In this document: positions 1 through 64,000 of the stretch, piece after piece
Numbering within the stretch: the first letter of the stretch is position 1
Layout: every line of letters starts with the position of its first letter
Source of the DNA: Lacimicrobium sp. SS2-24
GTDB taxonomy: Bacteria; Pseudomonadota; Gammaproteobacteria; Enterobacterales; Alteromonadaceae
Assembly (NCBI RefSeq): GCF_002201535.1
Contig: NZ_NIWW01000001.1
Coordinates: forward strand, 372,001-436,000
Reading direction: 5' to 3'
Length of the DNA stretch: 64,000 nt
Notes under the pieces: generated by a model
Databases searched by the model: none
What the model was told of the DNA's origin: nothing
Seen by the model: only the letters and a program-made list of their open reading frames with translations
Position numbers and translations under genes: made by a program

Positions 1-424
1 TGGCCGCCTTGCCGCGTATCGCGTTTTCTTCTTTTGCTAACTGTCGCTCATCCAGCACGACGGGCGAAAGCTGATTCTGCTGACACCTGTGATACAGGGT
101 ATTCAGTCTCTCCTCCTCTTTATCGTCGGTGGCCACAATCAGCTTTCCACACTGCAAAAAGGGCAGATTATAACGCCGGCAAAATGCCAGCGTTCGCTCC
201 AGCCCCTCTCTGCAGTAGCGGGCTTTGAGGCTACCCGGTTGATAATAGACACCGGCGTGAATCACGCCTGAATTACGTCCTGTCTGATGCTGAGCTGCCT
301 GCAGTTCTTTCTCAACTATTGCCACACGTTTTCCAGGATGACGCTCGAGGTATATGTGGGCGCAGGCAGCGCCCAGTATGCCGGCTCCGGCAATAATCAA
401 GTCAAAGTGTTGTTCTGTGCTCAT
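1..424 (-). CDS. lhgO: L-2-hydroxyglutarate oxidase, N-terminal part (cut by window edge)
   Basis: Only the first 141 codons are inside the window; the gene runs off the left edge. The visible protein begins MSTEQHFDLIIAGAGILGAA, a Rossmann FAD-binding glycine motif (GAGILG), and continues with QTGRNSGVIHAGVYY and PGSLKARYC, which are signatures of the LhgO/YgaF branch of the DAO flavoprotein family. Family members oxidise L-2-hydroxyglutarate to 2-oxoglutarate and pass electrons to the membrane quinone pool. The ATG lies in an ATGA overlap with the stop of the upstream lipoprotein gene, so the two are probably co-transcribed and translationally coupled. A D-2-hydroxyglutarate dehydrogenase-like protein is at the other end of the window. 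The assignment is good; the missing C-terminal two thirds cannot be checked. Confidence 0.88.
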   Translation of the reverse strand, partial: MSTEQHFDLIIAGAGILGAACAHIYLERHPGKRVAIVEKELQAAQHQTGRNSGVIHAGVYYQPGSLKARYCREGLERTLAFCRRYNLPFLQCGKLIVATDDKEEERLNTLYHRCQQNQLSPVVLDERQLAKEENAIRGKAA

Positions 425-1251
425 GATGGTCCAATCAAATTGTCCAACTGCTGAATAAGGTTATTGATTTCACGATTAAGGTGCGCCCGTTGTCGAGAGG
501 TCAGGCTGCGGTTAAGCTCATGCAGCATTTTTGCATAGACGCCACGATTATGCGCCGCTTGTTGCTGATATTGAACTGATTCGAATTGCTGAGGGCGGGT
601 AAGCACATCATTCAATTGTGTGCGCCACGGGTTACCATCCTGTCGTTCAAGCAGCACAGAACGCGCCGCGTCCTGCCACGTCCGCCGGTAAGCCATCCAG
701 GCATCGAAATTATCGGTTAACTGTTGTACATGGGCAGTGATCAGATGTTGCTGATATTCCGTTAAGGGGCCAATCCAGCGCTTCACGTCGTCTATTCTCT
801 CCTCAACACGCTCATCATTTTCCTCCCGATAGTGCCGCTTCTCACGTTTCTCGTTACGCGCTTGTAATGCAACAAATAGAGACTGAATTTGCTCATCTGT
901 AAGGGTTAACGCAAGATCACTGATATCATCGCTCAGGGTCTCAATCAGCCGCAACCAATGCGCACGTCCTTTATCAAACTCCACCATCCATTGTGCCTCG
1001 GTTAATGGTGCTTCGTTTATCCGGGCCTGCAAATCAATCAGATGGCGCCGATAGCTGTCCAGCTCCTGGTTGCGGTGCCATTTCAGCCATTTTCCCATGT
1101 ATTGGTCAAATACCCGCTTTTGCGCCGTATTGAGCTCTACATAATCATCAATATACCAATGCACCAGCCAATCCAGATTATTGTATACAAAGCCAGTGGA
1201 ACACCCCGCTAAACTGATGGTGAGAACCACGCCGAGTAGAAACTTTTTCAT
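421..1251 (-). CDS. DUF6279 family lipoprotein
   Basis: A 276-residue predicted lipoprotein. The signal peptide MKKFLLGVVLTISLAGC ends in a clear LAGC lipobox with Cys17 as the lipidation site. The mature part starts with YNNLDWLVHWYIDDYVEL, the hallmark of the DUF6279 lipoproteins common in marine gammaproteobacteria. The remainder is charged and probably helical, with many Arg, Glu and Gln residues (for example residues 130-160) and no membrane segment. It is expected on the periplasmic side of a membrane; no biochemical role is known to me. It lies upstream of lhgO with a 4-base ATGA overlap. Both are transcribed away from pfkA. Confidence 0.85.
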   Translation of the reverse strand: MKKFLLGVVLTISLAGCSTGFVYNNLDWLVHWYIDDYVELNTAQKRVFDQYMGKWLKWHRNQELDSYRRHLIDLQARINEAPLTEAQWMVEFDKGRAHWLRLIETLSDDISDLALTLTDEQIQSLFVALQARNEKREKRHYREENDERVEERIDDVKRWIGPLTEYQQHLITAHVQQLTDNFDAWMAYRRTWQDAARSVLLERQDGNPWRTQLNDVLTRPQQFESVQYQQQAAHNRGVYAKMLHELNRSLTSRQRAHLNREINNLIQQLDNLIGPS

Positions 1252-1357
1252 CTGACTACCTGATACTTTAATTTGCCTGTTATCTTATACCCTCAGATTT
1301 ACAGAATTGATCGTTACCTGTCTAATCAGAAACGAAATACCAGCATCAGGAAGCGCT

Positions 1358-2365
1358 ATGAAAAGAATTGCCTTGTTAACCTCAGGTGGCGATGCCCCTG
1401 GAATGAATGCTGCTATCCGCGCCATCGTTCTGGCCTGTCACTATGAGGGCATTGTGCCGCTTGGTTATCGACATGGTTTTAACGGGTTACTGGAACAAGA
1501 ATACCGTGTTCTTGAGACGGAAGATGTGTACAACATTATCCAACGTGGCGGAACGATTCTTAAAAGTGCTCGCTGTCAGGCCTTTACTACTGAACAGGGT
1601 GCTCGCACCGCCGCCCGCAATCTCGATGAGGCCAATGTAGATGGCTTGATTATTATCGGGGGAGATGGCTCCTTCCATGGTGCCGAGCACCTGTCTAAAT
1701 ATTGGCAAGGCAAGATTGTCGGACTGCCTGGTACCATCGACAATGATATCAATGGTACGGATGCCACCATTGGCTACTACACCGCTATTGATACGGCTTT
1801 AGAGAGTATCGATAAAGTACGTGATACGGCGGATGCGTTTGAGCGCATTTTTTTAATAGAAGTGATGGGAAGGCACGCCGGGTTCATCGGTCTGAGTGCC
1901 GCGGTATGCTCAGGTGCAGAACAGGTCCTGCTGCCTGAGCTTTATGCGGATGCGCCGCCTGAGCTGGAAATCCTCGCGGAACACATCAAACGGGCTCAGA
2001 GAATACGTGGAAAATGCAGTTATATTATGGTCATGTCTGAGAACCTGTGGCCCGGTGGCGCCACAGATCTGGCCAAACAGTTGCAGTCCAGTACCGGAAT
2101 TGAATGCAGGCCGGTTATTTTGGGACACGTGCAACGTGGCGGCTCACCGGTTAGCCTTGATCGTATGCTGGCCTCAAAACTGGGCGCCTATGCCGTTGAA
2201 GCCTTATGCGAAGGTAAAACCGGCATCATGATTGGTGAGCGCAATCATCAGTTGGTTGAAGTGCCCTTTCAGCAAAGCTGGAATAAGACTAAAGCTCTTG
2301 ACCCCTATCTTGTAAAAATTCAGCGTCAGATTTTCGATTTGGTCAGCAACGAAAAGCCACACTGA
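1358..2365 (+). CDS. pfkA: ATP-dependent 6-phosphofructokinase
   Basis: A 335-residue phosphofructokinase I that phosphorylates fructose 6-phosphate to fructose 1,6-bisphosphate, the committed step of glycolysis, in the cytoplasm. All the family motifs are visible: TSGGDAPGMNA at the N terminus, GGDGS for ATP/Mg binding, PGTIDNDI with the catalytic Asp, MGRHAG for substrate binding, and HVQRGGSP near the C-terminal third. The ATG at 1358 was chosen because AGGAAG precedes it (1348-1353) and MKRIALLTSGG is the normal family start; an in-frame extension to 1307 adds 17 residues with no family match. It is divergent from the DUF6279 lipoprotein gene and appears to be a single-gene unit. Confidence 0.96.
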   Translation: MKRIALLTSGGDAPGMNAAIRAIVLACHYEGIVPLGYRHGFNGLLEQEYRVLETEDVYNIIQRGGTILKSARCQAFTTEQGARTAARNLDEANVDGLIIIGGDGSFHGAEHLSKYWQGKIVGLPGTIDNDINGTDATIGYYTAIDTALESIDKVRDTADAFERIFLIEVMGRHAGFIGLSAAVCSGAEQVLLPELYADAPPELEILAEHIKRAQRIRGKCSYIMVMSENLWPGGATDLAKQLQSSTGIECRPVILGHVQRGGSPVSLDRMLASKLGAYAVEALCEGKTGIMIGERNHQLVEVPFQQSWNKTKALDPYLVKIQRQIFDLVSNEKPH

Positions 2366-2590
2366 CACCGCTTTAACCTTAAAGACCGTTTTTAGTTATA
2401 ACAATAAAGTCGTTTCCCGGATACCGTCACCGTGCGCGCCGGGAGTCGTCCCCTCCCTGCCTATCGGTTTTACCTGCATATAAATATTCCTGTCATGGGC
2501 TTTCCCTCGCCATACCTGAGCTACAGCGATACCAGAAAAAATTATTAGTAAGAGTTTGATTACAAAAAGTTGCAAAACCTGAAACTGCAC

Positions 2591-2596
2591 TATACT
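2591..2596 (+). promoter_or_regulatory. Putative -10 box upstream of the porin-like gene
   Basis: TATACT lies 30 bases before the start codon of the TorF-type porin gene. A TTGCAA at 2570-2575 could be the -35, but the spacer is only 15 bases, shorter than the optimal 17. An AGGAAA ribosome-binding site follows at about 2613. It would be the promoter for the sensory block that begins here. Confidence 0.4.
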
Positions 2597-2626
2597 TAAT
2601 CTGAAAATCTCTTAGGAAACAACACT

Positions 2627-3307
2627 ATGCATCGTAAAACACTCGCTTTACTTGCCACTCTTTCTTGCTCATTGAGCGCACAGGCCGAGTGGTCTTCAAC
2701 CGTCACCCTCGCCAGCGATTACCTGTTTAACGGCGTCAGTCAGACAGATGAAAAGCCCGCGTTGCAGGCCAGTCTCGATTGGGCTGGCGACAGCGGCTGG
2801 TATGCCGGCGTCTGGGGATCTAACGTTGATTTTGGTGATGACACCAACCTGGAAGTGGATCTGTATGCCGGCTATTACCAGGATATTAATGACAGTGTCG
2901 GCCTTGATGTTGGCATCGCACAGTACACCTATCATGGGGCCAGTTACAGTGATGAAGGTAACTACGCAGAAGCCTATATGAAATGGGCTTTGGGTAATAC
3001 CGAGCTCAACTTCTGGTACGCATGGGATTACTTTGGCACTGGGGCCGGTCATTACATCGTCATGCTCAACCACACCATTGAAATCAATGATGATCTCTCT
3101 GTGCTGCTGGGTGTCGACCGTTCTACCAGTATGGACAGTGACAAATTTCAATGGGAAGACGGCGAAGATTCTTACATACACTGGCAAGCCACTGCCAATT
3201 ACAGCCTCTCGGGTTTCGACCTTTCTCTGGGTGTCCAGGGAACAGACCTGGATACCTACGGTGATACCCGTGTGCTGCTAACCGTTGGCAGAACTTTCAG
3301 TTTCTGA
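2627..3307 (+). CDS. TorF family putative porin (Gcw_chp type outer-membrane protein)
   Basis: A 226-residue outer-membrane beta-barrel candidate. MHRKTLALLATLSCSLSAQA is a Sec signal peptide cleaved after AQA. The mature start, with SDYLFNGVSQTDEKPALQASLD, followed by alternating strands such as YAGVWGSNVDFG and VDLYAGYYQD, is the signature of the TIGR02001 (Gcw_chp/TorF) family. It ends in Phe (VGRTFSF*), as BAM-assembled barrels do. The family is proposed to form small diffusion pores; substrates are unknown. It is first in a same-strand run with two binding-protein genes, a chemoreceptor and a histidine kinase, so it might admit the ligand those proteins detect, which is inference from context only. 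Confidence 0.82.
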   Translation: MHRKTLALLATLSCSLSAQAEWSSTVTLASDYLFNGVSQTDEKPALQASLDWAGDSGWYAGVWGSNVDFGDDTNLEVDLYAGYYQDINDSVGLDVGIAQYTYHGASYSDEGNYAEAYMKWALGNTELNFWYAWDYFGTGAGHYIVMLNHTIEINDDLSVLLGVDRSTSMDSDKFQWEDGEDSYIHWQATANYSLSGFDLSLGVQGTDLDTYGDTRVLLTVGRTFSF

Positions 3308-3323
3308 TTAGGGAGATGCAACC

Positions 3324-4046
3324 ATGAAATCCATCCTGATCCTATTGGTCATACTTGTTTTTACGCCCTTTTCTCGCGCGGAGACGCTCTATCTGACATC
3401 GCTGGACTGGCCGCCCTACTCCGGGAAAAAGCTCACAGAACAGGGAGCTTCTGTCGCCGTGGCTAAGGCCGCCTTTGCGGCCATGGGGCATGAACTGATT
3501 GTTGAATTCTACCCATGGAGCCGGGCTGTAAAGCTCGCCAGTGATGATAAAAAGTATGTGGGCTACTTCCCTGAATACGCCTACGAGTCGGAGCAATTTG
3601 TTTTTTCCGATTCCATGGGTCAGGGACCTCTTGGACTCGTGCAGAACAAGAGTAAACCCATAAACTGGAATACGGTTAGCGATCTTACCCAGTATAAGCT
3701 CGGAGTGGTTCAGGATTACGTCAACACCGAGGAATTGGATGCACTTATCGCCAGCGGTGACATCAGTGCCCAGGCCGTGGTATCAGACGATAAGAATGTG
3801 CAAAAGGTCGCTGCTGGTCGAATTGATGCCGCGGTTATCGATGGCAACGTACTGAGCTACATGCTGACTCATGATAGCAATCTGAAGTCGCTGGCAGACA
3901 AAGTTGAACTGAACGAAAAGCTTCTTGTAAACAAAGATCTGCACATTGCCTTCGAAAATACTAATGAAGGTGCCAAATGGCGCGATATCTTTAATCAGGG
4001 ACTCAAAAAAATAAATATTGAGGCCATTATGGCTAAGTACCTATGA
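3324..4046 (+). CDS. Periplasmic substrate-binding protein, SBP_bac_3 type
   Basis: A 240-residue secreted protein. The signal peptide MKSILILLVILVFTPFSRA is followed by ETLYLTSLDWPPYSG, the usual entry strand of family-3 solute-binding proteins (amino-acid-type, PF00497). FYPWSRAVKLA and the C-terminal KDLHIAFENTNEG also fit the branch found in Alteromonas and Shewanella. There is no ABC permease or ATPase gene nearby. Instead a chemoreceptor gene follows 90 bases downstream, so the protein may present a ligand to the receptor rather than feed a transporter. The gene starts 16 bases after the porin gene with a GGAGA ribosome-binding site, which supports co-transcription. Confidence 0.82.
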   Translation: MKSILILLVILVFTPFSRAETLYLTSLDWPPYSGKKLTEQGASVAVAKAAFAAMGHELIVEFYPWSRAVKLASDDKKYVGYFPEYAYESEQFVFSDSMGQGPLGLVQNKSKPINWNTVSDLTQYKLGVVQDYVNTEELDALIASGDISAQAVVSDDKNVQKVAAGRIDAAVIDGNVLSYMLTHDSNLKSLADKVELNEKLLVNKDLHIAFENTNEGAKWRDIFNQGLKKINIEAIMAKYL

Positions 4047-4051
4047 CGGCC

Positions 4052-4065
4052 CCTTAATATTAAGG
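4052..4065. repeat. 14-bp perfect palindrome between binding-protein and chemoreceptor genes
   Basis: CCTTAATATTAAGG reads identically on both strands and starts 6 bases after the stop codon of the binding-protein gene. As RNA it could form only a short AU-rich stem with no proper loop, and no U-run follows, so it is not an intrinsic terminator. It could be a dimeric regulator site; no regulator is identified. Confidence 0.4.
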
Positions 4066-4135
4066 CCATGGTGTTAGCGGCACAGAGGAGGTGCTGCGTA
4101 ACACACAGAAACTAACCTCTGACGTTGAGATGCTC

Positions 4136-5629
4136 ATGAAGTTTACAAAGTCCATATCCTTTAAGCTGATTATTGCTGCGCTGACCCTTGTTTTAGTCGT
4201 TGTTCTGGTGTTGGGCGTTTATGACTACAATGTACAAAGCAAACGATTAAAGCAGCGCCAACAGACCCAAATTACCCTGATGGAATCGCGTTTGCAGCTT
4301 AACTTACCCGCCGCCATGTGGAATTTTGAAGAAGGCCAGATGGAGCGCATTCTCAATGCAGAGCAGCAGTCAGAGGATGTGGCAATGCTGGAAATCATCA
4401 ACGATTCCGGTGAAAAGGTCATGCAATCCAGTGGTAAAAGTACCAGTGAGACCCGCAATATTACCCTGCGTTATGAAGAAGATGGCAATGCCACCGAACT
4501 GGGTAAGGTTCGCATCCATATTGATAATACCGCCATTGAAGAGCAGCTCAGCAGCCTCGCCATCGGCGCTCTGGTCAAAGGCTTATTGCTGGCAGGATTG
4601 TTGGTGGCAGCTATTTATCTGTTGTTCAATAAGCTTGTCATCGCCCCGCTGTCAGATGTCGCCAATGCGCTTGAAAATATTGCCCGGGGTGAAGGTGACC
4701 TGACCCGCAGACTGGTGGTAAAACGTGATGACGAAATTGGCAAAGTGGCCGAGTCTTTCAATGTGTTTGTAGAAAAAATTCAGACCCTGGTGTTATCCAT
4801 TCAGGAAGTGGTTGAGCAGACTCTGAACAATGCACAAAGCGTCCACGATGGCACAGAGGCCGGCCGTGGCCACCTGCAAAAGCAACAATCGGAAACAGAT
4901 CAGGTTGCCACCGCTATCACACAAATGTCTTCTTCTGCTAAGGAAATTGCACACAATGTTCAGCTAACAGCTGATTCCGCTGACCATGTTAGTGAGGATG
5001 CAAAGAAAGTCTCAGAGATCATTCGTACCTCGGTCAACTCTATCAACAACCTGTCCGAGCAGCTCGAACAGGCTGCCTCGGTGGTCGGGTCACTTGAAAG
5101 CGACGTAGAAGGCATCGTTACCGTGCTTGAGGTAATTCGTAGCATTGCCGAACAAACCAACCTGCTCGCCCTTAATGCCGCTATTGAGGCTGCCAGGGCC
5201 GGAGATCAGGGACGCGGCTTCGCCGTAGTTGCCGATGAAGTCAGAGCGCTGGCTTCCAGAACACAGGACAGCACGTCACAGATTCAACAAACCATAGAAA
5301 AACTGCAAAGCAGTGCCAAGTCCGCCGTTTCGGTTATGGAACAGAGCCAGAGTCAAAGTAAAGAGTCAGTTGAAAACGCCCGCAGTTCCGGCGATTCCAT
5401 CAGTGGCATTCTTGAGTCAACCAGTGAAATCACTTCAATGGCGACACAAATTGCCACAGCCGTCGAGCAGCAGAGTACCGTTGCTGAAGAACTCAGTCAT
5501 AACGTTAATCGTATCGTCAGTGCCGGTCACGACAGCCTTCACCAGCTTGAAGAAATGACTGAGAGTTCACAAAGCATGCATGAAACTGCAGAGCGACTGA
5601 GTCGCCTTGCCCGACAGTTTAAAGCCTGA
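4136..5629 (+). CDS. Methyl-accepting chemotaxis protein
   Basis: A chemoreceptor of 497 residues from this ATG. An N-terminal membrane helix ([18 protein letters not shown]) is followed by a periplasmic region of about 125 residues rich in Gln and Glu, a second membrane helix ([15 protein letters not shown]), a HAMP domain ([19 protein letters not shown]) and a long coiled-coil signalling domain. The conserved hairpin tip reads [19 protein letters not shown] with [15 protein letters not shown], the part that contacts CheA and CheW. An in-frame GTG at 4091 would add 15 residues, but AGGAG abuts it directly, so the start is uncertain; ATGs at 4130 and 4136 are also possible. The partner may be the preceding binding protein. 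No cheA or cheY lies in the window. Confidence 0.92.
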
Positions 5630-5642
5630 CACTCAGGGACGA

Positions 5643-5691
5643 CCTCCATTGCACGGAGGCCCAACTGCGGGAACCTTTCTATCGGGTTCCC
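5643..5691 (+). promoter_or_regulatory. Two consecutive hairpins in the leader of the PotD-like gene
   Basis: Between the chemoreceptor stop and the PotD-like start are two stems: CCTCC (5643-5647) with GGAGG (5655-5659), and GGGAACC (5669-5675) with GGTTCCC (5685-5691). The second is followed by CCTACTTTT, a poor U-tract that ends just before the ribosome-binding site GAGGAG. The pair could act as a partial terminator or attenuator, or as an mRNA-stability element that sets the PotD-like level apart from the chemoreceptor. It matches no riboswitch class I know. Confidence 0.4.
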
Positions 5692-5712
5692 CTACTTTTG
5701 AGGAGCATCCCA

Positions 5713-6777
5713 ATGCGACTTATTACCCTGAGTACGGCGCTGGCTGTACTGGTGTCCTGTTCAGCCTGGTCAAAGATCCAACTCAATGTACTGGAGTGGG
5801 AGGGCTACGTCAGTCCTTTTGCTGCTGAATTTACAGCGTATGCAAAAGACAAAGGCATGGATGTCGAACTCAATATTCTGTCCCCCTATATCACCAATCC
5901 GGAACAGATTTTTAAAGCATTAAGAGCTAAAACCGCTGACGTTGTTACCCCAACCCACAATTACTATAAAATGAATCAGGACAAGCTGTTTCAGGTGTTA
6001 CAGCCAATAGACTTCACTCGGTTACAGCACTACCCCAAAGTTTTAGCGTCATTACGCAGCGCCGGCTACGATAATTTTAACGGTCAGAAATATTCGGTGC
6101 CACTGCTTGGTGGCTCATACGGCTTAGCCTACAATCAGGACAAAGTCAGTGCGCCAGAATCCTGGGCTGTGCTGTGGGATCCGGCAAACAAGGGCAAATA
6201 CAGCGTCACAGACGACCAGTTCGAAGCCAACTTGTATATCACGATGCTGGTGCTCGGCTATCCCCCACAGACATTCTATGATGTAGACAGCGGCAGCTTC
6301 GATGAGCAACAAGTTCAGGCAAAACTCAATCAACTGGTGGCAAATGCGCAATCATTCTGGGGAGGCATGCCAGAAGCCAGCACCATGCAGCAACTGAGTT
6401 ATGTAACCGATTATTGGTTTGGTGTCGCAGCGGCCAATGATGCGGGACAGAGCTGGGCGCTCGCGAACCCTAAAGAGGGGCAAACTGTCTGGCTGGATAC
6501 CCTTGCTATAGGTAAACATGTTGATGCAGAGAAGCTTAAGGCCAGCTATCTACTCTTTGATTTTCTGATCAGTGAGCCAGTTCAGAAGCGCATCCTGGAA
6601 ATGTACGGCTCTATCATCGTCAATAGTGCTACCGCAGAGCTGTTGGAACCAGAAATGGCAGAAAAAGGTCGGGTTGGGGATGAAACATTTTTCGTAGAGG
6701 AAATGTTCTGGCAACCGATGAACTCAAGAACCCGCAATATCTATAAAGATATGTGGAAAAAAGCACGTCAACAGTAA
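5713..6777 (+). CDS. PotD-like periplasmic extracellular solute-binding protein
   Basis: A 354-residue family-1 binding protein of the spermidine/putrescine (PotD/PotF) type. After the signal sequence comes LNVLEWEGYVSPF, which corresponds to the first strand of PotD, and later VPLLGGSYGLAYNQDKV and VLWDPANKGKYSV, typical of polyamine-binding proteins. LVSC at residues 13-16 resembles a lipobox, so it may be a lipoprotein, although a signal peptidase I site (AWS-K) is also possible. The ATG at 5713 was preferred over the in-frame TTG at 5698 because GAGGAG precedes it. No permease or ATPase genes accompany it; a dCache histidine kinase follows directly. This resembles NspS-type binding proteins, which signal through a membrane partner rather than transport. 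Confidence 0.85.
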   Translation: MRLITLSTALAVLVSCSAWSKIQLNVLEWEGYVSPFAAEFTAYAKDKGMDVELNILSPYITNPEQIFKALRAKTADVVTPTHNYYKMNQDKLFQVLQPIDFTRLQHYPKVLASLRSAGYDNFNGQKYSVPLLGGSYGLAYNQDKVSAPESWAVLWDPANKGKYSVTDDQFEANLYITMLVLGYPPQTFYDVDSGSFDEQQVQAKLNQLVANAQSFWGGMPEASTMQQLSYVTDYWFGVAAANDAGQSWALANPKEGQTVWLDTLAIGKHVDAEKLKASYLLFDFLISEPVQKRILEMYGSIIVNSATAELLEPEMAEKGRVGDETFFVEEMFWQPMNSRTRNIYKDMWKKARQQ

Positions 6778-6815
6778 ATGTTAATGTGCCGATGCTGCCA
6801 ACTCTCAGACAGAAT

Positions 6816-8933
6816 ATGAATATTAAGACGCGCATACTGGTGTTTGTGATTCTGTTTGAGGTGTTGGCGTACTCGACACTACAGATTTTCAATACGCTGA
6901 TTTACAAACAAGCACTGGATGAGTTTAAACAAGGTGAGATCCGTGCTGTTTTCAATACCACTATCAGCAAGATCAACAGCCTCACTCAGTCTATGGAACA
7001 AAGCGTTATCGATCTGGCGATTAACGGTGAGGCCCTCTATCAGCTGCGTCATACCAATCATCTGTCAACCGACGCAATCAGCGCATTGGCGCAAAGCACA
7101 CTGATAAAGAAGTTTTCCAGTTTCAGGCAGGCCATGGGGGGAGGTCTTTGGTATCAGCCTTATGTTATTGACAATCAGACCCGTTACTTTGGCCCTTATG
7201 TATTTAGAGATGAGCAGGATAACATTACCTTTACCTGGGATCTGAATACACCAGAATACGACTATCTGAATCAGGATTGGTATCGACTCGCGGTTGATAA
7301 TGACTGGGGACGAAAACAACCTGATTTCAGAGCGACGTTCTGGACCGAGCCGTACCGCGACGGCGCCGGTTCTTTTTCACTGATGATGACGGTAGATGCA
7401 GTCATGGTTGATTCGCGCCAGGAGCCGATTGGATTGGCAACCGTCGACTGGTCACTGGCTCAAATCACCCGCTTTCTTGACAGCATCCGGGTCACCGAGA
7501 ACGCTATCCCATTTTTGTTTCACCGGGCGTCAGGGCTCATTTTAAGCTATCCGGCCGATGTTAGCCTGGTAATGGAGTCGACCACTCAACTGCCCTGGGC
7601 GGCACCGTTAATACAACGTCCCCATCAGGCGGGAATTAATCAGATTTCGGCACTACAACATAGCGACAACCTCGTGTTCTACCAAACCACTGAACAAGGT
7701 TTTGTGTTTGGCTCGCTGGTGCCCCAAAGTGATCTTCGTCGAGCTGTGGATGAAGTGTCGCGCCTGACGTTACTGACCGGCAGTGCCATCGGTCTGGGAT
7801 TTATTCTGCTGATGATTTTTATTCTTCGCGCCCTGTTCAGCCCCTTTGACCAGGTATTGAGCACCATTAAACGCTCCATCAGCTATGGCAAAAATAAACA
7901 GGTGATGCTTAATCAGGTTGAATATGACAAGAAAAACGAATTCACCCCAATCATTACCGCACTGAATGATGTCTACCATCAGGTAAAGACGTACGTCAGT
8001 GAAATAGAACAGACCAATGCGCAGCTGATGGCTTCACAACAAGAGGTCAGGCAACTCAATGCCATGCTAGAGAAGAAAGTGGCGCTACGTACCGCCGAAC
8101 TGGAAACCAAGACGAAAGAAGTAACAGACTCACTGGAGCGGTTAAGACGCACGCAGCAGCAATTGGTTGAGAACGAGAAGCACGCCTCTCTGGGCAGATT
8201 AGTAGCCGGCGTTGCACATCAGATTAATACACCACTGGGTATTTGTGTTACGGCGGCCTCCATGTTGGAAAATATCGCCAAAACGGTTCATGACAAGGCC
8301 GTCACCGGGAAAATGAGTAAAAACGAATTCAACCAGGCTCACGAAAAGATTATGCAAAGTGCGGAACTGCTCAGTGAAAATCTGCAACGGGCCACGAACC
8401 TGATCACCAGCTTCAAACAAGTGGCGGTGGACAATGACAAGCAACAAAACCGCTGGTTTAATCTGTGTGAGTATATCGACAGCATCTTGTTGTCATTACG
8501 TTCGCGCATAGAACAAACTCCCCACCGCATCGAGTGCCAGTACGAACAGGAAATCCGCTTGTTCGCCTCACCTGGTGCGTTGGCGCAGATACTCAGCCAG
8601 CTGGTAGAAAACGCGCTGACTTATGCCTTTGATGATACAAGACCCGGCACCATCACGATTGGGGTTAGTCAGCAACATGAGACACTGAACATTAAGGTCA
8701 GCGACGATGGCTGTGGAATGCCAGAAGCCGTCCGTAAGCAGGTATTCGACCCGTTTTTTTCAACCAGTAAAGAACAGCTCGGCAATGGACTCGGCCTGCA
8801 TATCGTTTACAACCTGGTAATTCAGAAACTGGGCGGCGATATCCGCTGTGACAGCGAGCCCGGGTCAGGTACCACGTTTACCATCAGTATTCCACTGAGC
8901 AAAGAGAGCGAGCCTGAATCACAACATCAGTGA
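6816..8933 (+). CDS. Sensor histidine kinase with periplasmic dCache domain
   Basis: A 705-residue membrane kinase from this start. An N-terminal helix (ILVFVILFEVLAYSTLQIF) and a second near residues 317-340 (LTGSAIGLGFILLMIFILRA) bracket a periplasmic dCache domain of about 270 residues. The domain has the DWYRLA, WTEPYRDGAG and IGLATVDWSL segments of that family. A coiled coil follows, then the H-box GVAHQINTPLG (His468), the N-box LVENALTYAF, and the DDGCGM, DPFFSTSKEQLGNGLGL ATP-binding loops. No response regulator gene follows in the same direction. Starts at 6753 (GTG) and 6792 (ATG) are possible alternatives that overlap or abut the PotD-like gene. The gene ends by converging with the LytTR regulator gene, with a 7-base overlap. 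Confidence 0.9.
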   Translation: MNIKTRILVFVILFEVLAYSTLQIFNTLIYKQALDEFKQGEIRAVFNTTISKINSLTQSMEQSVIDLAINGEALYQLRHTNHLSTDAISALAQSTLIKKFSSFRQAMGGGLWYQPYVIDNQTRYFGPYVFRDEQDNITFTWDLNTPEYDYLNQDWYRLAVDNDWGRKQPDFRATFWTEPYRDGAGSFSLMMTVDAVMVDSRQEPIGLATVDWSLAQITRFLDSIRVTENAIPFLFHRASGLILSYPADVSLVMESTTQLPWAAPLIQRPHQAGINQISALQHSDNLVFYQTTEQGFVFGSLVPQSDLRRAVDEVSRLTLLTGSAIGLGFILLMIFILRALFSPFDQVLSTIKRSISYGKNKQVMLNQVEYDKKNEFTPIITALNDVYHQVKTYVSEIEQTNAQLMASQQEVRQLNAMLEKKVALRTAELETKTKEVTDSLERLRRTQQQLVENEKHASLGRLVAGVAHQINTPLGICVTAASMLENIAKTVHDKAVTGKMSKNEFNQAHEKIMQSAELLSENLQRATNLITSFKQVAVDNDKQQNRWFNLCEYIDSILLSLRSRIEQTPHRIECQYEQEIRLFASPGALAQILSQLVENALTYAFDDTRPGTITIGVSQQHETLNIKVSDDGCGMPEAVRKQVFDPFFSTSKEQLGNGLGLHIVYNLVIQKLGGDIRCDSEPGSGTTFTISIPLSKESEPESQHQ

Positions 8934-9745
8934 TTAATCATTTCTTTGACTCTGTCCCGGTGACTACGACTGACTTTGAGCTCAGTGCCGTTTTCCAGTA
9001 CCAGATGATATTCACCGCTCACATGGCTCACCAGTTTGCTGACAAAATGGATGTTAGCAATGGCTGAACGATGCACCCTCACAAAGCGTCGGGGATCGAG
9101 CTCCTGCTCCAGTTCTTTCATGGTGCGGCGCATAATGTGGGTACCACTTTTCGAATGCACACACATATAGTCTCCAGCGGCGTCAATCCACTGAATTTCA
9201 GATACCGGCACACGGGTTATTTCGTTTCCGTCTTTAATCGCCAGGATGTCGGGATACTGGCTGATAGGCTCGCCCTGCGACAAACGCCTTAATATGTCCT
9301 CGCAATCATCACCCGTAAATTCCGCAACCAACTGAGCAAGGGTGTTCTTCTGCTGCCCCTGTTGCCTCAGAGCCATGTTCTGATGCACTTTCTCCAGCGC
9401 ATTTGCCAGGCGCTTTTCGTCCACTGGCTTCAACACATAATCAAGCGCGTGCACTTCAAATGCCTTGATAGCATAAGTATCGTATGCCGTTACAAAAATG
9501 ATCAGGGGCAAGGTTTCCATCGACTGTTCCAGCATATGGATAACCTGAAAACCATTTAAACCTGGCATCTGAATGTCCAGAAACACCAAATCAGGGGCTA
9601 ACTGTAATATTGACTCCACCGCCTCGTTACCATTTTTACATTCCTGCACCAGTTCGATTTCTTCAAAAGCCCCCAGGCGCACGGCAAGTCCCTTTCTGGC
9701 AAGCGGTTCATCATCGACAATAATGGTAGTTATTTTAGTTTGCAT
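8927..9745 (-). CDS. LytTR-family response regulator
   Basis: A 272-residue regulator. The receiver domain (1-120) has the acidic pair in VDDEP, phospho-acceptor Asp57 in FLDIQMPG, the Thr switch in FVTAYD and the Lys in LKPVD. The C-terminal half is a LytTR DNA-binding domain (IQWIDAAGDYMCVHS, RFVRVHRSAIANI, LKVSRSHRD). The ATG at 9745 overlaps the last 11 bases of the sensor kinase gene, so the two form one translationally coupled two-component pair. An in-frame start at 9760 is possible but less likely. LytTR regulators usually bind paired direct repeats upstream of few targets; the target here is unknown. Confidence 0.93.
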   Translation of the reverse strand: MQTKITTIIVDDEPLARKGLAVRLGAFEEIELVQECKNGNEAVESILQLAPDLVFLDIQMPGLNGFQVIHMLEQSMETLPLIIFVTAYDTYAIKAFEVHALDYVLKPVDEKRLANALEKVHQNMALRQQGQQKNTLAQLVAEFTGDDCEDILRRLSQGEPISQYPDILAIKDGNEITRVPVSEIQWIDAAGDYMCVHSKSGTHIMRRTMKELEQELDPRRFVRVHRSAIANIHFVSKLVSHVSGEYHLVLENGTELKVSRSHRDRVKEMINH

Positions 9746-10814
9746 CCTGAGCCACCTCATAAGGAATTCTGATACTGACTTTTACCCCGCTGGGCTGATT
9801 GTCGGAAATTACGAAAGAAAAATTGTTCTGATACAAAGAATGCAGGCGCTGCTGAATATTCGGGAGTCCCACACCGCCATGCCGGCGAAGTTGTCCATCC
9901 ACAATTTCGGCGCCAGGGCCATTATCAGAGACCTCAATCAACAAATCCTGCCCGAAAGACTTGGCGTGGATACTGATTTTTCCCCCACTCTCGGTTCTGG
10001 CAATGGCATATTTGATGGCGTTTTCAATCAAGGGTTGCAAAATCAGACTGGGGACCAGTGCTTTACGGGATTCCGGGGCAACATCCCAGGTTACCGTAAG
10101 GCGGTCTTCAAAGCGGACTTTCTCAATTTCCAGATAGAGGTCAATAGCCTGAATTTCCTGTTCAAACGGGACCTTTTTAATCGGATCCTTATCCAGCGAA
10201 TAGCGCAGAAAGTCACTCAGCCTGGATACCATGGCGTTAGCGGTCTGATTGTCTTTTATCAGTACCAATGTCGAAATGGCATTGAGGGTATTGAACAGAA
10301 AATGTGGATTGAGCTGATAACGAAGCATCTTTAGATGAGCCTGGTGGGCCATCGTCGATGCGGTCAGAGCATTCTGTTTTTCTTGCTGCATCAACTGGTA
10401 ATACTTGATACCAAAGTACAAGCCACTCCAACACACAATAATAGAAAAAGAATTCACACTGTTACTGAAATAGTAAATCCATTCATCAGGACGATAGCCG
10501 TGTTTGTAGATTTCCCAGTAATTGATGTTTTTTATCACGGCCCATAGTACGCCTACCAGATAAGAAGCAGCCAGCGCGAATAACACCATTTTCCAGGGTT
10601 TGAGATACCAAAGTCGACGAAACACATAACGCAGGGGTATTGTGATCAACCAGCCAGCGTAGGCATTGAGAAGGATCACAAACAGCCAGATACTGCGCAT
10701 ATCATGTAAAAAGGAGCCGAGATAGTAAACCAACGCGAAACCAGCCCAGCCTGCGGTATGCAGCAACCAGAACTGACGCTCCTTATCTTCAAACAGCTTT
10801 TGCCAATGGATCAA
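9735..10814 (-). CDS. LytS/AlgZ-type sensor histidine kinase
   Basis: A 359-residue kinase of the His_kinase (PF06580) family. The N-terminal 140 residues contain about four membrane helices (20-37, 41-60, 75-95, 120-138) with no large periplasmic domain. The phospho-acceptor motif is QLNPHFLFNTLNAIS with His171. The ATPase part has LILQPLIENAIKYA and VSDNGPGAE with GGVGLPNIQQRL. The start codon appears to be TTG at 10814; no ATG is available near the first helix. The gene overlaps its cognate LytTR regulator. A TATAAT on the minus strand at 10851-10846 is a plausible -10 box, although the -35 is weak. Confidence 0.92.
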   Translation of the reverse strand: MIHWQKLFEDKERQFWLLHTAGWAGFALVYYLGSFLHDMRSIWLFVILLNAYAGWLITIPLRYVFRRLWYLKPWKMVLFALAASYLVGVLWAVIKNINYWEIYKHGYRPDEWIYYFSNSVNSFSIIVCWSGLYFGIKYYQLMQQEKQNALTASTMAHQAHLKMLRYQLNPHFLFNTLNAISTLVLIKDNQTANAMVSRLSDFLRYSLDKDPIKKVPFEQEIQAIDLYLEIEKVRFEDRLTVTWDVAPESRKALVPSLILQPLIENAIKYAIARTESGGKISIHAKSFGQDLLIEVSDNGPGAEIVDGQLRRHGGVGLPNIQQRLHSLYQNNFSFVISDNQPSGVKVSIRIPYEVAQDAN

Positions 10815-10845
10815 TGGAGACTCTCAGCGATTAATCACAATCTTG

Positions 10846-10851
10846 ATTATA
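10846..10851 (-). promoter_or_regulatory. Putative -10 box of the LytS/LytTR operon
   Basis: A perfect TATAAT on the minus strand lies 31 bases before the TTG start of the kinase gene. The matching -35 region (TCAGAC or GTCAGA near 10868-10874) is poor, so the promoter may need an activator. This 130-base gap to the DUF962 gene holds nothing else I recognise. Confidence 0.45.
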
Positions 10852-10944
10852 CGGCATGGCGGAGTGAGTCTGACGTTGCTTATCGTAGTCCTGGCCTGAT
10901 CTGCCGCAATCAGGCACTCCTTCGGAAAATGTGAGCCTGGCGAT

Positions 10945-11406
10945 TCAATACGGAATATTGAGTCGCTTGAGCCAATGCACCCACCACCAGGCCGGCCCTA
11001 CCAACAAAAACTGTATATCTTTAAAAAATGAAGGTTTTTTGCCTTCAATATGGTGGCCTACAAATTGTAGGATCCACATCACCACAAACAATCCCAGACA
11101 GAACTGCCACACTGAAATCTGTAGATTATGTAAAAGATAAATCAACTGAAAAGAAAACACGGAAAGTAAGGTCATTGCCGCACCAATAGGTCCGGACAAA
11201 CGGAAATAATAATACAATACCGGCACCATCAGTAAATGCGCCCAGGTAGCACCAAACTGTTCTAACCACTGCGGTACCGGTATCGACCAGATTAAGCCAA
11301 TGGTGACAAAGTAAATCGCCGGCACGGCAATGCAGTGGATGATCACATTCGTTTTGTTCTGATGACTTTCGCCATATTCATTTAGCAGTCTTTCAATTTG
11401 TCTCAT
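10945..11406 (-). CDS. Mpo1-like (DUF962) membrane protein
   Basis: A 153-residue integral membrane protein of the DUF962/Mpo1 (YGL010w) family. The family features are NEYGESHQNKTNVIIHCIAVP at the N terminus, with a conserved His, and FVGHHIEGKKPSFFKDIQFLLVGPAWW near the C terminus. Four hydrophobic helices are visible (25-45, 55-70, 75-95, 105-118). The yeast relative is an iron-dependent fatty-acid alpha-dioxygenase that acts on 2-hydroxy fatty acids. The conserved His residues of that group are present here (His15, His24 and the HH pair in GHHIEG), but enzymatic activity in bacteria is inference. It stands alone between the two-component pair and the PilZ gene. Confidence 0.83.
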   Translation of the reverse strand: MRQIERLLNEYGESHQNKTNVIIHCIAVPAIYFVTIGLIWSIPVPQWLEQFGATWAHLLMVPVLYYYFRLSGPIGAAMTLLSVFSFQLIYLLHNLQISVWQFCLGLFVVMWILQFVGHHIEGKKPSFFKDIQFLLVGPAWWWVHWLKRLNIPY

Positions 11407-11460
11407 GCTTATCCCCTAACGGATGCGCCAGTTCCTGGCATTATCTTGATCCTTTGTTTA

Positions 11461-12153
11461 CTAGAACTCAATGGATATTTCCGCCAGCAAGGTATTGAGT
11501 TTGTCAGGATCATTCTCACCTTCAACAAACTGAATCCCATAAAAAGTGCTTACATCATCGCTCTTATTATTCACTACCTTACCTTTGACTGCGTACTCAG
11601 TATCATTGTTGCCCGGTATCTTCAGCATGAGTTGCTTGCCCACCAGTTTGAGGTTGCCCAACTGCTCTTTTTTGATGCCAATTCGACACCCTTTTGAGGA
11701 GATATCCAGGATCATTGCTTTTAAAAACGGCTTGTCGGTCTCTATGGTGGCTAACTGCACCGGCGTGCGTGTGGAGGTACGCTTTTCCGATCTTAGCCCC
11801 TGATTCTGAATGGCAGTAGGAAAGCTCAGAAAAATTAACGGCACAGGACGGGTTGCAACCAGAATGATGTTGCTCTTAAACGCGATCACTTCGCCGGTTT
11901 CATCCTCCAGAATAAAGCGAACAATCAGACTATTGTCCGCGTAGATAGCGTCTTTCAGCGAGCCCCATTTAGATTCATCAGGATAGCGAAGAATAATACA
12001 GCGGGTGCCGTCCATACCAACAAACTCAGTGCGCACACGCTTGGCAGCGGTGGGCGATTTAACCTGTACATCCAGGGACATGCCTGGTCGCAGTGAGCGT
12101 AGCTTACGCAAATCACTGGTAGACAGACCGCTTTTCTCCGAGAGTATTGCCAT
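11461..12153 (-). CDS. PilZ-domain c-di-GMP receptor with YcgR-like N-terminal domain
   Basis: A 230-residue cytoplasmic protein. The N-terminal half (about 15-105) resembles the flagellar-brake PilZN domain (LRPGMSLDVQVKSP, TEFVGMDGTRCIILRYP). The C-terminal half is a PilZ domain with the c-di-GMP signature: Arg residues in the RSEKRTSTRTPV segment, then LDISSKGCRIGI (the DxSxxG motif), about 28 residues later. Such proteins bind c-di-GMP and tune flagellar rotation, secretion or exopolysaccharide. The ATG at 12153 was preferred over the in-frame GTG at 12171. No flagellar or polysaccharide genes are adjacent. A diguanylate cyclase is encoded at 35.2 kb. Confidence 0.87.
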   Translation of the reverse strand: MAILSEKSGLSTSDLRKLRSLRPGMSLDVQVKSPTAAKRVRTEFVGMDGTRCIILRYPDESKWGSLKDAIYADNSLIVRFILEDETGEVIAFKSNIILVATRPVPLIFLSFPTAIQNQGLRSEKRTSTRTPVQLATIETDKPFLKAMILDISSKGCRIGIKKEQLGNLKLVGKQLMLKIPGNNDTEYAVKGKVVNNKSDDVSTFYGIQFVEGENDPDKLNTLLAEISIEF

Positions 12154-12285
12154 CTTTATTACTCTGCACACTACATTAAATTATTATCTTGTTATTATTG
12201 TGTTTTTTCGGCGGCGATACCAGTAAAGCCGCACCTCAACATGCTAATGCACCCATTTTTTTGAGATTTTGAGAAAAGGTAACCT

Positions 12286-14103
12286 ATGTCCCCTCGCCTC
12301 AGCTATCAGCTAAACCTTGAACAAGCAGATCGCCATCTTTTTGAAGTCACCCTGCGCATTCCTGTGCAGCCTCAGGATAGCCTGACCTTAAGCCTGCCTG
12401 CGTGGATCCCCGGGTCTTACATGATTCGGGATTTTGCCAAGAACCTTGTCAGTCTTAAAGCCTTTGATGAAAAAGGACAATCCGTCCCCATTACAAAAAC
12501 AGAGAAACACAGCTGGCATCTCAAGAATACGGGGCAGGCAATACAGGTTGTCTATCAGGTCTACGCGTTCGACACCTCTGTGCGTACCGCTTATCTGGAT
12601 AATCAAAGGGCCTTTTTTAACGGCACCAGTCTTTTTTTAAAAGTCAGTGGGTTAGAGAACTGTCCTCACCATCTATGTATCCAGGCACCACCGGACAAGC
12701 CAGCATGGCGGGTTGCAACTGGCTTAACACGGGCGCAGGAGACAAAAAAGTATGGGTTTGGTGACTACCAGGCAAAAAGCTATGCAGAACTCATAGACTG
12801 CCCGGTGGAAATAGGCAGCTTTGATGTGCACGAATTTGATGTTGCCGGTGTGCCTCATCACCTGGTCCTAAGCGGCAAACATTATGCAGACATGCCGAGA
12901 ATCTGTGCTGATATTGCCGCTATCTGCCACCACCATATCAGACTGTTTGAACCGCAAACCCAAACCCCACCTTTTTCCGAGTACTGGTTTTTAACCAATA
13001 TTCTGCCTGAAGGTTTCGGTGGATTAGAGCACAGAAACTCAACCGCACTGTTATGTTCCACATTTGATTTTTTGTGCACCAATGATACGAAAAAATCAGA
13101 CGCCTACATTGGTTTTCTCAGCCTGGTCTCCCATGAGTATTTTCATGCCTGGAATGTCTGTCGTATTAAGCCTGACGTGTTTATTGAGCCCGACCTGAGC
13201 AAAGAATGCTATACCCGTCAGCTTTGGGCTTACGAAGGCATCACATCTTATTATGACGACTTTAGCCTGTTCCGGTGCGGCCTTATCGATTTCAGTCAAT
13301 ATCTTACACTGCTGGAAAAGACCATGAGTCGGGTATATCGGGGGCGCGGGCAGATGAAACAATCGGTGTCAGATTCCAGCTTTGATGCCTGGACCCGCTT
13401 TTATCAACAAGGCGAAGACGCCATCAATAATATTGTCAGCTATTACACCAAAGGTGCATTGATTGCGTTGTGGCTGGATATTCATATTCGTATGCACTCC
13501 GATGGGCAGAAAAGCCTGGACGAGATGATGAGCGCCCTGTGGCAGAACTACGGCAAACAGGACGTTGGCACCAGCGATGAGGATTTTTATACGCTGATCA
13601 CCAACTTAACGGAACCGTCTCTGGCAAAACGTCTGAAACAGTTGCTGCACGAAGAAGGTGTACTGGACTTATCCTCAGAGCTTAAAACCATGGGTGTTGA
13701 GCAATCCGTGCATCCTGTGGCAGTGAAAGACTGCCTGAGCCGGGCAGAAAACAGTACCGAGCTTTACTTAGGGCTGCTGCATAAGCCGCATTTGCAGGGT
13801 CTTGAAGTCAGCGCTGTGTTAGAAGACTCACCAGCAGAAGCGGCCGGTATTTACGCAAAAGACATCCTTTTGGCACTGGATCATCTGAAACTGGACAATC
13901 AAAGCCTGATATCACTGAATAACGTTTTAGTTCCCGGTAGCGCTTATAGGGTGCATCTTTTTCGCCAAAACCGTTTGATTGAAACGACCATCACGCCGAG
14001 TCCATCGCCATCTCTGGCTATCAGGCTCACGGAAAAAGACAACGCCAAATCTCAAATCTGGAAAAAGCTGACGGGTGAAAAGGATAATACCAATGTCTGT
14101 TGA
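12286..14103 (+). CDS. M61 family metallopeptidase with PDZ domain
   Basis: A 605-residue enzyme of the glycyl-aminopeptidase (M61) family. A beta-rich N-terminal domain (1-180; SLPAWIPGSYMIRDFAKNL is typical) is followed by the catalytic domain with GGLEHRNST (246-252), the zinc motif HEYFHAWN (His283, Glu284, His287) and the distal ligand Glu317 in YEGITSYYDD. A PDZ domain occupies about residues 495-575 (AVLEDSPAEAAGIYAKDILLA). There is no signal peptide, so it should be cytoplasmic. Family members prefer N-terminal Gly or Ala. AAGGTAAC precedes the ATG. It overlaps the small downstream gene by 11 bases, so the two are coupled. Confidence 0.92.
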   Translation: MSPRLSYQLNLEQADRHLFEVTLRIPVQPQDSLTLSLPAWIPGSYMIRDFAKNLVSLKAFDEKGQSVPITKTEKHSWHLKNTGQAIQVVYQVYAFDTSVRTAYLDNQRAFFNGTSLFLKVSGLENCPHHLCIQAPPDKPAWRVATGLTRAQETKKYGFGDYQAKSYAELIDCPVEIGSFDVHEFDVAGVPHHLVLSGKHYADMPRICADIAAICHHHIRLFEPQTQTPPFSEYWFLTNILPEGFGGLEHRNSTALLCSTFDFLCTNDTKKSDAYIGFLSLVSHEYFHAWNVCRIKPDVFIEPDLSKECYTRQLWAYEGITSYYDDFSLFRCGLIDFSQYLTLLEKTMSRVYRGRGQMKQSVSDSSFDAWTRFYQQGEDAINNIVSYYTKGALIALWLDIHIRMHSDGQKSLDEMMSALWQNYGKQDVGTSDEDFYTLITNLTEPSLAKRLKQLLHEEGVLDLSSELKTMGVEQSVHPVAVKDCLSRAENSTELYLGLLHKPHLQGLEVSAVLEDSPAEAAGIYAKDILLALDHLKLDNQSLISLNNVLVPGSAYRVHLFRQNRLIETTITPSPSPSLAIRLTEKDNAKSQIWKKLTGEKDNTNVC

Positions 14104-14317
14104 AGTGCTGCTCACCTATACCTTTGGCTCAGAACAACAAGCCAACCGCTTTATTAATGTTCTGAAAAACTGGGATGTTAATGACGTAGATGCTCGACTG
14201 CACGCTGCCAGTCACAGGGTTCAAGTCCGCTATCAATACTCACAACAGGGCTTTGATTTTACTTGCTCTGCACTTGATGATTTGGCGGGAGAATATGGAG
14301 GCAGTGAAGACAAATAA
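14093..14317 (+). CDS. Small conserved-looking protein of unknown function
   Basis: A 74-residue protein beginning MSVEVLLTYTFGSEQQANRF. It is acidic, without signal peptide or membrane helix. The pattern of an early strand, a helix (QQANRFINVLKNW), a strand containing VQVRYQY and a final helix (FTCSALDDLAGEYGG) suggests a small alpha/beta fold. I do not recognise a family. The ATG lies inside the end of the M61 peptidase gene (11-base overlap) and the gene is followed by a strong terminator, so it is the second cistron of a two-gene unit. The compact coding pattern and coupling support a real gene. Confidence 0.65.
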   Translation: MSVEVLLTYTFGSEQQANRFINVLKNWDVNDVDARLHAASHRVQVRYQYSQQGFDFTCSALDDLAGEYGGSEDK

Positions 14318-14346
14318 TGCCTAAAAGCCTCCTTCAGCAATAAAAA

Positions 14347-14365
14347 AGCCGGCCCTGGGCCGGCT
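14347..14365. terminator. Bidirectional intrinsic terminator
   Basis: An 8-bp GC-rich stem, AGCCGGCC with GGCCGGCT around a CTG loop, lies between convergent genes. It is preceded by AAAAA on the left and followed by CTTACTTTATT on the right, so it can terminate the M61 operon rightward and the M13 peptidase gene leftward, where the leftward U-run is better. Confidence 0.85.
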
Positions 14366-14385
14366 CTTACTTTATTACTCGCTGC

Positions 14386-16470
14386 TTACCAGATACGCAC
14401 TCGTTCTTCCGGTGGCAGATACAGGGCATCACCCGGTTGCACATCAAACGCCTCATACCAGGCGTCATGATTTCGCGGTGCCAAGGCACGATAGCGCCCT
14501 GGTGAATGGGTTCCTGCTCTTAACTGATTAAGCATGCTCTGCTCGGTACGTTTCTCTTTCCATACCTGTGCCCATGCAAGGAAGAAGCGCTGATCGCCGG
14601 TAAGACCGTCAATTACCGGCGCTTCCTCTCCATTGAGGCTGAGCTGATAAGCATGATAAGCCATAGCGAGCCCGCCAACGTCACCAATGTTTTCACCAAG
14701 ACTGTTCTCGCCGTTTACAAAATTCCCCTCTATGGGTTCATATTGACTGTATTGTTCGGCCAGCTTTTCGGTTTTCGCTTCAAAGGCAGCGCGGTCAGCA
14801 TCGGTCCACCAGTTGCTTTGTATGCCTTTGGCATCGGATTTTGAGCCCTGGTCATCAAAACCATGTCCCATTTCATGACCGATAACGGCACCAATAGCAC
14901 CGTAGTTTACCGCCGGATCCGCATTAGGATCGAAAAACGGAGCCTGCAGAATGGCTGCAGGGAACACGATTTCATTAAAAGAACTGTTGTAATAGGCATT
15001 GACCTGTTGAGGAGGCATACCCCAGCGCTCGCGATCCGTTGGCAGCAATTCACGTTCTACGTCCTGGGCCTGGAAGAACTTGCGTAAATTACGCACATTG
15101 GTCATCAGATCCTCATCACTGATTTGCAAGCCCTCGAAGGACTGCCACTCATCGGGATAACCGATCTTCGGTCTGAATGCCTGTAACTTAGCCAACGCAT
15201 TCTCTTTGGTTTCCTCGCCCATCCAGTCAAGATTACGAATACGCTCTCCTAACGCAGTGCGCAGGTTCTCGACTAACTCAGCCATTTGCTCTTTCGAGCT
15301 TTGCGGGAAATAGCGATCCACATACACTTTGCCTATGGCGAAGCCCAGAGACTCCACACCAGACATTTGACTAATGGCCCGTTTCCAGCGCGCACGAGGC
15401 TCTTGCTGTCCACTGAGGGTCTTACCATAGAAATCAAAATTAGCCAGATAGATATCATCTGACAACAACGACGCATTGCCACTGATACTGTGATAAGTCA
15501 GATAGTCTTTCCAGACGTCAATAGGAGTGCTGTTTACAATCTCGATTACCGCTCTGATGGGTTCGGGTTGTGTCACGTTAAGCTGGGGCACTTTTAACCC
15601 TGAAGGCGCAAAGTACGCATCCCAGTTAAAGCCTGGGTAAGCCTCACTGAGATCGGCACGCGCTATCTGATTCAGCGTCAGATCCCGGTCTCGGCGCTTT
15701 TCTCTTGGCCATTGAGCCTGAGCGATTCGCGTTTCAAGCTCCAGAATACCCTGGGCCTTTTGTTCAGCATTTTCGGCACCGGCAAACTGCAACATCTGCG
15801 CGATATGAGCCACATACTGCTTACGTATGGTGTCAAAGCGTTCTGTTTCCTCGAGATAGTAGTCTCTGTCTGGCAGGCCCAATCCGCCTACGCCCATGCT
15901 GACTTCGTACTCATTGGGGTCGAGTCTGTTATACCACATGCCACTCCATATTGGCGTGCTGGTGCCTGTCAGCCATGCATTGCCAAATACAGCAGGCAAT
16001 TCCTCAGTGGATTTCAGCGCTTCAATGTCATCAAGAAGGGGCTCAATAGGGCTGATGCCTTTTTGATTGACGGCCTCCACATTCATGTACGCATTATAAA
16101 AATCGGCGATGAGCTTCTCTTCACCGGACAGGTCAGAGGCCGCAGCCAACTCTTCTACAATTGACTTAACCTGTTCCTCGCTGCGATCTGCCAGCGCAGT
16201 AAAGGCACCATAACGGGTCTTGTCTGCAGGCATTTCAAAGTTTTCATACCAGTTACCACTGGCATACATGAAAAAGTCATCACCAGGTTTGACGGATTCG
16301 TCACGGGCGCTCAAATCTACGCCAAATGAACCCATTTCTGGCGCAGCACTTTTCGGCGCGACCTGGGCGGTGGTATCGGGCTGATTAGCCTGTTGTTCAG
16401 CGCTATTGTCTTTACAGGCCCCCAGCATCACTGCTGACGCCACCATGGTGGCTACTAGGGTTTTTTGCAT
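14386..16470 (-). CDS. M13 family metalloendopeptidase, lipoprotein (PepO/neprilysin-like)
   Basis: A 694-residue predicted lipoprotein. MQKTLVATMVASAVMLGAC carries a lipobox (LGAC, Cys19), followed by a Ser/Gln-rich linker and then FGVDLSARDESVKPGDDFFMYASGNW, the typical start of bacterial M13 peptidases. The zinc motif HEMGH is at about residues 532-536, the third ligand is in GENIGDVGG (about Glu593), and NAYYNSSFNEIVFPAAIL is the substrate-binding segment. The protein ends RVRIW, the usual family C terminus. It should degrade oligopeptides at the periplasmic face of a membrane. The start was set at 16470 because GAGGATAACG precedes it; the longer in-frame form lacks a signal peptide. Confidence 0.94.
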   Translation of the reverse strand: MQKTLVATMVASAVMLGACKDNSAEQQANQPDTTAQVAPKSAAPEMGSFGVDLSARDESVKPGDDFFMYASGNWYENFEMPADKTRYGAFTALADRSEEQVKSIVEELAAASDLSGEEKLIADFYNAYMNVEAVNQKGISPIEPLLDDIEALKSTEELPAVFGNAWLTGTSTPIWSGMWYNRLDPNEYEVSMGVGGLGLPDRDYYLEETERFDTIRKQYVAHIAQMLQFAGAENAEQKAQGILELETRIAQAQWPREKRRDRDLTLNQIARADLSEAYPGFNWDAYFAPSGLKVPQLNVTQPEPIRAVIEIVNSTPIDVWKDYLTYHSISGNASLLSDDIYLANFDFYGKTLSGQQEPRARWKRAISQMSGVESLGFAIGKVYVDRYFPQSSKEQMAELVENLRTALGERIRNLDWMGEETKENALAKLQAFRPKIGYPDEWQSFEGLQISDEDLMTNVRNLRKFFQAQDVERELLPTDRERWGMPPQQVNAYYNSSFNEIVFPAAILQAPFFDPNADPAVNYGAIGAVIGHEMGHGFDDQGSKSDAKGIQSNWWTDADRAAFEAKTEKLAEQYSQYEPIEGNFVNGENSLGENIGDVGGLAMAYHAYQLSLNGEEAPVIDGLTGDQRFFLAWAQVWKEKRTEQSMLNQLRAGTHSPGRYRALAPRNHDAWYEAFDVQPGDALYLPPEERVRIW

Positions 16471-16876
16471 CGTTATCCTCACACTGTTGTTTTGTATTAA
16501 TCCGCAGCTAAACAGACCAAGCCGAAGTGACAAAGCAGCGCTTTGGCAAACTGGTTCCGCAAGGGATTGAAGGGATTAACTCAAAGGGTGATAAACACAG
16601 GCTTGCCGACTTTTTCACCATGGGCATCAGGGAGAGTTCAAGCGTCCTACCCACTACCGCTATATTGGGGGCCAAGCCACAGAGCCTGCTAATGACCGCT
16701 TTTACATCAAGCTCTTCTGACCCACTTGGGGTAGGCTGTTATCTGTGCGGATTAACATTCTGGTTATAAGCCATACAGTTATATCAGATTTGTCACGCTG
16801 AGTGTGCGCTTTGTGACTGGAACGGTCGCTTTATGACTATGCTTCAGCGGATTTTTTGTAAAAAGATATTGCCAGA
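16471..16876. other. 406-base gap with no recognisable gene
   Basis: The gap separates the M13 start codon from the end of the M23 gene (both minus strand), so it should hold the M13 promoter and the end of the M23 transcript. An 80-codon plus-strand reading frame at 16527-16769 has no ribosome-binding site and a low-complexity, shadow-like composition. CCTACCC (16646) and GGGGTAGG (16728) form a distant inverted pair, and two 11-bp direct repeats lie at 16807-16837. I recognise no RNA family here. Confidence 0.5.
16807..16837. repeat. Two 11-bp near-identical direct repeats, 20-bp period
   Basis: CGCTTTGTGAC (16807-16817) and CGCTTTATGAC (16827-16837) differ at one base and are spaced 20 bases centre to centre, about two helical turns. 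This geometry fits a tandem binding site for a dimeric or cooperative regulator. They lie 340-660 bases from the M13 gene start and just past the M23 gene end. Confidence 0.4.
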
Positions 16877-17725
16877 TTAACGAGGCGGGACCAAAAGTTG
16901 CGGATCTAATCGCTGTGACAACCAGTTGATGCGCCAGTCCAGATGTGGACCAGTGGTGCGCCCCGTGGCGCCCATTTCAGCGATTTTATCGCCTTGTCTG
17001 ACTTCATCCCCCTCCGTCACAAGACTCTTGGAGAGGTGTATAAACGTAGAAGTCACGCCAAAACCATGATCCAGAATGAGCGTGCCGCCAGAGTAGTACA
17101 TATCAGCAACCCACAGCACTACCACACCGTCAGCCGGAGCAACCACGGTGGTGCCAACGGGACCGGCCACATCCAGGCCATAATGAGGGCGCTTAGGAAC
17201 ACCGTTAAACACACGCTGACTGCCATACACGCCGGAAACCGGCCCCTGTGCGGGCCAAATAAAAGGTTGCAAGAAATGCAGGTGCTCTGACAGCGTATTA
17301 CGTGCACGATAAATTTTACGATTATCCTCGGCGATGCGCTGCAACACACTATCCGCTGGCGTCACATACTTTTGTGCAACCCCTTCGATACGTTGTACAG
17401 GGTAGTCTCTTTTTTCAATCTCCAGATTCAGGGTGCGGCGGTCCTGACCATTGATAACCGTCAATGTTTGTGAAGCACTGGCATCACGGCCAAACCCCAC
17501 TACAAAATGCCCCTTCTCGCCCACTTTTACGTCTTCTGAATTGAGCATCAACCGACTGCCCGGGGTAACCTCACCTGTGATCCATCCGCCCTGAATAAGA
17601 TTCCCCTGATAGCGAATTTCAGGTGTTGCCGTCACTGCCACAGAACACGACAGCATCAGCATAAACAGCGCGACATTCACCTGGCATTTAATTGCTGGCA
17701 ATGGCACCTTTGCCCACTCCTTCAT
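16877..17725 (-). CDS. M23 family metallopeptidase (secreted, LytM-type)
   Basis: About 282 residues from this start. A hydrophobic signal segment (VALFMLMLSCSVAVTA) is followed by a beta-rich N-terminal domain and a C-terminal LytM/peptidase M23 domain from about residue 165. The zinc-site motifs are RPHYGLDVAGPVGT (H-x3-D) and GPHLDWRI (the HxD-like H-L-D), with TFIHLSK between them. All active-site residues appear intact, so it may be a peptidoglycan endopeptidase rather than a degenerate activator. The start overlaps the preceding gene, with several candidate starts: ATG 17725, GTG 17707, TTG 17701. The gene is coupled to the pterin-synthase-like gene, a pairing I cannot explain functionally. 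Confidence 0.88.
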   Translation of the reverse strand: MKEWAKVPLPAIKCQVNVALFMLMLSCSVAVTATPEIRYQGNLIQGGWITGEVTPGSRLMLNSEDVKVGEKGHFVVGFGRDASASQTLTVINGQDRRTLNLEIEKRDYPVQRIEGVAQKYVTPADSVLQRIAEDNRKIYRARNTLSEHLHFLQPFIWPAQGPVSGVYGSQRVFNGVPKRPHYGLDVAGPVGTTVVAPADGVVVLWVADMYYSGGTLILDHGFGVTSTFIHLSKSLVTEGDEVRQGDKIAEMGATGRTTGPHLDWRINWLSQRLDPQLLVPPR

Positions 17726-18569
17726 ATGCCTGTACGGTGAAGTGCTTTTCTGGTTGTACACCTTTGAGTTCATCAGCCATAAACTGAGCCAGACACTCTA
17801 CCGTTGAATCGGTGTCGATGAGGTCACATTCCGCTTCCGCGATAGCCAGCTCGAAAAGGCCCTGAGAGGATTCATAGCTGAACAAACAATGACCACTAAG
17901 ATCCACCTCGCGGGCTTCCTTCGACAGATTCAAAACCTCAGCATCCACCAGATCTTCTCGCGTTCCGATATAGATATCGCGCCATCTTCTCGCCCAGTAT
18001 TGCTGCGCGTCAACATCCGGTTCATTATTCACATACACCTTAATGCGTGAACGGTGACCATGAGCGATACGCTGGCAATTACCCTCATGCTTCTTCAGTC
18101 CATGAGTATAGTGATAGTAAGGCTCATTAATTTCTTCACAACGCAGGTTCAGGGTTAATCCCTGAACATTCTGTGGTAAATGGGTTGCGATAATGTCCTT
18201 GAGATACTGGCTAACCGATTGCATACAAATACGCTCAGCATAAATGAAGGCATACGCCTCGGCAGGGCAATACAAGTGGATTGAGCGTCCGTGGGTACGC
18301 ATAAAATCCACCCAGACCTGGTCCGTACTGGCTTCGTGGGTAATCTGGCTGCAATGGTGTTCAGCGGGAACCAATAGCTTGTGATCAACATGTTCATCAA
18401 TAAGCCGTTTCAATTGCTTTTTCACCAGTGAAAAGTCCAGAACCATGCTCTGGTCATCCAGTCCACCATCGAGGATCACATCCACAATCCAACTCTCACC
18501 GACCATGCCCCTCTCAGGGCACAGGTAAGAAAAATCCATTACGGTTAAATCATTTACAAATAATTGCAT
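17688..18569 (-). CDS. Tandem 6-carboxytetrahydropterin/6-pyruvoyltetrahydropterin synthase-like protein
   Basis: A 293-residue cytoplasmic protein, about twice the length of QueD. The N-terminal half keeps the MVLDFSLVKKQLKRLIDE and VDHKLL (61-64) elements of the family but has no His-x-His zinc motif. The C-terminal half has THGLKKHEGNCQRIAHGHRSRI, with His156, Cys165, His170 and His172 placed like the zinc ligands and catalytic Cys of the family, and the late TVECLAQFM acidic segment. It may be a duplicated QueD-type enzyme or a related pterin-binding protein; no other queuosine or folate gene is nearby. Start ATG 18569 was chosen over an upstream TTG at 18584; neither has a strong ribosome-binding site. 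Confidence 0.78.
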   Translation of the reverse strand: MQLFVNDLTVMDFSYLCPERGMVGESWIVDVILDGGLDDQSMVLDFSLVKKQLKRLIDEHVDHKLLVPAEHHCSQITHEASTDQVWVDFMRTHGRSIHLYCPAEAYAFIYAERICMQSVSQYLKDIIATHLPQNVQGLTLNLRCEEINEPYYHYTHGLKKHEGNCQRIAHGHRSRIKVYVNNEPDVDAQQYWARRWRDIYIGTREDLVDAEVLNLSKEAREVDLSGHCLFSYESSQGLFELAIAEAECDLIDTDSTVECLAQFMADELKGVQPEKHFTVQAYEGVGKGAIASN

Positions 18570-18652
18570 GGTCAGAGTAGTCAAAAAATACAGCGTTTAT
18601 TATAACCTGAAGTGCAGCCAAAGTGTCAGCTTCAGCGTGGCTTCGCGTAAAC

Positions 18653-19669
18653 CTATGATTGTGATTTAAGCAGCTGGTCTTTCAGATTAGGTGGCACCCC
18701 ATTTATGATAAGGGTATCACTGGCGGCATCGTATTGAACCCGCTCGCCCAATAACGTGCGGTCAAAGTTAATACTGAGTCCGCCCCCCTGACCTGAAAAC
18801 TTACTCAGCCCTTTTAAAACAGCGCGATCAGCGGGAAAATCTTCCTCTATGGCGGTCTCCTGCTGGTGCTGGCGAACAAAACTGTAGAAATCCTGACCAG
18901 GTTCTGACGAGGGTATCCGTTCAGACAATTCCGGTAGACTAATATGCTCACCCTGCTCCAGCTTTTCCTTGTAGTAGTCCGATACGGCCTTTCGGCTCTG
19001 CTGTTTTTCCTGTGCATCAAGTTGCTCACTGGCCAGGAATTCATCTACCTGAGACACCAGTTGTTTGTTTTGCTCTTTGGTATCAACCTTTTCTTCACAG
19101 GCTAAAAAACTAAGGAAAAAATCCGATACTTTGCGTCCGGCCCTGCCTTTGATAAAACTCACATAACGCTGCTTATCACGATTAACCTGCATCTCGGTAA
19201 TATCGATCCTGGCCGCCAGTTGCATTTTCGCCAGGTCCAGGTGATCACTGTAATTTAATTCCAGATCCTGATTGATCTCGACATGCTCACGGGTATTGAT
19301 CACCGCAACCAATAAGTAATCTGTGGCCAAAAACTGATAACGGCAAAATACCACAAAGCCCGTTTCCAACGTGGCAAAATCCATCAGTTTCTGGCGCAGT
19401 AAATCTGCCGTTTTAACACTGAATTGGTGAAATGACAGTTCGTCGGCAAACAGCCCGGTCAACAAGCCGGGAAAGGCCCCGTCAGGCTCATCACTCAGTC
19501 CCCCAACTCCCTTACCCGGCTTAGTGTTGTAGGTATGATGTAGCTGTTGGGCCAACCCTTCGATGGCGGCACTGATTTCAAAACACGCGGTCCTTGGTAC
19601 CAGTACCAATTCCTGATCAGCGTTAAGCCTGAGTTGATGTACAACAAAATCTTGAATAACGGCACTCAT
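18653..19669 (-). CDS. yejK: Nucleoid-associated protein YejK (NdpA)
   Basis: A 338-residue protein beginning MSAVIQDFVVHQLRLNADQE, as in the YejK/NdpA family. The recognisable blocks are VLVPRTACFEISAAIEGLAQQLHHTYN, FLACEEKVDTKEQNKQL and the C-terminal VQYDAASDTLIINGVPPNLKDQL. The family comprises abundant DNA-binding proteins of unknown exact role, first found bound to the nucleoid. The gene is divergent from yejL, and the yejK/yejL/yejM neighbourhood is the same as in enterics. The 281-base divergent gap probably contains both promoters; a TGTTACACT at 19825-19833 could be an extended -10 for yejL. Confidence 0.95.
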   Translation of the reverse strand: MSAVIQDFVVHQLRLNADQELVLVPRTACFEISAAIEGLAQQLHHTYNTKPGKGVGGLSDEPDGAFPGLLTGLFADELSFHQFSVKTADLLRQKLMDFATLETGFVVFCRYQFLATDYLLVAVINTREHVEINQDLELNYSDHLDLAKMQLAARIDITEMQVNRDKQRYVSFIKGRAGRKVSDFFLSFLACEEKVDTKEQNKQLVSQVDEFLASEQLDAQEKQQSRKAVSDYYKEKLEQGEHISLPELSERIPSSEPGQDFYSFVRQHQQETAIEEDFPADRAVLKGLSKFSGQGGGLSINFDRTLLGERVQYDAASDTLIINGVPPNLKDQLLKSQS

Positions 19670-19950
19670 GTATGCGCACTCTTTGGTTTAATGACAGGAA
19701 TCAAGCGGGTGAACGATGGTGATGCAGCATCAACCATTAAAAAAGTACCTCACACGCTTGCACACAGGGCCGACAAGGATATGATATCAAAAGGAATAAT
19801 CAACCACCCAAGGTAATTTCCTTATGTTACACTCTAGCCGATTGACCATTATGTTGGGCTTTCATGCCGAATAACAACATAACGGGACAATTTTCCGACG
19901 AAAACAGTTAATCATCCACGGCCACCGACGGGTTGGGTAAAGGTTAGAAC

Positions 19951-20196
19951 ATGCCGCAAAAATCAAAATATTCAGATAGCCAATTCGATCATCTCACCCA
20001 GGACCTCATCACCGTCTTAGAAAAGCACCAGGCAGACAGAGAATTATCTTTGATGGCGCTGGGTAATCTGATTACCGGCATATTCAATCATCAGGTAGAC
20101 GCACAGCGACGGGCATCGCTGGCAAATGACTTCACCCGCATTCTGCTAAAAAGCATCGACCTGCCCGCCAACAGTAAACAGAATAACAGCCAATGA
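19951..20196 (+). CDS. yejL: YejL family protein (DUF1414)
   Basis: An 81-residue small protein matching the YejL family: YSDSQFDHLTQDLITVLEKH and the highly conserved SLMALGNLITGIFN, then RRASLANDFTRILLKSI. It is all-helical and cytoplasmic with no known function. It overlaps yejM by four bases (ATGA), as in many gammaproteobacteria, which points to coordinated expression. Confidence 0.95.
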   Translation: MPQKSKYSDSQFDHLTQDLITVLEKHQADRELSLMALGNLITGIFNHQVDAQRRASLANDFTRILLKSIDLPANSKQNNSQ

Positions 20197-21731
20197 TTTT
20201 AGGTGATACGCCAAGACGCCAACGCGTCTCAAAATTGGTTGCCTGGGGCCATTGGTTTGCCCTGAGCAATATCATTATTGCCATCTGTATTGCATCGATT
20301 TACGTGTTTAATTCCGGCATGCCGGATACCGCCATCGGCATGCTTTACCTGTTCAGCAACTGGTTTAGTCACATTGCCTTTCTGACCTTTATTGGTTTTA
20401 TCCTTTTAGTGTTGCCGCAGTGCTACCTGGTCCCCAATGTTAAAGTGGTTAAGGTTGTCAGTTCCGTGTTTGCGGCCATTGGCCTCGCCTTACTGGCATT
20501 TGATGCATTGTTGTATACCAAACATGGCTTGCATCTGAGTCTGAGTTCGGTGGAAGTGATTCGCAGCGAAACCCGCAGCGCCATGGCCAGCTTTACCTGG
20601 CAACAGTGGAGCTACCTGAGTCTGTTGTTTATGGTGTGGCTGTCACTGCAGCTGATTATTGCCAATGCGCTGTGGCAGCGCGTAGAGCGATTACAAAAGC
20701 AACGGGTAGGACTGCCGATCCTGACCTTCTTCGTGATTTGTTTTGTCAGTAGTCACGGGGCACATATATGGGCCGATGCCAAGTTATATCAGCCCATTGT
20801 CAAACAGGATGATATGTTTCCCCTATCCTATCCGGCAACGGCAAAAACCTTAATGTCTAAATACGATTTGCTCGATCTGCAAAATTACCAGCGACGCAAA
20901 GAACTGCAACTCAGCAGCCCTTTCCAATCCGCCACCTATCCTCTGGAGCCTGTGTATTGCGGGATTAATGAGGCCTCCAGTGTAGTGGTTCTGCTGAGTA
21001 ACGAGCCGGGCGAACTGGGGCACTTTGGCTCGGCGTTATTGTTACGTCAATATCCACAGCATTATGATATTTCAGCCGATCAGGCCTCTGCCCGCTTTTC
21101 TGTGCTCTACGGGCTGCCCGCACTGTATCGGACCGCATTGGAGTCTCGTGTCCCGGTGCCACTGGATTTGACTCATGAATTAGGTCTGGATACCTTCATT
21201 TACGCCTCAGCATCCCTGCCTGCTGGCGTAACCAGCCTGCAGGTGGACTGGGCCGAATTTCTCACACGGGTCACCGCAGACAAGCCTAAACTGGCCATTG
21301 GCTTTGTCGACGAGCAGGAGTTAAACATCTTGCTTGCCGGCAAACTGCATCAACGCAACAAACTCGTGCTGACACAGATGAGACCGAATCAGGAAGTGAA
21401 TTTGTTGACCAATTTCCCGTTGCCCGACTCTCGTCCTCCATCGAGCCACGAAGACCTGTTGCCTACCGTAATGGACCTTGTACAGTGCAGTGCACCCGTC
21501 AGCCACTACAGTACCGGTCAGTCACTGCTCAGCCCTCAGCGAAACTGGCTGGTTAGCAACAGCAACAGTAAGCTGGTGTTATTAGAAGGTGATCAACGCA
21601 TCGAGGTGGACGGTCAGGGAAATTACAGAATATCCGATCTGGTTTCAGGTGAACGTAGCCCCGACAAACTGAACATGAGCCGCTTGAGCCAGGGGGTAAA
21701 ACATCTCAGTCGCTTCAGTGCACAGCGATAA
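20193..21731 (+). CDS. yejM: YejM/PbgA-like inner-membrane protein with shortened periplasmic domain
   Basis: A 512-residue DUF3413 protein. The first 190 residues hold five membrane helices (LSNIIIAICIASIYVF, LFSNWFSHIAFLTFIGFILL, VFAAIGLALLAFDALLY and others), which match the part of YejM/PbgA that binds LapB and lipid A to control LpxC turnover. The rest is periplasmic. The canonical protein has a sulfatase-like fold and about 586 residues; here the segment corresponding to the entry strand reads VVVLLSNEPGE rather than the usual DGLR, and the protein is about 75 residues shorter. QASARFSVLYGLPALY still aligns with the family's TRFG...YG block. The signalling role may therefore be kept while the degenerate enzyme fold is reduced further. 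Confidence 0.88.
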   Translation: MILGDTPRRQRVSKLVAWGHWFALSNIIIAICIASIYVFNSGMPDTAIGMLYLFSNWFSHIAFLTFIGFILLVLPQCYLVPNVKVVKVVSSVFAAIGLALLAFDALLYTKHGLHLSLSSVEVIRSETRSAMASFTWQQWSYLSLLFMVWLSLQLIIANALWQRVERLQKQRVGLPILTFFVICFVSSHGAHIWADAKLYQPIVKQDDMFPLSYPATAKTLMSKYDLLDLQNYQRRKELQLSSPFQSATYPLEPVYCGINEASSVVVLLSNEPGELGHFGSALLLRQYPQHYDISADQASARFSVLYGLPALYRTALESRVPVPLDLTHELGLDTFIYASASLPAGVTSLQVDWAEFLTRVTADKPKLAIGFVDEQELNILLAGKLHQRNKLVLTQMRPNQEVNLLTNFPLPDSRPPSSHEDLLPTVMDLVQCSAPVSHYSTGQSLLSPQRNWLVSNSNSKLVLLEGDQRIEVDGQGNYRISDLVSGERSPDKLNMSRLSQGVKHLSRFSAQR

Positions 21732-21770
21732 ATCCAGGGCTAAGATGGTCTTTGATGGAATGTAATAAAT

Positions 21771-21800
21771 AAAAAAGCGTGGTGAAACCACGCTTTTTTT
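21771..21800. terminator. Bidirectional intrinsic terminator
   Basis: AAAAAAGCGTGG and CCACGCTTTTTT form a long stem around TGAAA, with A-run and U-run on the two sides. It ends the yejLM transcript and also serves the convergent valine-degradation operon coming from the right. Confidence 0.9.
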
Positions 21801-21837
21801 AAGATTCGGTCACAACAGAGAAGGTAATCTCTTCTGG

Positions 21838-22599
21838 TTAAACCCGCGTACCGCCATCAAGTTCCAATACACGCCCGGTAAAGTACTCGTTTTCAAATAT
21901 AAACCGAGCGGCATCGGCCACTTCTGATGGCTCTGCTAGGCGCCGCAGTGGCACAGCACTGAGAAAACGCTCACGCATGTCCGGACGCATTTGCGCTGCC
22001 ATCGCCGTTTCTACCAGTCCCGGAGCGATGCAACCTGTGCGAATCCCAAAGCGCGCCAGCTCTTTCGCCCAGGTCACCGTCATTGCGGCGACGGCAGCCT
22101 TAGACGCCGAGTAGTTACTTTGTCCTGCATTACCAGCCCGTGACACCGATGAAATATTAATAATCACGCCCTTACTCTGGCTTTCCACCATAACCGCTGC
22201 GGCTTCTCTTGCACACAAAAACGTGCCGGTCACATTCACATCGAGTACAGATTGAAATTGCTGTTGCGACATTCTGTCTACAACCTGACCTTCTTTGACT
22301 TTCAGCAACATGCCATCTCGCATGATACCCGCACTGTTTACCAGACCGTTCAGGGCACCAAAATGCTTGCGAACCTGAGTAAACGTATTAGCGACATCTT
22401 GTTCATTGGAAACATCCAGTACAAACCCTTTTGCCACGCCACCTTTTTTTTCCAATTGTGCGACTGCGTTCTCGAGGGATTCCTGCTGTCTGTCTAATAA
22501 CGCCACTTTGGCACCGCGTTCACAAAAATGCTCTGCCATAGCGAATCCCAGACCCTGTGCAGCCCCGGTAATGGCAATGACTTTATCGGTTATTTGCAT
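21838..22599 (-). CDS. SDR family 3-hydroxyacyl-CoA/ketoacyl-type dehydrogenase
   Basis: A 253-residue short-chain dehydrogenase. It has the NAD-binding TGAAQGLGFAMAE motif, NSAG, and the catalytic Ser/Tyr/Lys set in NISSVSRAGNAGQSNYSASKAA. The C terminus (FTGRVLELDGGTRV) is FabG-like. It is the last gene of the valine-degradation operon, and its ATG follows the mmsB stop codon directly. In related marine bacteria this SDR travels with mmsB and the acyl-CoA dehydrogenase, so a 2-methyl-3-hydroxyacyl-CoA or 3-hydroxyacyl substrate is likely, but the exact substrate is inference. Confidence 0.87.
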   Translation of the reverse strand: MQITDKVIAITGAAQGLGFAMAEHFCERGAKVALLDRQQESLENAVAQLEKKGGVAKGFVLDVSNEQDVANTFTQVRKHFGALNGLVNSAGIMRDGMLLKVKEGQVVDRMSQQQFQSVLDVNVTGTFLCAREAAAVMVESQSKGVIINISSVSRAGNAGQSNYSASKAAVAAMTVTWAKELARFGIRTGCIAPGLVETAMAAQMRPDMRERFLSAVPLRRLAEPSEVADAARFIFENEYFTGRVLELDGGTRV

Positions 22600-23496
22600 T
22601 TACTTATCCTTATCATTCTGTTCAAAAAGGGTAAAAATACTGGAGAAATCTTTGCCACCATTACCCTTAAGGCTGTGCAATCCATAAAGGCTCTGGGCCA
22701 ATGCGCCCATGGGTGTGGGTGAATTACTCTGTACGGCGGTATCCATCGCCAGACCTAAGTCCTTTTTCATCAGATCTACCAGAAAGCCGCCCTGATATCC
22801 GTTACTCGATGGCACATTCTCCATCACTCCGGGGCACGGATTGTATTTATCCAGCGTCCAGTTAGCGCCTGAGCTTTGCTGCATGATTTTTGAAAGTACA
22901 TTAGGATCCAGACCATTATTCATACCTAAGCGCAGTGCTTCGCTGGTTCCTGCCATGAGTACCGCTAACAACATGTTGTTACAGATTTTAGCAACCTGAC
23001 CGGCCCCATGGTCTCCGGCATGAAAGATATTCTTACCCATGGCTTCAAGCACAGGCTGAGCCTGTTTAAACTGCATTTGTGTGCCACCTACGATAAAGGT
23101 CAGGGTCCCCGCTGTGGCACCGGCCACCCCGCCTGAAACCGGGGCATCGATAAAGTTAATATCTTTGTTACTGAGCTCCCGGGCCAATGTTATTGCCGAC
23201 TCGGCATCAATAGTACTGGAATCGATCACCAACGTGCCGGGCTTAAGGGCTCTGACCACCTCTTCATTTTCAAGATATAGCGCTTTAACATGGCGCCCCG
23301 CGGGTAACATGGATATGACAACGGTTGACTCGGCGACAGCTTCAGCGGCTGTCCCTGCTAATTTGGCCCCCTGTGCAACCAGTGGCGCTGCACTTTCAGG
23401 TTGCAGATCAAAAACAGTGAGATCAAATCCGGCTTTGAGTAAATTGGCCGCCATTGGCCCACCCATGTTGCCTAATCCAATAAACGCAATTTTCAT
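22600..23496 (-). CDS. mmsB: 3-hydroxyisobutyrate dehydrogenase
   Basis: A 298-residue NAD-dependent dehydrogenase that converts 3-hydroxyisobutyrate to methylmalonate semialdehyde in valine breakdown. It has the FIGLGNMGGPMAANLLKAG dinucleotide site, the substrate motif DAPVSGGVAGATAGTL, and the catalytic Lys in GAGQVAKICNNMLL. SNGYQGGFLVDLMKKDLGLA is typical of MmsB. The ribosome-binding site AAGGAT precedes the ATG. It sits between the HIBYL-CoA hydrolase and the SDR, in the same operon as mmsA. Confidence 0.95.
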   Translation of the reverse strand: MKIAFIGLGNMGGPMAANLLKAGFDLTVFDLQPESAAPLVAQGAKLAGTAAEAVAESTVVISMLPAGRHVKALYLENEEVVRALKPGTLVIDSSTIDAESAITLARELSNKDINFIDAPVSGGVAGATAGTLTFIVGGTQMQFKQAQPVLEAMGKNIFHAGDHGAGQVAKICNNMLLAVLMAGTSEALRLGMNNGLDPNVLSKIMQQSSGANWTLDKYNPCPGVMENVPSSNGYQGGFLVDLMKKDLGLAMDTAVQSNSPTPMGALAQSLYGLHSLKGNGGKDFSSIFTLFEQNDKDK

Positions 23497-23505
23497 TGTC
23501 GATCC

Positions 23506-24651
23506 TTATTCTTGTAAATCATTGAGCGGATGATCTTGTGCCGCCCATGGGGACGTAAAAAAGTGCTCTATCAGCGAATCCGGCACCCCTTCCACGTCGG
23601 CGTACTTCCACTTTGGCTGATTGTCTTTATCTATCAACAGTGCCCTGACACCCTCGGCAAACTCACCCACTTCTGCGCAGCGGCAGGACAAGCCCAGCTC
23701 CATACGAAAGCATTCTTCGAGACTTTTACCCTGCCCTTGCTTGAGTTGTTCGAACAGAATTCTCGCCGTGATGGGCGAGCCGGCTTTTAGGGTGGCAATC
23801 GCTTTATTCAGCCATTTATCGTCACCCTTATCCGCAGCAATCAACTTGGCAATGACATCTGCCAACTGCGCTTCTTTGCTGATCTGCTCAATGAGTGAGG
23901 TATGGGGCTGTAGATTGGACGCAGGCATCAGTTGATGGCTCTCTTCTGAGAATTGCATGCAGATTTCACTGAGCTTCTCATGATTTAAGGTTGGCGCATC
24001 GGTCCACTGGCATTGTTGCAGTTGTTCAATAAAATCGTCATATCGTTGCTCATCAATAAGATGATCAGCAAGTCCGACAAAACAGGCGTCATTGGCATTA
24101 ATGCTGGCACCGGTGAGCCCCAGAAACAGACCGCAACCACTGGGCATGCGATTAAGAAACCAACTGCCTCCCACATCAGGATACAGACCGATTGAGATCT
24201 CCGGCATGGCGATACGGGCTTTTTCTGTCACGATACGATGACTGGCCCCTGCCATTAAACCCAGACCTCCGCCCATGGTAATGCCATGTCCCCAGACCAC
24301 CAGTGGCTTGTCATAACGATGAATCAGGTGATCAAGACGGTACTCTCGGGTAAAAAACTCTTCCACCAGGGCGGGGGTTTCACCCGGCTCTGATTGCATG
24401 GCCTTGTACATGGCAACCACATCGCCGCCTGCACAAAAGGCTTTCTGCCCCGCTCCATCGAGCACCACCAGAGCCACATCATCATCTTCTCGCCAGGCTA
24501 ACAGAGTTGGCAGCAGAGCCTCGATCATAGGCAGACTCAACGCATTTAATGCCTTGGGGTTGTTCAGCCTCGCATGGCCTATGACTTTACCGCTTTGGGT
24601 TTTTATCTTGTTAAAGATAACCCAATCCTGTGTTGTATCTTGTTCTGACAT
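23506..24651 (-). CDS. 3-hydroxyisobutyryl-CoA hydrolase (enoyl-CoA hydratase/isomerase family)
   Basis: A 381-residue crotonase-fold enzyme of the HIBYL-CoA hydrolase group, which is longer than a hydratase (about 260). Family blocks include GAGQKAFCAGGDVVAMYKA (oxyanion hole), WGHGITMGGGLGLMAGASHRIV, and MPEISIGLYPDVGGSWFLNRMP, where the Glu and Asp correspond to the catalytic pair of the human HIBCH enzyme. It hydrolyses 3-hydroxyisobutyryl-CoA to free 3-hydroxyisobutyrate, the substrate of the next gene's product. AAGGAG precedes the ATG. It is separated from the acyl-CoA dehydrogenase gene by only 92 bases, where relatives often have a methacrylyl-CoA hydratase gene. Confidence 0.9.
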   Translation of the reverse strand: MSEQDTTQDWVIFNKIKTQSGKVIGHARLNNPKALNALSLPMIEALLPTLLAWREDDDVALVVLDGAGQKAFCAGGDVVAMYKAMQSEPGETPALVEEFFTREYRLDHLIHRYDKPLVVWGHGITMGGGLGLMAGASHRIVTEKARIAMPEISIGLYPDVGGSWFLNRMPSGCGLFLGLTGASINANDACFVGLADHLIDEQRYDDFIEQLQQCQWTDAPTLNHEKLSEICMQFSEESHQLMPASNLQPHTSLIEQISKEAQLADVIAKLIAADKGDDKWLNKAIATLKAGSPITARILFEQLKQGQGKSLEECFRMELGLSCRCAEVGEFAEGVRALLIDKDNQPKWKYADVEGVPDSLIEHFFTSPWAAQDHPLNDLQE

Positions 24652-24672
24652 CTTTTCTCCTTAAGCAGTGCA

Positions 24673-24703
24673 CCAACGACCACTGATGTTGCCGTATCGT
24701 TGG
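24673..24703. repeat. Short inverted repeat in the acd-hydrolase gap
   Basis: CCAACGA (24673-24679) and TCGTTGG (24697-24703) could form a 7-bp stem with a 17-base loop in the 92-base gap. There is no U-run. It may be an mRNA processing site or simply chance. Confidence 0.3.
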
Positions 24704-24743
24704 ACGATTCACTTATGCGCTGTCGGTGTTGGCCACCCTCTAC

Positions 24744-25901
24744 CTAGCGTATTTCTCCGGCACCCTCTGCCAAAACCCTGCGGGCGATGATCAGTCGCAT
24801 AATCTCGTTGGTGCCTTCAAGAATCTGGTGCACCCTGACATCCCTGACATGACGCTCCAGGGGATACTCGCGGATGTATCCATAGCCACCGTGAATTTGC
24901 AGAGCCTGGTCACACACCTGAAAACCAACGTCGGTGGCAAAGCGTTTTGCCATGGCACAATAAGCTGTCTTTTCCGGATCCTGCTGATCCAATTTAAACG
25001 CGGCGAGTCTGACCATTTGTCTGGCCGCCACCAGGTCAGTATTCATATCGGCCAGTTTAAATTGCAGTGCCTGAAAAGCAGCAAGGGGTTTTCCGAACTG
25101 TTGACGTTCATGCATGTAATCACGGGCCGTATTCAGGGCCTGTTGTGCGGTGCCGATTGAGCAAGTGGCGATATTGACCCGACCGCCATCCAGGCCCTGC
25201 ATCGCAAACTTAAAGCCCTCACCTTCCTTGCCCAGCAATGCATTCAGCGGAACCTTTACATCCTCAAAACTGACCAGTCTTGTAGGCTGCGCGTTCCACC
25301 CCATTTTTTCTTCGGCTTTACCGTACACAATGCCCTCTGCATCTGCCGGAATGACCAGTGCCGAGATGCCCTTTGGCCCGGCTTCGCCAGTGCGAACCAT
25401 GACCACCATGACATCGGTTTCGCCAGCACCGGAGATAAACATTTTTGAACCGTTGACCACATAATGATCACCCTCTTTTTTAGCGCTGGTACGCAGGGCT
25501 GCGGCATCAGAGCCTGAACCGGGTTCTGTGAGGCAGTATGAGGCGAGTTTTTCACCACTGACTAAATCGTCACACCACTGTTTTTTTAGCGCTTCTGTTC
25601 CCCAGGTAGCGATCATCCAGGTGGCCATATTGTGTATGGTCATCATGGCGGTAGTGGCCGTACAGCCCATGGATAACTCTTCAAAGATGATGGACGAATC
25701 CAGTCTGGACAGTCCAAGCCCACCGGCTTCTTCTGGCGTGTAAAGACCACAGAATCCGAGCTCACCAGCGCGCTGTATCACATCTTTAGGAAAATGATGC
25801 TGCTTGTCCCACTCTGCGGCATGGGGTGCCAATTCCTGTTGCGCGAATTGTCTGGCTGTTTCGGCAAATGCCTGCTGGTCATCAGTAAGGTTAAAGTTCA
25901 C
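24744..25901 (-). CDS. Isobutyryl-CoA dehydrogenase-type acyl-CoA dehydrogenase
   Basis: A 385-residue FAD-dependent acyl-CoA dehydrogenase. Family signatures are visible: YCLTEPGSGSDAAALRTSAKKEGD, VNGSKMFISGAGETDV, the FAD-binding QALQIHGGYGYIREYPLERHVRDVR, and the C-terminal ILEGTNEIMRLIIARRVL, with the catalytic Glu in EGTNE. Context (mmsA, HIBYL-CoA hydrolase, mmsB) indicates isobutyryl-CoA to methacrylyl-CoA as its reaction; the exact chain preference cannot be read from sequence. The start codon is GTG at 25901 behind AAGGTGAT. It is the second gene of the operon. Confidence 0.92.
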   Translation of the reverse strand: MNFNLTDDQQAFAETARQFAQQELAPHAAEWDKQHHFPKDVIQRAGELGFCGLYTPEEAGGLGLSRLDSSIIFEELSMGCTATTAMMTIHNMATWMIATWGTEALKKQWCDDLVSGEKLASYCLTEPGSGSDAAALRTSAKKEGDHYVVNGSKMFISGAGETDVMVVMVRTGEAGPKGISALVIPADAEGIVYGKAEEKMGWNAQPTRLVSFEDVKVPLNALLGKEGEGFKFAMQGLDGGRVNIATCSIGTAQQALNTARDYMHERQQFGKPLAAFQALQFKLADMNTDLVAARQMVRLAAFKLDQQDPEKTAYCAMAKRFATDVGFQVCDQALQIHGGYGYIREYPLERHVRDVRVHQILEGTNEIMRLIIARRVLAEGAGEIR

Positions 25902-25931
25902 GTGCTATCACCTTCTTATCGTATTTTTAAC

Positions 25932-25949
25932 GGTCGCCCCGAGGCGACC
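25932..25949. other. Hairpin between mmsA and the acyl-CoA dehydrogenase gene
   Basis: GGTCGCC and GGCGACC form a 7-bp GC stem with a CCGA tetraloop in the 117-base gap. No good U-run follows on the minus strand, so it is more likely an mRNA-stability or processing hairpin that separates mmsA from the downstream genes than a full terminator. Confidence 0.5.
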
Positions 25950-26018
25950 TGACTTTCTCACTCGCATCCTCTGGCCCATTGCTTCTGCGAGGATCCTTTT
26001 TTTTCAATGACTACCCGA

Positions 26019-27509
26019 TCAACGCAGGCTAATGGTCATGTTGGGACCATGGGAAATATCGTCTTCGAACCAGCGACTGGTAATGGTTTTGGTTTCCGTA
26101 TAGAAACGAACCGCCTGCTTACCGTATGCATGCAAATCACCGTAGAAGGAATTCTTCCAACCGGTAAACGAGAAGAACGGCAGTGGCACCGGAATCGGAA
26201 CATTGATACCCACCTGACCCACTTCAATTTCATGCTGATACTTACGTGCTGCGGCGCCATTGGCTGTAAAAATGCTGGTGCCGTTACCATACGGATTGCG
26301 ATTGACCAGTTCGATAGCCTCCTCCAGAGTATCCACTGTCACACAGCAGAGCACCGGACCAAAGATTTCCTCTTTGTAGATGCTCATTTGCTCTGTCACA
26401 TCACTAAATACCGTGGGGCCAACCCAGTTACCCTGTTCGTATCCGGGCAAGTTAAACTCAGAGCCATCTACCAGGCAGGTGGCGCCTTCCTGCTTACCTT
26501 GCTCTATCAGGGATAGCACACGCTGCTTTGCTTTATCACTGATCAGTGGACCAAATCCGGCTTCTTTGTCATTCCACAGACCCGGTTTAACCTGGGCTAT
26601 CTTCTCTGACAGTTCCTCAATCCAATCCTTAGATTCACCGACAAAGACCGCCACGGATATCGCCATACAGCGCTGACCTGCAGCCCCCACCGAGGCCCCT
26701 ACAAGATTATTCAGTACCTGCGCTTTATTGGCATCGGGCATGATCACGGAGTGGTTCTTGGCACCAGCAAAGCACTGGGCTCGTTTCATGTTATCGGTAG
26801 CAGTTTTATAAATGTGTTGTCCCACCGGTACCGAACCGACAAATGACACTGCCTTAATGTCTTCATGATGGAGCAAGTGGTCCACTTGCTCTGCGCCACC
26901 ATGTACAATGTTTAACAGACCTTTAGGTGCCCCTGCTTCTAAGAAGAGTTCGGCCAGACGTGTTGGTGTCATCGGATCCTGCTCTGAGGGTTTCAGCACA
27001 AAGGTGTTGCCGGCCGCTATGGCTAAGGGGAACATCCACAGCGGAATCATGGCCGGAAAGTTGAAGGGCGTGATCCCCGCGCAAACGCCTAAGGGTTGCG
27101 TGTAACTGTAGGTATCGATTCCTCTTGCAACATTTTCAACTGTCTCCCCCATCATCAGTGACGGAATGTTCATCGCTTGCTCCACGACTTCTATGCCACG
27201 CCAGACATCGCCTTTCGCATCATCAAATGTTTTACCGGTTTCCTGACTGAGAATTTCTGCGATTTCATCATGATGGGCTTTGAGTAGTGCCTGATAACGC
27301 ATCATTAACCGTGCCCGCTCGGGAACCGCCACATTGCGCCAGGTTTTAAAGGCTTCTTTGGCACTGGCAACGGCCCGTTCCATCTCGTCATGGGTGGCAC
27401 AGGGTGCCTGGGCAATAACCTGATTATCTGCCGGGTTCGTCACATCGAGGTATTGGGTTGAATCGGAAGCAATAAACTCTCCGTTTATCAATAAAGGAAT
27501 CTTCTTCAT
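26019..27509 (-). CDS. mmsA: CoA-acylating methylmalonate-semialdehyde dehydrogenase
   Basis: A 496-residue aldehyde dehydrogenase of the MmsA type, which oxidises methylmalonate semialdehyde to propionyl-CoA with NAD and CoA, the last dedicated step of valine degradation. It has the nucleotide-binding block [15 protein letters not shown], the catalytic Cys in [18 protein letters not shown], and the C-terminal MmsA-specific [34 protein letters not shown] precedes the ATG. It is first in the operon and lies about 90 bases downstream of a palindromic operator at 27580-27614. Confidence 0.97.
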
Positions 27510-27579
27510 GGGCCACCTGTCATGTCTTACGCTGCGCCGAATGCAGTCTGTTAATAAAGTGTGAGGTACATTAGCAGAA

Positions 27580-27614
27580 TTTTTACCTTAACGTTAACGT
27601 CAACAAAGTAAAAA
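27580..27614. promoter_or_regulatory. Palindromic operator upstream of mmsA (LiuR-like)
   Basis: The core ACGTTAACGT (27591-27600) is a perfect palindrome inside CTTAACGTTAACGTCAA, and TTTTTAC on the left mirrors GTAAAAA on the right. In gammaproteobacteria, branched-chain amino-acid catabolic genes are controlled by MerR-family LiuR through AT-flanked ACGTxxACGT palindromes of this kind. Position upstream of the valine operon fits a repressor site. No liuR gene is in the window. Confidence 0.55.
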
Positions 27615-27749
27615 CGATGAACTAGTTAAATTTCTCTGTAAACTAGCTTAGACAGCTTGCAGGCAACTGTCATACTGTGTGCATCCGGCGTACAGCTTGC
27701 TATGCTAAACCCTGTCTGGCCCATACTTGTTCGCGGTAGAGAGGAATAT

Positions 27750-29405
27750 TTGGATACCAACAAAATCAACATTGCCGTTGTAGAAGACAATGGTGTTGCC
27801 CGCATCAACCTGCGAAATCACCTGCTGGAAATGGGCTTTTCTGATATCGGTTGTTACAGCCACGGCAGAGAACTCAAGCCTGCACTCAAACAACGCCACT
27901 TCCATTTGCTACTGATGGATTTTCATCTGGGCCTTTACAAAAATGGCGTTGAAGTCATCAACGAGTTACAAAAAGAGGGCCTGCTTAAGCCCTCAACCTG
28001 TATTGTCTTTGTCACCTCGGACCGGGTACCCATGATTGTAGGCCAAATCATGGACGTGCATCCCGATGCCCTGGTTTTAAAGCCATATACCATTCGTAAC
28101 CTGGAAAAAACCTTACTCTCCTGCATGCGTTTTCATCATGTGATGAAACCCGTTTTAGATTGCATGGATAAAGGCGATTACGAGAATTCCCTTGCCAGGT
28201 TAGAGGAGTTGATGGCGCACAACAAAGAGCCCAAATATCGCACCAATATGATCAAGCTCAAGGCGAGGATTTTGCTCAAGCTCCAGCGCTATAAAGAAAG
28301 TGCTGCAATCTATGAGGAGGTATTAAAAACCTCTGACAAAATTATCTGGGCCAAATGGGGCCTGATCCAAAGTACCCATTTGATGGGGGAAACGCAAAGA
28401 AGTGAAAAAATGCTGGAGGCCATGCTCGATACTCACCTTACCAGCGATAAAGCCTGTGAATGGCTGGCACGCATTAACATCGATAAAGAAGATTATGACA
28501 ACGCTCAGCGTTATCTGGACAGAATCAAAGACGGTGAGTTGTCTCTTTCAGCTGCACGCCTAAAAGCCTACCTATACGAAACCCAGGATCAAATGGACGA
28601 AGCCATTCGTCTGCTGGAAAAGAAACGCGAATCGAATCGCAATATCCGTGAGCGCTTCACCGAACTATCACTGGATCTGGCCCGGTGTTATCTCAATAAG
28701 GCGCGCGATACACCGATGAACGAGCGTGGCAAGCATCTCCAGGTTGCGCGCTTTCTGATAGGTGGTGCCGGACGAAATATGCAGGGCAATGATATTGAGA
28801 TAAAACGCAATTACATGACAGCCCTGGCAGCCGTGCTGGAGGACGACAAGGTCAAGGCCCGTGAGTTGCTATCCCAGGAAGGTCTGCAAGATACCAGTTT
28901 TATGGATATTCCAACCCTTTCTGATGCGGTCAGCACCTGGCATGACCTCGGTGAAAAAGGCAAAGCCTCTGAGTTATTACATGAGCTTGAAGTTAAACTG
29001 ACACAGTTACCCGACGAAAATGAACGTACTGTATCCAGTCTGATGATGCGTAAAAACGAACAGGTGATGGGCGACAAGAAGTCGCGGGCACTGGAGTTCA
29101 ATAAAAAAGGCCTGGAGTATTATGTTAAGGACAACTTTAACGATGCCATCGATCTGTTCTATCAGGCTTATATACTCTTCCCGAGTGAGCCCGCTTTCAG
29201 TCTCAACCTGCTTCAGTCCATGGTTGAGGCGAAAAAACTGGTCCACAAAAAAGCCAGTATCGCCAGTGTTAAAGAAGAACTGACCAGTCAATCGCTATCT
29301 ACTGCCAACGCCAAGCGCTATGCCGGTATCGCGCAAAAGATAGACAAAGATCAACTGGATAAATTAGCCATTGATGAACTTAATAACGCTCAACCCGAGG
29401 GTTGA
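27750..29405 (+). CDS. Response regulator with TPR-repeat output
   Basis: A 551-residue protein from a TTG start at 27750 behind GAGGA. The receiver domain (1-125) has VVED, phospho-acceptor Asp57 in LLMDFHLG, the Thr in FVTSD and the Lys in LKPY. The remaining 420 residues are helical tetratricopeptide-like repeats (RLEELMAHNKEPKYRTNMIKLKAR, YKESAAIYEEVLK, DYDNAQRYLDRIKDG, NFNDAIDLFYQAYILFPSEP). There is no DNA-binding or enzymatic domain, so output is probably protein-protein interaction. The family occurs in Alteromonas and Shewanella. No kinase gene is adjacent, so the partner is unknown. An in-frame start at 27657 adds a non-family leader and is less likely. Confidence 0.86.
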   Translation: MDTNKINIAVVEDNGVARINLRNHLLEMGFSDIGCYSHGRELKPALKQRHFHLLLMDFHLGLYKNGVEVINELQKEGLLKPSTCIVFVTSDRVPMIVGQIMDVHPDALVLKPYTIRNLEKTLLSCMRFHHVMKPVLDCMDKGDYENSLARLEELMAHNKEPKYRTNMIKLKARILLKLQRYKESAAIYEEVLKTSDKIIWAKWGLIQSTHLMGETQRSEKMLEAMLDTHLTSDKACEWLARINIDKEDYDNAQRYLDRIKDGELSLSAARLKAYLYETQDQMDEAIRLLEKKRESNRNIRERFTELSLDLARCYLNKARDTPMNERGKHLQVARFLIGGAGRNMQGNDIEIKRNYMTALAAVLEDDKVKARELLSQEGLQDTSFMDIPTLSDAVSTWHDLGEKGKASELLHELEVKLTQLPDENERTVSSLMMRKNEQVMGDKKSRALEFNKKGLEYYVKDNFNDAIDLFYQAYILFPSEPAFSLNLLQSMVEAKKLVHKKASIASVKEELTSQSLSTANAKRYAGIAQKIDKDQLDKLAIDELNNAQPEG

Positions 29406-29470
29406 ACTTCTCCTTTACCCAACACATCTGACCAGTTAAGCTGCAGCTTTTCAGCCGTTGTGAGAACACC

Positions 29471-30274
29471 ATGCATATTGATCAGCTACTCGAACAGATA
29501 CAGCAACATGCTGACCAGGAGACCACGCCCATTACGGTGCCAAAGAGCTGGACACAAGGTCGAACACTATTTGGCGGCATATCTGCAGCGCTGCTTTATG
29601 AAGCCATCAGACACAAAGTCAAAGGGGATCGCGTACTGCGCTCGCTGACGACGAATTTCGTGGGTCCCCTGGCCCCGGAACGCCCCTTTGAGATCCGGAT
29701 TAGTGTGTTAAGGGAAGGCAAAAATGTTACGCAGGTAACCGCCAACGCGTTGCAGGATAACCAGGTGGCTGTGTTTTGTCAGGCCTGTTTCGGTGTTCAG
29801 CGTGAGTCGAAAATCTCGGTTAAAAGTAGTACCACGCACACCATGACACCGCCACAAAAAGCTAAATTTATTCCACAGATACCGAAAGTCACGCCTAAGT
29901 TTCTTAAGCATATCGATCTTAGTCTGACAGAAGGCGGCTTGCCTTTTACGGCTAAAAAAACCAGTAAAACCTGCGGTTGGATGCGCTTTAGCCAACACCC
30001 TGAAAAAATAACCGATGCTCACCTGATTGCGCTGATTGATGCCTGGCCCCCAACAATACTGCAAATGTTACGCTGGCCCGCACCCGCCAGCACCATGAGC
30101 TGGAATCTGGAATTTATCCATCCCCACGCACCGGTAGCCAGTGATGACTGGTTTGCGTATCAGGCCGATACACGCCAAGCCGCAGATGGATACTGTCACA
30201 GCGAAGCAAATATCTGGGACGCTAAAGGCGAACTGGTTGCCATCAGCCGTCAAATCATTGCTGTTTTTGATTAA
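29471..30274 (+). CDS. Thioesterase family protein (double hotdog, TesB-like)
   Basis: A 267-residue acyl-CoA thioesterase-like protein. The N-terminal hotdog has SWTQGRTLFGGISAALLYEAI and LRSLTTNFVGPLAPERPFEI; the second half has the ending seen in this group (SHSEANIWDAKGELVAISRQIIAVFD-like). TLFGGISAA is the region around the hotdog helix and carries the conserved Gly residues. It should be cytoplasmic and hydrolyse medium or branched acyl-CoAs; specificity is unknown. It stands alone downstream of the TPR regulator gene with a 65-base gap. Confidence 0.85.
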   Translation: MHIDQLLEQIQQHADQETTPITVPKSWTQGRTLFGGISAALLYEAIRHKVKGDRVLRSLTTNFVGPLAPERPFEIRISVLREGKNVTQVTANALQDNQVAVFCQACFGVQRESKISVKSSTTHTMTPPQKAKFIPQIPKVTPKFLKHIDLSLTEGGLPFTAKKTSKTCGWMRFSQHPEKITDAHLIALIDAWPPTILQMLRWPAPASTMSWNLEFIHPHAPVASDDWFAYQADTRQAADGYCHSEANIWDAKGELVAISRQIIAVFD

Positions 30275-30314
30275 ATCCACTCACCTCATGCTCTGTGGAC
30301 AGCTACCAGTGAAT

Positions 30315-30836
30315 TCAACGATGCTGACGCGAACGAAAGGGTAAAGCACAGACACCAATCAGTATGTCCACTAAGACCATGACACTGATAGCCACCACTA
30401 GCCCCCAGCCAATCGCCTGGGCATTGAGCACCACCTGATAATCATATTGTGCCCTGGCTTCTGCAAACAATCGGGGATCAGCAGCGAACAGAGCGTACCA
30501 GATCCGATGCCACTGGGACTGCTGCAGCTTCGCTTGCAGTCCGTGCAAATAATCTCTTCGGTCGACGAGCGTTTGCAGGCTAGTGCCACCGGCTCGAATG
30601 GCCGCATCGGCATTTTGTCTATATCGCGCAATTAACTGCTCAATACTGCCATCGGTATGCAGGCGTGCATCCTCAATGAAAGGCCCTAAACTTTGCTGTG
30701 CTTCACTCAGGTGAGACAGCAAGGTATTTTCATACTGATTGATAAAAGCAGGCAGTTGAACACCGGCCAGCAAAGCCGCCATAAAAGCGAGGAGCCTGAT
30801 ATAGCCATGACAGGTATGAAGCAGGCCTTTTATCAT
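30315..30836 (-). CDS. DUF2937 family membrane protein
   Basis: A 173-residue protein beginning MIKGLLHTCHGYIRLLAFMAALLAGVQLPAFINQYE, the start of the DUF2937 family. It has an N-terminal membrane helix, a periplasmic helical segment of about 110 residues and a C-terminal helix (AIGWGLVVAISVMVLVDILIGV). Its function is unknown. The ATG overlaps the MAPEG stop codon as ATGA behind a G-rich ribosome-binding site, so the two are translationally coupled. A longer in-frame reading to 30995 lies antisense-like within the MAPEG gene in another frame and is unlikely. Confidence 0.82.
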   Translation of the reverse strand: MIKGLLHTCHGYIRLLAFMAALLAGVQLPAFINQYENTLLSHLSEAQQSLGPFIEDARLHTDGSIEQLIARYRQNADAAIRAGGTSLQTLVDRRDYLHGLQAKLQQSQWHRIWYALFAADPRLFAEARAQYDYQVVLNAQAIGWGLVVAISVMVLVDILIGVCALPFRSRQHR

Positions 30837-31225
30837 CCCCCCCACCCCAGTCTTGGCAAGGTAAAGCCAATGGCGATTCCCGCGCCGGCTAACAGCACCA
30901 TAAAGGTAAATAACATGCCCAACACCCTCAAGCGCATATTTCCCGCCACGATGGCATAAGCGTGGACGACGCGACCGCCCAGTAACAACAGACACAACCC
31001 ATGAATCACGCCTGCAGATAACCCCAACGCTTCAAGCATAAAAATCATCAGTAGCGCCAGCGGCAAATACTCCAGTGCATTACCCTGTGCGCGAATCGCT
31101 AACTGCAATTGTGGGTTGTTACCATCCCCAATCGCCACTTTGTGCTGATTTCGCAAGACGATCACTCTGGCTGAGAGAAAGGCTACCAATAAGCTGAGAA
31201 TGCCAGTGTAAAAAAGCGTAATCAT
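30833..31225 (-). CDS. MAPEG family membrane protein
   Basis: A 130-residue four-helix membrane protein. RVIVLRNQHKVAIGDGNNPQLQLAIRAQGNALEYLPLALLMIFMLE is the MAPEG signature, with the conserved Arg, Asn-Ala and Glu that form the glutathione site in eukaryotic members. It belongs with the bacterial MAPEG proteins of unknown substrate. GGAGGC precedes the ATG. It forms a two-gene unit with the DUF2937 gene. Confidence 0.9.
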   Translation of the reverse strand: MITLFYTGILSLLVAFLSARVIVLRNQHKVAIGDGNNPQLQLAIRAQGNALEYLPLALLMIFMLEALGLSAGVIHGLCLLLLGGRVVHAYAIVAGNMRLRVLGMLFTFMVLLAGAGIAIGFTLPRLGWGG

Positions 31226-31326
31226 AAGCCTCCTTAGTTCGTATTCCAGGTTTAACGCTACACGGCAAAAACCTGTATGTTTTCCTATGCCTACACCAAG
31301 TCAGTAAAAAGGCTATTTACTTTCTC

Positions 31327-32130
31327 TTATGTGCCTGCTTGTTCTGATGCCAAATGTGTTCGTATGGTCTGCTGCCACTGCACATAATCGTGTTTGCTAA
31401 AACCATATTTCTCAAAAAGCTGTTTTAACATGGGTAAGGGATATACGGCTCTAAGCCCGTCATTCAGGCGGTTTAAAATTCTGTTACCCTTAGCACTGTT
31501 TTTAAGCGTGACGACGTGGATATGACTGCTCATTAACACCTCACCGACAGGCTTAAGGCAGTCCTCACCAGCGGCACTGTGGCAATAAAACCTGGCTAAA
31601 GTCGTTCCCAGAATCACATAATCCAGGCGCTTTACCTTGAGCATCTGATACAAATCCGAGCTGTCTTTAACCGGATAGATATTGGCAAACCCTAATTCAT
31701 TGGCCAGTTTTTCATGCTGTGACTGTGCTACCGCGCCAACCACGGCACTCTGCAGAGGAATCTCTTGCAACTTTTTAACAGGATTTGAAGGTAGGGTGTA
31801 CAGCATACTCCCCTCCGCCGCCAAAGGATGACTAAAACTCAACCAGGTTTGTCGCTGTGGGGTTTCCAGCACACCGAAAATCAACTGAATTTTGTGGTTT
31901 TTCAATCGCTTTATAGCCCCATCCCAGGAGCCTTGTTGGGGGATCAACTCTATTCCAGCCTGCAAAGCCCCGTGCTGCAGGATTTCCCAGGACAGTCCGT
32001 AAGCAGTCGATGCTGACACAAAGCCATCATGGGGTTCAAAAACAGCGATAGGTACCTGCTTTTCGGCGGCCGCCACCCCCTGAATGAGCAGATAAAAAGT
32101 AATTGTTTTGAAAAAGCCTCGCAAGCTCAT
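31327..32130 (-). CDS. Periplasmic binding protein, SBP_bac_3 type (orphan)
   Basis: A 267-residue secreted protein from the ATG at 32130. The signal sequence is FFKTITFYLLIQGVAAA; VPIAVFEPHDGFVSASTAYGLSWEIL and LIFGVLETPQRQTWLSFSHPLAAE are family-3 binding-protein segments. It lacks neighbouring transporter genes, as does the related gene at 3.3 kb. A GTG at 32169 and an ATG at 32133 are possible alternative starts; GGAG lies immediately before the ATG-ATG pair. A sensory or redox-stress role is possible, but nothing in the sequence specifies the ligand. Confidence 0.78.
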   Translation of the reverse strand: MSLRGFFKTITFYLLIQGVAAAEKQVPIAVFEPHDGFVSASTAYGLSWEILQHGALQAGIELIPQQGSWDGAIKRLKNHKIQLIFGVLETPQRQTWLSFSHPLAAEGSMLYTLPSNPVKKLQEIPLQSAVVGAVAQSQHEKLANELGFANIYPVKDSSDLYQMLKVKRLDYVILGTTLARFYCHSAAGEDCLKPVGEVLMSSHIHVVTLKNSAKGNRILNRLNDGLRAVYPLPMLKQLFEKYGFSKHDYVQWQQTIRTHLASEQAGT

Positions 32131-32285
32131 CATCTCCACGACTGGTCTTCGCTCACTTAACAACCACACTATGACAGAGCAGTACTGAAGAGTATAGCGG
32201 CCTTGTGCTGAATAGCTTTAAACAGGGTTACCGCTGCCGGGTGATTTTGCTACCATAAGCCAACTTTCCTGAAACAGCGACCGAC

Positions 32286-33092
32286 ATGAAGTTTATTTCT
32301 TTTAATATCAATGGAATACGAGCAAGACTGCACCAGTTACAGGCCCTGATCGATAAGCATCAGCCCGATGTTATCGGATTGCAGGAAACCAAGGTGCATG
32401 ATGACATGTTTCCCCTGGCAGATGTCCAGGCCATGGGCTATGAGGTCCATTATCATGGCCAGAAGGGCCATTATGGTGTTGCCTTGTTGTCGAAACAGTC
32501 CCCTTCTTCAATCCAATGCGGCTATCCCGACGACGACCCGGAAGCACAACGTCGCATGATTATGGCCACCTATACCCTGGCTGACGGTCAGTCCGTCAGA
32601 GTCCTTAATGGTTATTTCCCGCAGGGAGAAAACAGGGAGCACGAGACGAAATTCCCCGCCAAGCGCAAGTTTTACGCGGACCTGATGACCTACCTCAAAG
32701 CCCATCACACGCCACAAGAGAACCTCATTGTTATGGGTGATGTGAATATATCCCACCAGGATCAGGATATCGGCATCGGTGAGCCAAACCGTCTTCGCTG
32801 GCTGAAAACCGGTAAATGTAGCTTTCTTCCGGAAGAGCGGGTATGGCTTAACACGCTGCTGGACTGGGGTCTGAATGACAGTTTCCGTAGCCAACACCCC
32901 GATGTGGACGATCAGTTCAGCTGGTTTGATTATCGCTCCCGCGGATTTGATGACAACCGGGGCCTGCGTATCGATCTCATTCTGGCCACAGATTCCTTAC
33001 ATCAAAGGTTGGTTGATAGCGGTATTGATTATCAGCTAAGGGGGATTGAAAAGCCTTCTGATCACGCACCAATCTGGGCCGAATACCAGTGA
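32286..33092 (+). CDS. xthA: Exodeoxyribonuclease III
   Basis: A 268-residue AP endonuclease/3' exonuclease of the exonuclease III family, which repairs abasic sites. The conserved catalytic elements are all present: [16 protein letters not shown] at the start (Asn of NING), [10 protein letters not shown] (Glu), [13 protein letters not shown] (Asp and Asn), and the C-terminal SDHAPIW (Asp-His). Length matches E. coli XthA (268). The CDS runs into a membrane-protein gene whose start is 16 bases beyond its stop codon. Confidence 0.96.
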
Positions 33093-33108
33093 TACAGGAC
33101 AGCTGATT

Positions 33109-33768
33109 TTGTTTGAGAGCATCACCTTACTCCAGGGTTTGGCATGGGGTGTCTATATTGCTATTTTGGCGACATTGTTACGCGCATTACCTGGCGATAT
33201 GCTAGCTAACAGCAAGAAACACCAGCACCTGCTGTTTGGCTCGGCAGCGTGCTTGTTTGTGCTGTGGTTGTTTCGCGCCGGTATTTATCAGGGACTAAAT
33301 GTACATTTTCTTTGGCTTACCGCGCTGACGCTGGTGTTGGGGTATCGTGTGGCGCTGCTCAGTGCCAGTATCGCCCTGTTAGGTGTCACTCTGGTAGGCA
33401 AAGAGTCCTGGTCGATGCTCGGTGTCAATGGTCTGTTAGGGCTGGTGTTGCCCATCAGCCTCAGTTACCTGATCTACAACGTTTCTTTTCACAAACTTCC
33501 ACGACACTTTTTCATTTACGTGTTCGTCTGTGCGTTTTTGCCTGGTGCGATGATGATCGCGCTGAAAATGCTGACGCTGGGCGGATACTATTGGCTGGAG
33601 AATATTCACGAGTGGGAAGTGATACGGGATAATTATCTTATTCTGATTCCCTTGTTACTGTTTCCGGAAGCCATGTTAAATGGCATGACTATGACCCTAT
33701 TGGTCATGTATAAACCCTCGTGGGTGTATACCTTTTACGATAAATTTTATCTTAACGATAAACATTGA
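33109..33768 (+). CDS. CbiM-like (energy-coupling factor) membrane protein, stand-alone
   Basis: A 219-residue integral membrane protein of the CbiM/ECF-S (PF01891) type with about six helices (for example LAWGVYIAILATLLRALP, LWLTALTLVLGYRVALLSASIALLG, NYLILIPLLLFPEAMLNGMTMTLLV). The helix hosting LFPEAMLNGM is conserved in this group. The start is TTG at 33109 after AGGA; the longer reading from 33046 lies inside xthA. No cobalt/nickel partner (CbiQ/CbiO) is nearby. It is followed 10 bases downstream by the SxxK protein gene, so they are likely co-transcribed. The transported substrate is unknown. Confidence 0.72.
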   Translation: MFESITLLQGLAWGVYIAILATLLRALPGDMLANSKKHQHLLFGSAACLFVLWLFRAGIYQGLNVHFLWLTALTLVLGYRVALLSASIALLGVTLVGKESWSMLGVNGLLGLVLPISLSYLIYNVSFHKLPRHFFIYVFVCAFLPGAMMIALKMLTLGGYYWLENIHEWEVIRDNYLILIPLLLFPEAMLNGMTMTLLVMYKPSWVYTFYDKFYLNDKH

Positions 33769-33778
33769 GGAATTAGCG

Positions 33779-35107
33779 ATGGTGCACAAATGTTCCAGAT
33801 TGGCCCTATTAAGCGTTCTTTTCATTTGTGTGCCGATTGCACACGCACAGACTCCTCTAAACGCTCAGCAACGTGTAGAAGCCAGCCTGCAGGATGAGCC
33901 TTTTTATCAGCAGGTGCTAAAAGCATCCGCTTTAATGCCCGCAGACACCACTGATACGAATCTGGGGTGTGAGATTCGAGGTGGGGCACCGGTTCCAGAA
34001 TATGCGACGGCAACACAGAGTCAACTTAACCAACCTGACTGGGAGTCCCGCATTCGCGCTGACTGGGACTTTTTTAAAGGTACCGAAGAGAATACCCGGT
34101 TGTTGGTCATCGATTATCGCATGCAGGAATCGCAATTGGCCTACCGTTATCTAGCCAACCGGCAAAGCCAAAACCAGTTGTATGAACCCTGGAGCACGTC
34201 CAAAGTCATGGCAATCACGGCGGCCATCAGTGCGGCACGGGCACAAGGAGTCGGTGCACAGAGCCTTGCTGGTGGTGTCGTCCCTGTTGCAGATCTGATC
34301 ACCAGTATTCACACCTACACCCCCTTTGGCGGCGCTGACGGCAATTCCAACGCCATTGCCACGTACTTAGTCAATGCCGCAGGCCGGGACTATATTACGG
34401 GCCTGTTTCAGGGGAATTGGCTGAAATTAAATGACGCACGTATCGGTTTGCGTGGGGGGTATTATGTTGAAATCTTCAACCCCGGTGCCCCTTTTTGGAG
34501 CGATCCTGTTTCAGGTAAAAAAGCTGCTATGCCAGTTCTCACTGCGAACACGGCAGATCCCGGCTACCGTAGTTATCGCTGTGATGCGTGCGCCCTGACC
34601 GGCAATAAACCTATGACCACCCTGGCGCAGGCAGAATGGCTTAAGCGCCTTGCCGTGCATGGACGTGACAATGTCAGCCCACATCCGAATCTGACACCAT
34701 CAGATGTGCGTACACTCTTTTATGGCATGGGTCATTCCGATGCTAAAAGCGAGCATGGCGGTATGATTGCCGGGATTTCACGTCTCATCCCCCATGCGAT
34801 CAGTCGCGCCCTGGGCGGGAATGAAGATAACGCCAAAGTCCTGCTGGATGAACTTAACCAAGGAAAGTGGCGTATTTTTCAGAAGCTTGGCTGGGGTCCC
34901 AGTGGTACCCGGGGAATGTCAGAAGTGGCAATGCTGGCCCATGTTTGTTTGCCTGGCGTTCAGGGAGGGCGAGAGTTTACGCTCGCGGCACAGGCTGCTG
35001 TGGAAGGAGACGCTGAAATACGGGTGAATGATGCCGCTAAGAAAATACAAACGCTGTTAACCTCTGGCATGCATGCACTGCTCAATCAGCCCGTTGCTCG
35101 TCAATGA
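33779..35107 (+). CDS. Secreted protein of unknown function with an SxxK motif (serine-hydrolase-like)
   Basis: A 442-residue secreted protein. MVHKCSRLALLSVLFICVPIAHA is a signal peptide. EPWSTSKVMAITAAI contains Ser139-x-x-Lys142, the SxxK tetrad of penicillin-recognising enzymes and related hydrolases. Fifty residues later GNSNAIATYL (N189-S190-N191) sits where the SxN motif would be, and KLGWGPSGTRG near residue 375 could supply the third motif, although neither is canonical. I do not recognise the family as a named enzyme. RBS GAGGA precedes the ATG. The gene follows the CbiM-like gene closely and precedes the diguanylate cyclase. Confidence 0.7.
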   Translation: MVHKCSRLALLSVLFICVPIAHAQTPLNAQQRVEASLQDEPFYQQVLKASALMPADTTDTNLGCEIRGGAPVPEYATATQSQLNQPDWESRIRADWDFFKGTEENTRLLVIDYRMQESQLAYRYLANRQSQNQLYEPWSTSKVMAITAAISAARAQGVGAQSLAGGVVPVADLITSIHTYTPFGGADGNSNAIATYLVNAAGRDYITGLFQGNWLKLNDARIGLRGGYYVEIFNPGAPFWSDPVSGKKAAMPVLTANTADPGYRSYRCDACALTGNKPMTTLAQAEWLKRLAVHGRDNVSPHPNLTPSDVRTLFYGMGHSDAKSEHGGMIAGISRLIPHAISRALGGNEDNAKVLLDELNQGKWRIFQKLGWGPSGTRGMSEVAMLAHVCLPGVQGGREFTLAAQAAVEGDAEIRVNDAAKKIQTLLTSGMHALLNQPVARQ

Positions 35108-35158
35108 GCAATTCATCCTGTTTCGATACGCGAATGACGCTCATGATGAGGTAGACCC

Positions 35159-36385
35159 GTGCTCAAAGAGAAATTCATGTCGTTATTGCATCGTCTGCTA
35201 CCGGTACTGATGCTGCTTGGCCTGGTGCAATGGGTGGCACAGCGTAATCATTCGCTGTTATTTCGCTGGTCAGAACAACTCAGTTATCTGCCACTGGTCA
35301 GCATCATTTTTACCATGCTGGTGGCCACAAAATTCGGTCGCAGTCGGGTGGTCATCGCCTGTCTGCTACTGGCATACCTGTGCATTGAGGGTCTGTGGCC
35401 AGCCAACCAGTACATTGCCTTTGTCTCACTCTTTCTCACAGCCCCGGCATTGACCGTACTATTGGGATTGTTACTGTGGGACAGAGACAGAGGTTTCGCG
35501 CTGCCAAACCTTTTGCTGACACTACTTTGGATGACCGCAGCGGTACTTGTTACGTACGCCTTATTTGAGCATTTCCCCGAACAATGGTTACATTGGCTAA
35601 AACCGATTAATACACTGCTTCCACAATCCATAAGCCCCCTGCTTTCTCCTGTCCACTGGAGTCTGTACCTTGTGCTGTTATTGTTCGGCTTGTTAAGACT
35701 GATACTCAATACCAGTCATAGCCATTGTATGTTGTTTACCAGTATGTTGATGATGCCCGTGCTGGCACATCAGGATCAGTTTTTTATCACTCAGGTAACG
35801 GTCTTTACCCTCTCTTTGGTGTTTCTTACTGCGGTCATCATCGACAGTCATAACATGGCCTTTAAGGACGAGTTGACCACCATCCCCTCCCGTCGCGCAC
35901 TGATGCAGTATGTTCAGACACTCGGCACCCGCTATGTGGTAGCGATGGCAGACATCGACCATTTTAAATCATTCAATGATAGCTATGGCCATGATGTTGG
36001 CGATCAGGTGCTCAAACTGGTGGCAAGTAAACTTCAGAAAGTCAGTGGTGGGGGTAAGGCTTTTCGTTATGGTGGCGAAGAGTTTACGCTGCTCTTTCCC
36101 CGCAAATCTGTACACCAGGTGCTTCCTCACCTGGAACAACTGCGCGAGGACATCGCTGCGTACACCATGGTTATCCGTGCTCATGACCGGCCGGTCAAAA
36201 AGTCGGCAAAAAAGACCAATCCGCACCGCCGCGCATCAGTCCAGAAAAAGGTCAATGTGAGCTGTAGTTTTGGGGTGGCCTCGCGAAGCAGACTCCACAG
36301 TCAATTTTCAGCCGTTCTTAAACTCGCCGATCAGGCATTATACGACGCCAAAAAAGCAGGCAGAAACTGTGTTAAAAGTCGTTAA
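35159..36385 (+). CDS. Membrane diguanylate cyclase (GGDEF)
   Basis: A 408-residue protein. The N-terminal 220 residues contain about seven membrane helices (LLPVLMLLGLVQWVA, FVSLFLTAPALTVLLGLLLW, LTLLWMTAAVLVTYALF and others). The GGDEF domain follows: DELTTIPSRRALMQYVQ, MADIDHFKSFNDSYGHDVGD and the active site RYGGEEFTLLFP. The residues upstream (KLQKVSGGGKAF) lack the RxxD I-site, so product inhibition by c-di-GMP is unlikely. A basic insert (KKSAKKTNPHRRA) precedes the final beta strands. The start is GTG at 35159 behind GAGGT. It makes c-di-GMP, possibly acting on PilZ proteins such as that at 11.5 kb. Confidence 0.9.
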   Translation: MLKEKFMSLLHRLLPVLMLLGLVQWVAQRNHSLLFRWSEQLSYLPLVSIIFTMLVATKFGRSRVVIACLLLAYLCIEGLWPANQYIAFVSLFLTAPALTVLLGLLLWDRDRGFALPNLLLTLLWMTAAVLVTYALFEHFPEQWLHWLKPINTLLPQSISPLLSPVHWSLYLVLLLFGLLRLILNTSHSHCMLFTSMLMMPVLAHQDQFFITQVTVFTLSLVFLTAVIIDSHNMAFKDELTTIPSRRALMQYVQTLGTRYVVAMADIDHFKSFNDSYGHDVGDQVLKLVASKLQKVSGGGKAFRYGGEEFTLLFPRKSVHQVLPHLEQLREDIAAYTMVIRAHDRPVKKSAKKTNPHRRASVQKKVNVSCSFGVASRSRLHSQFSAVLKLADQALYDAKKAGRNCVKSR

Positions 36386-36391
36386 GCCCGA

Positions 36392-37330
36392 CTAATACAC
36401 TGACAGGCCTAATTGTTCGGCCAGCCTGGTAATCATGTGCATCCCCAGACAAGAGTTACCAAAATGGTTAAGCCGCGGGCTCCAGGCACAGATAACGCCA
36501 TACCCCGGTACAATCGCAACAATCCCCCCGCCTACCCCGCTTTTTGCAGGTAAACCAACGGTAAAGGCAAACTCACCAGACTGATCGTACATGCCGCTGG
36601 TAGACAAAATGGCATTGACACGGTGTGCGTCACGGCGTGAACAGATCATCCCGTTGGTCTGGGGATGAACACCTCGGTTAGCCAGAAATGTGAGGCTTGT
36701 GGCCAGTTGCTGACAACTCAGGGTTACCGAACATTGGTAGAAATAATGCTCCAGTACCCTTTCTACGTCAGCCTCAATATTTCCAAAACTTTTCATCAGA
36801 TATGCCATGGCAGCATTGCGACTGCCATGTTGCTTTTCCGATTGAAACACACCCTCATCAACAAATATCTGTTCACAGCCGGCCAATTGACGAATAAAGC
36901 TGATAAACGCCTGGCGACTGGCCGAATAATGCTTCACCAGCACATCGGCAATCAAAATAGCACCGGCATTAATGAAGGGATTACGCGGAATACCGTGCTC
37001 GTATTCAAGTTGAACAATGGAATTAAAGGGCAGACCTGAGGGCTCCATATGTACCCGTTGCCAGAGACTATCGCCAACCCGGTTCATGGCCATCACCAGT
37101 CCCAGAATCTTTGAAATACTTTGAATCGAAAAACCCGTCTGAGCATCCCCTGCACTGTAAAGTTTTCCATCAATAGTGGCTAACGCCAACCCCACCTGTT
37201 CTGGTTTTACGTTGGCCAAAGCAGGAATATAGTCAGCGACCTTGCCGGTTGCCGGAAGCGCTCGCGCCTCCTCTACCAGTTGCTGTACGAAAGTCGGGAT
37301 GTCAAACTCATGCTTTACCGTCCAGTCCAT
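36392..37330 (-). CDS. glsA: Glutaminase
   Basis: A 312-residue bacterial glutaminase (GlsB/YneH type) that converts glutamine to glutamate and ammonia. It has the catalytic Ser-x-x-Lys in FSIQSISKILGLVMA and the family segments VKPEQVGLALATIDG, NPFINAGAILIADVL, AYLMKSFGN and GLPAKSGVGGGIVAIVPGYG. The start codon overlaps the stop of the upstream CNNM gene by one base (TAATG), so they are coupled. Length matches the E. coli enzyme (308). Confidence 0.95.
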   Translation of the reverse strand: MDWTVKHEFDIPTFVQQLVEEARALPATGKVADYIPALANVKPEQVGLALATIDGKLYSAGDAQTGFSIQSISKILGLVMAMNRVGDSLWQRVHMEPSGLPFNSIVQLEYEHGIPRNPFINAGAILIADVLVKHYSASRQAFISFIRQLAGCEQIFVDEGVFQSEKQHGSRNAAMAYLMKSFGNIEADVERVLEHYFYQCSVTLSCQQLATSLTFLANRGVHPQTNGMICSRRDAHRVNAILSTSGMYDQSGEFAFTVGLPAKSGVGGGIVAIVPGYGVICAWSPRLNHFGNSCLGMHMITRLAEQLGLSVY

Positions 37331-38379
37331 TAGTCGTCCTTATGAATCATCATTTCTGATTCCCGACGCCGGCTCATCAAATGTGCCAGTTTCTTCATAC
37401 TGATGTTTTTGTCTTTCTCATCAACGATTTCCATGCCCAGCATGGCTTCGAGCAAATCTTCCAGGGTCAGAATGCCTTCTAATCCCCCGTATTCATCTAC
37501 CACCAATAGCATGTGTGCGCGATTATCGAGGAAATAGTCAAAGGTGCGTACCAACGGCATGCTACTGAGCATGGTCACCATCTCTTTGCGGTACTCTTTG
37601 AGTTCACGTTTGCCATTGCCTCTGGCCTGAGCGAGCAATAAATCGGTTTTCAGAACAAAACCCGATACTTTCTCCGGCTCATCTTCGTACACCGGAATAC
37701 GGGAAAACGACGTGTTGTCGTGCTTGTGAAAAAACGTCTCTACGTTCATCGACTCGGGAACAGAAAACACCACGGTGCGGTGTGTCATGGCTTCTCTGAT
37801 AGTCAATTGATGCAGATTGAGCAGATTTTGCAGAATATGTGCCTCGCGCATGGCCAATTGCCCTTCGTCTTTAGACAGTTCTGCCATTGCCAACAATTCT
37901 GCCCGGTTGAGTCCCTTTAACGGATTATCATCGGTAAAATGCCGGGTTAGCCAATCTGACATTTTCACGAAAGGATACAAAACCACGATCAGATATTTGA
38001 GGAAATATGCCGTTGCAGGGGCCAATTGGCGCCAATACGTGGCTCCCAGTGTTTTAGGAATGATCTCTGACAAAATCAATATCAACAGGGTCAATACTGC
38101 CGAGGCGAGGCCCAGGTAGGCATTCCCAAACACAACCGCTGCCTGTGCACCGGCTCCTGCCGCACCAAAGGTATGAGCGAACGTGTTTAAGGTAAGGATA
38201 GCGGATAACGGGCGGTTGATATCGCTGGTTTGCTGGCGCAGCAGTGCACCGCTTGGCTTGCCCTGCTCTTCCTGAACAGAAATATAGGCAGATGACACAC
38301 TCAGGATCACCGCCTCGGCTACAGAACATAAAAACGAAAAGCCCAGCGCAACAAACACATAGACTAAAAGCAAAATCAT
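37330..38379 (-). CDS. CNNM (DUF21)/CBS-domain membrane protein
   Basis: A 349-residue protein. The N-terminal DUF21/CNNM domain (1-180) has about four helices (LVYVFVALGFSFLCSVAEAVILS; TFAHTFGAAGAGAQAAVVFGN; ILILSEIIPKTLGATYW). Two CBS motifs follow (EAMTHRTVVFSVPESMNVETFF and VDEYGGLEGILTLEDLLEAMLG). It lacks the C-terminal CorC_HlyC domain that many relatives carry. Family members act in Mg2+/Co2+ efflux or homeostasis. It is coupled to glsA, which is an unexplained pairing. A terminator lies immediately upstream at 38397-38427. Confidence 0.88.
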   Translation of the reverse strand: MILLLVYVFVALGFSFLCSVAEAVILSVSSAYISVQEEQGKPSGALLRQQTSDINRPLSAILTLNTFAHTFGAAGAGAQAAVVFGNAYLGLASAVLTLLILILSEIIPKTLGATYWRQLAPATAYFLKYLIVVLYPFVKMSDWLTRHFTDDNPLKGLNRAELLAMAELSKDEGQLAMREAHILQNLLNLHQLTIREAMTHRTVVFSVPESMNVETFFHKHDNTSFSRIPVYEDEPEKVSGFVLKTDLLLAQARGNGKRELKEYRKEMVTMLSSMPLVRTFDYFLDNRAHMLLVVDEYGGLEGILTLEDLLEAMLGMEIVDEKDKNISMKKLAHLMSRRRESEMMIHKDD

Positions 38380-38396
38380 AATGCCGGTATCCTTAA

Positions 38397-38427
38397 AAAA
38401 ACAGGCTCCTGATTGGGAGCCTGTTTT
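38397..38427. terminator. Intrinsic terminator between the S9 peptidase and CNNM genes
   Basis: AAAACAGGCTCC and GGAGCCTGTTTT form a long stem around about 6 bases, with A/U runs on both sides. On the minus strand it follows the stop codon of the S9 peptidase gene by 34 bases and separates that unit from the CNNM-glsA unit. Confidence 0.85.
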
Positions 38428-38460
38428 GTATCAAAATTCCTTGGCAAAGGCCATCATGGA

Positions 38461-40503
38461 TTAGGGCTTGTCGCTGTTTTCAGGTTGATGCTGCCTGAAC
38501 CACCATAAAATGTACTCAACCTTACTCATCAGATTACTGGGGCGCTTATAGATTCCATGTGGGGCATCAGGAATTCTTACCATTGCCGTCTCAACCCCCT
38601 CCAGTTTAAGCGCCTGATAATATTGTTCAGATTCCGAAATGGGAGTCCGATAATCCGCTTCCCCGGTTAACAACATCGTTGGTGTTGTGACATTGCCCAC
38701 ATAACTGATTGGTGAGCGCTGCATATACCCCTCAAGATCTTCCCAGGGTTTTGCGCCAAACCAGTATTTATAAAAATACGGATACAAATCCGAGGTAAGC
38801 ACGAAGCTGTACCAATTGATCACGGGTTTTGCCACTACGGCTGCCCGAAAGCGATCCGTGTGCCCAACTATCCAGGCCGTCAGCACGCCGCCACCGGAGC
38901 CTCCCGTCACATAGAGTTGTTGTTCGTCAATAAAACCGCGTTCAATCACCTTATCGACCGCCGACATGAGATCATCGTAGTCCTGGCTCGGATAATTCAG
39001 ATGAATGGTCTGCGCAAACTCCTTACCATAGCTGGAGCTGCCCCGTGGATTGATGTACACCACCACATAACCAGACGCCGCATATAACTGGATTTCAGAG
39101 GCAAAATGAGGCCCATAGGCTGTCACCGGCCCCCCATGAATTTCCAGTATCATTGGATAGGTCTGCTCTTTATCAAATCCTGGTGGATAAGCTATCCATC
39201 CCTGAATATCACGCCCATCTGCAGAAGACTTGAACCAGAACTCCTCAATCTCTGCCAAGGTTTTATGACCCAATGCATCGTCGTTAAGATGGGTCAGTCG
39301 AGAATCCTTACCGGCTTTATGCATACCCACATCCGCGGGCCTGTCGGGGGAGGAATAGGCATAGGTGAGCACACCGTTTTCCGCAACATCGAATTCGCTG
39401 CTGGTATAAGGGCGGCCGTAGGACTGACCACCTAACTTATCAGTGATCTGACGGCGTTCACCTTTAAGTGGCTGGAATGCTATGTGCGTTTTGCCCTGAT
39501 CATCATATTGAATATACAACCCGCGGCCCTTTGCATCCCAATGGATACTGTCGATGCGACGATCCAGATCCGCAGTCAACGTGCGGGTGTTCCCGGATGA
39601 CAAATCACGCACATAAAGTTGCGCGTTCTCATAGTTAGTGCCTTTATCATCGTAACCCAGATAGGCAAGGTATTTTCCATCAGGCGACAGAGACGGCTGA
39701 TCATCGGGACCATTTCTGTCAGTCATGGCATGTATCTCTCCGGTTGCCATGTCCAGACGATAAATATCGCTGTTTACGGGCTCCAAACGGAAATTTTCAT
39801 TACGGTTCGCAGAGAAATACAATGCACTGCCATCCTGACTCCAGCTCATTGCACCATTATGATTAAACTCATCAAAAGTAAGCTGACGCGGTGTGCCGCC
39901 ATCGGCACTTAACACAAAAATCTGCGTGTAGCCTGGCGTCGTATAACCGCCACCATCGAATCGATAGTACAGGTCGTCGATGTAAACAGCCGGTTCTGCC
40001 CACTCTGCTCCCTCAGGCTTACCAGGCAATGAGACTGGCGGTGTGGTTTTTTCAGGGACAAACATCTGAAAGGCCAGATACTTCCCATCAGCAGACCAGG
40101 TCAGTCTTGAGGGAGATGAGGTAAGGTTTGTCATCTGTCCACTGGCGCCGGTTTGTAACCATCGCATATGTATCTGAGGTTGTCCCGATTCGGTAGAGAT
40201 ATACGCCAGCCGATGGTTATCCGGAGACAACGCCAGTCCAAATTGTTGGTGTTTACCGGTGGTAACAGGGGTGAGTTCTCCCTGTGCAGTGACTTTCCAG
40301 ATATTACCCAGCTTTTTGTCACTGTGAATATCCATATAGTGGCGAACAAAATACACCGCGTCACCTGCATCGGTGATGTTCAGGTCAGCAGCATATTCTA
40401 GATCGAAGACGTCAGCTGATTTCAGTATCTGATGCTCTTGTGCCGACACAGCACAACATGCCATAACCAGAGCTGAAGCACCTAAAGCTGTGATTAATTT
40501 CAT
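38461..40503 (-). CDS. S9 family prolyl-oligopeptidase-type peptidase, secreted
   Basis: A 680-residue secreted serine peptidase. The signal peptide MKLITALGASALVMACCAVSA is followed by a beta-propeller (WD-like TolB repeats such as LALSPDNHRLAYIS and PSLSPDGKYLAYLG) and a C-terminal alpha/beta hydrolase domain. The nucleophile is in TGGSGGGVLTAW, the Asp in LLTGEADYRTP and the His in DAPHGI. An NPRGSSSYG segment is typical of the acylaminoacyl/dipeptidyl peptidase branch. It likely degrades small peptides in the periplasm or outside the cell. A lipobox-like VMAC is also visible, so lipidation cannot be ruled out. Confidence 0.93.
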   Translation of the reverse strand: MKLITALGASALVMACCAVSAQEHQILKSADVFDLEYAADLNITDAGDAVYFVRHYMDIHSDKKLGNIWKVTAQGELTPVTTGKHQQFGLALSPDNHRLAYISTESGQPQIHMRWLQTGASGQMTNLTSSPSRLTWSADGKYLAFQMFVPEKTTPPVSLPGKPEGAEWAEPAVYIDDLYYRFDGGGYTTPGYTQIFVLSADGGTPRQLTFDEFNHNGAMSWSQDGSALYFSANRNENFRLEPVNSDIYRLDMATGEIHAMTDRNGPDDQPSLSPDGKYLAYLGYDDKGTNYENAQLYVRDLSSGNTRTLTADLDRRIDSIHWDAKGRGLYIQYDDQGKTHIAFQPLKGERRQITDKLGGQSYGRPYTSSEFDVAENGVLTYAYSSPDRPADVGMHKAGKDSRLTHLNDDALGHKTLAEIEEFWFKSSADGRDIQGWIAYPPGFDKEQTYPMILEIHGGPVTAYGPHFASEIQLYAASGYVVVYINPRGSSSYGKEFAQTIHLNYPSQDYDDLMSAVDKVIERGFIDEQQLYVTGGSGGGVLTAWIVGHTDRFRAAVVAKPVINWYSFVLTSDLYPYFYKYWFGAKPWEDLEGYMQRSPISYVGNVTTPTMLLTGEADYRTPISESEQYYQALKLEGVETAMVRIPDAPHGIYKRPSNLMSKVEYILWWFRQHQPENSDKP

Positions 40504-40608
40504 TGTTTTTTCCGTTTTTTGGTCGTGAAGCTAGTGTTGCATCCCTGTACTAACTTGTCACCCGGGCTTTGTCGCAGAAAATCAGGTACTGAGCAGTATG
40601 GCCTTTAG

Positions 40609-41055
40609 TCAGAACCATTGGCGGGTAAAGACTTTATCCAGTTCTTTAAATGCGGTTCCAAGCAGATGAGCTAACTCTTTGTAGCGCGGGCGCGCTTTGG
40701 CTTGCTGTAAATTACATCCCTGTTGGCGCATCTTTTGGTGGATTTCACGGTACCAGTGGGCCATGGCAGGTGGTAGTTGTTGATTAGAGCGATGCCCCAG
40801 CCACAGTAAGCCCTGCATTGGCAGACTGATAAAAAAAGCCGCCAGAGCAAGTGCCTGCGGTAAGGCACCGTGTCCTAAGGTCATCACATGCGCAAAGGCT
40901 ACCAAAATTGCCATCGCCGGCATGTAGCGAATACTAAAACGTGTAGCGGCAATCACACGGCACTCAGGAAACAGACCATAAAGTTCTTTCTTCATTGGCC
41001 ATGTTTGCATATAGGCCTGACCATCTTTGAATAAAGTTGGAATTGACTGCGCCAT
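40609..41055 (-). CDS. yfbV: YfbV family inner-membrane protein (UPF0208)
   Basis: A 148-residue protein matching the DUF412/YfbV family: GQAYMQTWPMKKELYGLFPECRVIAATRF is the signature N terminus. Two membrane helices (MPAMAILVAFAHVMTL, LPQALALAAFFISLPMQGLLWLG) follow. In E. coli YfbV helps insulate the Ter macrodomain; whether that holds here is unknown. It is a single gene in the minus direction. Confidence 0.93.
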   Translation of the reverse strand: MAQSIPTLFKDGQAYMQTWPMKKELYGLFPECRVIAATRFSIRYMPAMAILVAFAHVMTLGHGALPQALALAAFFISLPMQGLLWLGHRSNQQLPPAMAHWYREIHQKMRQQGCNLQQAKARPRYKELAHLLGTAFKELDKVFTRQWF

Positions 41056-41150
41056 ATTTGCCTCTCGTCATAACGCTGCGGACGCCCAGAACCGAAACCT
41101 TTAGCGCCCTCTAAATTATAAGTGTATCAGCTATCCAGACCACGACGGTT

Positions 41151-41172
41151 AAAAAAAAGCCTGTTTCAGGCT
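41151..41172 (-). terminator. Intrinsic terminator of the GNAT-C39 gene
   Basis: Read on the minus strand, AGCCTG-AAA-CAGGCT is followed by eight T residues, 55 bases past the gene's stop codon. It is a short but well-formed rho-independent terminator. Confidence 0.85.
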
Positions 41173-41226
41173 AAGGCTCAGTTTTCACTCGTGATTTAAC
41201 CACAGCATATGTTGTGTCAATCCCCT

Positions 41227-42336
41227 TTAGCTTTGCTCGCGAGGTTGTAATACCAGCGTGCTGGTGAGCCTTTCTCGACCAAACAAAGCCATTTTAATAA
41301 ACTCTTCTCTGCTCACTGGCACGTCGATAAAATCCAGTTCCGTTTGCCAGGGTTCATGATCCATCTCAGGGTCTGTAACGGAAACACATTGAGAATCGGC
41401 GGCTGAAACCAGCACCCAGTGTGGCGCCTTGTTCCGGGTTAATCGCCAGACACTAATCAGGCTTACCAACACGGCTCCCTGAGACAGATAGTGGTCCAAT
41501 TGTGCCAAGGTTAAAGGTGAATAATGCTGGGTAATGTCCGTGTGCTCGGCTTCACTGAGAAAGTGTTCATGTACCCGTTGCATAACCTCTTTTTTCTGTG
41601 GATCGCGCACCGAATTCAAAAAGGGCACACTGGTCTGGCTGACAAATAAATCCACCTTATAGCCTCGACGCCAGGCACTCAGCGCCAACCCCAGACCACT
41701 GCAACCACCGTGTCCCGACGTCATATAGATTGTCGTGGCTTCACGCCATATCTGAATTTCTTCCTGTGCTGTCATGCAGTAGGCTTTGTCGATTTTGTGC
41801 ATTGCCATCATCAGGCTCGCCGGTCCACACGTGAAATCCAGGGTTTGCTGATAGCGCTTGGTAGGATGCGTATTGCGCGGAGCGGTGCCAAGACTTTTTT
41901 CCATCTGCAATGCGTCGCTGCCATCTTCATAGTATCCCTTCACGACGCCTATTCTGTGGTAACCCAGCTTACGATACAGACCGATAGCAGCCTCATTGTC
42001 AGTCCTGACTTCCAGGCGCATAAACAGGCACAATTGTTCTGCTGCTCGTCGCTGTACATCTTTAAGCAGAGTATTGGCAACACCCTGTCCACGGCAATCA
42101 TCTGCTACGGCGATTGAATAAAGCCTGGCCAGTTGCGTTCCCTTGCGATACAGCACCAGCGCATAGCCAGCAAGCACCTCTCCTTGCATGGCAAGGATAA
42201 GGCTGCAATGCCCTTTGCGGATAAAGTAGCTGAAGCTGCGTCTGGATATCTTATCGGTACTGAAACTGTGTTTTTCTAGCGCCACTAAGGCGGGTATGTC
42301 TGCAGCAACAGCACAGCGTAAATGAAAGCGATTCAA
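41227..42336 (-). CDS. GNAT acetyltransferase fused to a C39-like cysteine peptidase
   Basis: A 369-residue fusion. Residues 1-150 are a RimI-like GNAT domain, with the acetyl-CoA loop CRGQGVA (81-87) and NEAAIGLYRKLGYHRIGV. Residues 155-360 resemble peptidase C39: QQTLDFTCGPASLMMAM (Gln163/164 and Cys170), His306 in KAPHWVLVSAAD and Asp322 in SVTDPEMD form a plausible catalytic set. No transporter domain is present, so it is a cytoplasmic enzyme. It is divergent from the RLAN/ATP-grasp gene, an arrangement that suggests one system for making, acylating and trimming a peptide or amide. Its substrate is unknown. Confidence 0.87.
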   Translation of the reverse strand: MNRFHLRCAVAADIPALVALEKHSFSTDKISRRSFSYFIRKGHCSLILAMQGEVLAGYALVLYRKGTQLARLYSIAVADDCRGQGVANTLLKDVQRRAAEQLCLFMRLEVRTDNEAAIGLYRKLGYHRIGVVKGYYEDGSDALQMEKSLGTAPRNTHPTKRYQQTLDFTCGPASLMMAMHKIDKAYCMTAQEEIQIWREATTIYMTSGHGGCSGLGLALSAWRRGYKVDLFVSQTSVPFLNSVRDPQKKEVMQRVHEHFLSEAEHTDITQHYSPLTLAQLDHYLSQGAVLVSLISVWRLTRNKAPHWVLVSAADSQCVSVTDPEMDHEPWQTELDFIDVPVSREEFIKMALFGRERLTSTLVLQPREQS

Positions 42337-42519
42337 AGAAGGTAGCCTGCGTTAATTAAGCAATGCAGTGTATTGCGTATGTAGAAAAAAACAACATATC
42401 AAAAAAGATTTTTCTAATCGATTTATTCCATTATTAAAATGGATATTTTCCTGTACTTTAGCGCTGATTGATATCATCTACACTGAACAGTCAGATTCAG
42501 TCTTTTTTTAAGGAAAACT
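42337..42519. promoter_or_regulatory. Divergent AT-rich regulatory region with leader hairpin
   Basis: This 183-base AT-rich gap should carry both promoters of the divergent GNAT-C39 and RLAN/ATP-grasp genes. ACTGAA (42482-42487) and TTCAGT (42496-42501) form a weak 6-bp stem followed by C and seven T residues up to 42509, then AAGGA and the start codon at 42520. That arrangement resembles an attenuator placed against the ribosome-binding site. Confidence 0.45.
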
Positions 42520-43986
42520 ATGTCCGGATACTATGTGGTGGTTGACGACCTGGATGACTGGGGCCCCTACTTCCCCAGTCGGGAAGTGATATCGTTCGAG
42601 CAATATCTGGCTAAAACAGATGGGACAAATGAACGTACGGTACGCATTCTCAACCTGTGTCGCAACAAACGTGCACTGGGCCGTGGATATTACTGTTCAT
42701 TATTGGCCGAAGCCCGTGGCCACAAAGTTATTCCAGACATCAGCACCATTAATGACTTGCGTCGCAAGAAGCTCTACAGCCTGCGCTTAGAGGATATTGC
42801 CAAGTCATTGCACAAGCTAAAAGCAGAAGATGAGCATGACACGCTGACAATCAGAGTCTTTCTTGGTGAAACACCGCATAAGGATTGCGCAGATCTGGCC
42901 AAGGCTGTATTTGATCGCTTTCCGGCCCCCATACTGGAAGTGACGCTGAGCAAAAACCGTCATTGGTCTTTAGAAAAAATCCAGCCTCTGTCTTTGCAGG
43001 ATATTGAAAATGAGGCGGAACAGGAATTTTTAGCCAATACCCTTGAGCGATTTAGCAACAGGCTCTGGCGAAAACCGAAAGCACGAAAACATTATCGCTA
43101 TGATGTCGCCATGCTATGTGATGCAGCAGAGGCGATGCCTCCCAGCGATAAAAAGGCGCTGAATAGTTTTGTCAAAGCCGCTGACAAGCTGGGGATTAAC
43201 CTCGAACCCATTGGCAAGAAAGACTATGTTCGACTGGCAGAATACGACGGTCTTTTTATTCGCGAGACCACCTCCATCGATCATCATACCTATCGGTTTG
43301 CTAAAAAGGCAGAAGCCGAAGGAATGGTGGTAATCGATGATCCGACGTCGATATTACGCTGTACCAATAAGGTGTATCTGGCGGATTTGCTGCGCACAAA
43401 TAAAGTGCCGACGCCCAAGACACTGCTGCTGAGTAATACAGACAAACCCAGTTTAGAGCACGCCATTGAGTATTTGGGGCTGCCCATAGTACTGAAAATT
43501 CCCGATGGCGCATTCTCCCGTGGCATGTTCAAAGCCACGAATATGGATGAACTGGTGGATGCAATGAAACAATTAACTCGCACCTCTGCCTTGGTTTTGG
43601 CGCAGGAGTTCCTATATACCGACTATGACTGGCGAATCGGTGTGCTGAATAATAAGCCGTTGTATGCCTGCCGTTACTTTATGGTTAAAGGTCATTGGCA
43701 AATATACCGTCATGATGATGCAACCAATGTTGCCACAGGTGGGTTTGAAACCATGCCCACTTATGAGGTTCCTCCCAAGGTATTGGATGCAGCATTGCGC
43801 GCTTGCAAGCTGATTGGCAATGGTTTTTATGGGGTTGATATCAAACAAACGGCCGAAGGAAAAGTGGCGGTGATTGAAGTTAATGATAATCCCAGCATTG
43901 ACTCTGGAGTTGAAGATAAATTCCTGGGTCAAGCACTGTATCAGGAAGTTATGGCAGAATTCCTGCGCCGGATGGAGTTACAATAA
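42520..43986 (+). CDS. RimK-like ATP-grasp ligase with RLAN N-terminal domain
   Basis: A 488-residue protein. The N-terminal part (1-185; MSGYYVVVDDLDDWGPYFPS, RILNLCRNKRALGRGYYCSLLAEARGHKVIPD) is the RLAN domain found with RimK-like enzymes. The C-terminal 200 residues are an ATP-grasp domain: VKPNTK-like TNKVPTPKTLLL, the ATP-binding LGLPIVLKIPDGAFSRGMFK and the Mg-binding Glu453/Asn455 in VIEVNDNPSID. Such enzymes couple ATP hydrolysis to form an amide or peptide bond. AAGGA precedes the ATG. It faces the GNAT-C39 gene divergently and is followed by trxB 66 bases on; a functional link with trxB is not implied. Confidence 0.88.
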   Translation: MSGYYVVVDDLDDWGPYFPSREVISFEQYLAKTDGTNERTVRILNLCRNKRALGRGYYCSLLAEARGHKVIPDISTINDLRRKKLYSLRLEDIAKSLHKLKAEDEHDTLTIRVFLGETPHKDCADLAKAVFDRFPAPILEVTLSKNRHWSLEKIQPLSLQDIENEAEQEFLANTLERFSNRLWRKPKARKHYRYDVAMLCDAAEAMPPSDKKALNSFVKAADKLGINLEPIGKKDYVRLAEYDGLFIRETTSIDHHTYRFAKKAEAEGMVVIDDPTSILRCTNKVYLADLLRTNKVPTPKTLLLSNTDKPSLEHAIEYLGLPIVLKIPDGAFSRGMFKATNMDELVDAMKQLTRTSALVLAQEFLYTDYDWRIGVLNNKPLYACRYFMVKGHWQIYRHDDATNVATGGFETMPTYEVPPKVLDAALRACKLIGNGFYGVDIKQTAEGKVAVIEVNDNPSIDSGVEDKFLGQALYQEVMAEFLRRMELQ

Positions 43987-44040
43987 ACCATCTCGCCGGC
44001 TTTAAGCAAAGCAGGCGAGCACGACGTGAACTTTTAATGA

Positions 44041-45006
<966 letters not shown>

Positions 45007-45014
45007 CACCAATC

Positions 45015-45039
45015 GAGCAGACCGCACCGCGGTCTGCTC
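45015..45039. other. Perfect 11-bp hairpin between trxB and aat
   Basis: GAGCAGACCGC and GCGGTCTGCTC form a perfect 11-bp stem around ACC, 9 bases after the trxB stop codon. It is followed by CACCCGCC rather than a U-run, so it is not a standard intrinsic terminator. It may limit read-through with Rho or protect the trxB 3' end. Confidence 0.6.
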
Positions 45040-45048
45040 CACCCGCCT

Positions 45049-45765
45049 ATGACTCTGTCTCTGCCCAAACTCAATCAGGAACTTCAATTCCCCTCTCCTG
45101 AATACGCGCTCAGCGATCCCGATGGATTGCTCGCTTTTGGCGGCGACCTGTCTGTTGAACGCTTACTGCTTGCATACCGTAATGGGATATTTCCCTGGTT
45201 TACGGAAGGTGAACCCGTTCTTTGGTGGTCCCCCTCTACACGCGGCATTCTGGAGCTGGATGACTTTATCTGCCATAGGAGTCTGCGAAAGCTGGCCCGC
45301 AGCGGAGCGTATCGGGTGACACTCAATCACGACTTTGAACAGGTTATTCAGTGTTGTGCCAAGGTGCCGAGGTCAGATAATGGCACCTGGATCACCACGG
45401 CCATGGTGGACGCCTACATTCACTTGCATCAACGCGGCTATGCCCACTCCATAGAGGTCTGGCAACAGGACTCGCTGGTGGGAGGGCTCTATGGCGTCAG
45501 CGCCGGCCGGGTTTTTTGTGGTGAGTCGATGTTTCATTTGCGCAGCAATACATCCAAACTGGCGTTTTATTACCTGGTCATGTGGCTGAAGCGTCATCAG
45601 TTCGACTTTATCGACTGTCAGCTACCCAACCCCCACCTGAACAGCCTCGGTTGCCGAGCCATATCAAGAGAAGTTTTTTTACCGCGTCTGCGCGCAGCCT
45701 GTAAACAGCACACCGATGCCGCTGTCTGGCATGCTACGCCCCTTACAACGCAGCTTCAGCCATGA
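45049..45765 (+). CDS. aat: Leucyl/phenylalanyl-tRNA-protein transferase
   Basis: A 238-residue enzyme that adds Leu or Phe from charged tRNA to proteins with N-terminal Lys or Arg, marking them for ClpS/ClpAP. FPSPEYALSDPDGLLAFGGDLS, FPWFTEGEPVLWWSPSTRGILE and GGLYGVSAGRVFCGESMFH are family blocks. It overlaps bpt by four bases (ATGA), so the two transferases are coupled. Confidence 0.96.
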   Translation: MTLSLPKLNQELQFPSPEYALSDPDGLLAFGGDLSVERLLLAYRNGIFPWFTEGEPVLWWSPSTRGILELDDFICHRSLRKLARSGAYRVTLNHDFEQVIQCCAKVPRSDNGTWITTAMVDAYIHLHQRGYAHSIEVWQQDSLVGGLYGVSAGRVFCGESMFHLRSNTSKLAFYYLVMWLKRHQFDFIDCQLPNPHLNSLGCRAISREVFLPRLRAACKQHTDAAVWHATPLTTQLQP

Positions 45766-46439
45766 GATTCGCTGTTACTCAGGCTTTTCCGTGCAGTTAC
45801 CTATCTGATAGGCAAGAACAGGTATTGCTGCACCTGAATGACGAGCCTATTAGCAATGACACTTACACCCGCTTACTTCAGAACGGCTTTCGCCGCAGTG
45901 GAGATGCCCTGTATCGTCCTCACTGCCCTGCCTGCAATGCCTGTCAATCTCTGCGGGTACTGGTGTCTGAGTTCGAACCCAGTCGCAATCAACGTCGCAT
46001 CCTCAGCAGGAATCACGATCTGACTGTCACGCTACAAACACAAAGTCAGGATGACTACTATCCCTTGTTTGAAGCCTATATTCATGAGCGCCACTCTCAA
46101 GGCAGCATGTTTCCACCAAGTGTGGAGCAATACCGACATTTTATTAATAGCTACTGGGCTGATACCCGCTTCATGGACATTCGGCTGAAGGATCGACTGG
46201 TGGCCGTGGCCATCACCGATACCATCGGTGACGGACTATCGGCGCTGTATACGTTTTTCGACAGCGCCCTGCAAAAACGTTCTTTAGGAACCTTTGCCAT
46301 ACTCCAACAAATCGCTTTGGCTAAAGAGTTGCAAAAACCGCATTTATATCTGGGTTATCAAATAGACGAATGTAATAAAATGAATTACAAGGCCCGTTTT
46401 CAACCTAACCAACGCTTTATTGGCAATAAATGGCTGTGA
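45762..46439 (+). CDS. bpt: Aspartate/glutamate leucyltransferase
   Basis: A 225-residue ATE/Bpt-family aminoacyl-tRNA-protein transferase that attaches Leu to N-terminal Asp or Glu. It has the cysteine motif HCPACNACQSLRV, RNQRRILSRNHDL, and YLGYQIDECNKMNYKARFQPNQ near the end. Enteric bacteria lack this gene; Vibrio and Alteromonas relatives have it beside aat. The product widens the N-degron set. It is followed by a 251-base gap before infA. Confidence 0.95.
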   Translation: MRFAVTQAFPCSYLSDRQEQVLLHLNDEPISNDTYTRLLQNGFRRSGDALYRPHCPACNACQSLRVLVSEFEPSRNQRRILSRNHDLTVTLQTQSQDDYYPLFEAYIHERHSQGSMFPPSVEQYRHFINSYWADTRFMDIRLKDRLVAVAITDTIGDGLSALYTFFDSALQKRSLGTFAILQQIALAKELQKPHLYLGYQIDECNKMNYKARFQPNQRFIGNKWL

Positions 46440-46536
46440 TTTTCTGATAACAGGTAAAAATAGCGGCTTTAGCTTTACACTGGGTCGGTTATTGGGCAAA
46501 ATCTGCGCGGCATTTTATGTTAAGCTGTTAGCACTC

Positions 46537-46542
46537 TATAAT
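46537..46542 (+). promoter_or_regulatory. Putative -10 box for infA
   Basis: A perfect TATAAT lies 149 bases before the infA start. The -35 region (TTTATG, 46514-46519) is weak. The transcript would carry a long leader, as is common for infA in other gammaproteobacteria, and AAAAAGGTAAT serves as its ribosome-binding site. Confidence 0.5.
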
Positions 46543-46690
46543 TCGCACAGTGAAATACTTCGCAGGGATAGCGCTCAGCACGGGTCCAGTACCACATGTT
46601 CTCTGAGGAAAAAGTATATAAATGACAATCTGGCGAGCGGGATTGCTTGTTTCAGATGAGACTGAATTTTTAAAAAGGTAATAATTTTAG

Positions 46691-46909
<219 letters not shown>

Positions 46910-46933
46910 TCTTCAAATTATTCTCAGATAATT

Positions 46934-46962
46934 AAAAAAGCCCAACAACGTTGGGCTTTTTT
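46934..46962. terminator. Bidirectional terminator between infA and clpA
   Basis: GCCCAAC-AAC-GTTGGGC with A-run before and T-run after. It serves infA rightward and clpA leftward. The same 7-bp stem is used at the purB terminator (56550-56566). Confidence 0.92.
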
Positions 46963-46987
46963 ATTAGTCTTGCATAAAGCCGTGCCG

Positions 46988-49252
46988 CTAAGCCTCTACT
47001 TCATTGTCATCAGTGGCATAGTCAAAGTGCAACTTATCATCCACCAGATCAATTTTGACACTGCCACCGGCCAGAAGCTCACCGAATAACAACTGGTTAG
47101 CCAGCTCTTTTTTGATCTGCTCCTGAATCAGGCGTGCCATCGGTCTGGCTCCCATGGTTTTATCATAGCCCTGCTCGGCCAACCATGCCCGGGCCGCCGT
47201 AGACACTTCCAGCGAAACGCCCTTTGCATCCAGTTGCACTTGCAACTCGACAATAAACTTATCAACAACCTGCAAGATCACTTCCGGCTCAAGGTGATTA
47301 AACCAGATAATGCCGTCAAGGCGATTTCTGAACTCCGGACTGAACACCCGGTTGATTTCGTCCATCGCATCATGGCTGTGATCTTGTTGCTTAAAGCCAA
47401 TAGACTTACGTATCGTTTCCTGAACCCCCGCATTGGTGGTCATCACCAGCACCACATTTCGGAAGTCGACCTTACGCCCATTATTATCGGTGAGCGTGCC
47501 GTGATCCATCACCTGCAAGAGAATGTTGTAAATATCACTGTGAGCTTTTTCAATCTCATCCAGCAAGACCACCGAATAAGGGTGTTTGATCACCGCATCT
47601 GTCAGCAAGCCGCCCTGATCGAATCCCACATACCCCGGAGGCGCGCCAATTAAACGGCTGACCGCGTGGCGTTCCATGTATTCTGACATGTCGAAACGCT
47701 GCAGCTCCACCCCCATTATCTTAGCCAATTGCTGAGTGACTTCTGTTTTGCCCACGCCGGTCGGCCCCGCAAACAAGAAGCTACCAATCGGTTTGGTTTC
47801 ATTACCCAGCCCCGAACGGGAGAGTCGAATGGCATCCGTCAGTGTGCTTATTGCATTGTCCTGACCAAATACAACCATCTTAAGATCCCGGTCCAGGCTC
47901 TTCAGCACTTCTTTATCAGAGGCTGACACAGACTTTTCCGGGATACGGGCCATTTTCGCAATAATATGCTCAATTTCACCGACACCAATGGTTTTTTTGC
48001 GTTTTGACACGGGCAACAAGCGCTGACTGGCACCCGCTTCGTCCATCACATCAATCGCTTTGTCAGGTAAATGGCGCTCATTAATGTATTTGGCCGACAA
48101 CTCCGCTGCGGCCTTTACGGCCTTTTGAGTAAAACGGACACCGTGATGTTTTTCATAGCGTGACTTCAATCCCATCAAAATTTTTGTGGTGTCCTCAACG
48201 CTCGGCTCATTCACGTCAATCTTCTGGAATCGGCGTGCCAGTGCACGATCTTTTTCAAAAATACCCTGATATTCCTGATAGGTGGTGGAGCCAATACAGC
48301 GCAACTCTCCGCTAGAAAGCTTGGGCTTAAGCAAATTCGACGCATCCATAACGCCTCCGGATGCTGCTCCGGCACCAATGATGGTATGGATTTCGTCGAT
48401 AAACAGGATAGCATGTTCGTCTTTTTCTAAATCTTTCAGAATAGACTTCAACCGTTTTTCAAAATCACCACGATATTTGGTACCGGCCAGCAACCCTCCC
48501 AGATCCAGTGAATACACGGTGGCTTTAGAAATCACTTCGGGGACTTCTTCGTTGACAATGCGGTACGCCAACCCCTCCGCGATAGCGGTTTTACCCACGC
48601 CGGCCTCTCCCACCAACAGAGGGTTATTCTTACGACGACGGCACAGGATCTGAATGGTCCGTTCCAGTTCCAGGTTACGACCGATCAGCGGGTCTACTTT
48701 ACCTTCTTTCACCATCAGATTGAGATTGCTGGCGTACTTCTCCAGCGTAGTGCTGCCTTCCTCGGTTTCCTGGGCTTCTTCCTCGCGATCCGTATGCGGT
48801 GCACTCTCGTCTTCTGATTTAGTCACACCATGGGAAATATAATTGACCACATCAAGGCGGGTTACATCGGCTTTTTTAAGAATATATACCGCCTGGGATT
48901 CCTGCTCACTGAAAATAGCCACCAACACATTCGCCCCGGAGACCTCATCTTTACCAGATGACTGCACATGGAACACCGCTCTTTGCAGTACGCGCTGAAA
49001 ACCGAGAGTGGGCTGTGTTTCCCGGTCAGATTCCGGCCCGTCAAGAATTAATGGCGTGGTATCTTTTACAAAATCGGTAAGCTCGGCTTTCAAAGAGTCG
49101 ATATTTGCACCACAGGCTCTGAGTGCGTCACGCGCTGAGATATTATCCAGCAGCGCTAGCAGCAGATGTTCTACCGTCATAAACTCATGACGGTGCTCTC
49201 TGGCAAATACAAATGCCTGATTTAATGTCTGCTCCAAGTCTTTATTCAACAT
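46988..49252 (-). CDS. clpA: ATP-dependent Clp protease ATP-binding subunit ClpA
   Basis: A 754-residue AAA+ unfoldase that feeds substrates to ClpP and recognises N-degrons through ClpS. An N-terminal Clp-N repeat domain (1-145), AAA module 1 with Walker A GEAGVGKTAI, and AAA module 2 with GPTGVGKTEV are clear; the ClpP-docking IGF-type loop appears as KSIGFK. Length matches E. coli ClpA (758). It follows clpS in a two-gene unit. Confidence 0.97.
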   Translation of the reverse strand: MLNKDLEQTLNQAFVFAREHRHEFMTVEHLLLALLDNISARDALRACGANIDSLKAELTDFVKDTTPLILDGPESDRETQPTLGFQRVLQRAVFHVQSSGKDEVSGANVLVAIFSEQESQAVYILKKADVTRLDVVNYISHGVTKSEDESAPHTDREEEAQETEEGSTTLEKYASNLNLMVKEGKVDPLIGRNLELERTIQILCRRRKNNPLLVGEAGVGKTAIAEGLAYRIVNEEVPEVISKATVYSLDLGGLLAGTKYRGDFEKRLKSILKDLEKDEHAILFIDEIHTIIGAGAASGGVMDASNLLKPKLSSGELRCIGSTTYQEYQGIFEKDRALARRFQKIDVNEPSVEDTTKILMGLKSRYEKHHGVRFTQKAVKAAAELSAKYINERHLPDKAIDVMDEAGASQRLLPVSKRKKTIGVGEIEHIIAKMARIPEKSVSASDKEVLKSLDRDLKMVVFGQDNAISTLTDAIRLSRSGLGNETKPIGSFLFAGPTGVGKTEVTQQLAKIMGVELQRFDMSEYMERHAVSRLIGAPPGYVGFDQGGLLTDAVIKHPYSVVLLDEIEKAHSDIYNILLQVMDHGTLTDNNGRKVDFRNVVLVMTTNAGVQETIRKSIGFKQQDHSHDAMDEINRVFSPEFRNRLDGIIWFNHLEPEVILQVVDKFIVELQVQLDAKGVSLEVSTAARAWLAEQGYDKTMGARPMARLIQEQIKKELANQLLFGELLAGGSVKIDLVDDKLHFDYATDDNEVEA

Positions 49253-49283
49253 ATCCGACCCTCTTACTACTGACGATGCGTCT

Positions 49284-49601
49284 TCACGCCTGTTCCATAA
49301 AGCACATCAATGGATGTTGGTGCTTTCTGGAGAACTGATTAACCTGCATCACTTTGGTCTCTGCCACCTCCGCAGTGTAGACACCACAGATGGCTTTGCC
49401 CTCATAATGCACGGTTAACATTAACTGGTTGGCCTTTTCGGCACTCATATTAAAAAAACGCATCAATACTTCGACTACAAAATCCATTGGCGTGTAATCG
49501 TCATTATTGAGCATAACCTTATACATAGGTGGTGGCTGAAGCTTTTTCTTTACCGCTTCTAGCTGCTTATCATGACTGATGATGCTGCTGTCTTTACCCA
49601 T
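49284..49601 (-). CDS. clpS: ATP-dependent Clp protease adaptor ClpS
   Basis: A 105-residue N-degron adaptor. [28 protein letters not shown] is the canonical core, with the Asn-Asp-Asp N-recognin residues and the hydrophobic pocket, and [20 protein letters not shown] follows. It delivers proteins with N-terminal Leu, Phe, Tyr or Trp to ClpA. The ATG at 49601 was chosen by comparison with family length; an in-frame TTG at 49628 is possible. It is divergent from cspD. Confidence 0.95.
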
Positions 49602-49658
49602 ACAGAAATAATAGCCGTTGTTCGTCAAATCAATCAGTGGATTTGTTATTTTTTAATG

Positions 49659-49706
49659 AAATGTAGAAATTGGCCTTGACATAAACAGGTTAAAAAATCT
49701 ACATTT
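49659..49706. promoter_or_regulatory. Inverted repeat spanning the cspD promoter
   Basis: AAATGTAGA (49659-49667) and TCTACATTT (49698-49706) are perfect 9-bp inverted repeats 30 bases apart. Between and over them lies a cspD promoter: TTGACA at 49676-49681 and TACATT at 49700-49705 (18-base spacer). The right arm overlaps the -10. The symmetry suggests an operator or a stem in the leader; the clpS side may share it. Confidence 0.6.
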
Positions 49707-49803
49707 TTGAGTGCACCCGGCATTTGGCGGATGCTTTTAGCCTTACACTACCATTGTGGGGGCTAAATCAGGACAGTTCAAGGGATCAAGAGGAAGCAGA
49801 AGT

Positions 49804-50022
49804 ATGACAGTTGGTAAGGTCAAATGGTTCAATAATGCAAAAGGGTTTGGTTTTATTGTTCCAGAGGATGGTGGTGAAGACGTTTTTGCACACTATTCGA
49901 CAATCCAGATGGACGGGTATCGTTCCCTGAAAGCCGGTCAGGAAGTGAAATTTGAAGTTCAGCAAGGCCCTAAAGGGTTGCACGCTGAAAACATCGAGCT
50001 CTCTGACGAACCGGAACGTTAA
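49804..50022 (+). CDS. cspD: Cold-shock-domain protein CspD
   Basis: A 72-residue cold shock domain: [35 protein letters not shown] with the RNP1 (KGFGFI) and RNP2 (DVFAHY) RNA-binding motifs. The clpS-cspD divergent arrangement is that of E. coli cspD, whose product inhibits replication in stationary phase. The ATG at 49804 behind AGGAAG was chosen over an in-frame start at 49756. Confidence 0.94.
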
Positions 50023-50077
50023 GCCCCCATGCGCAGTGGTAATCTATCACCACTTAGAACAGCGTATCGCCAGGCAT

Positions 50078-50110
50078 AAAAAAAGCAGATAGTTACCTAT
50101 CTGCTTTTTT
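50078..50110. terminator. Bidirectional terminator between cspD and icd
   Basis: AAAAAAAGCAGATAG-TTAC-CTATCTGCTTTTTT forms a long stem with A and T runs, 56 bases after the cspD stop and 41 bases before the end of the convergent icd gene. Confidence 0.92.
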
Positions 50111-50150
50111 ATTGGTCAGGGCCTGTGACTCATGCGCAAGCCCGTGGGGA

Positions 50151-52710
<2,560 letters not shown>

Positions 52711-53250
52711 ATGCATAAAAAACGCCTTGTCTTGTTCAACAAACCCTTTGGGGTATTGACGCAATTTACCGATGACGATAACCGTCCGACCCTCAAAGAC
52801 TACATTGATATTCCCGGTATTTACGCCGCCGGACGCCTCGATAAAGACAGCGAGGGATTGCTGGTATTAACCGACGATGGAAAGCTACAACATAAACTGG
52901 CCGACCCTAAACATAAAACCAGCAAGACATATTGGGTCCAGGTAGAAGGAGAACCTTCGGAACAACATCTGCAACAGCTGCGGGACGGTGTCGAGCTTAA
53001 AGATGGCCCCACTCAGCCGGCCAAAGTGGACTTTATGGAAGAGCCGCGACTGTGGCCGCGCAATCCTCCCGTAAGGTTTAGAAAGTCTGTTCCCACTACC
53101 TGGCTGAGTATCACTCTCACGGAAGGGAGAAACAGACAGGTCAGACGCATGACGGCTCATATTGGGTTCCCCACCCTTCGCCTGGTGCGCTATCGTATTG
53201 GCAACTGGACGCTGGATGGTCTGGATGTGGGTACTTATAGACAAATTTAG
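52711..53250 (+). CDS. rluE: 23S rRNA pseudouridine synthase RluE-like
   Basis: A 179-residue RsuA/RluB-family enzyme without an S4 domain, as in RluE, which makes pseudouridine 2457 of 23S rRNA. The catalytic block is [20 protein letters not shown], with the invariant Asp; [19 protein letters not shown] is the substrate-binding motif. It is divergent from icd, as in E. coli. Confidence 0.92.
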
Positions 53251-53295
53251 ACTGCCATAGCACGCATTGCAGATGCGCTGCACGGTCAATTCTGC

Positions 53296-53301
53296 TAGAA
53301 T
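53296..53301 (+). promoter_or_regulatory. Extended -10 promoter of mnmA
   Basis: TGCTAGAAT carries a TG extended element and a TAGAAT -10, 42 bases before the mnmA start. No good -35 is present at 17 bases. Confidence 0.5.
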
Positions 53302-53343
53302 TCGCGCTCTTTTAAACCGGTCTGGATTGTAAGCTCGTTTTCT

Positions 53344-54444
53344 ATGTCAGATAACAGTCAGATTAAAGTCATAGTCGGCATGTCCGGCGGTGTAGATTCC
53401 TCAGTTTCCGCTTATCTGCTTAAAGAGCAGGGCTATCAGGTTGAAGGCCTGTTTATGAAAAACTGGGAAGAAGATGACAACGATGAGTATTGTGCCGCTG
53501 CAGAGGATCTTAAGGACGCACAAGCAGTAGCCGATAAACTCGGCATTCCCCTGCGCAGCATTAATTTTGCTGCAGAATACTGGGATCAGGTCTTTGAATA
53601 TTTTCTTGCAGAATACCGTGCCGGTCGCACGCCTAATCCTGACATTATGTGCAATAAGGAAATCAAGTTTAAAGCCTTTTTAGACTTCGCCACCGAGGAC
53701 CTTGGCGCCGACTATATTGCCACTGGCCATTATGTACGCAGAGTGAAAAGGGATGGCCACTGGCAGTTGCAGCGCGGGTTGGATGACAACAAAGATCAGA
53801 GCTATTTTCTTTACACCCTCAAAGAGCATCAGTTGGCACAAACCCTCTTTCCGGTTGGAGAATTGGAAAAGCCTCGGGTCAGGGAAATTGCTGCCGAACA
53901 GGGCCTGATCACTCATGATAAGAAAGACAGCACCGGCATCTGCTTTATCGGTGAACGCAAGTTTAAGGACTTTCTCAGCCAGTATTTGCCAGCCCAGCCC
54001 GGCATTATCGAAACCGCCGAAGGCGAACAAATCGGTGAGCATGAAGGGCTGATGTATCACACACTGGGGCAACGTAAAGGTCTGCATATTGGTGGTCTCA
54101 AAGACCACGGCGATGAGCCCTGGTACGTCGTCGACAAAGACGTTGAACGAAACGTGCTGATTGTAGGCCAGGGAGATGACCATCCTCGCCTTTATTCCAC
54201 TGGCCTGATTGCCAAACAACTGGAATGGACTGACAGCAGCGGCCCCGGGCAAGCTATACGTTGTATGGTCAAGACACGTTACCGCCAGCAGGATATTCCC
54301 TGTCAGATAACACCGACGCAAACAGGCCAACTGGAAGTTCACTTCGATACGCCGCAAAAAGCGGTCACACCCGGACAATCAGCGGTCTTCTATAAGGATG
54401 ATATTTGCCTGGGTGGCGGCATTATCGAACGTTACATTCGCTAA
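53344..54444 (+). CDS. mnmA: tRNA 2-thiouridylase MnmA
   Basis: A 366-residue PP-loop enzyme that thiolates U34 of tRNA(Lys, Glu, Gln). [22 protein letters not shown] is the ATP-pyrophosphatase site; the catalytic Cys residues are in [12 protein letters not shown] and [15 protein letters not shown]. It is followed 12 bases later by hflD and then purB, the conserved gammaproteobacterial order. Confidence 0.97.
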
Positions 54445-54456
54445 TTTGATGATAAA

Positions 54457-55095
54457 ATGAACAATACTGAACTAGACAAAGCCATTGCCCTTGCTGGTGT
54501 ATGCCAGTCGGCAAGCCTGGTAAAGCTGCTTGCCCGAAAAGGTAAAGCCGATGAGCAGGCATTTGCCGCCAGCATCAACAGCCTCATAGTTACCGATCCG
54601 AAACAGGTCGAGGACGTCTTTGGCTCGATGGATAACCTGACACTGGGTTTCACCACGCTGGAATCACAATTAAGCAGTAAGCCTGACGCAAAAGACGCGG
54701 AAATCACACGCTATATTGCCAGTATTTTAGGGTTGGAACGAAAACTCAGTCGTCATAGTAAGAGCATGAATGAACTGGGCGAGCGTATCTCTCACATTAA
54801 GCGCCAGCAGACACTGTATGATCTGCTTGATGAACCGGCTTTGGCCAATATGGCGCGTATCTATTCGGATGTCATCAGCCCCATCGGTCCGAAAATTCAG
54901 GTGGCGGGCGATCCGAATATACTCAAGCAAACCAGTATTCAACATCGGGTCAGAGCCTGTCTGCTGGCCGGCGTTCGTGCCGCGGTTCTGTGGCGCCAGC
55001 TCGGCGGAAAGCGCCGGCAGATACTGTTCTCACGTAAAACGATTCTCAGCTGTGCCGAGCAGGCACTTCAACGACTTAACGCTTCAGGAGCCTAA
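54457..55095 (+). CDS. hflD: High-frequency lysogenization protein HflD
   Basis: A 212-residue mostly helical protein, NNTELDKAIALAGVCQSASLV, SIASILGLERKLSRHSKSMNELGERI-like and HRVRACLLAGVRAAVLWRQLGGKRRQILFSRK, the standard HflD family. In E. coli it is peripheral to the membrane and binds phage lambda CII; the housekeeping role is unknown. It lies between mnmA and purB with gaps of 12 and 3 bases. Confidence 0.95.
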   Translation: MNNTELDKAIALAGVCQSASLVKLLARKGKADEQAFAASINSLIVTDPKQVEDVFGSMDNLTLGFTTLESQLSSKPDAKDAEITRYIASILGLERKLSRHSKSMNELGERISHIKRQQTLYDLLDEPALANMARIYSDVISPIGPKIQVAGDPNILKQTSIQHRVRACLLAGVRAAVLWRQLGGKRRQILFSRKTILSCAEQALQRLNASGA

Positions 55096-56472
<1,377 letters not shown>

Positions 56473-56547
56473 ACATAGTTAACAGCTTATCGGAATCGCC
56501 ATAAGCTTGCGTACGTGTCATAAGTCAGCCAGCCTGAACTATACTTA

Positions 56548-56573
56548 AAGCCCAACGTTGTTGGGCTTTTTTT
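56548..56573 (+). terminator. Intrinsic terminator of purB
   Basis: GCCCAAC-GTT-GTTGGGC followed by seven T residues, 76 bases past the purB stop. The T-run runs up to an ATG at 56574, but the likely start of the next gene is 56592. Confidence 0.92.
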
Positions 56574-56591
56574 ATGGCAGAAGGAACTGGC

Positions 56592-57866
56592 ATGCTCACA
56601 TCCCTACTCAAGACCTGGATCTGGGCCGGAATCTCAGATAACTGGCATCAGGATATCAGTCCGCTGCGGCTCACCAACCTGCTTGCGTTACTTGTGTTCA
56701 TCGTACTGATGATGCACTTACCTTTACACCTTTTATACTGGTCACAAGGGGGTGATCGCCAGGCGATCATGCTTTTGCTGCATTGCCTGATCACGCCATT
56801 GGTACCCTTGTCTGCACAGATGGGTCACCCGGCTATTGGGCGACGTATTCTGATCTTGTGCTTTGCCAGTTATATCACCCTCTCCAGTTTGTACCTCGGA
56901 CATTACAGCGCGACCCACCTTTTTCTCATTCAGGGTTTTGTTATCAGTCCCTTTTTATATCAGGCCCATGAAAACAAGTTGATATGGCTGAGCGTCAGCA
57001 CGTTCTTATTGCTGTTTGTGGTATTGGCCTACCAGCAGGTTAATCATATTGGCATTACGTATCAGGGTGACTATCAGTATGCGGTGCGCCAGTTCACCCA
57101 TATCAGTTTTGCCCTGGCGTCATTATTGTGTGCCTATTTTATCCGCAAAGATCACATCAGCAGTTGGCGCAGACTGTATGCTGAACAAAGTCGTTCACAT
57201 CAGTTGCTGCTCAATATTCTGCCTGAATCCATCGCTGAGCGTCTGAAACACAACCCTCAGACACTGGCCGATTATCACAGTAGTGCCACCATTCTGTTTG
57301 CCGACATTTGCCAGTTTACTGACATCACCAATAGCCGCTCACCGCGCCAATTAGTGGCTTTTTTGAGCGAGCTTTACGGTGGTTTCGACACCTTGTTGAA
57401 AAAGCATGGATTGGAAAAAATCAAAACCAATGGCGATGAATACATGGCGGTTTGTGGTGTCCCTGACTATTTTGATGACCATGCATGTCGTGCCTGTCGC
57501 TGCGCGCTGGACATGATGCGTTGTTTTGAGCGAATCAGTACCAGTTATAAGATCACCAATGGCCTGCGCATTGGTATTAATACCGGCGAGGTGGTCGCTG
57601 GCGTTATTGGCACCAACAAGTTTAGTTACGACTTATGGGGTGACAGCGTCAATCTGGCATCGAGGATGGAAAGTCAGGGCGCCAGCAACCAGATTCAGAT
57701 CAGTGAATACACGTACCGGCAGGTTCGCCAACTATTTCACTGTTTGCCTCGAGGCCGCATACCCATAAAAGGCATGGGCGAATACCATACCTATTGGCTA
57801 ACGCAAACACTCCCCAGTGGACAGCCTTCATCGCAAAAAAATCCACGCCAGCGCCAATTTGATTAA
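56592..57866 (+). CDS. Class III adenylate/guanylate cyclase with membrane domain
   Basis: A 424-residue protein. The N-terminal 195 residues hold about six membrane helices (LTNLLALLVFIVLMMHLPLHLLYW, LLLHCLITPLVPLSAQ, LILCFASYITLSSLYLGHY, WLSVSTFLLLFVVLAYQ and others). The C-terminal catalytic domain has the metal Asp in ATILFADICQFTDIT, the second Asp in IKTNGDEYMAVCG, and NKFSYDLWGDSVNLASRMES. It makes a cyclic nucleotide, cAMP or cGMP; sequence alone does not settle which. ATG 56592 was chosen behind AAGGA; an ATG at 56574 abuts the purB terminator. Confidence 0.9.
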   Translation: MLTSLLKTWIWAGISDNWHQDISPLRLTNLLALLVFIVLMMHLPLHLLYWSQGGDRQAIMLLLHCLITPLVPLSAQMGHPAIGRRILILCFASYITLSSLYLGHYSATHLFLIQGFVISPFLYQAHENKLIWLSVSTFLLLFVVLAYQQVNHIGITYQGDYQYAVRQFTHISFALASLLCAYFIRKDHISSWRRLYAEQSRSHQLLLNILPESIAERLKHNPQTLADYHSSATILFADICQFTDITNSRSPRQLVAFLSELYGGFDTLLKKHGLEKIKTNGDEYMAVCGVPDYFDDHACRACRCALDMMRCFERISTSYKITNGLRIGINTGEVVAGVIGTNKFSYDLWGDSVNLASRMESQGASNQIQISEYTYRQVRQLFHCLPRGRIPIKGMGEYHTYWLTQTLPSGQPSSQKNPRQRQFD

Positions 57867-57894
57867 TATTTAATCACATCCTAAACTTGTAGGT

Positions 57895-57912
57895 CGGCGC
57901 AATGATGCGCCG
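57895..57912. repeat. REP-like palindrome preceded by GTAG
   Basis: CGGCGCA-ATGA-TGCGCCG is a 7-bp perfect stem, and GTAG sits 2 bases upstream (57889-57892). GTAG or GGAG followed by a small palindrome is the hallmark of RAYT-associated REP elements. Only one copy is seen in this window, in the gap before the GNAT gene. Confidence 0.45.
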
Positions 57913-57935
57913 TATGGATACCGGAGGCCAGCTCG

Positions 57936-58394
57936 ATGTCTTTTACGACAAAAAATGTCGACTGGATGAGTGCCAGAAAAGAGCTCACTAGAATCAGAGA
58001 AAAAGTGTTTGTGTGCGAATGGCGAATCCCCAGGGAAGTGGAGTTTGATCAACAGGATCACAGCGCCTGCCACGTTTTAATCTGCAATGAGCAGGGTGAA
58101 GAAGTCGCCACAGGGCGCATCACACCTGCCGGTGAGATCGGTCGCATTGCCGTGGTGAGTGGTTGTCGCAAGCCGGAAGTGTATACACAGTTAATTTCCG
58201 CACTGCTAACCATTGCAAGAGCCCAGGGGTTAGAGAGTGTGACCGTTCAATGTGAGTTGGAAGGCGTTAGCATTTATCAACAACAAGGTTTTCATCCCGT
58301 CGGAAGTGTCTTTATGGATGCCGGCATCCCGCGTCAGCGGATGTGCTGCAATATCGACCATTTCAACATCCCCAGAGTGGAGTTAACCCACTAG
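57936..58394 (+). CDS. GNAT family N-acetyltransferase
   Basis: A 152-residue acetyltransferase. REKVFVCEWRIPREVEFDQQDHSACHVLICNE and EIGRIAVVSGCRKPEVYTQLISALLTIARAQG give the typical GNAT core, with the acetyl-CoA loop in the R/K-rich VSGCRKPEVYTQ segment and YQQQGFHPVG as the last strand. Substrate unknown; it resembles the ElaA-like group. GGAGG precedes the ATG. A terminator follows directly. Confidence 0.88.
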   Translation: MSFTTKNVDWMSARKELTRIREKVFVCEWRIPREVEFDQQDHSACHVLICNEQGEEVATGRITPAGEIGRIAVVSGCRKPEVYTQLISALLTIARAQGLESVTVQCELEGVSIYQQQGFHPVGSVFMDAGIPRQRMCCNIDHFNIPRVELTH

Positions 58395-58400
58395 CTTAAT

Positions 58401-58425
58401 CAGGGGCCGTTAGGCCCCTGCTATT
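58401..58425 (+). terminator. Intrinsic terminator of the GNAT gene
   Basis: CAGGGGCC-GTTA-GGCCCCTG followed by CTATTTTT, 8 bases past the stop codon. Confidence 0.9.
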
Positions 58426-58426
58426 T

Positions 58427-58843
58427 TTATCCCTGCCTCCAGACATTATCCTGCTCAGTCATTTGGTAGAGTAATTGCGCCTTGTTGTCCAGCAAGTCAG
58501 CGAATTCCTCCTGAGTCTTGTCGCCGGCAGACACCTGACGGATATTTTCTGATTTCATCTGCCAGCCCAATGCCAAATGGCGAAGCGCCGCACGTGCATC
58601 TTTAGCCGCACTAAGCGGAAGCACATCGGTAGGAAGGTCTCCTGCCACAGCCCAGTAATATTTGCCTTCTGTACTTTGCACTTTCCAGGCTGTTACCCAG
58701 GGTGCCAGATAACGACTCTCTTCCATTTTTACACTTTGTACGATTATTCCTTTCTCGGCCAAAAACTTACTGCACTTTTGCAATTGTGTTTTAACCCAAT
58801 CAGAAACTTGCTCTTCATTCATCGGCTGCGGTTGTTGTGTCAT
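58427..58843 (-). CDS. DUF4826 family protein
   Basis: A 138-residue cytoplasmic protein matching DUF4826: NEEQVSDWVKTQLQKCSKFLAEKGI, YLAPWVTAWKVQSTEGKYYWAVAGDLPTDVLPL and ARAALRHLALGWQ. Function unknown. The gene ends against the GNAT terminator and begins 6 bases after the ydiJ stop, so it is likely in one operon with ydiJ. Confidence 0.9.
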   Translation of the reverse strand: MTQQPQPMNEEQVSDWVKTQLQKCSKFLAEKGIIVQSVKMEESRYLAPWVTAWKVQSTEGKYYWAVAGDLPTDVLPLSAAKDARAALRHLALGWQMKSENIRQVSAGDKTQEEFADLLDNKAQLLYQMTEQDNVWRQG

Positions 58844-58848
58844 TATTA

Positions 58849-61800
58849 TTATTCCTCTAAAACGCCAAGCAGTGCTTGAAGCGGATGCCGTGGTTTAAAC
58901 CCTTGTATTCTAGCGGTTTGACTTCGGCATGAATAGCCTGTGGCCAGAACTTGAGCCGGGCTAAGCTCTTTGAGCGCGTGTTTCCAGCTTAAGTCAAAGA
59001 TACCGAAGGAGTTGTCCAGGTGGCTGGTTTCATGTCCGTAGGTTCCTGCCATGCCACAACAGCCTACGGACACCGGTGTCAAGGTCAGGCCAAAGCGACT
59101 AAAAATCTGTTGCCACTGTTTTTCAGCACTCGGCAGCGCCGTTTTCTCTGTACAATGGGCAAAGAGCGCAAAATCTGTATTTTCTAGATTATCATCAGAG
59201 GCCTCAGGCAACACCTCTGAGTCAATCGTCTGCAACCATTCATGCACCAGCAATACCTGAAAATTCCCACGCTCTTGTCCCAAGACTTTGCTGTACTCGT
59301 CTCGGTAACACAACACCAGTGATGGATCGACGCCCACCATGGGAATTCCCAATATGCCAACCTGATTAAGAAAATCCGCAGAATTTCGCGCTGTTGCAGC
59401 GAATTCCTTCAAAAATCCTTTTACATGCTGCGGCTTTCCATTGGGCTTAAAGGGCAACAAGACGGGGGTCAGACCCAGTTTCTTTGCCAGCTTGACCAAA
59501 TCGGTGATGACCTCCGCTTCGTAGAAACTGGTAAAGGGATCCTGCACGATTAATACGTGGCGCTGACGTTGCTTTTCATTTAGTTTCTGCAACGCGTTCA
59601 AATCAAAACTTGCCGCTTCCCCGACACGCTGGTTCAGCACAGGTACCGATAATATCGGCGCATCCACATAGCCAAGCGTATTCCTAAGTAATGCCTTAAC
59701 AGGCTTTAGGCCCATCACGTTGTTCACCAGGGTTGGCATTTTTGCCAGCCAAGGCGCCATTGTTTCAATATTCGCAACCAGATAATCTTTCAGCGGCCGC
59801 GCATAGCGACTGTAATACAAGCTCAAAAAACGAGCCCGAAAACCAGGCACATCCACATTTACCGGACATTGACTGGCACAGGCTTTACAGGCGAGGCATC
59901 CCTCCATGGCTTCCATCACCTGGTGAGAGAAGTCTTCTTTTTGTCGTTTATCGCGACTGTTTCTGAGGCGTTGCCAAAATGAAGGCGCACTGTCGCTTTT
60001 TTCCAAGTCATTAATATCCACCCCCTGATTTGACAACAGACGCAGCCACTCGCGCATTAAGCCCGCCCGCCCCTTGGGGCTGTGGCGTCGATCTCGGGTA
60101 ATCTTACTGGAGGGACACATGGGCGACGTGGTGTCATAGTTAAAGCATAAGCCATTGCCATTACAACTCATTGCCGGCTCAAAGGCTTCACGCACAGCAA
60201 CAGGAATTTGCCTGTCATAGGTGCCACGCTTAGTATCAGCGACTCTGACCAGCGCTTCATCCGAGTCAAACGGCGTACAAATTTTACCTGGATTCATTTT
60301 ATTGAGTGGATCAAAGGCCGTTTTGATGTGACGCAATTCGTTAAACAGCTCGTCTCCGAAAAAGGCGGGCCCATACTCACTCCGATAACCTTTGCCATGC
60401 TCACCCCACATCAGGCCACCGTATTTTGCCACTAAGGCCACCACCTGATCGGAAATTTGCTGCATCAGTTTTTCCTGCTCAGGATCACACAGATCCAGTG
60501 CAGGTCTGACGTGCAGCACCCCGGCATCCACGTGACCAAACATGCCATAATGCAGGCCCTGGCTATCTAATAATGCTCTGAATTCCATGATGAAATCAGC
60601 CAGCTTTTCAGGTGGTACTGCCGTATCTTCTGCAAACGCTACCGGCTTTTTATCCCCTTTGGTTTTGCCAAGTAACCCCACTGCTTTCTTGCGCATGGCG
60701 TATATCTTACTAATTTGGCTGGTGTCAGAAGTCAGCTGATAGCCAATCACACCGGCCTGACCACTGGCGATATATTCATCCAGCTTTTCACATAAGGTTT
60801 TCACCTTGTGTTCCATGTCCCTGGCATCTTCGCTGTTGTATTCCACCATATTCAAACCCAGCAGCGTTTTATCCGGTACCTCCTGAATAAGATCGCTGAC
60901 TGAGTGCCAGATAATGTCTTCTCTGGCCAGGTTAAGCACTTTGCTATCAACGGTTTCTACCGAAGTAGCTTGCGCTGCCACCATCTGAGGTGCATGTCGA
61001 AGCGCTGACTCAAAGGAATCATATTTAACATTCACCAGGGTTTTAAATTTGGCGATAGGCGTGACATTGAGCTTTGCTTGCGCCACAAAGGCTAAGGACC
61101 CTTCGGAGCCGGTTATAATGCGGCTGAGATCAAAGTGGGACAAACTGTCGTCAAAGACATGTTCAAGATCATAACCGGTCAAAAAGCGGTTAAGGCGCGG
61201 AAACTTTGCCAGAATCTGTTCGCGCTTTTGCTCACACGTGTTCAGTACCTGTTTAACGACCCTGCCGATAGGGCTGTTTTCATCGGCTTGCTTTCGGGCC
61301 TCTTCAACCGGTACAGGATGTGTATCCAGTAACGTCCCGTCTGCAAGCACACTGCGCAATGCCAGCACATGATCACTGGTTTTCCCATACACCAGTGATC
61401 CCTGCCCTGATGCATCAGTGTTAATCATGCCACCAATGGTGGCACGGTTGCTGGTAGAGAGATCCGGGGCAAAAAAGTATCCATGGGGTCGTAAAAAGTC
61501 ATTTAGCTGGTCTTTTACCACGCCCGCTTCCACCTTGACCCACCCCTCTTTGGCATTGAAGTCCAGAATACGATTCATGTAGCGGGACAAATCCACCACG
61601 ATACCAGAGGTCAGAGACTGACCATTGGTTCCGGTGCCACCACCGCGAGCAGAAAAACGTACCTGTGTATGCAGCTCAGCCAATTGCCCCAGGTATTGTA
61701 AGTCCTCTATGTTTTTGGGGAACACTACCGCCTGAGGCAATTTCTGGTAAACCGAGTTGTCCGTTGCTACTGCCAGTCGACTGGCGTAGCTGGTTTCGAT

Positions 61801-61902
61801 ATCACCGCTAAAACCCGCCTCGGGCAGTGCGTGCAAATAATCCAGATAACTTTGTTCAACAGATGAGAGGGCGTCGACTCGGGGTAACATTGGCAACTTC
61901 AT
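58849..61902 (-). CDS. ydiJ: FAD- and [4Fe-4S]-dependent D-2-hydroxyglutarate dehydrogenase-type protein YdiJ
   Basis: A 1017-residue flavoprotein, close to the 1018 of E. coli YdiJ. The N-terminal FAD_binding_4 domain (VRFSARGGGTGTNGQSLTSGIVVDLSRY) and FAD-oxidase C domain (GHVDAGVLHVRPALD, LMWGEHGKGYRSEYGP) are followed by an Fe-S domain with EGCLACKACASQCPVNVDV and later the CCG-type Cys cluster in SVGCCGMAGTYGHE. The family oxidises D-2-hydroxyglutarate or related 2-hydroxyacids and reduces the quinone pool. It is divergent from the small membrane gene and precedes DUF4826. Confidence 0.92.
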   Translation of the reverse strand: MKLPMLPRVDALSSVEQSYLDYLHALPEAGFSGDIETSYASRLAVATDNSVYQKLPQAVVFPKNIEDLQYLGQLAELHTQVRFSARGGGTGTNGQSLTSGIVVDLSRYMNRILDFNAKEGWVKVEAGVVKDQLNDFLRPHGYFFAPDLSTSNRATIGGMINTDASGQGSLVYGKTSDHVLALRSVLADGTLLDTHPVPVEEARKQADENSPIGRVVKQVLNTCEQKREQILAKFPRLNRFLTGYDLEHVFDDSLSHFDLSRIITGSEGSLAFVAQAKLNVTPIAKFKTLVNVKYDSFESALRHAPQMVAAQATSVETVDSKVLNLAREDIIWHSVSDLIQEVPDKTLLGLNMVEYNSEDARDMEHKVKTLCEKLDEYIASGQAGVIGYQLTSDTSQISKIYAMRKKAVGLLGKTKGDKKPVAFAEDTAVPPEKLADFIMEFRALLDSQGLHYGMFGHVDAGVLHVRPALDLCDPEQEKLMQQISDQVVALVAKYGGLMWGEHGKGYRSEYGPAFFGDELFNELRHIKTAFDPLNKMNPGKICTPFDSDEALVRVADTKRGTYDRQIPVAVREAFEPAMSCNGNGLCFNYDTTSPMCPSSKITRDRRHSPKGRAGLMREWLRLLSNQGVDINDLEKSDSAPSFWQRLRNSRDKRQKEDFSHQVMEAMEGCLACKACASQCPVNVDVPGFRARFLSLYYSRYARPLKDYLVANIETMAPWLAKMPTLVNNVMGLKPVKALLRNTLGYVDAPILSVPVLNQRVGEAASFDLNALQKLNEKQRQRHVLIVQDPFTSFYEAEVITDLVKLAKKLGLTPVLLPFKPNGKPQHVKGFLKEFAATARNSADFLNQVGILGIPMVGVDPSLVLCYRDEYSKVLGQERGNFQVLLVHEWLQTIDSEVLPEASDDNLENTDFALFAHCTEKTALPSAEKQWQQIFSRFGLTLTPVSVGCCGMAGTYGHETSHLDNSFGIFDLSWKHALKELSPAQVLATGYSCRSQTARIQGFKPRHPLQALLGVLEE

Positions 61903-62077
61903 GTTATTTAAAGTGGGCGGTATTATACCACAGGCGAGGATTTACGCATGGCCTGAGCACATGGGTAGGCCTGACTTTTTAGTTCATTTTGACATCAGTT
62001 GTAACAGTTATCAGCATGTCATTTCTTCTCTTAGTGGTAGGCTTAAATGGACCTATTATCAAAAAGTGAGTCCACTT

Positions 62078-62299
62078 ATGTTACGAAACCTGCGTATTGC
62101 AATGGGCGTTTTACTCGCCGTCATTGGCGTTGTTTTTGCCATTTTGCCTGGATCGATTTTGTTCTTGTTGGCCGGGCTGGTGCTATTGAGTATGGAATTT
62201 CCGAAAATGCGCAAAGGCTTGTGGGGCTGTCAAAAAGCCATGCAACGCAGCGCTCAAAAGCTGGATCGCTACTTCCTTAACCGAAAATTACGACGCTGA
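62078..62299 (+). CDS. Small PGPGW-type membrane protein
   Basis: A 73-residue protein with one or two membrane helices, MLRNLRIAMGVLLAVIGVVFAILPGSILFLLAGLVLLS, followed by MEFPKMRKGLWGCQKAMQRS. It resembles the PGPGW-type putative transmembrane proteins (PF09656). It is divergent from ydiJ. The ribosome-binding site is weak and the ATG at 62078 was chosen by family length. Confidence 0.72.
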   Translation: MLRNLRIAMGVLLAVIGVVFAILPGSILFLLAGLVLLSMEFPKMRKGLWGCQKAMQRSAQKLDRYFLNRKLRR

Positions 62300-62626
62300 G
62301 CCTTTGTTGTCGGTAAGCCTGAACATCAATTTCCGGGCAGGTAATAGTGAACAAAACATCTATCTGGGGGCTGATATTGTCTCCATCATCTCAATATGAT
62401 TCTTCAGATATGACTTCAGGGCCAAATAATGGGCGTGCTGTTATTGTTCATACTTGGAGCAAAAAGTCTCTTATACCGGCAACCTGCGTTCAAAGAACTG
62501 TCCGATACTGAGCAGAATTACAGCAGTTGAACCGTTCCGGCGAAAAAGCACTTGCACCCGTCAAGCCCCATGGCTATTATACGCGCCGTTTCCGGTTATC
62601 ACCGCTAACACCTGAAAACCTATCGT
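62300..62626. other. 327-base gap upstream of tRNA-Val
   Basis: Apart from the tRNA promoter at 62552-62580, no gene, repeat or RNA motif is recognised in this stretch. Confidence 0.5.
62552..62580 (+). promoter_or_regulatory. Promoter of tRNA-Val with GC-rich discriminator
   Basis: TTGCAC (-35, 62552-62557) and TATTAT (-10, 62575-62580) are spaced by 17 bases. The following ACGCGCCG discriminator is GC-rich, as in promoters under stringent control. Transcription would start near 62587, 40 bases before the mature tRNA. Confidence 0.75.
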
Positions 62627-62703
<77 letters not shown>

Positions 62704-62775
62704 CTTCCCACCAGGTTTCTGTTTTACTTCTGAACAAATCAAAATCCACGCCAATGAAATTGAATTTGCGAGCTC

Positions 62776-63075
62776 TTACTGTTGTCGACGCAGCGCCTCG
62801 ATCAACTCAGCTTTATTCATTTTACTGCGCCCCTCAATATGCCTTTCTTTTGCCAGATTGTATAACTGCACCCGCGTGCGTTGCTCATAGGAAGTATGCG
62901 GATTGCCGGTGCCCTGGGTAATAGAGTTTGGCGTCCGGCCCTCTTCCCTGCGTTGCTGGTTGACGGTTTTCGCAGCAATGCGTTTAGCTGCCTGCTCACT
63001 CAGCCCTCTTTCTTCCTCGCTGGCCTTGATGTGCTGGTATTGCCGCTCATCTTTGTTAGTCCATACTTTTGGCAC
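62776..63075 (-). CDS. Small protein with Rho N-terminal (SAP-like) C-terminal motif
   Basis: A 99-residue basic, hydrophilic protein. The N-terminal part (MPKVWTNKDERQYQHIKASEEERGLS) and the C-terminal TRVQLYNLAKERHIEGRSKMNKAELIEALRR correspond to proteins annotated as Rho termination factor N-terminal domain or plasmid-stabilisation-like. The last segment is a likely helix-extended-helix nucleic-acid-binding motif. No partner gene is adjacent and its role is unknown. Confidence 0.78.
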   Translation of the reverse strand: MPKVWTNKDERQYQHIKASEEERGLSEQAAKRIAAKTVNQQRREEGRTPNSITQGTGNPHTSYEQRTRVQLYNLAKERHIEGRSKMNKAELIEALRRQQ

Positions 63076-63135
63076 TATGACCTCCAGTTTCTTTGTAACT
63101 CGTACAGGTAGTATACCTGAGCGTCCGATTCAGAG

Positions 63136-63753
63136 TTAAAGCCAGCGCCTTACATTGCGCCGGTATAGCGCATAATCTTGTGGGAAACGCGCACTAAGGT
63201 GTGCCTCTTCTGATTTTACCTGTCGGTGCAGTGTTACCTGGCCGACCAACAGGCAAACAAGAGAAAACATCGAGGGCAGCGCCAGAAAAAATCCCAGTTG
63301 CGCCATGGCTACTCCCACAAACATGGGATTTCTGGATAATCCATACACACCCTGAGTCATCAGTCCCTCAGGTTGATATGGATCGATACCTGAACGCCAG
63401 CGATCTCCTAACAACAGATGGATGCTCATGGTCCCCACAAAACCCACGCTGAGTAAAATCATGCCGGTAATCACTACCGGCGCGTGGTACAAAGAGGAAA
63501 ACATCCCCAGATAGTGCTCAGTTTGGGGCAGAAAAAAGCGCCAAACGCATACCATCCAGATTGCAATTCTGAAAACGCGAAAAAGGATGTGATTCCACCA
63601 GGTTGCACAAAAGCGTTGGCCAGGGAAAATGACTTCTGTGTGCTGAGACCGTTTTTTCACAGTAATACTGACCACATAAAATGCCGCTACAAAGGTATAA
63701 AATGCCGCAAGAAATATGCGGCTAAACGCGATAGCGGTGCCCGTACTGTCCAT
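63136..63753 (-). CDS. Isoprenylcysteine carboxyl methyltransferase/PEMT-family membrane protein
   Basis: A 205-residue integral membrane methyltransferase-like protein. About five helices are visible (FLAAFYTFVAAFYVVSI, ILFRVFRIAIWMVCVWRFFL, VVITGMILLSVGFVGT, FVGVAMAQLGFFLALPSMFSLVCLLV). The ICMT/PEMT signature occurs as YGLSRNPMFVGVAMAQLG with a preceding GLMTQGVYGLSRNP, and LHRQVKSEEAHL follows. It should use SAM to methylate a lipid or small substrate; the substrate is unknown. Confidence 0.85.
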   Translation of the reverse strand: MDSTGTAIAFSRIFLAAFYTFVAAFYVVSITVKKRSQHTEVIFPGQRFCATWWNHILFRVFRIAIWMVCVWRFFLPQTEHYLGMFSSLYHAPVVITGMILLSVGFVGTMSIHLLLGDRWRSGIDPYQPEGLMTQGVYGLSRNPMFVGVAMAQLGFFLALPSMFSLVCLLVGQVTLHRQVKSEEAHLSARFPQDYALYRRNVRRWL

Positions 63754-64000
63754 ATTGATTCCCGGCCGGTGGTACTAATGCAAAGAAAAAAGCCTGACCT
63801 TACATGATAAAAGGTACGTGTTTTTTATCACAAATCTGAGCACGGCAAAAATGCCCTCCCCCCAGTCACACACAACACTGCACTTTTTTATCTTTCGTTG
63901 GTGCCTGCAAATTGCACTTGAGCAGCCACTGTCTTCATATAAACAAGGTAAACATATCGAATCACAGAGCCCCTCCTTTACAGCACTTGCCATCAATACG
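63754..64000. other. 247-base right end with no supported gene
   Basis: A 73-codon minus-strand reading frame (63775-63996) is rich in Cys and Leu, with no recognisable domain and no upstream context inside the window. It is not called. The end may contain the promoter of the methyltransferase-like gene. Confidence 0.4.

Follow-up and report, generated by a model that had tools for sequence, protein, structure and literature searches.

What do two facing genes accomplish together when one encodes an acetyltransferase fused to a papain-like domain and the other a predicted amide ligase, and do they belong to one functional unit at all? The question is raised by a locus within the window, that is, the whole stretch of 64,000 nucleotides that we analyzed. 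On the reverse strand, an ORF with a TTG start (positions 41227-42336) encodes a GNAT-DUF3335 fusion protein of 369 aa, identified by Pfam matches to Acetyltransf_1 and DUF3335 and by an AlphaFold model. On the forward strand, an ORF at 42520-43986 encodes a protein of 488 aa in which an RLAN domain (PF14401) precedes a RimK-like ATP-grasp domain (PF08443), also with an AlphaFold model. The divergent starts are separated by an AT-rich intergenic region of 183 bp (42337-42519), whose G+C content is 33% compared with approximately 48% in its surroundings. The original prediction had placed both ORFs, their domains, and this gap correctly, and had read the shared region as a sign of co-regulation; the latter idea was not borne out, as no promoter-like, terminator-like, or Rfam match was found in the 183 bp, and an RNA element there was rejected on the Rfam result. 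The immediate neighbors are DUF412/YfbV and an S9 peptidase on one side and a thioredoxin-reductase-like protein on the other. No ABC transporter was detected in the GNAT-DUF3335 protein or among the immediate neighbors scanned, in agreement with the earlier claim.

In the fusion protein, Acetyltransf_1 spans residues 34-126 and DUF3335, described in Pfam as “Peptidase_C39 like” (PF11814), spans residues 162-363 with 268.5 bits against a cut-off of 25; the AlphaFold model, with a mean pLDDT of 90.7, supports two folded domains. The first is a RimI-like GNAT domain (residues 1-150; positions 41887-42336, reverse strand), delimited by TIGR01575, by Foldseek, and by the conserved E109 and Y121. 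These catalytic Glu and Tyr residues are kept in 149 of 149 and 146 of 149 homologues, respectively, and have the spacing of Glu103 and Tyr115 of RimI. When the whole fusion protein was submitted to Foldseek, the list of matches was filled by GNAT structures, the best being E. coli RimI (5isv) and archaeal Ard1 (4pv6), so that the nearest GNATs are N-terminal acetyltransferases, which act on alpha-amino groups. The domain scores 88.9 bits against the RimI model TIGR01575 (cut-off 86.4), yet its orthology with RimI is doubtful because a RimI gene elsewhere in the same genome scores higher (114.6 bits). As the fused GNAT (41887-42336) lies barely above this equivalog cut-off, automatic annotation may misname the protein RimI.

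The second domain (residues 162-363; positions 41248-41853, reverse strand), delimited by PF11814 and its catalytic columns, carries Cys170 (41827-41829), His306 (41419-41421), and Asp322 (41371-41373), which together with Gln164 form the DUF3335 catalytic set. Gln164, Cys170, and His306 are each present in 91 of 91 sequences and Asp322 in 87 of 91, while E193, W197, R198, T201, G208, G210, and G211 are also invariant among the 91. The score and the conserved papain-like Gln/Cys/His/Asp set therefore place the domain in DUF3335, and the fusion of an acetyltransferase with a C39-like peptidase bearing Cys170, His306, and Asp322 is as first described; of the glutamines proposed with them, Gln164 holds and Gln163 is variable. 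The nearest remote relatives are C39_2 peptidases (E = 1.6e-12). The bacteriocin-type peptidase C39 (PF03412), which is ABC-linked and cuts double-glycine leaders, was not reported at E values up to 0.1 and was rejected as a candidate, given also the lack of an ABC transporter.

Butirosin synthesis employs BtrH together with an ATP-grasp enzyme, and phytochelatin synthase performs a transfer with glutathione. DUF3335 repeatedly matches BtrH_N, with E = 0.021 in Pfam and 0.006 against PDB chains, and phytochelatin synthase, with E = 0.08; this suggests that its remote relatives may include acyltransferases of the BtrH type and not only peptidases, which weighs against the leading reading given below. 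DUF3335 would then be an acyl- or peptidyl-transferase acting on an aminoacyl or peptidyl group that the ATP-grasp enzyme loads, transferring it to an acceptor, with the GNAT capping it. However, these matches are weak and fall below the Pfam cut-offs, and those to C39_2 peptidases are far stronger; we consider a transferase unlikely.

The facing protein combines RLAN at residues 26-171 (42595-43032, forward strand; 161 bits) with RimK-like ATP-grasp at residues 283-461 (43366-43902, forward strand; 40.5 bits, cut-off 21), and its AlphaFold model, with a mean pLDDT of 82.6, is less certain than that of the fusion protein but still usable. Four RLAN residues (G56, Y58, S60, and R66) are invariant in 153 homologues. 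In the ATP-grasp domain, K284, K326, D440, and E453 occur in 153 of 153 and N455 in 145 of 153, confirming that the facing gene encodes a RimK-like enzyme with an N-terminal RLAN domain and an intact metal-binding E-x-N (E453-x-N455, positions 43876-43884). The profile score, the catalytic Lys, and the E-x-N assign the protein to the RLAN/PF14401 family with ATP-grasp, whose function is a predicted one; the literature searched offered no substrate or product for an RLAN gene. By sequence, its ATP-grasp domain lies closest to RimK and LysX; among the folds most similar to it are those of Ddl, ArgX, LysX, RimK, and the graspetide ligase PsnB, all of which form amides or esters with ATP. The RLAN half had no PDB match by sequence. 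Membership in RimK itself was rejected, since the protein scores 86.7 bits against the alpha-L-glutamate ligase model TIGR00768 (cut-off 143.4), and a separate RimK gene in the same genome reaches 277 bits.

The eight homologues that lack N455 form a single divergent clade of one genus in the order survey (L046, L048, L050-L054, and L059), in which this residue is replaced by Ile or Val, the HWQ motif is lost, and the divergently transcribed GNAT gene is retained. The clade is probably Aeromonas, given a 33% match to an A. caviae record. These ligases may possibly be inactive or repurposed.

Do the two genes belong together? The simplest rival is that they are unrelated neighbors, as their opposite transcription directions might indicate. 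We surveyed 198 genomes of the order and 399 of the phylum, with one genome per species and mainly one phylum. In the order, RLAN was found in 41 genomes and DUF3335 above cut-off in 31, all 31 of which also carry RLAN; in the phylum, the respective numbers were 72 and 58, with RLAN in 57 of the 58 DUF3335 genomes. Fisher p values for the pairing were 7e-28 in the order and 1e-53 in the phylum; these ignore shared ancestry, and independent support therefore comes from adjacency amid changing flanks and from gene fusion. The pair stays adjacent while the flanking genes differ between clades. In two genomes (loci L170 and L177), GNAT and RLAN are joined in a single ORF of 656-667 aa, which adjoins a second GNAT-DUF3335 gene. 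With p below 1e-27, the adjacency, and the fusion, unrelated neighbors are so improbable that we regard this rival as refuted. The co-occurrence, the adjacency in unrelated surroundings, the two GNAT+RLAN fusions, and the kept catalytic residues support the view that the two genes are one functional unit. Neither outcome that would have undermined the original prediction, random co-occurrence or the loss of catalytic residues in most homologues, was observed; the residues are near-invariant.

Which of the parts make up the core of this unit? Loci were drawn from the order survey, a named genome collection (closest 80 loci), and the phylum survey, and were scanned with profiles built for this analysis. 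Among 156 RLAN loci, some from genomes reached twice, a GNAT gene lies within 6 kb in 149, of which 90 have DUF3335 and 59 do not. Counted as 153 distinct loci, 146 have a GNAT gene, 88 of them together with DUF3335 and 58 lacking it, and neither is within reach in the remaining 7. Four of these seven (L079, L087, L104, and L110) are truncated at a contig end or begin near one, and the other three (L083, L088, and L145) look like true exceptions without GNAT. On the RLAN tree (FastTree), changes between “with DUF3335” and “GNAT only” were needed at least 11 times. Taken together with the locus counts, this identifies GNAT as the steady partner of RLAN and DUF3335 as a component repeatedly gained or lost. 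The proposal that the proteins ligate, acylate, and trim was thus right in treating the genes as one unit, but the core is GNAT and RLAN, and trimming is accessory, DUF3335 being missing from about 40% of RLAN loci. One observation runs against this core: on the P. aeruginosa plasmid pZYPA1927 (L196), RLAN is solitary, with GNAT and DUF3335 absent within 6 kb, so GNAT is not strictly required. This solitary RLAN lies near pagP, ggt, and a glutamate/aspartate transporter.

Other enzymes join the pair in some species. A DUF2817 (M14-like) gene accompanies the pair in 18 loci, where it frequently lies between the two genes, and a DUF155 (RMND1-type) gene does so in 6. At L166 (G203:C1:240000-252000), GNAT-DUF3335, DUF2817, and a DUF155-like gene stand in a row without RLAN, which suggests that these three also form a unit; L166 is a second locus in a genome that carries GNAT-RLAN elsewhere. 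The divergent layout of the window is the usual one, occurring in 121 of the 149 loci with both genes, although several clades have co-directional genes, among them most members of the window's own family (L047, L049, L055, L057, and L058). In an Azospirillum replicon, for instance, DUF3335 and RLAN are co-directional and about 50 bp apart. A GNAT-RLAN pair whose RLAN is about 52% identical to that of the window was found in a Pontiellaceae MAG of Kiritimatiellota (L114, contig JAFGVP010000006.1), and represents either lateral transfer or a mis-binned contig.

Several broader roles were considered and rejected. Anti-phage defense found no matching family in PADLOC-DB; for a phage-borne gene, phages gave only partial ATP-grasp matches at about 28% identity; and for a plasmid-mobile module, 11 plasmid records were found, mostly large Azospirillum replicons. 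PA1345, which by gene order is presumably an RLAN gene, was set aside, a motif being what marks it as a possible Cpx target.

What, then, is modified? What the three enzymes have in common is a fit to a peptide-like substrate whose amine and carboxylate are both free. The original prediction had suggested looking for a conserved small ORF nearby. Within 3.5 kb of RLAN, none was conserved across the fetched loci, where small ORFs form only genus-level clusters such as an Rmf-like gene in Marinobacter; this speaks against a locally encoded peptide substrate, which we reject as a general feature. Our leading reading, which we hold tentatively and at somewhat less than even confidence, is that the pair is a cytosolic amide-ligase/N-acetyltransferase module making an N-acetyl oligopeptide, with optional trimming, recycling, or transfer by DUF3335. 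The RLAN/ATP-grasp enzyme would activate a carboxylate with ATP and join it to an amino compound, most likely extending a short peptide or aminoacyl substrate with an amino acid at its C-terminal carboxylate. Acetylation by the RimI-like GNAT would take place at the free alpha-amine of this same small molecule and yield the N-acetyl oligopeptide, which the fused Cys-His-Asp enzyme, where present, and in some species the DUF2817 M14-like enzyme, may trim, recycle, or transfer. This reading is based on the domains, the conserved catalytic residues, the genomic linkage, and the GNAT-RLAN fusion, from which we infer the reactions and their order, the shared substrate, the cytosolic location, and a product that is small and soluble instead of a modified protein.

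A protein target is, on enzymatic grounds, just as compatible, as RimK and LysX, the nearest ATP-grasp sequences, act on protein C termini, and RimI and Ard1 likewise act on protein ends. In that case, one particular protein, encoded at another locus, could receive amino acids at its C terminus from the ATP-grasp enzyme, an N terminus (of the protein or of the tag) would be acetylated by the GNAT, and DUF3335 or DUF2817 would remove the tail, as in the known writer/trimmer pair RimK and RimB (PMC12239564). However, the ligase scores too low for the RimK family and has no N-x-x-R-G-G stretch such as RimK and LysX carry, in place of which the RLAN family has H-W-Q-I-Y...S/T-G. The pair, moreover, occurs in no more than about 18-21% of the genomes sampled, and a universal target would thus be modified in some species only. 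The ordinary targets, the N terminus of S18 for RimI and S6 for RimK, are already served by separate genes of this genome that score better on the RimI and RimK models. Because of these separate genes, the patchy distribution, and the lack of a conserved small ORF, we favor the small acetylated peptide and regard modification of protein ends as rather improbable.

The same patchiness, together with the fold common to RimI-like and antibiotic-acetylating GNATs, might point to detoxification, in which the GNAT and the papain-like enzyme would inactivate an external amino compound or peptide and the ligase would recycle it. We judge this very unlikely: the usual pair is a GNAT with an ATP-consuming ligase, the hydrolase-like part is optional, no recurring resistance gene family stands beside the pair in the neighbor clusters (most of which are unannotated), and PADLOC gave no match.

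The wider proposition is that GNAT and RLAN/ATP-grasp, with optional DUF3335, DUF2817, and DUF155, constitute a widespread uncharacterized module of proteobacteria for a new class of N-acetylated short peptides (or for a new protein-end modification), which we put forward as a possibility well short of even. An RLAN gene occurs in about one in five sampled genomes of the phylum, and the survey turns a “predicted amidoligase” into a testable pair, whose GNAT and ligase core would be expected to work on one and the same molecule. An acetylated peptide, if that is what is made, could be a stress or storage metabolite that is common but has been overlooked.

How does this compare with known systems? 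Iyer et al. in 2009 reportedly also named the RLAN domain and predicted roles in peptide synthesis. The window protein is a typical member of the RLAN family (PF14401), with a full domain match and the same architecture. According to a passage of PMC10318531, which refers to Iyer et al. 2009, a GNAT domain frequently accompanies DUF3335 in one polypeptide, and such proteins may ligate peptides or acetylate; this is the two-domain architecture of the fusion protein in the window. The novelty first claimed was therefore overstated, and the pair is a typical member of a predicted system whose associations are, at least in part, already published as predictions. That passage on DUF3335-GNAT contains no RLAN partner, GNAT-only loci, GNAT-RLAN fusion, or DUF2817 and DUF155 additions. 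Our analysis adds the quantified linkage, the ranking of GNAT as core and DUF3335 as optional, the GNAT-RLAN fusion, and the DUF2817 and DUF155 associations, although these may already be in Iyer 2009.

Among ligases, LysX and ArgX are close ATP-grasp homologues of the window protein by sequence and fold, but they work with the LysW carrier, whereas the surroundings of the pair contain no conserved small ORF for a carrier protein. RimK, whose poly-glutamylation of ribosomal protein S6 is trimmed by RimB (PMC12239564), offers a similar association of a RimK-like ATP-grasp ligase with a peptidase; the window pair differs in its RLAN domain, the missing N-x-x-R-G-G motif, another peptidase fold, and a near-constant GNAT partner. 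N-acetylglutaminylglutamine amide synthetase (TIGR03103) belongs to another family, and membership in it was rejected at 30.6 bits, from the GNAT part only, against a cut-off of 569. It likewise unites GNAT and ATP-grasp and makes an acetylated dipeptide, a likeness of logic, not of ancestry.
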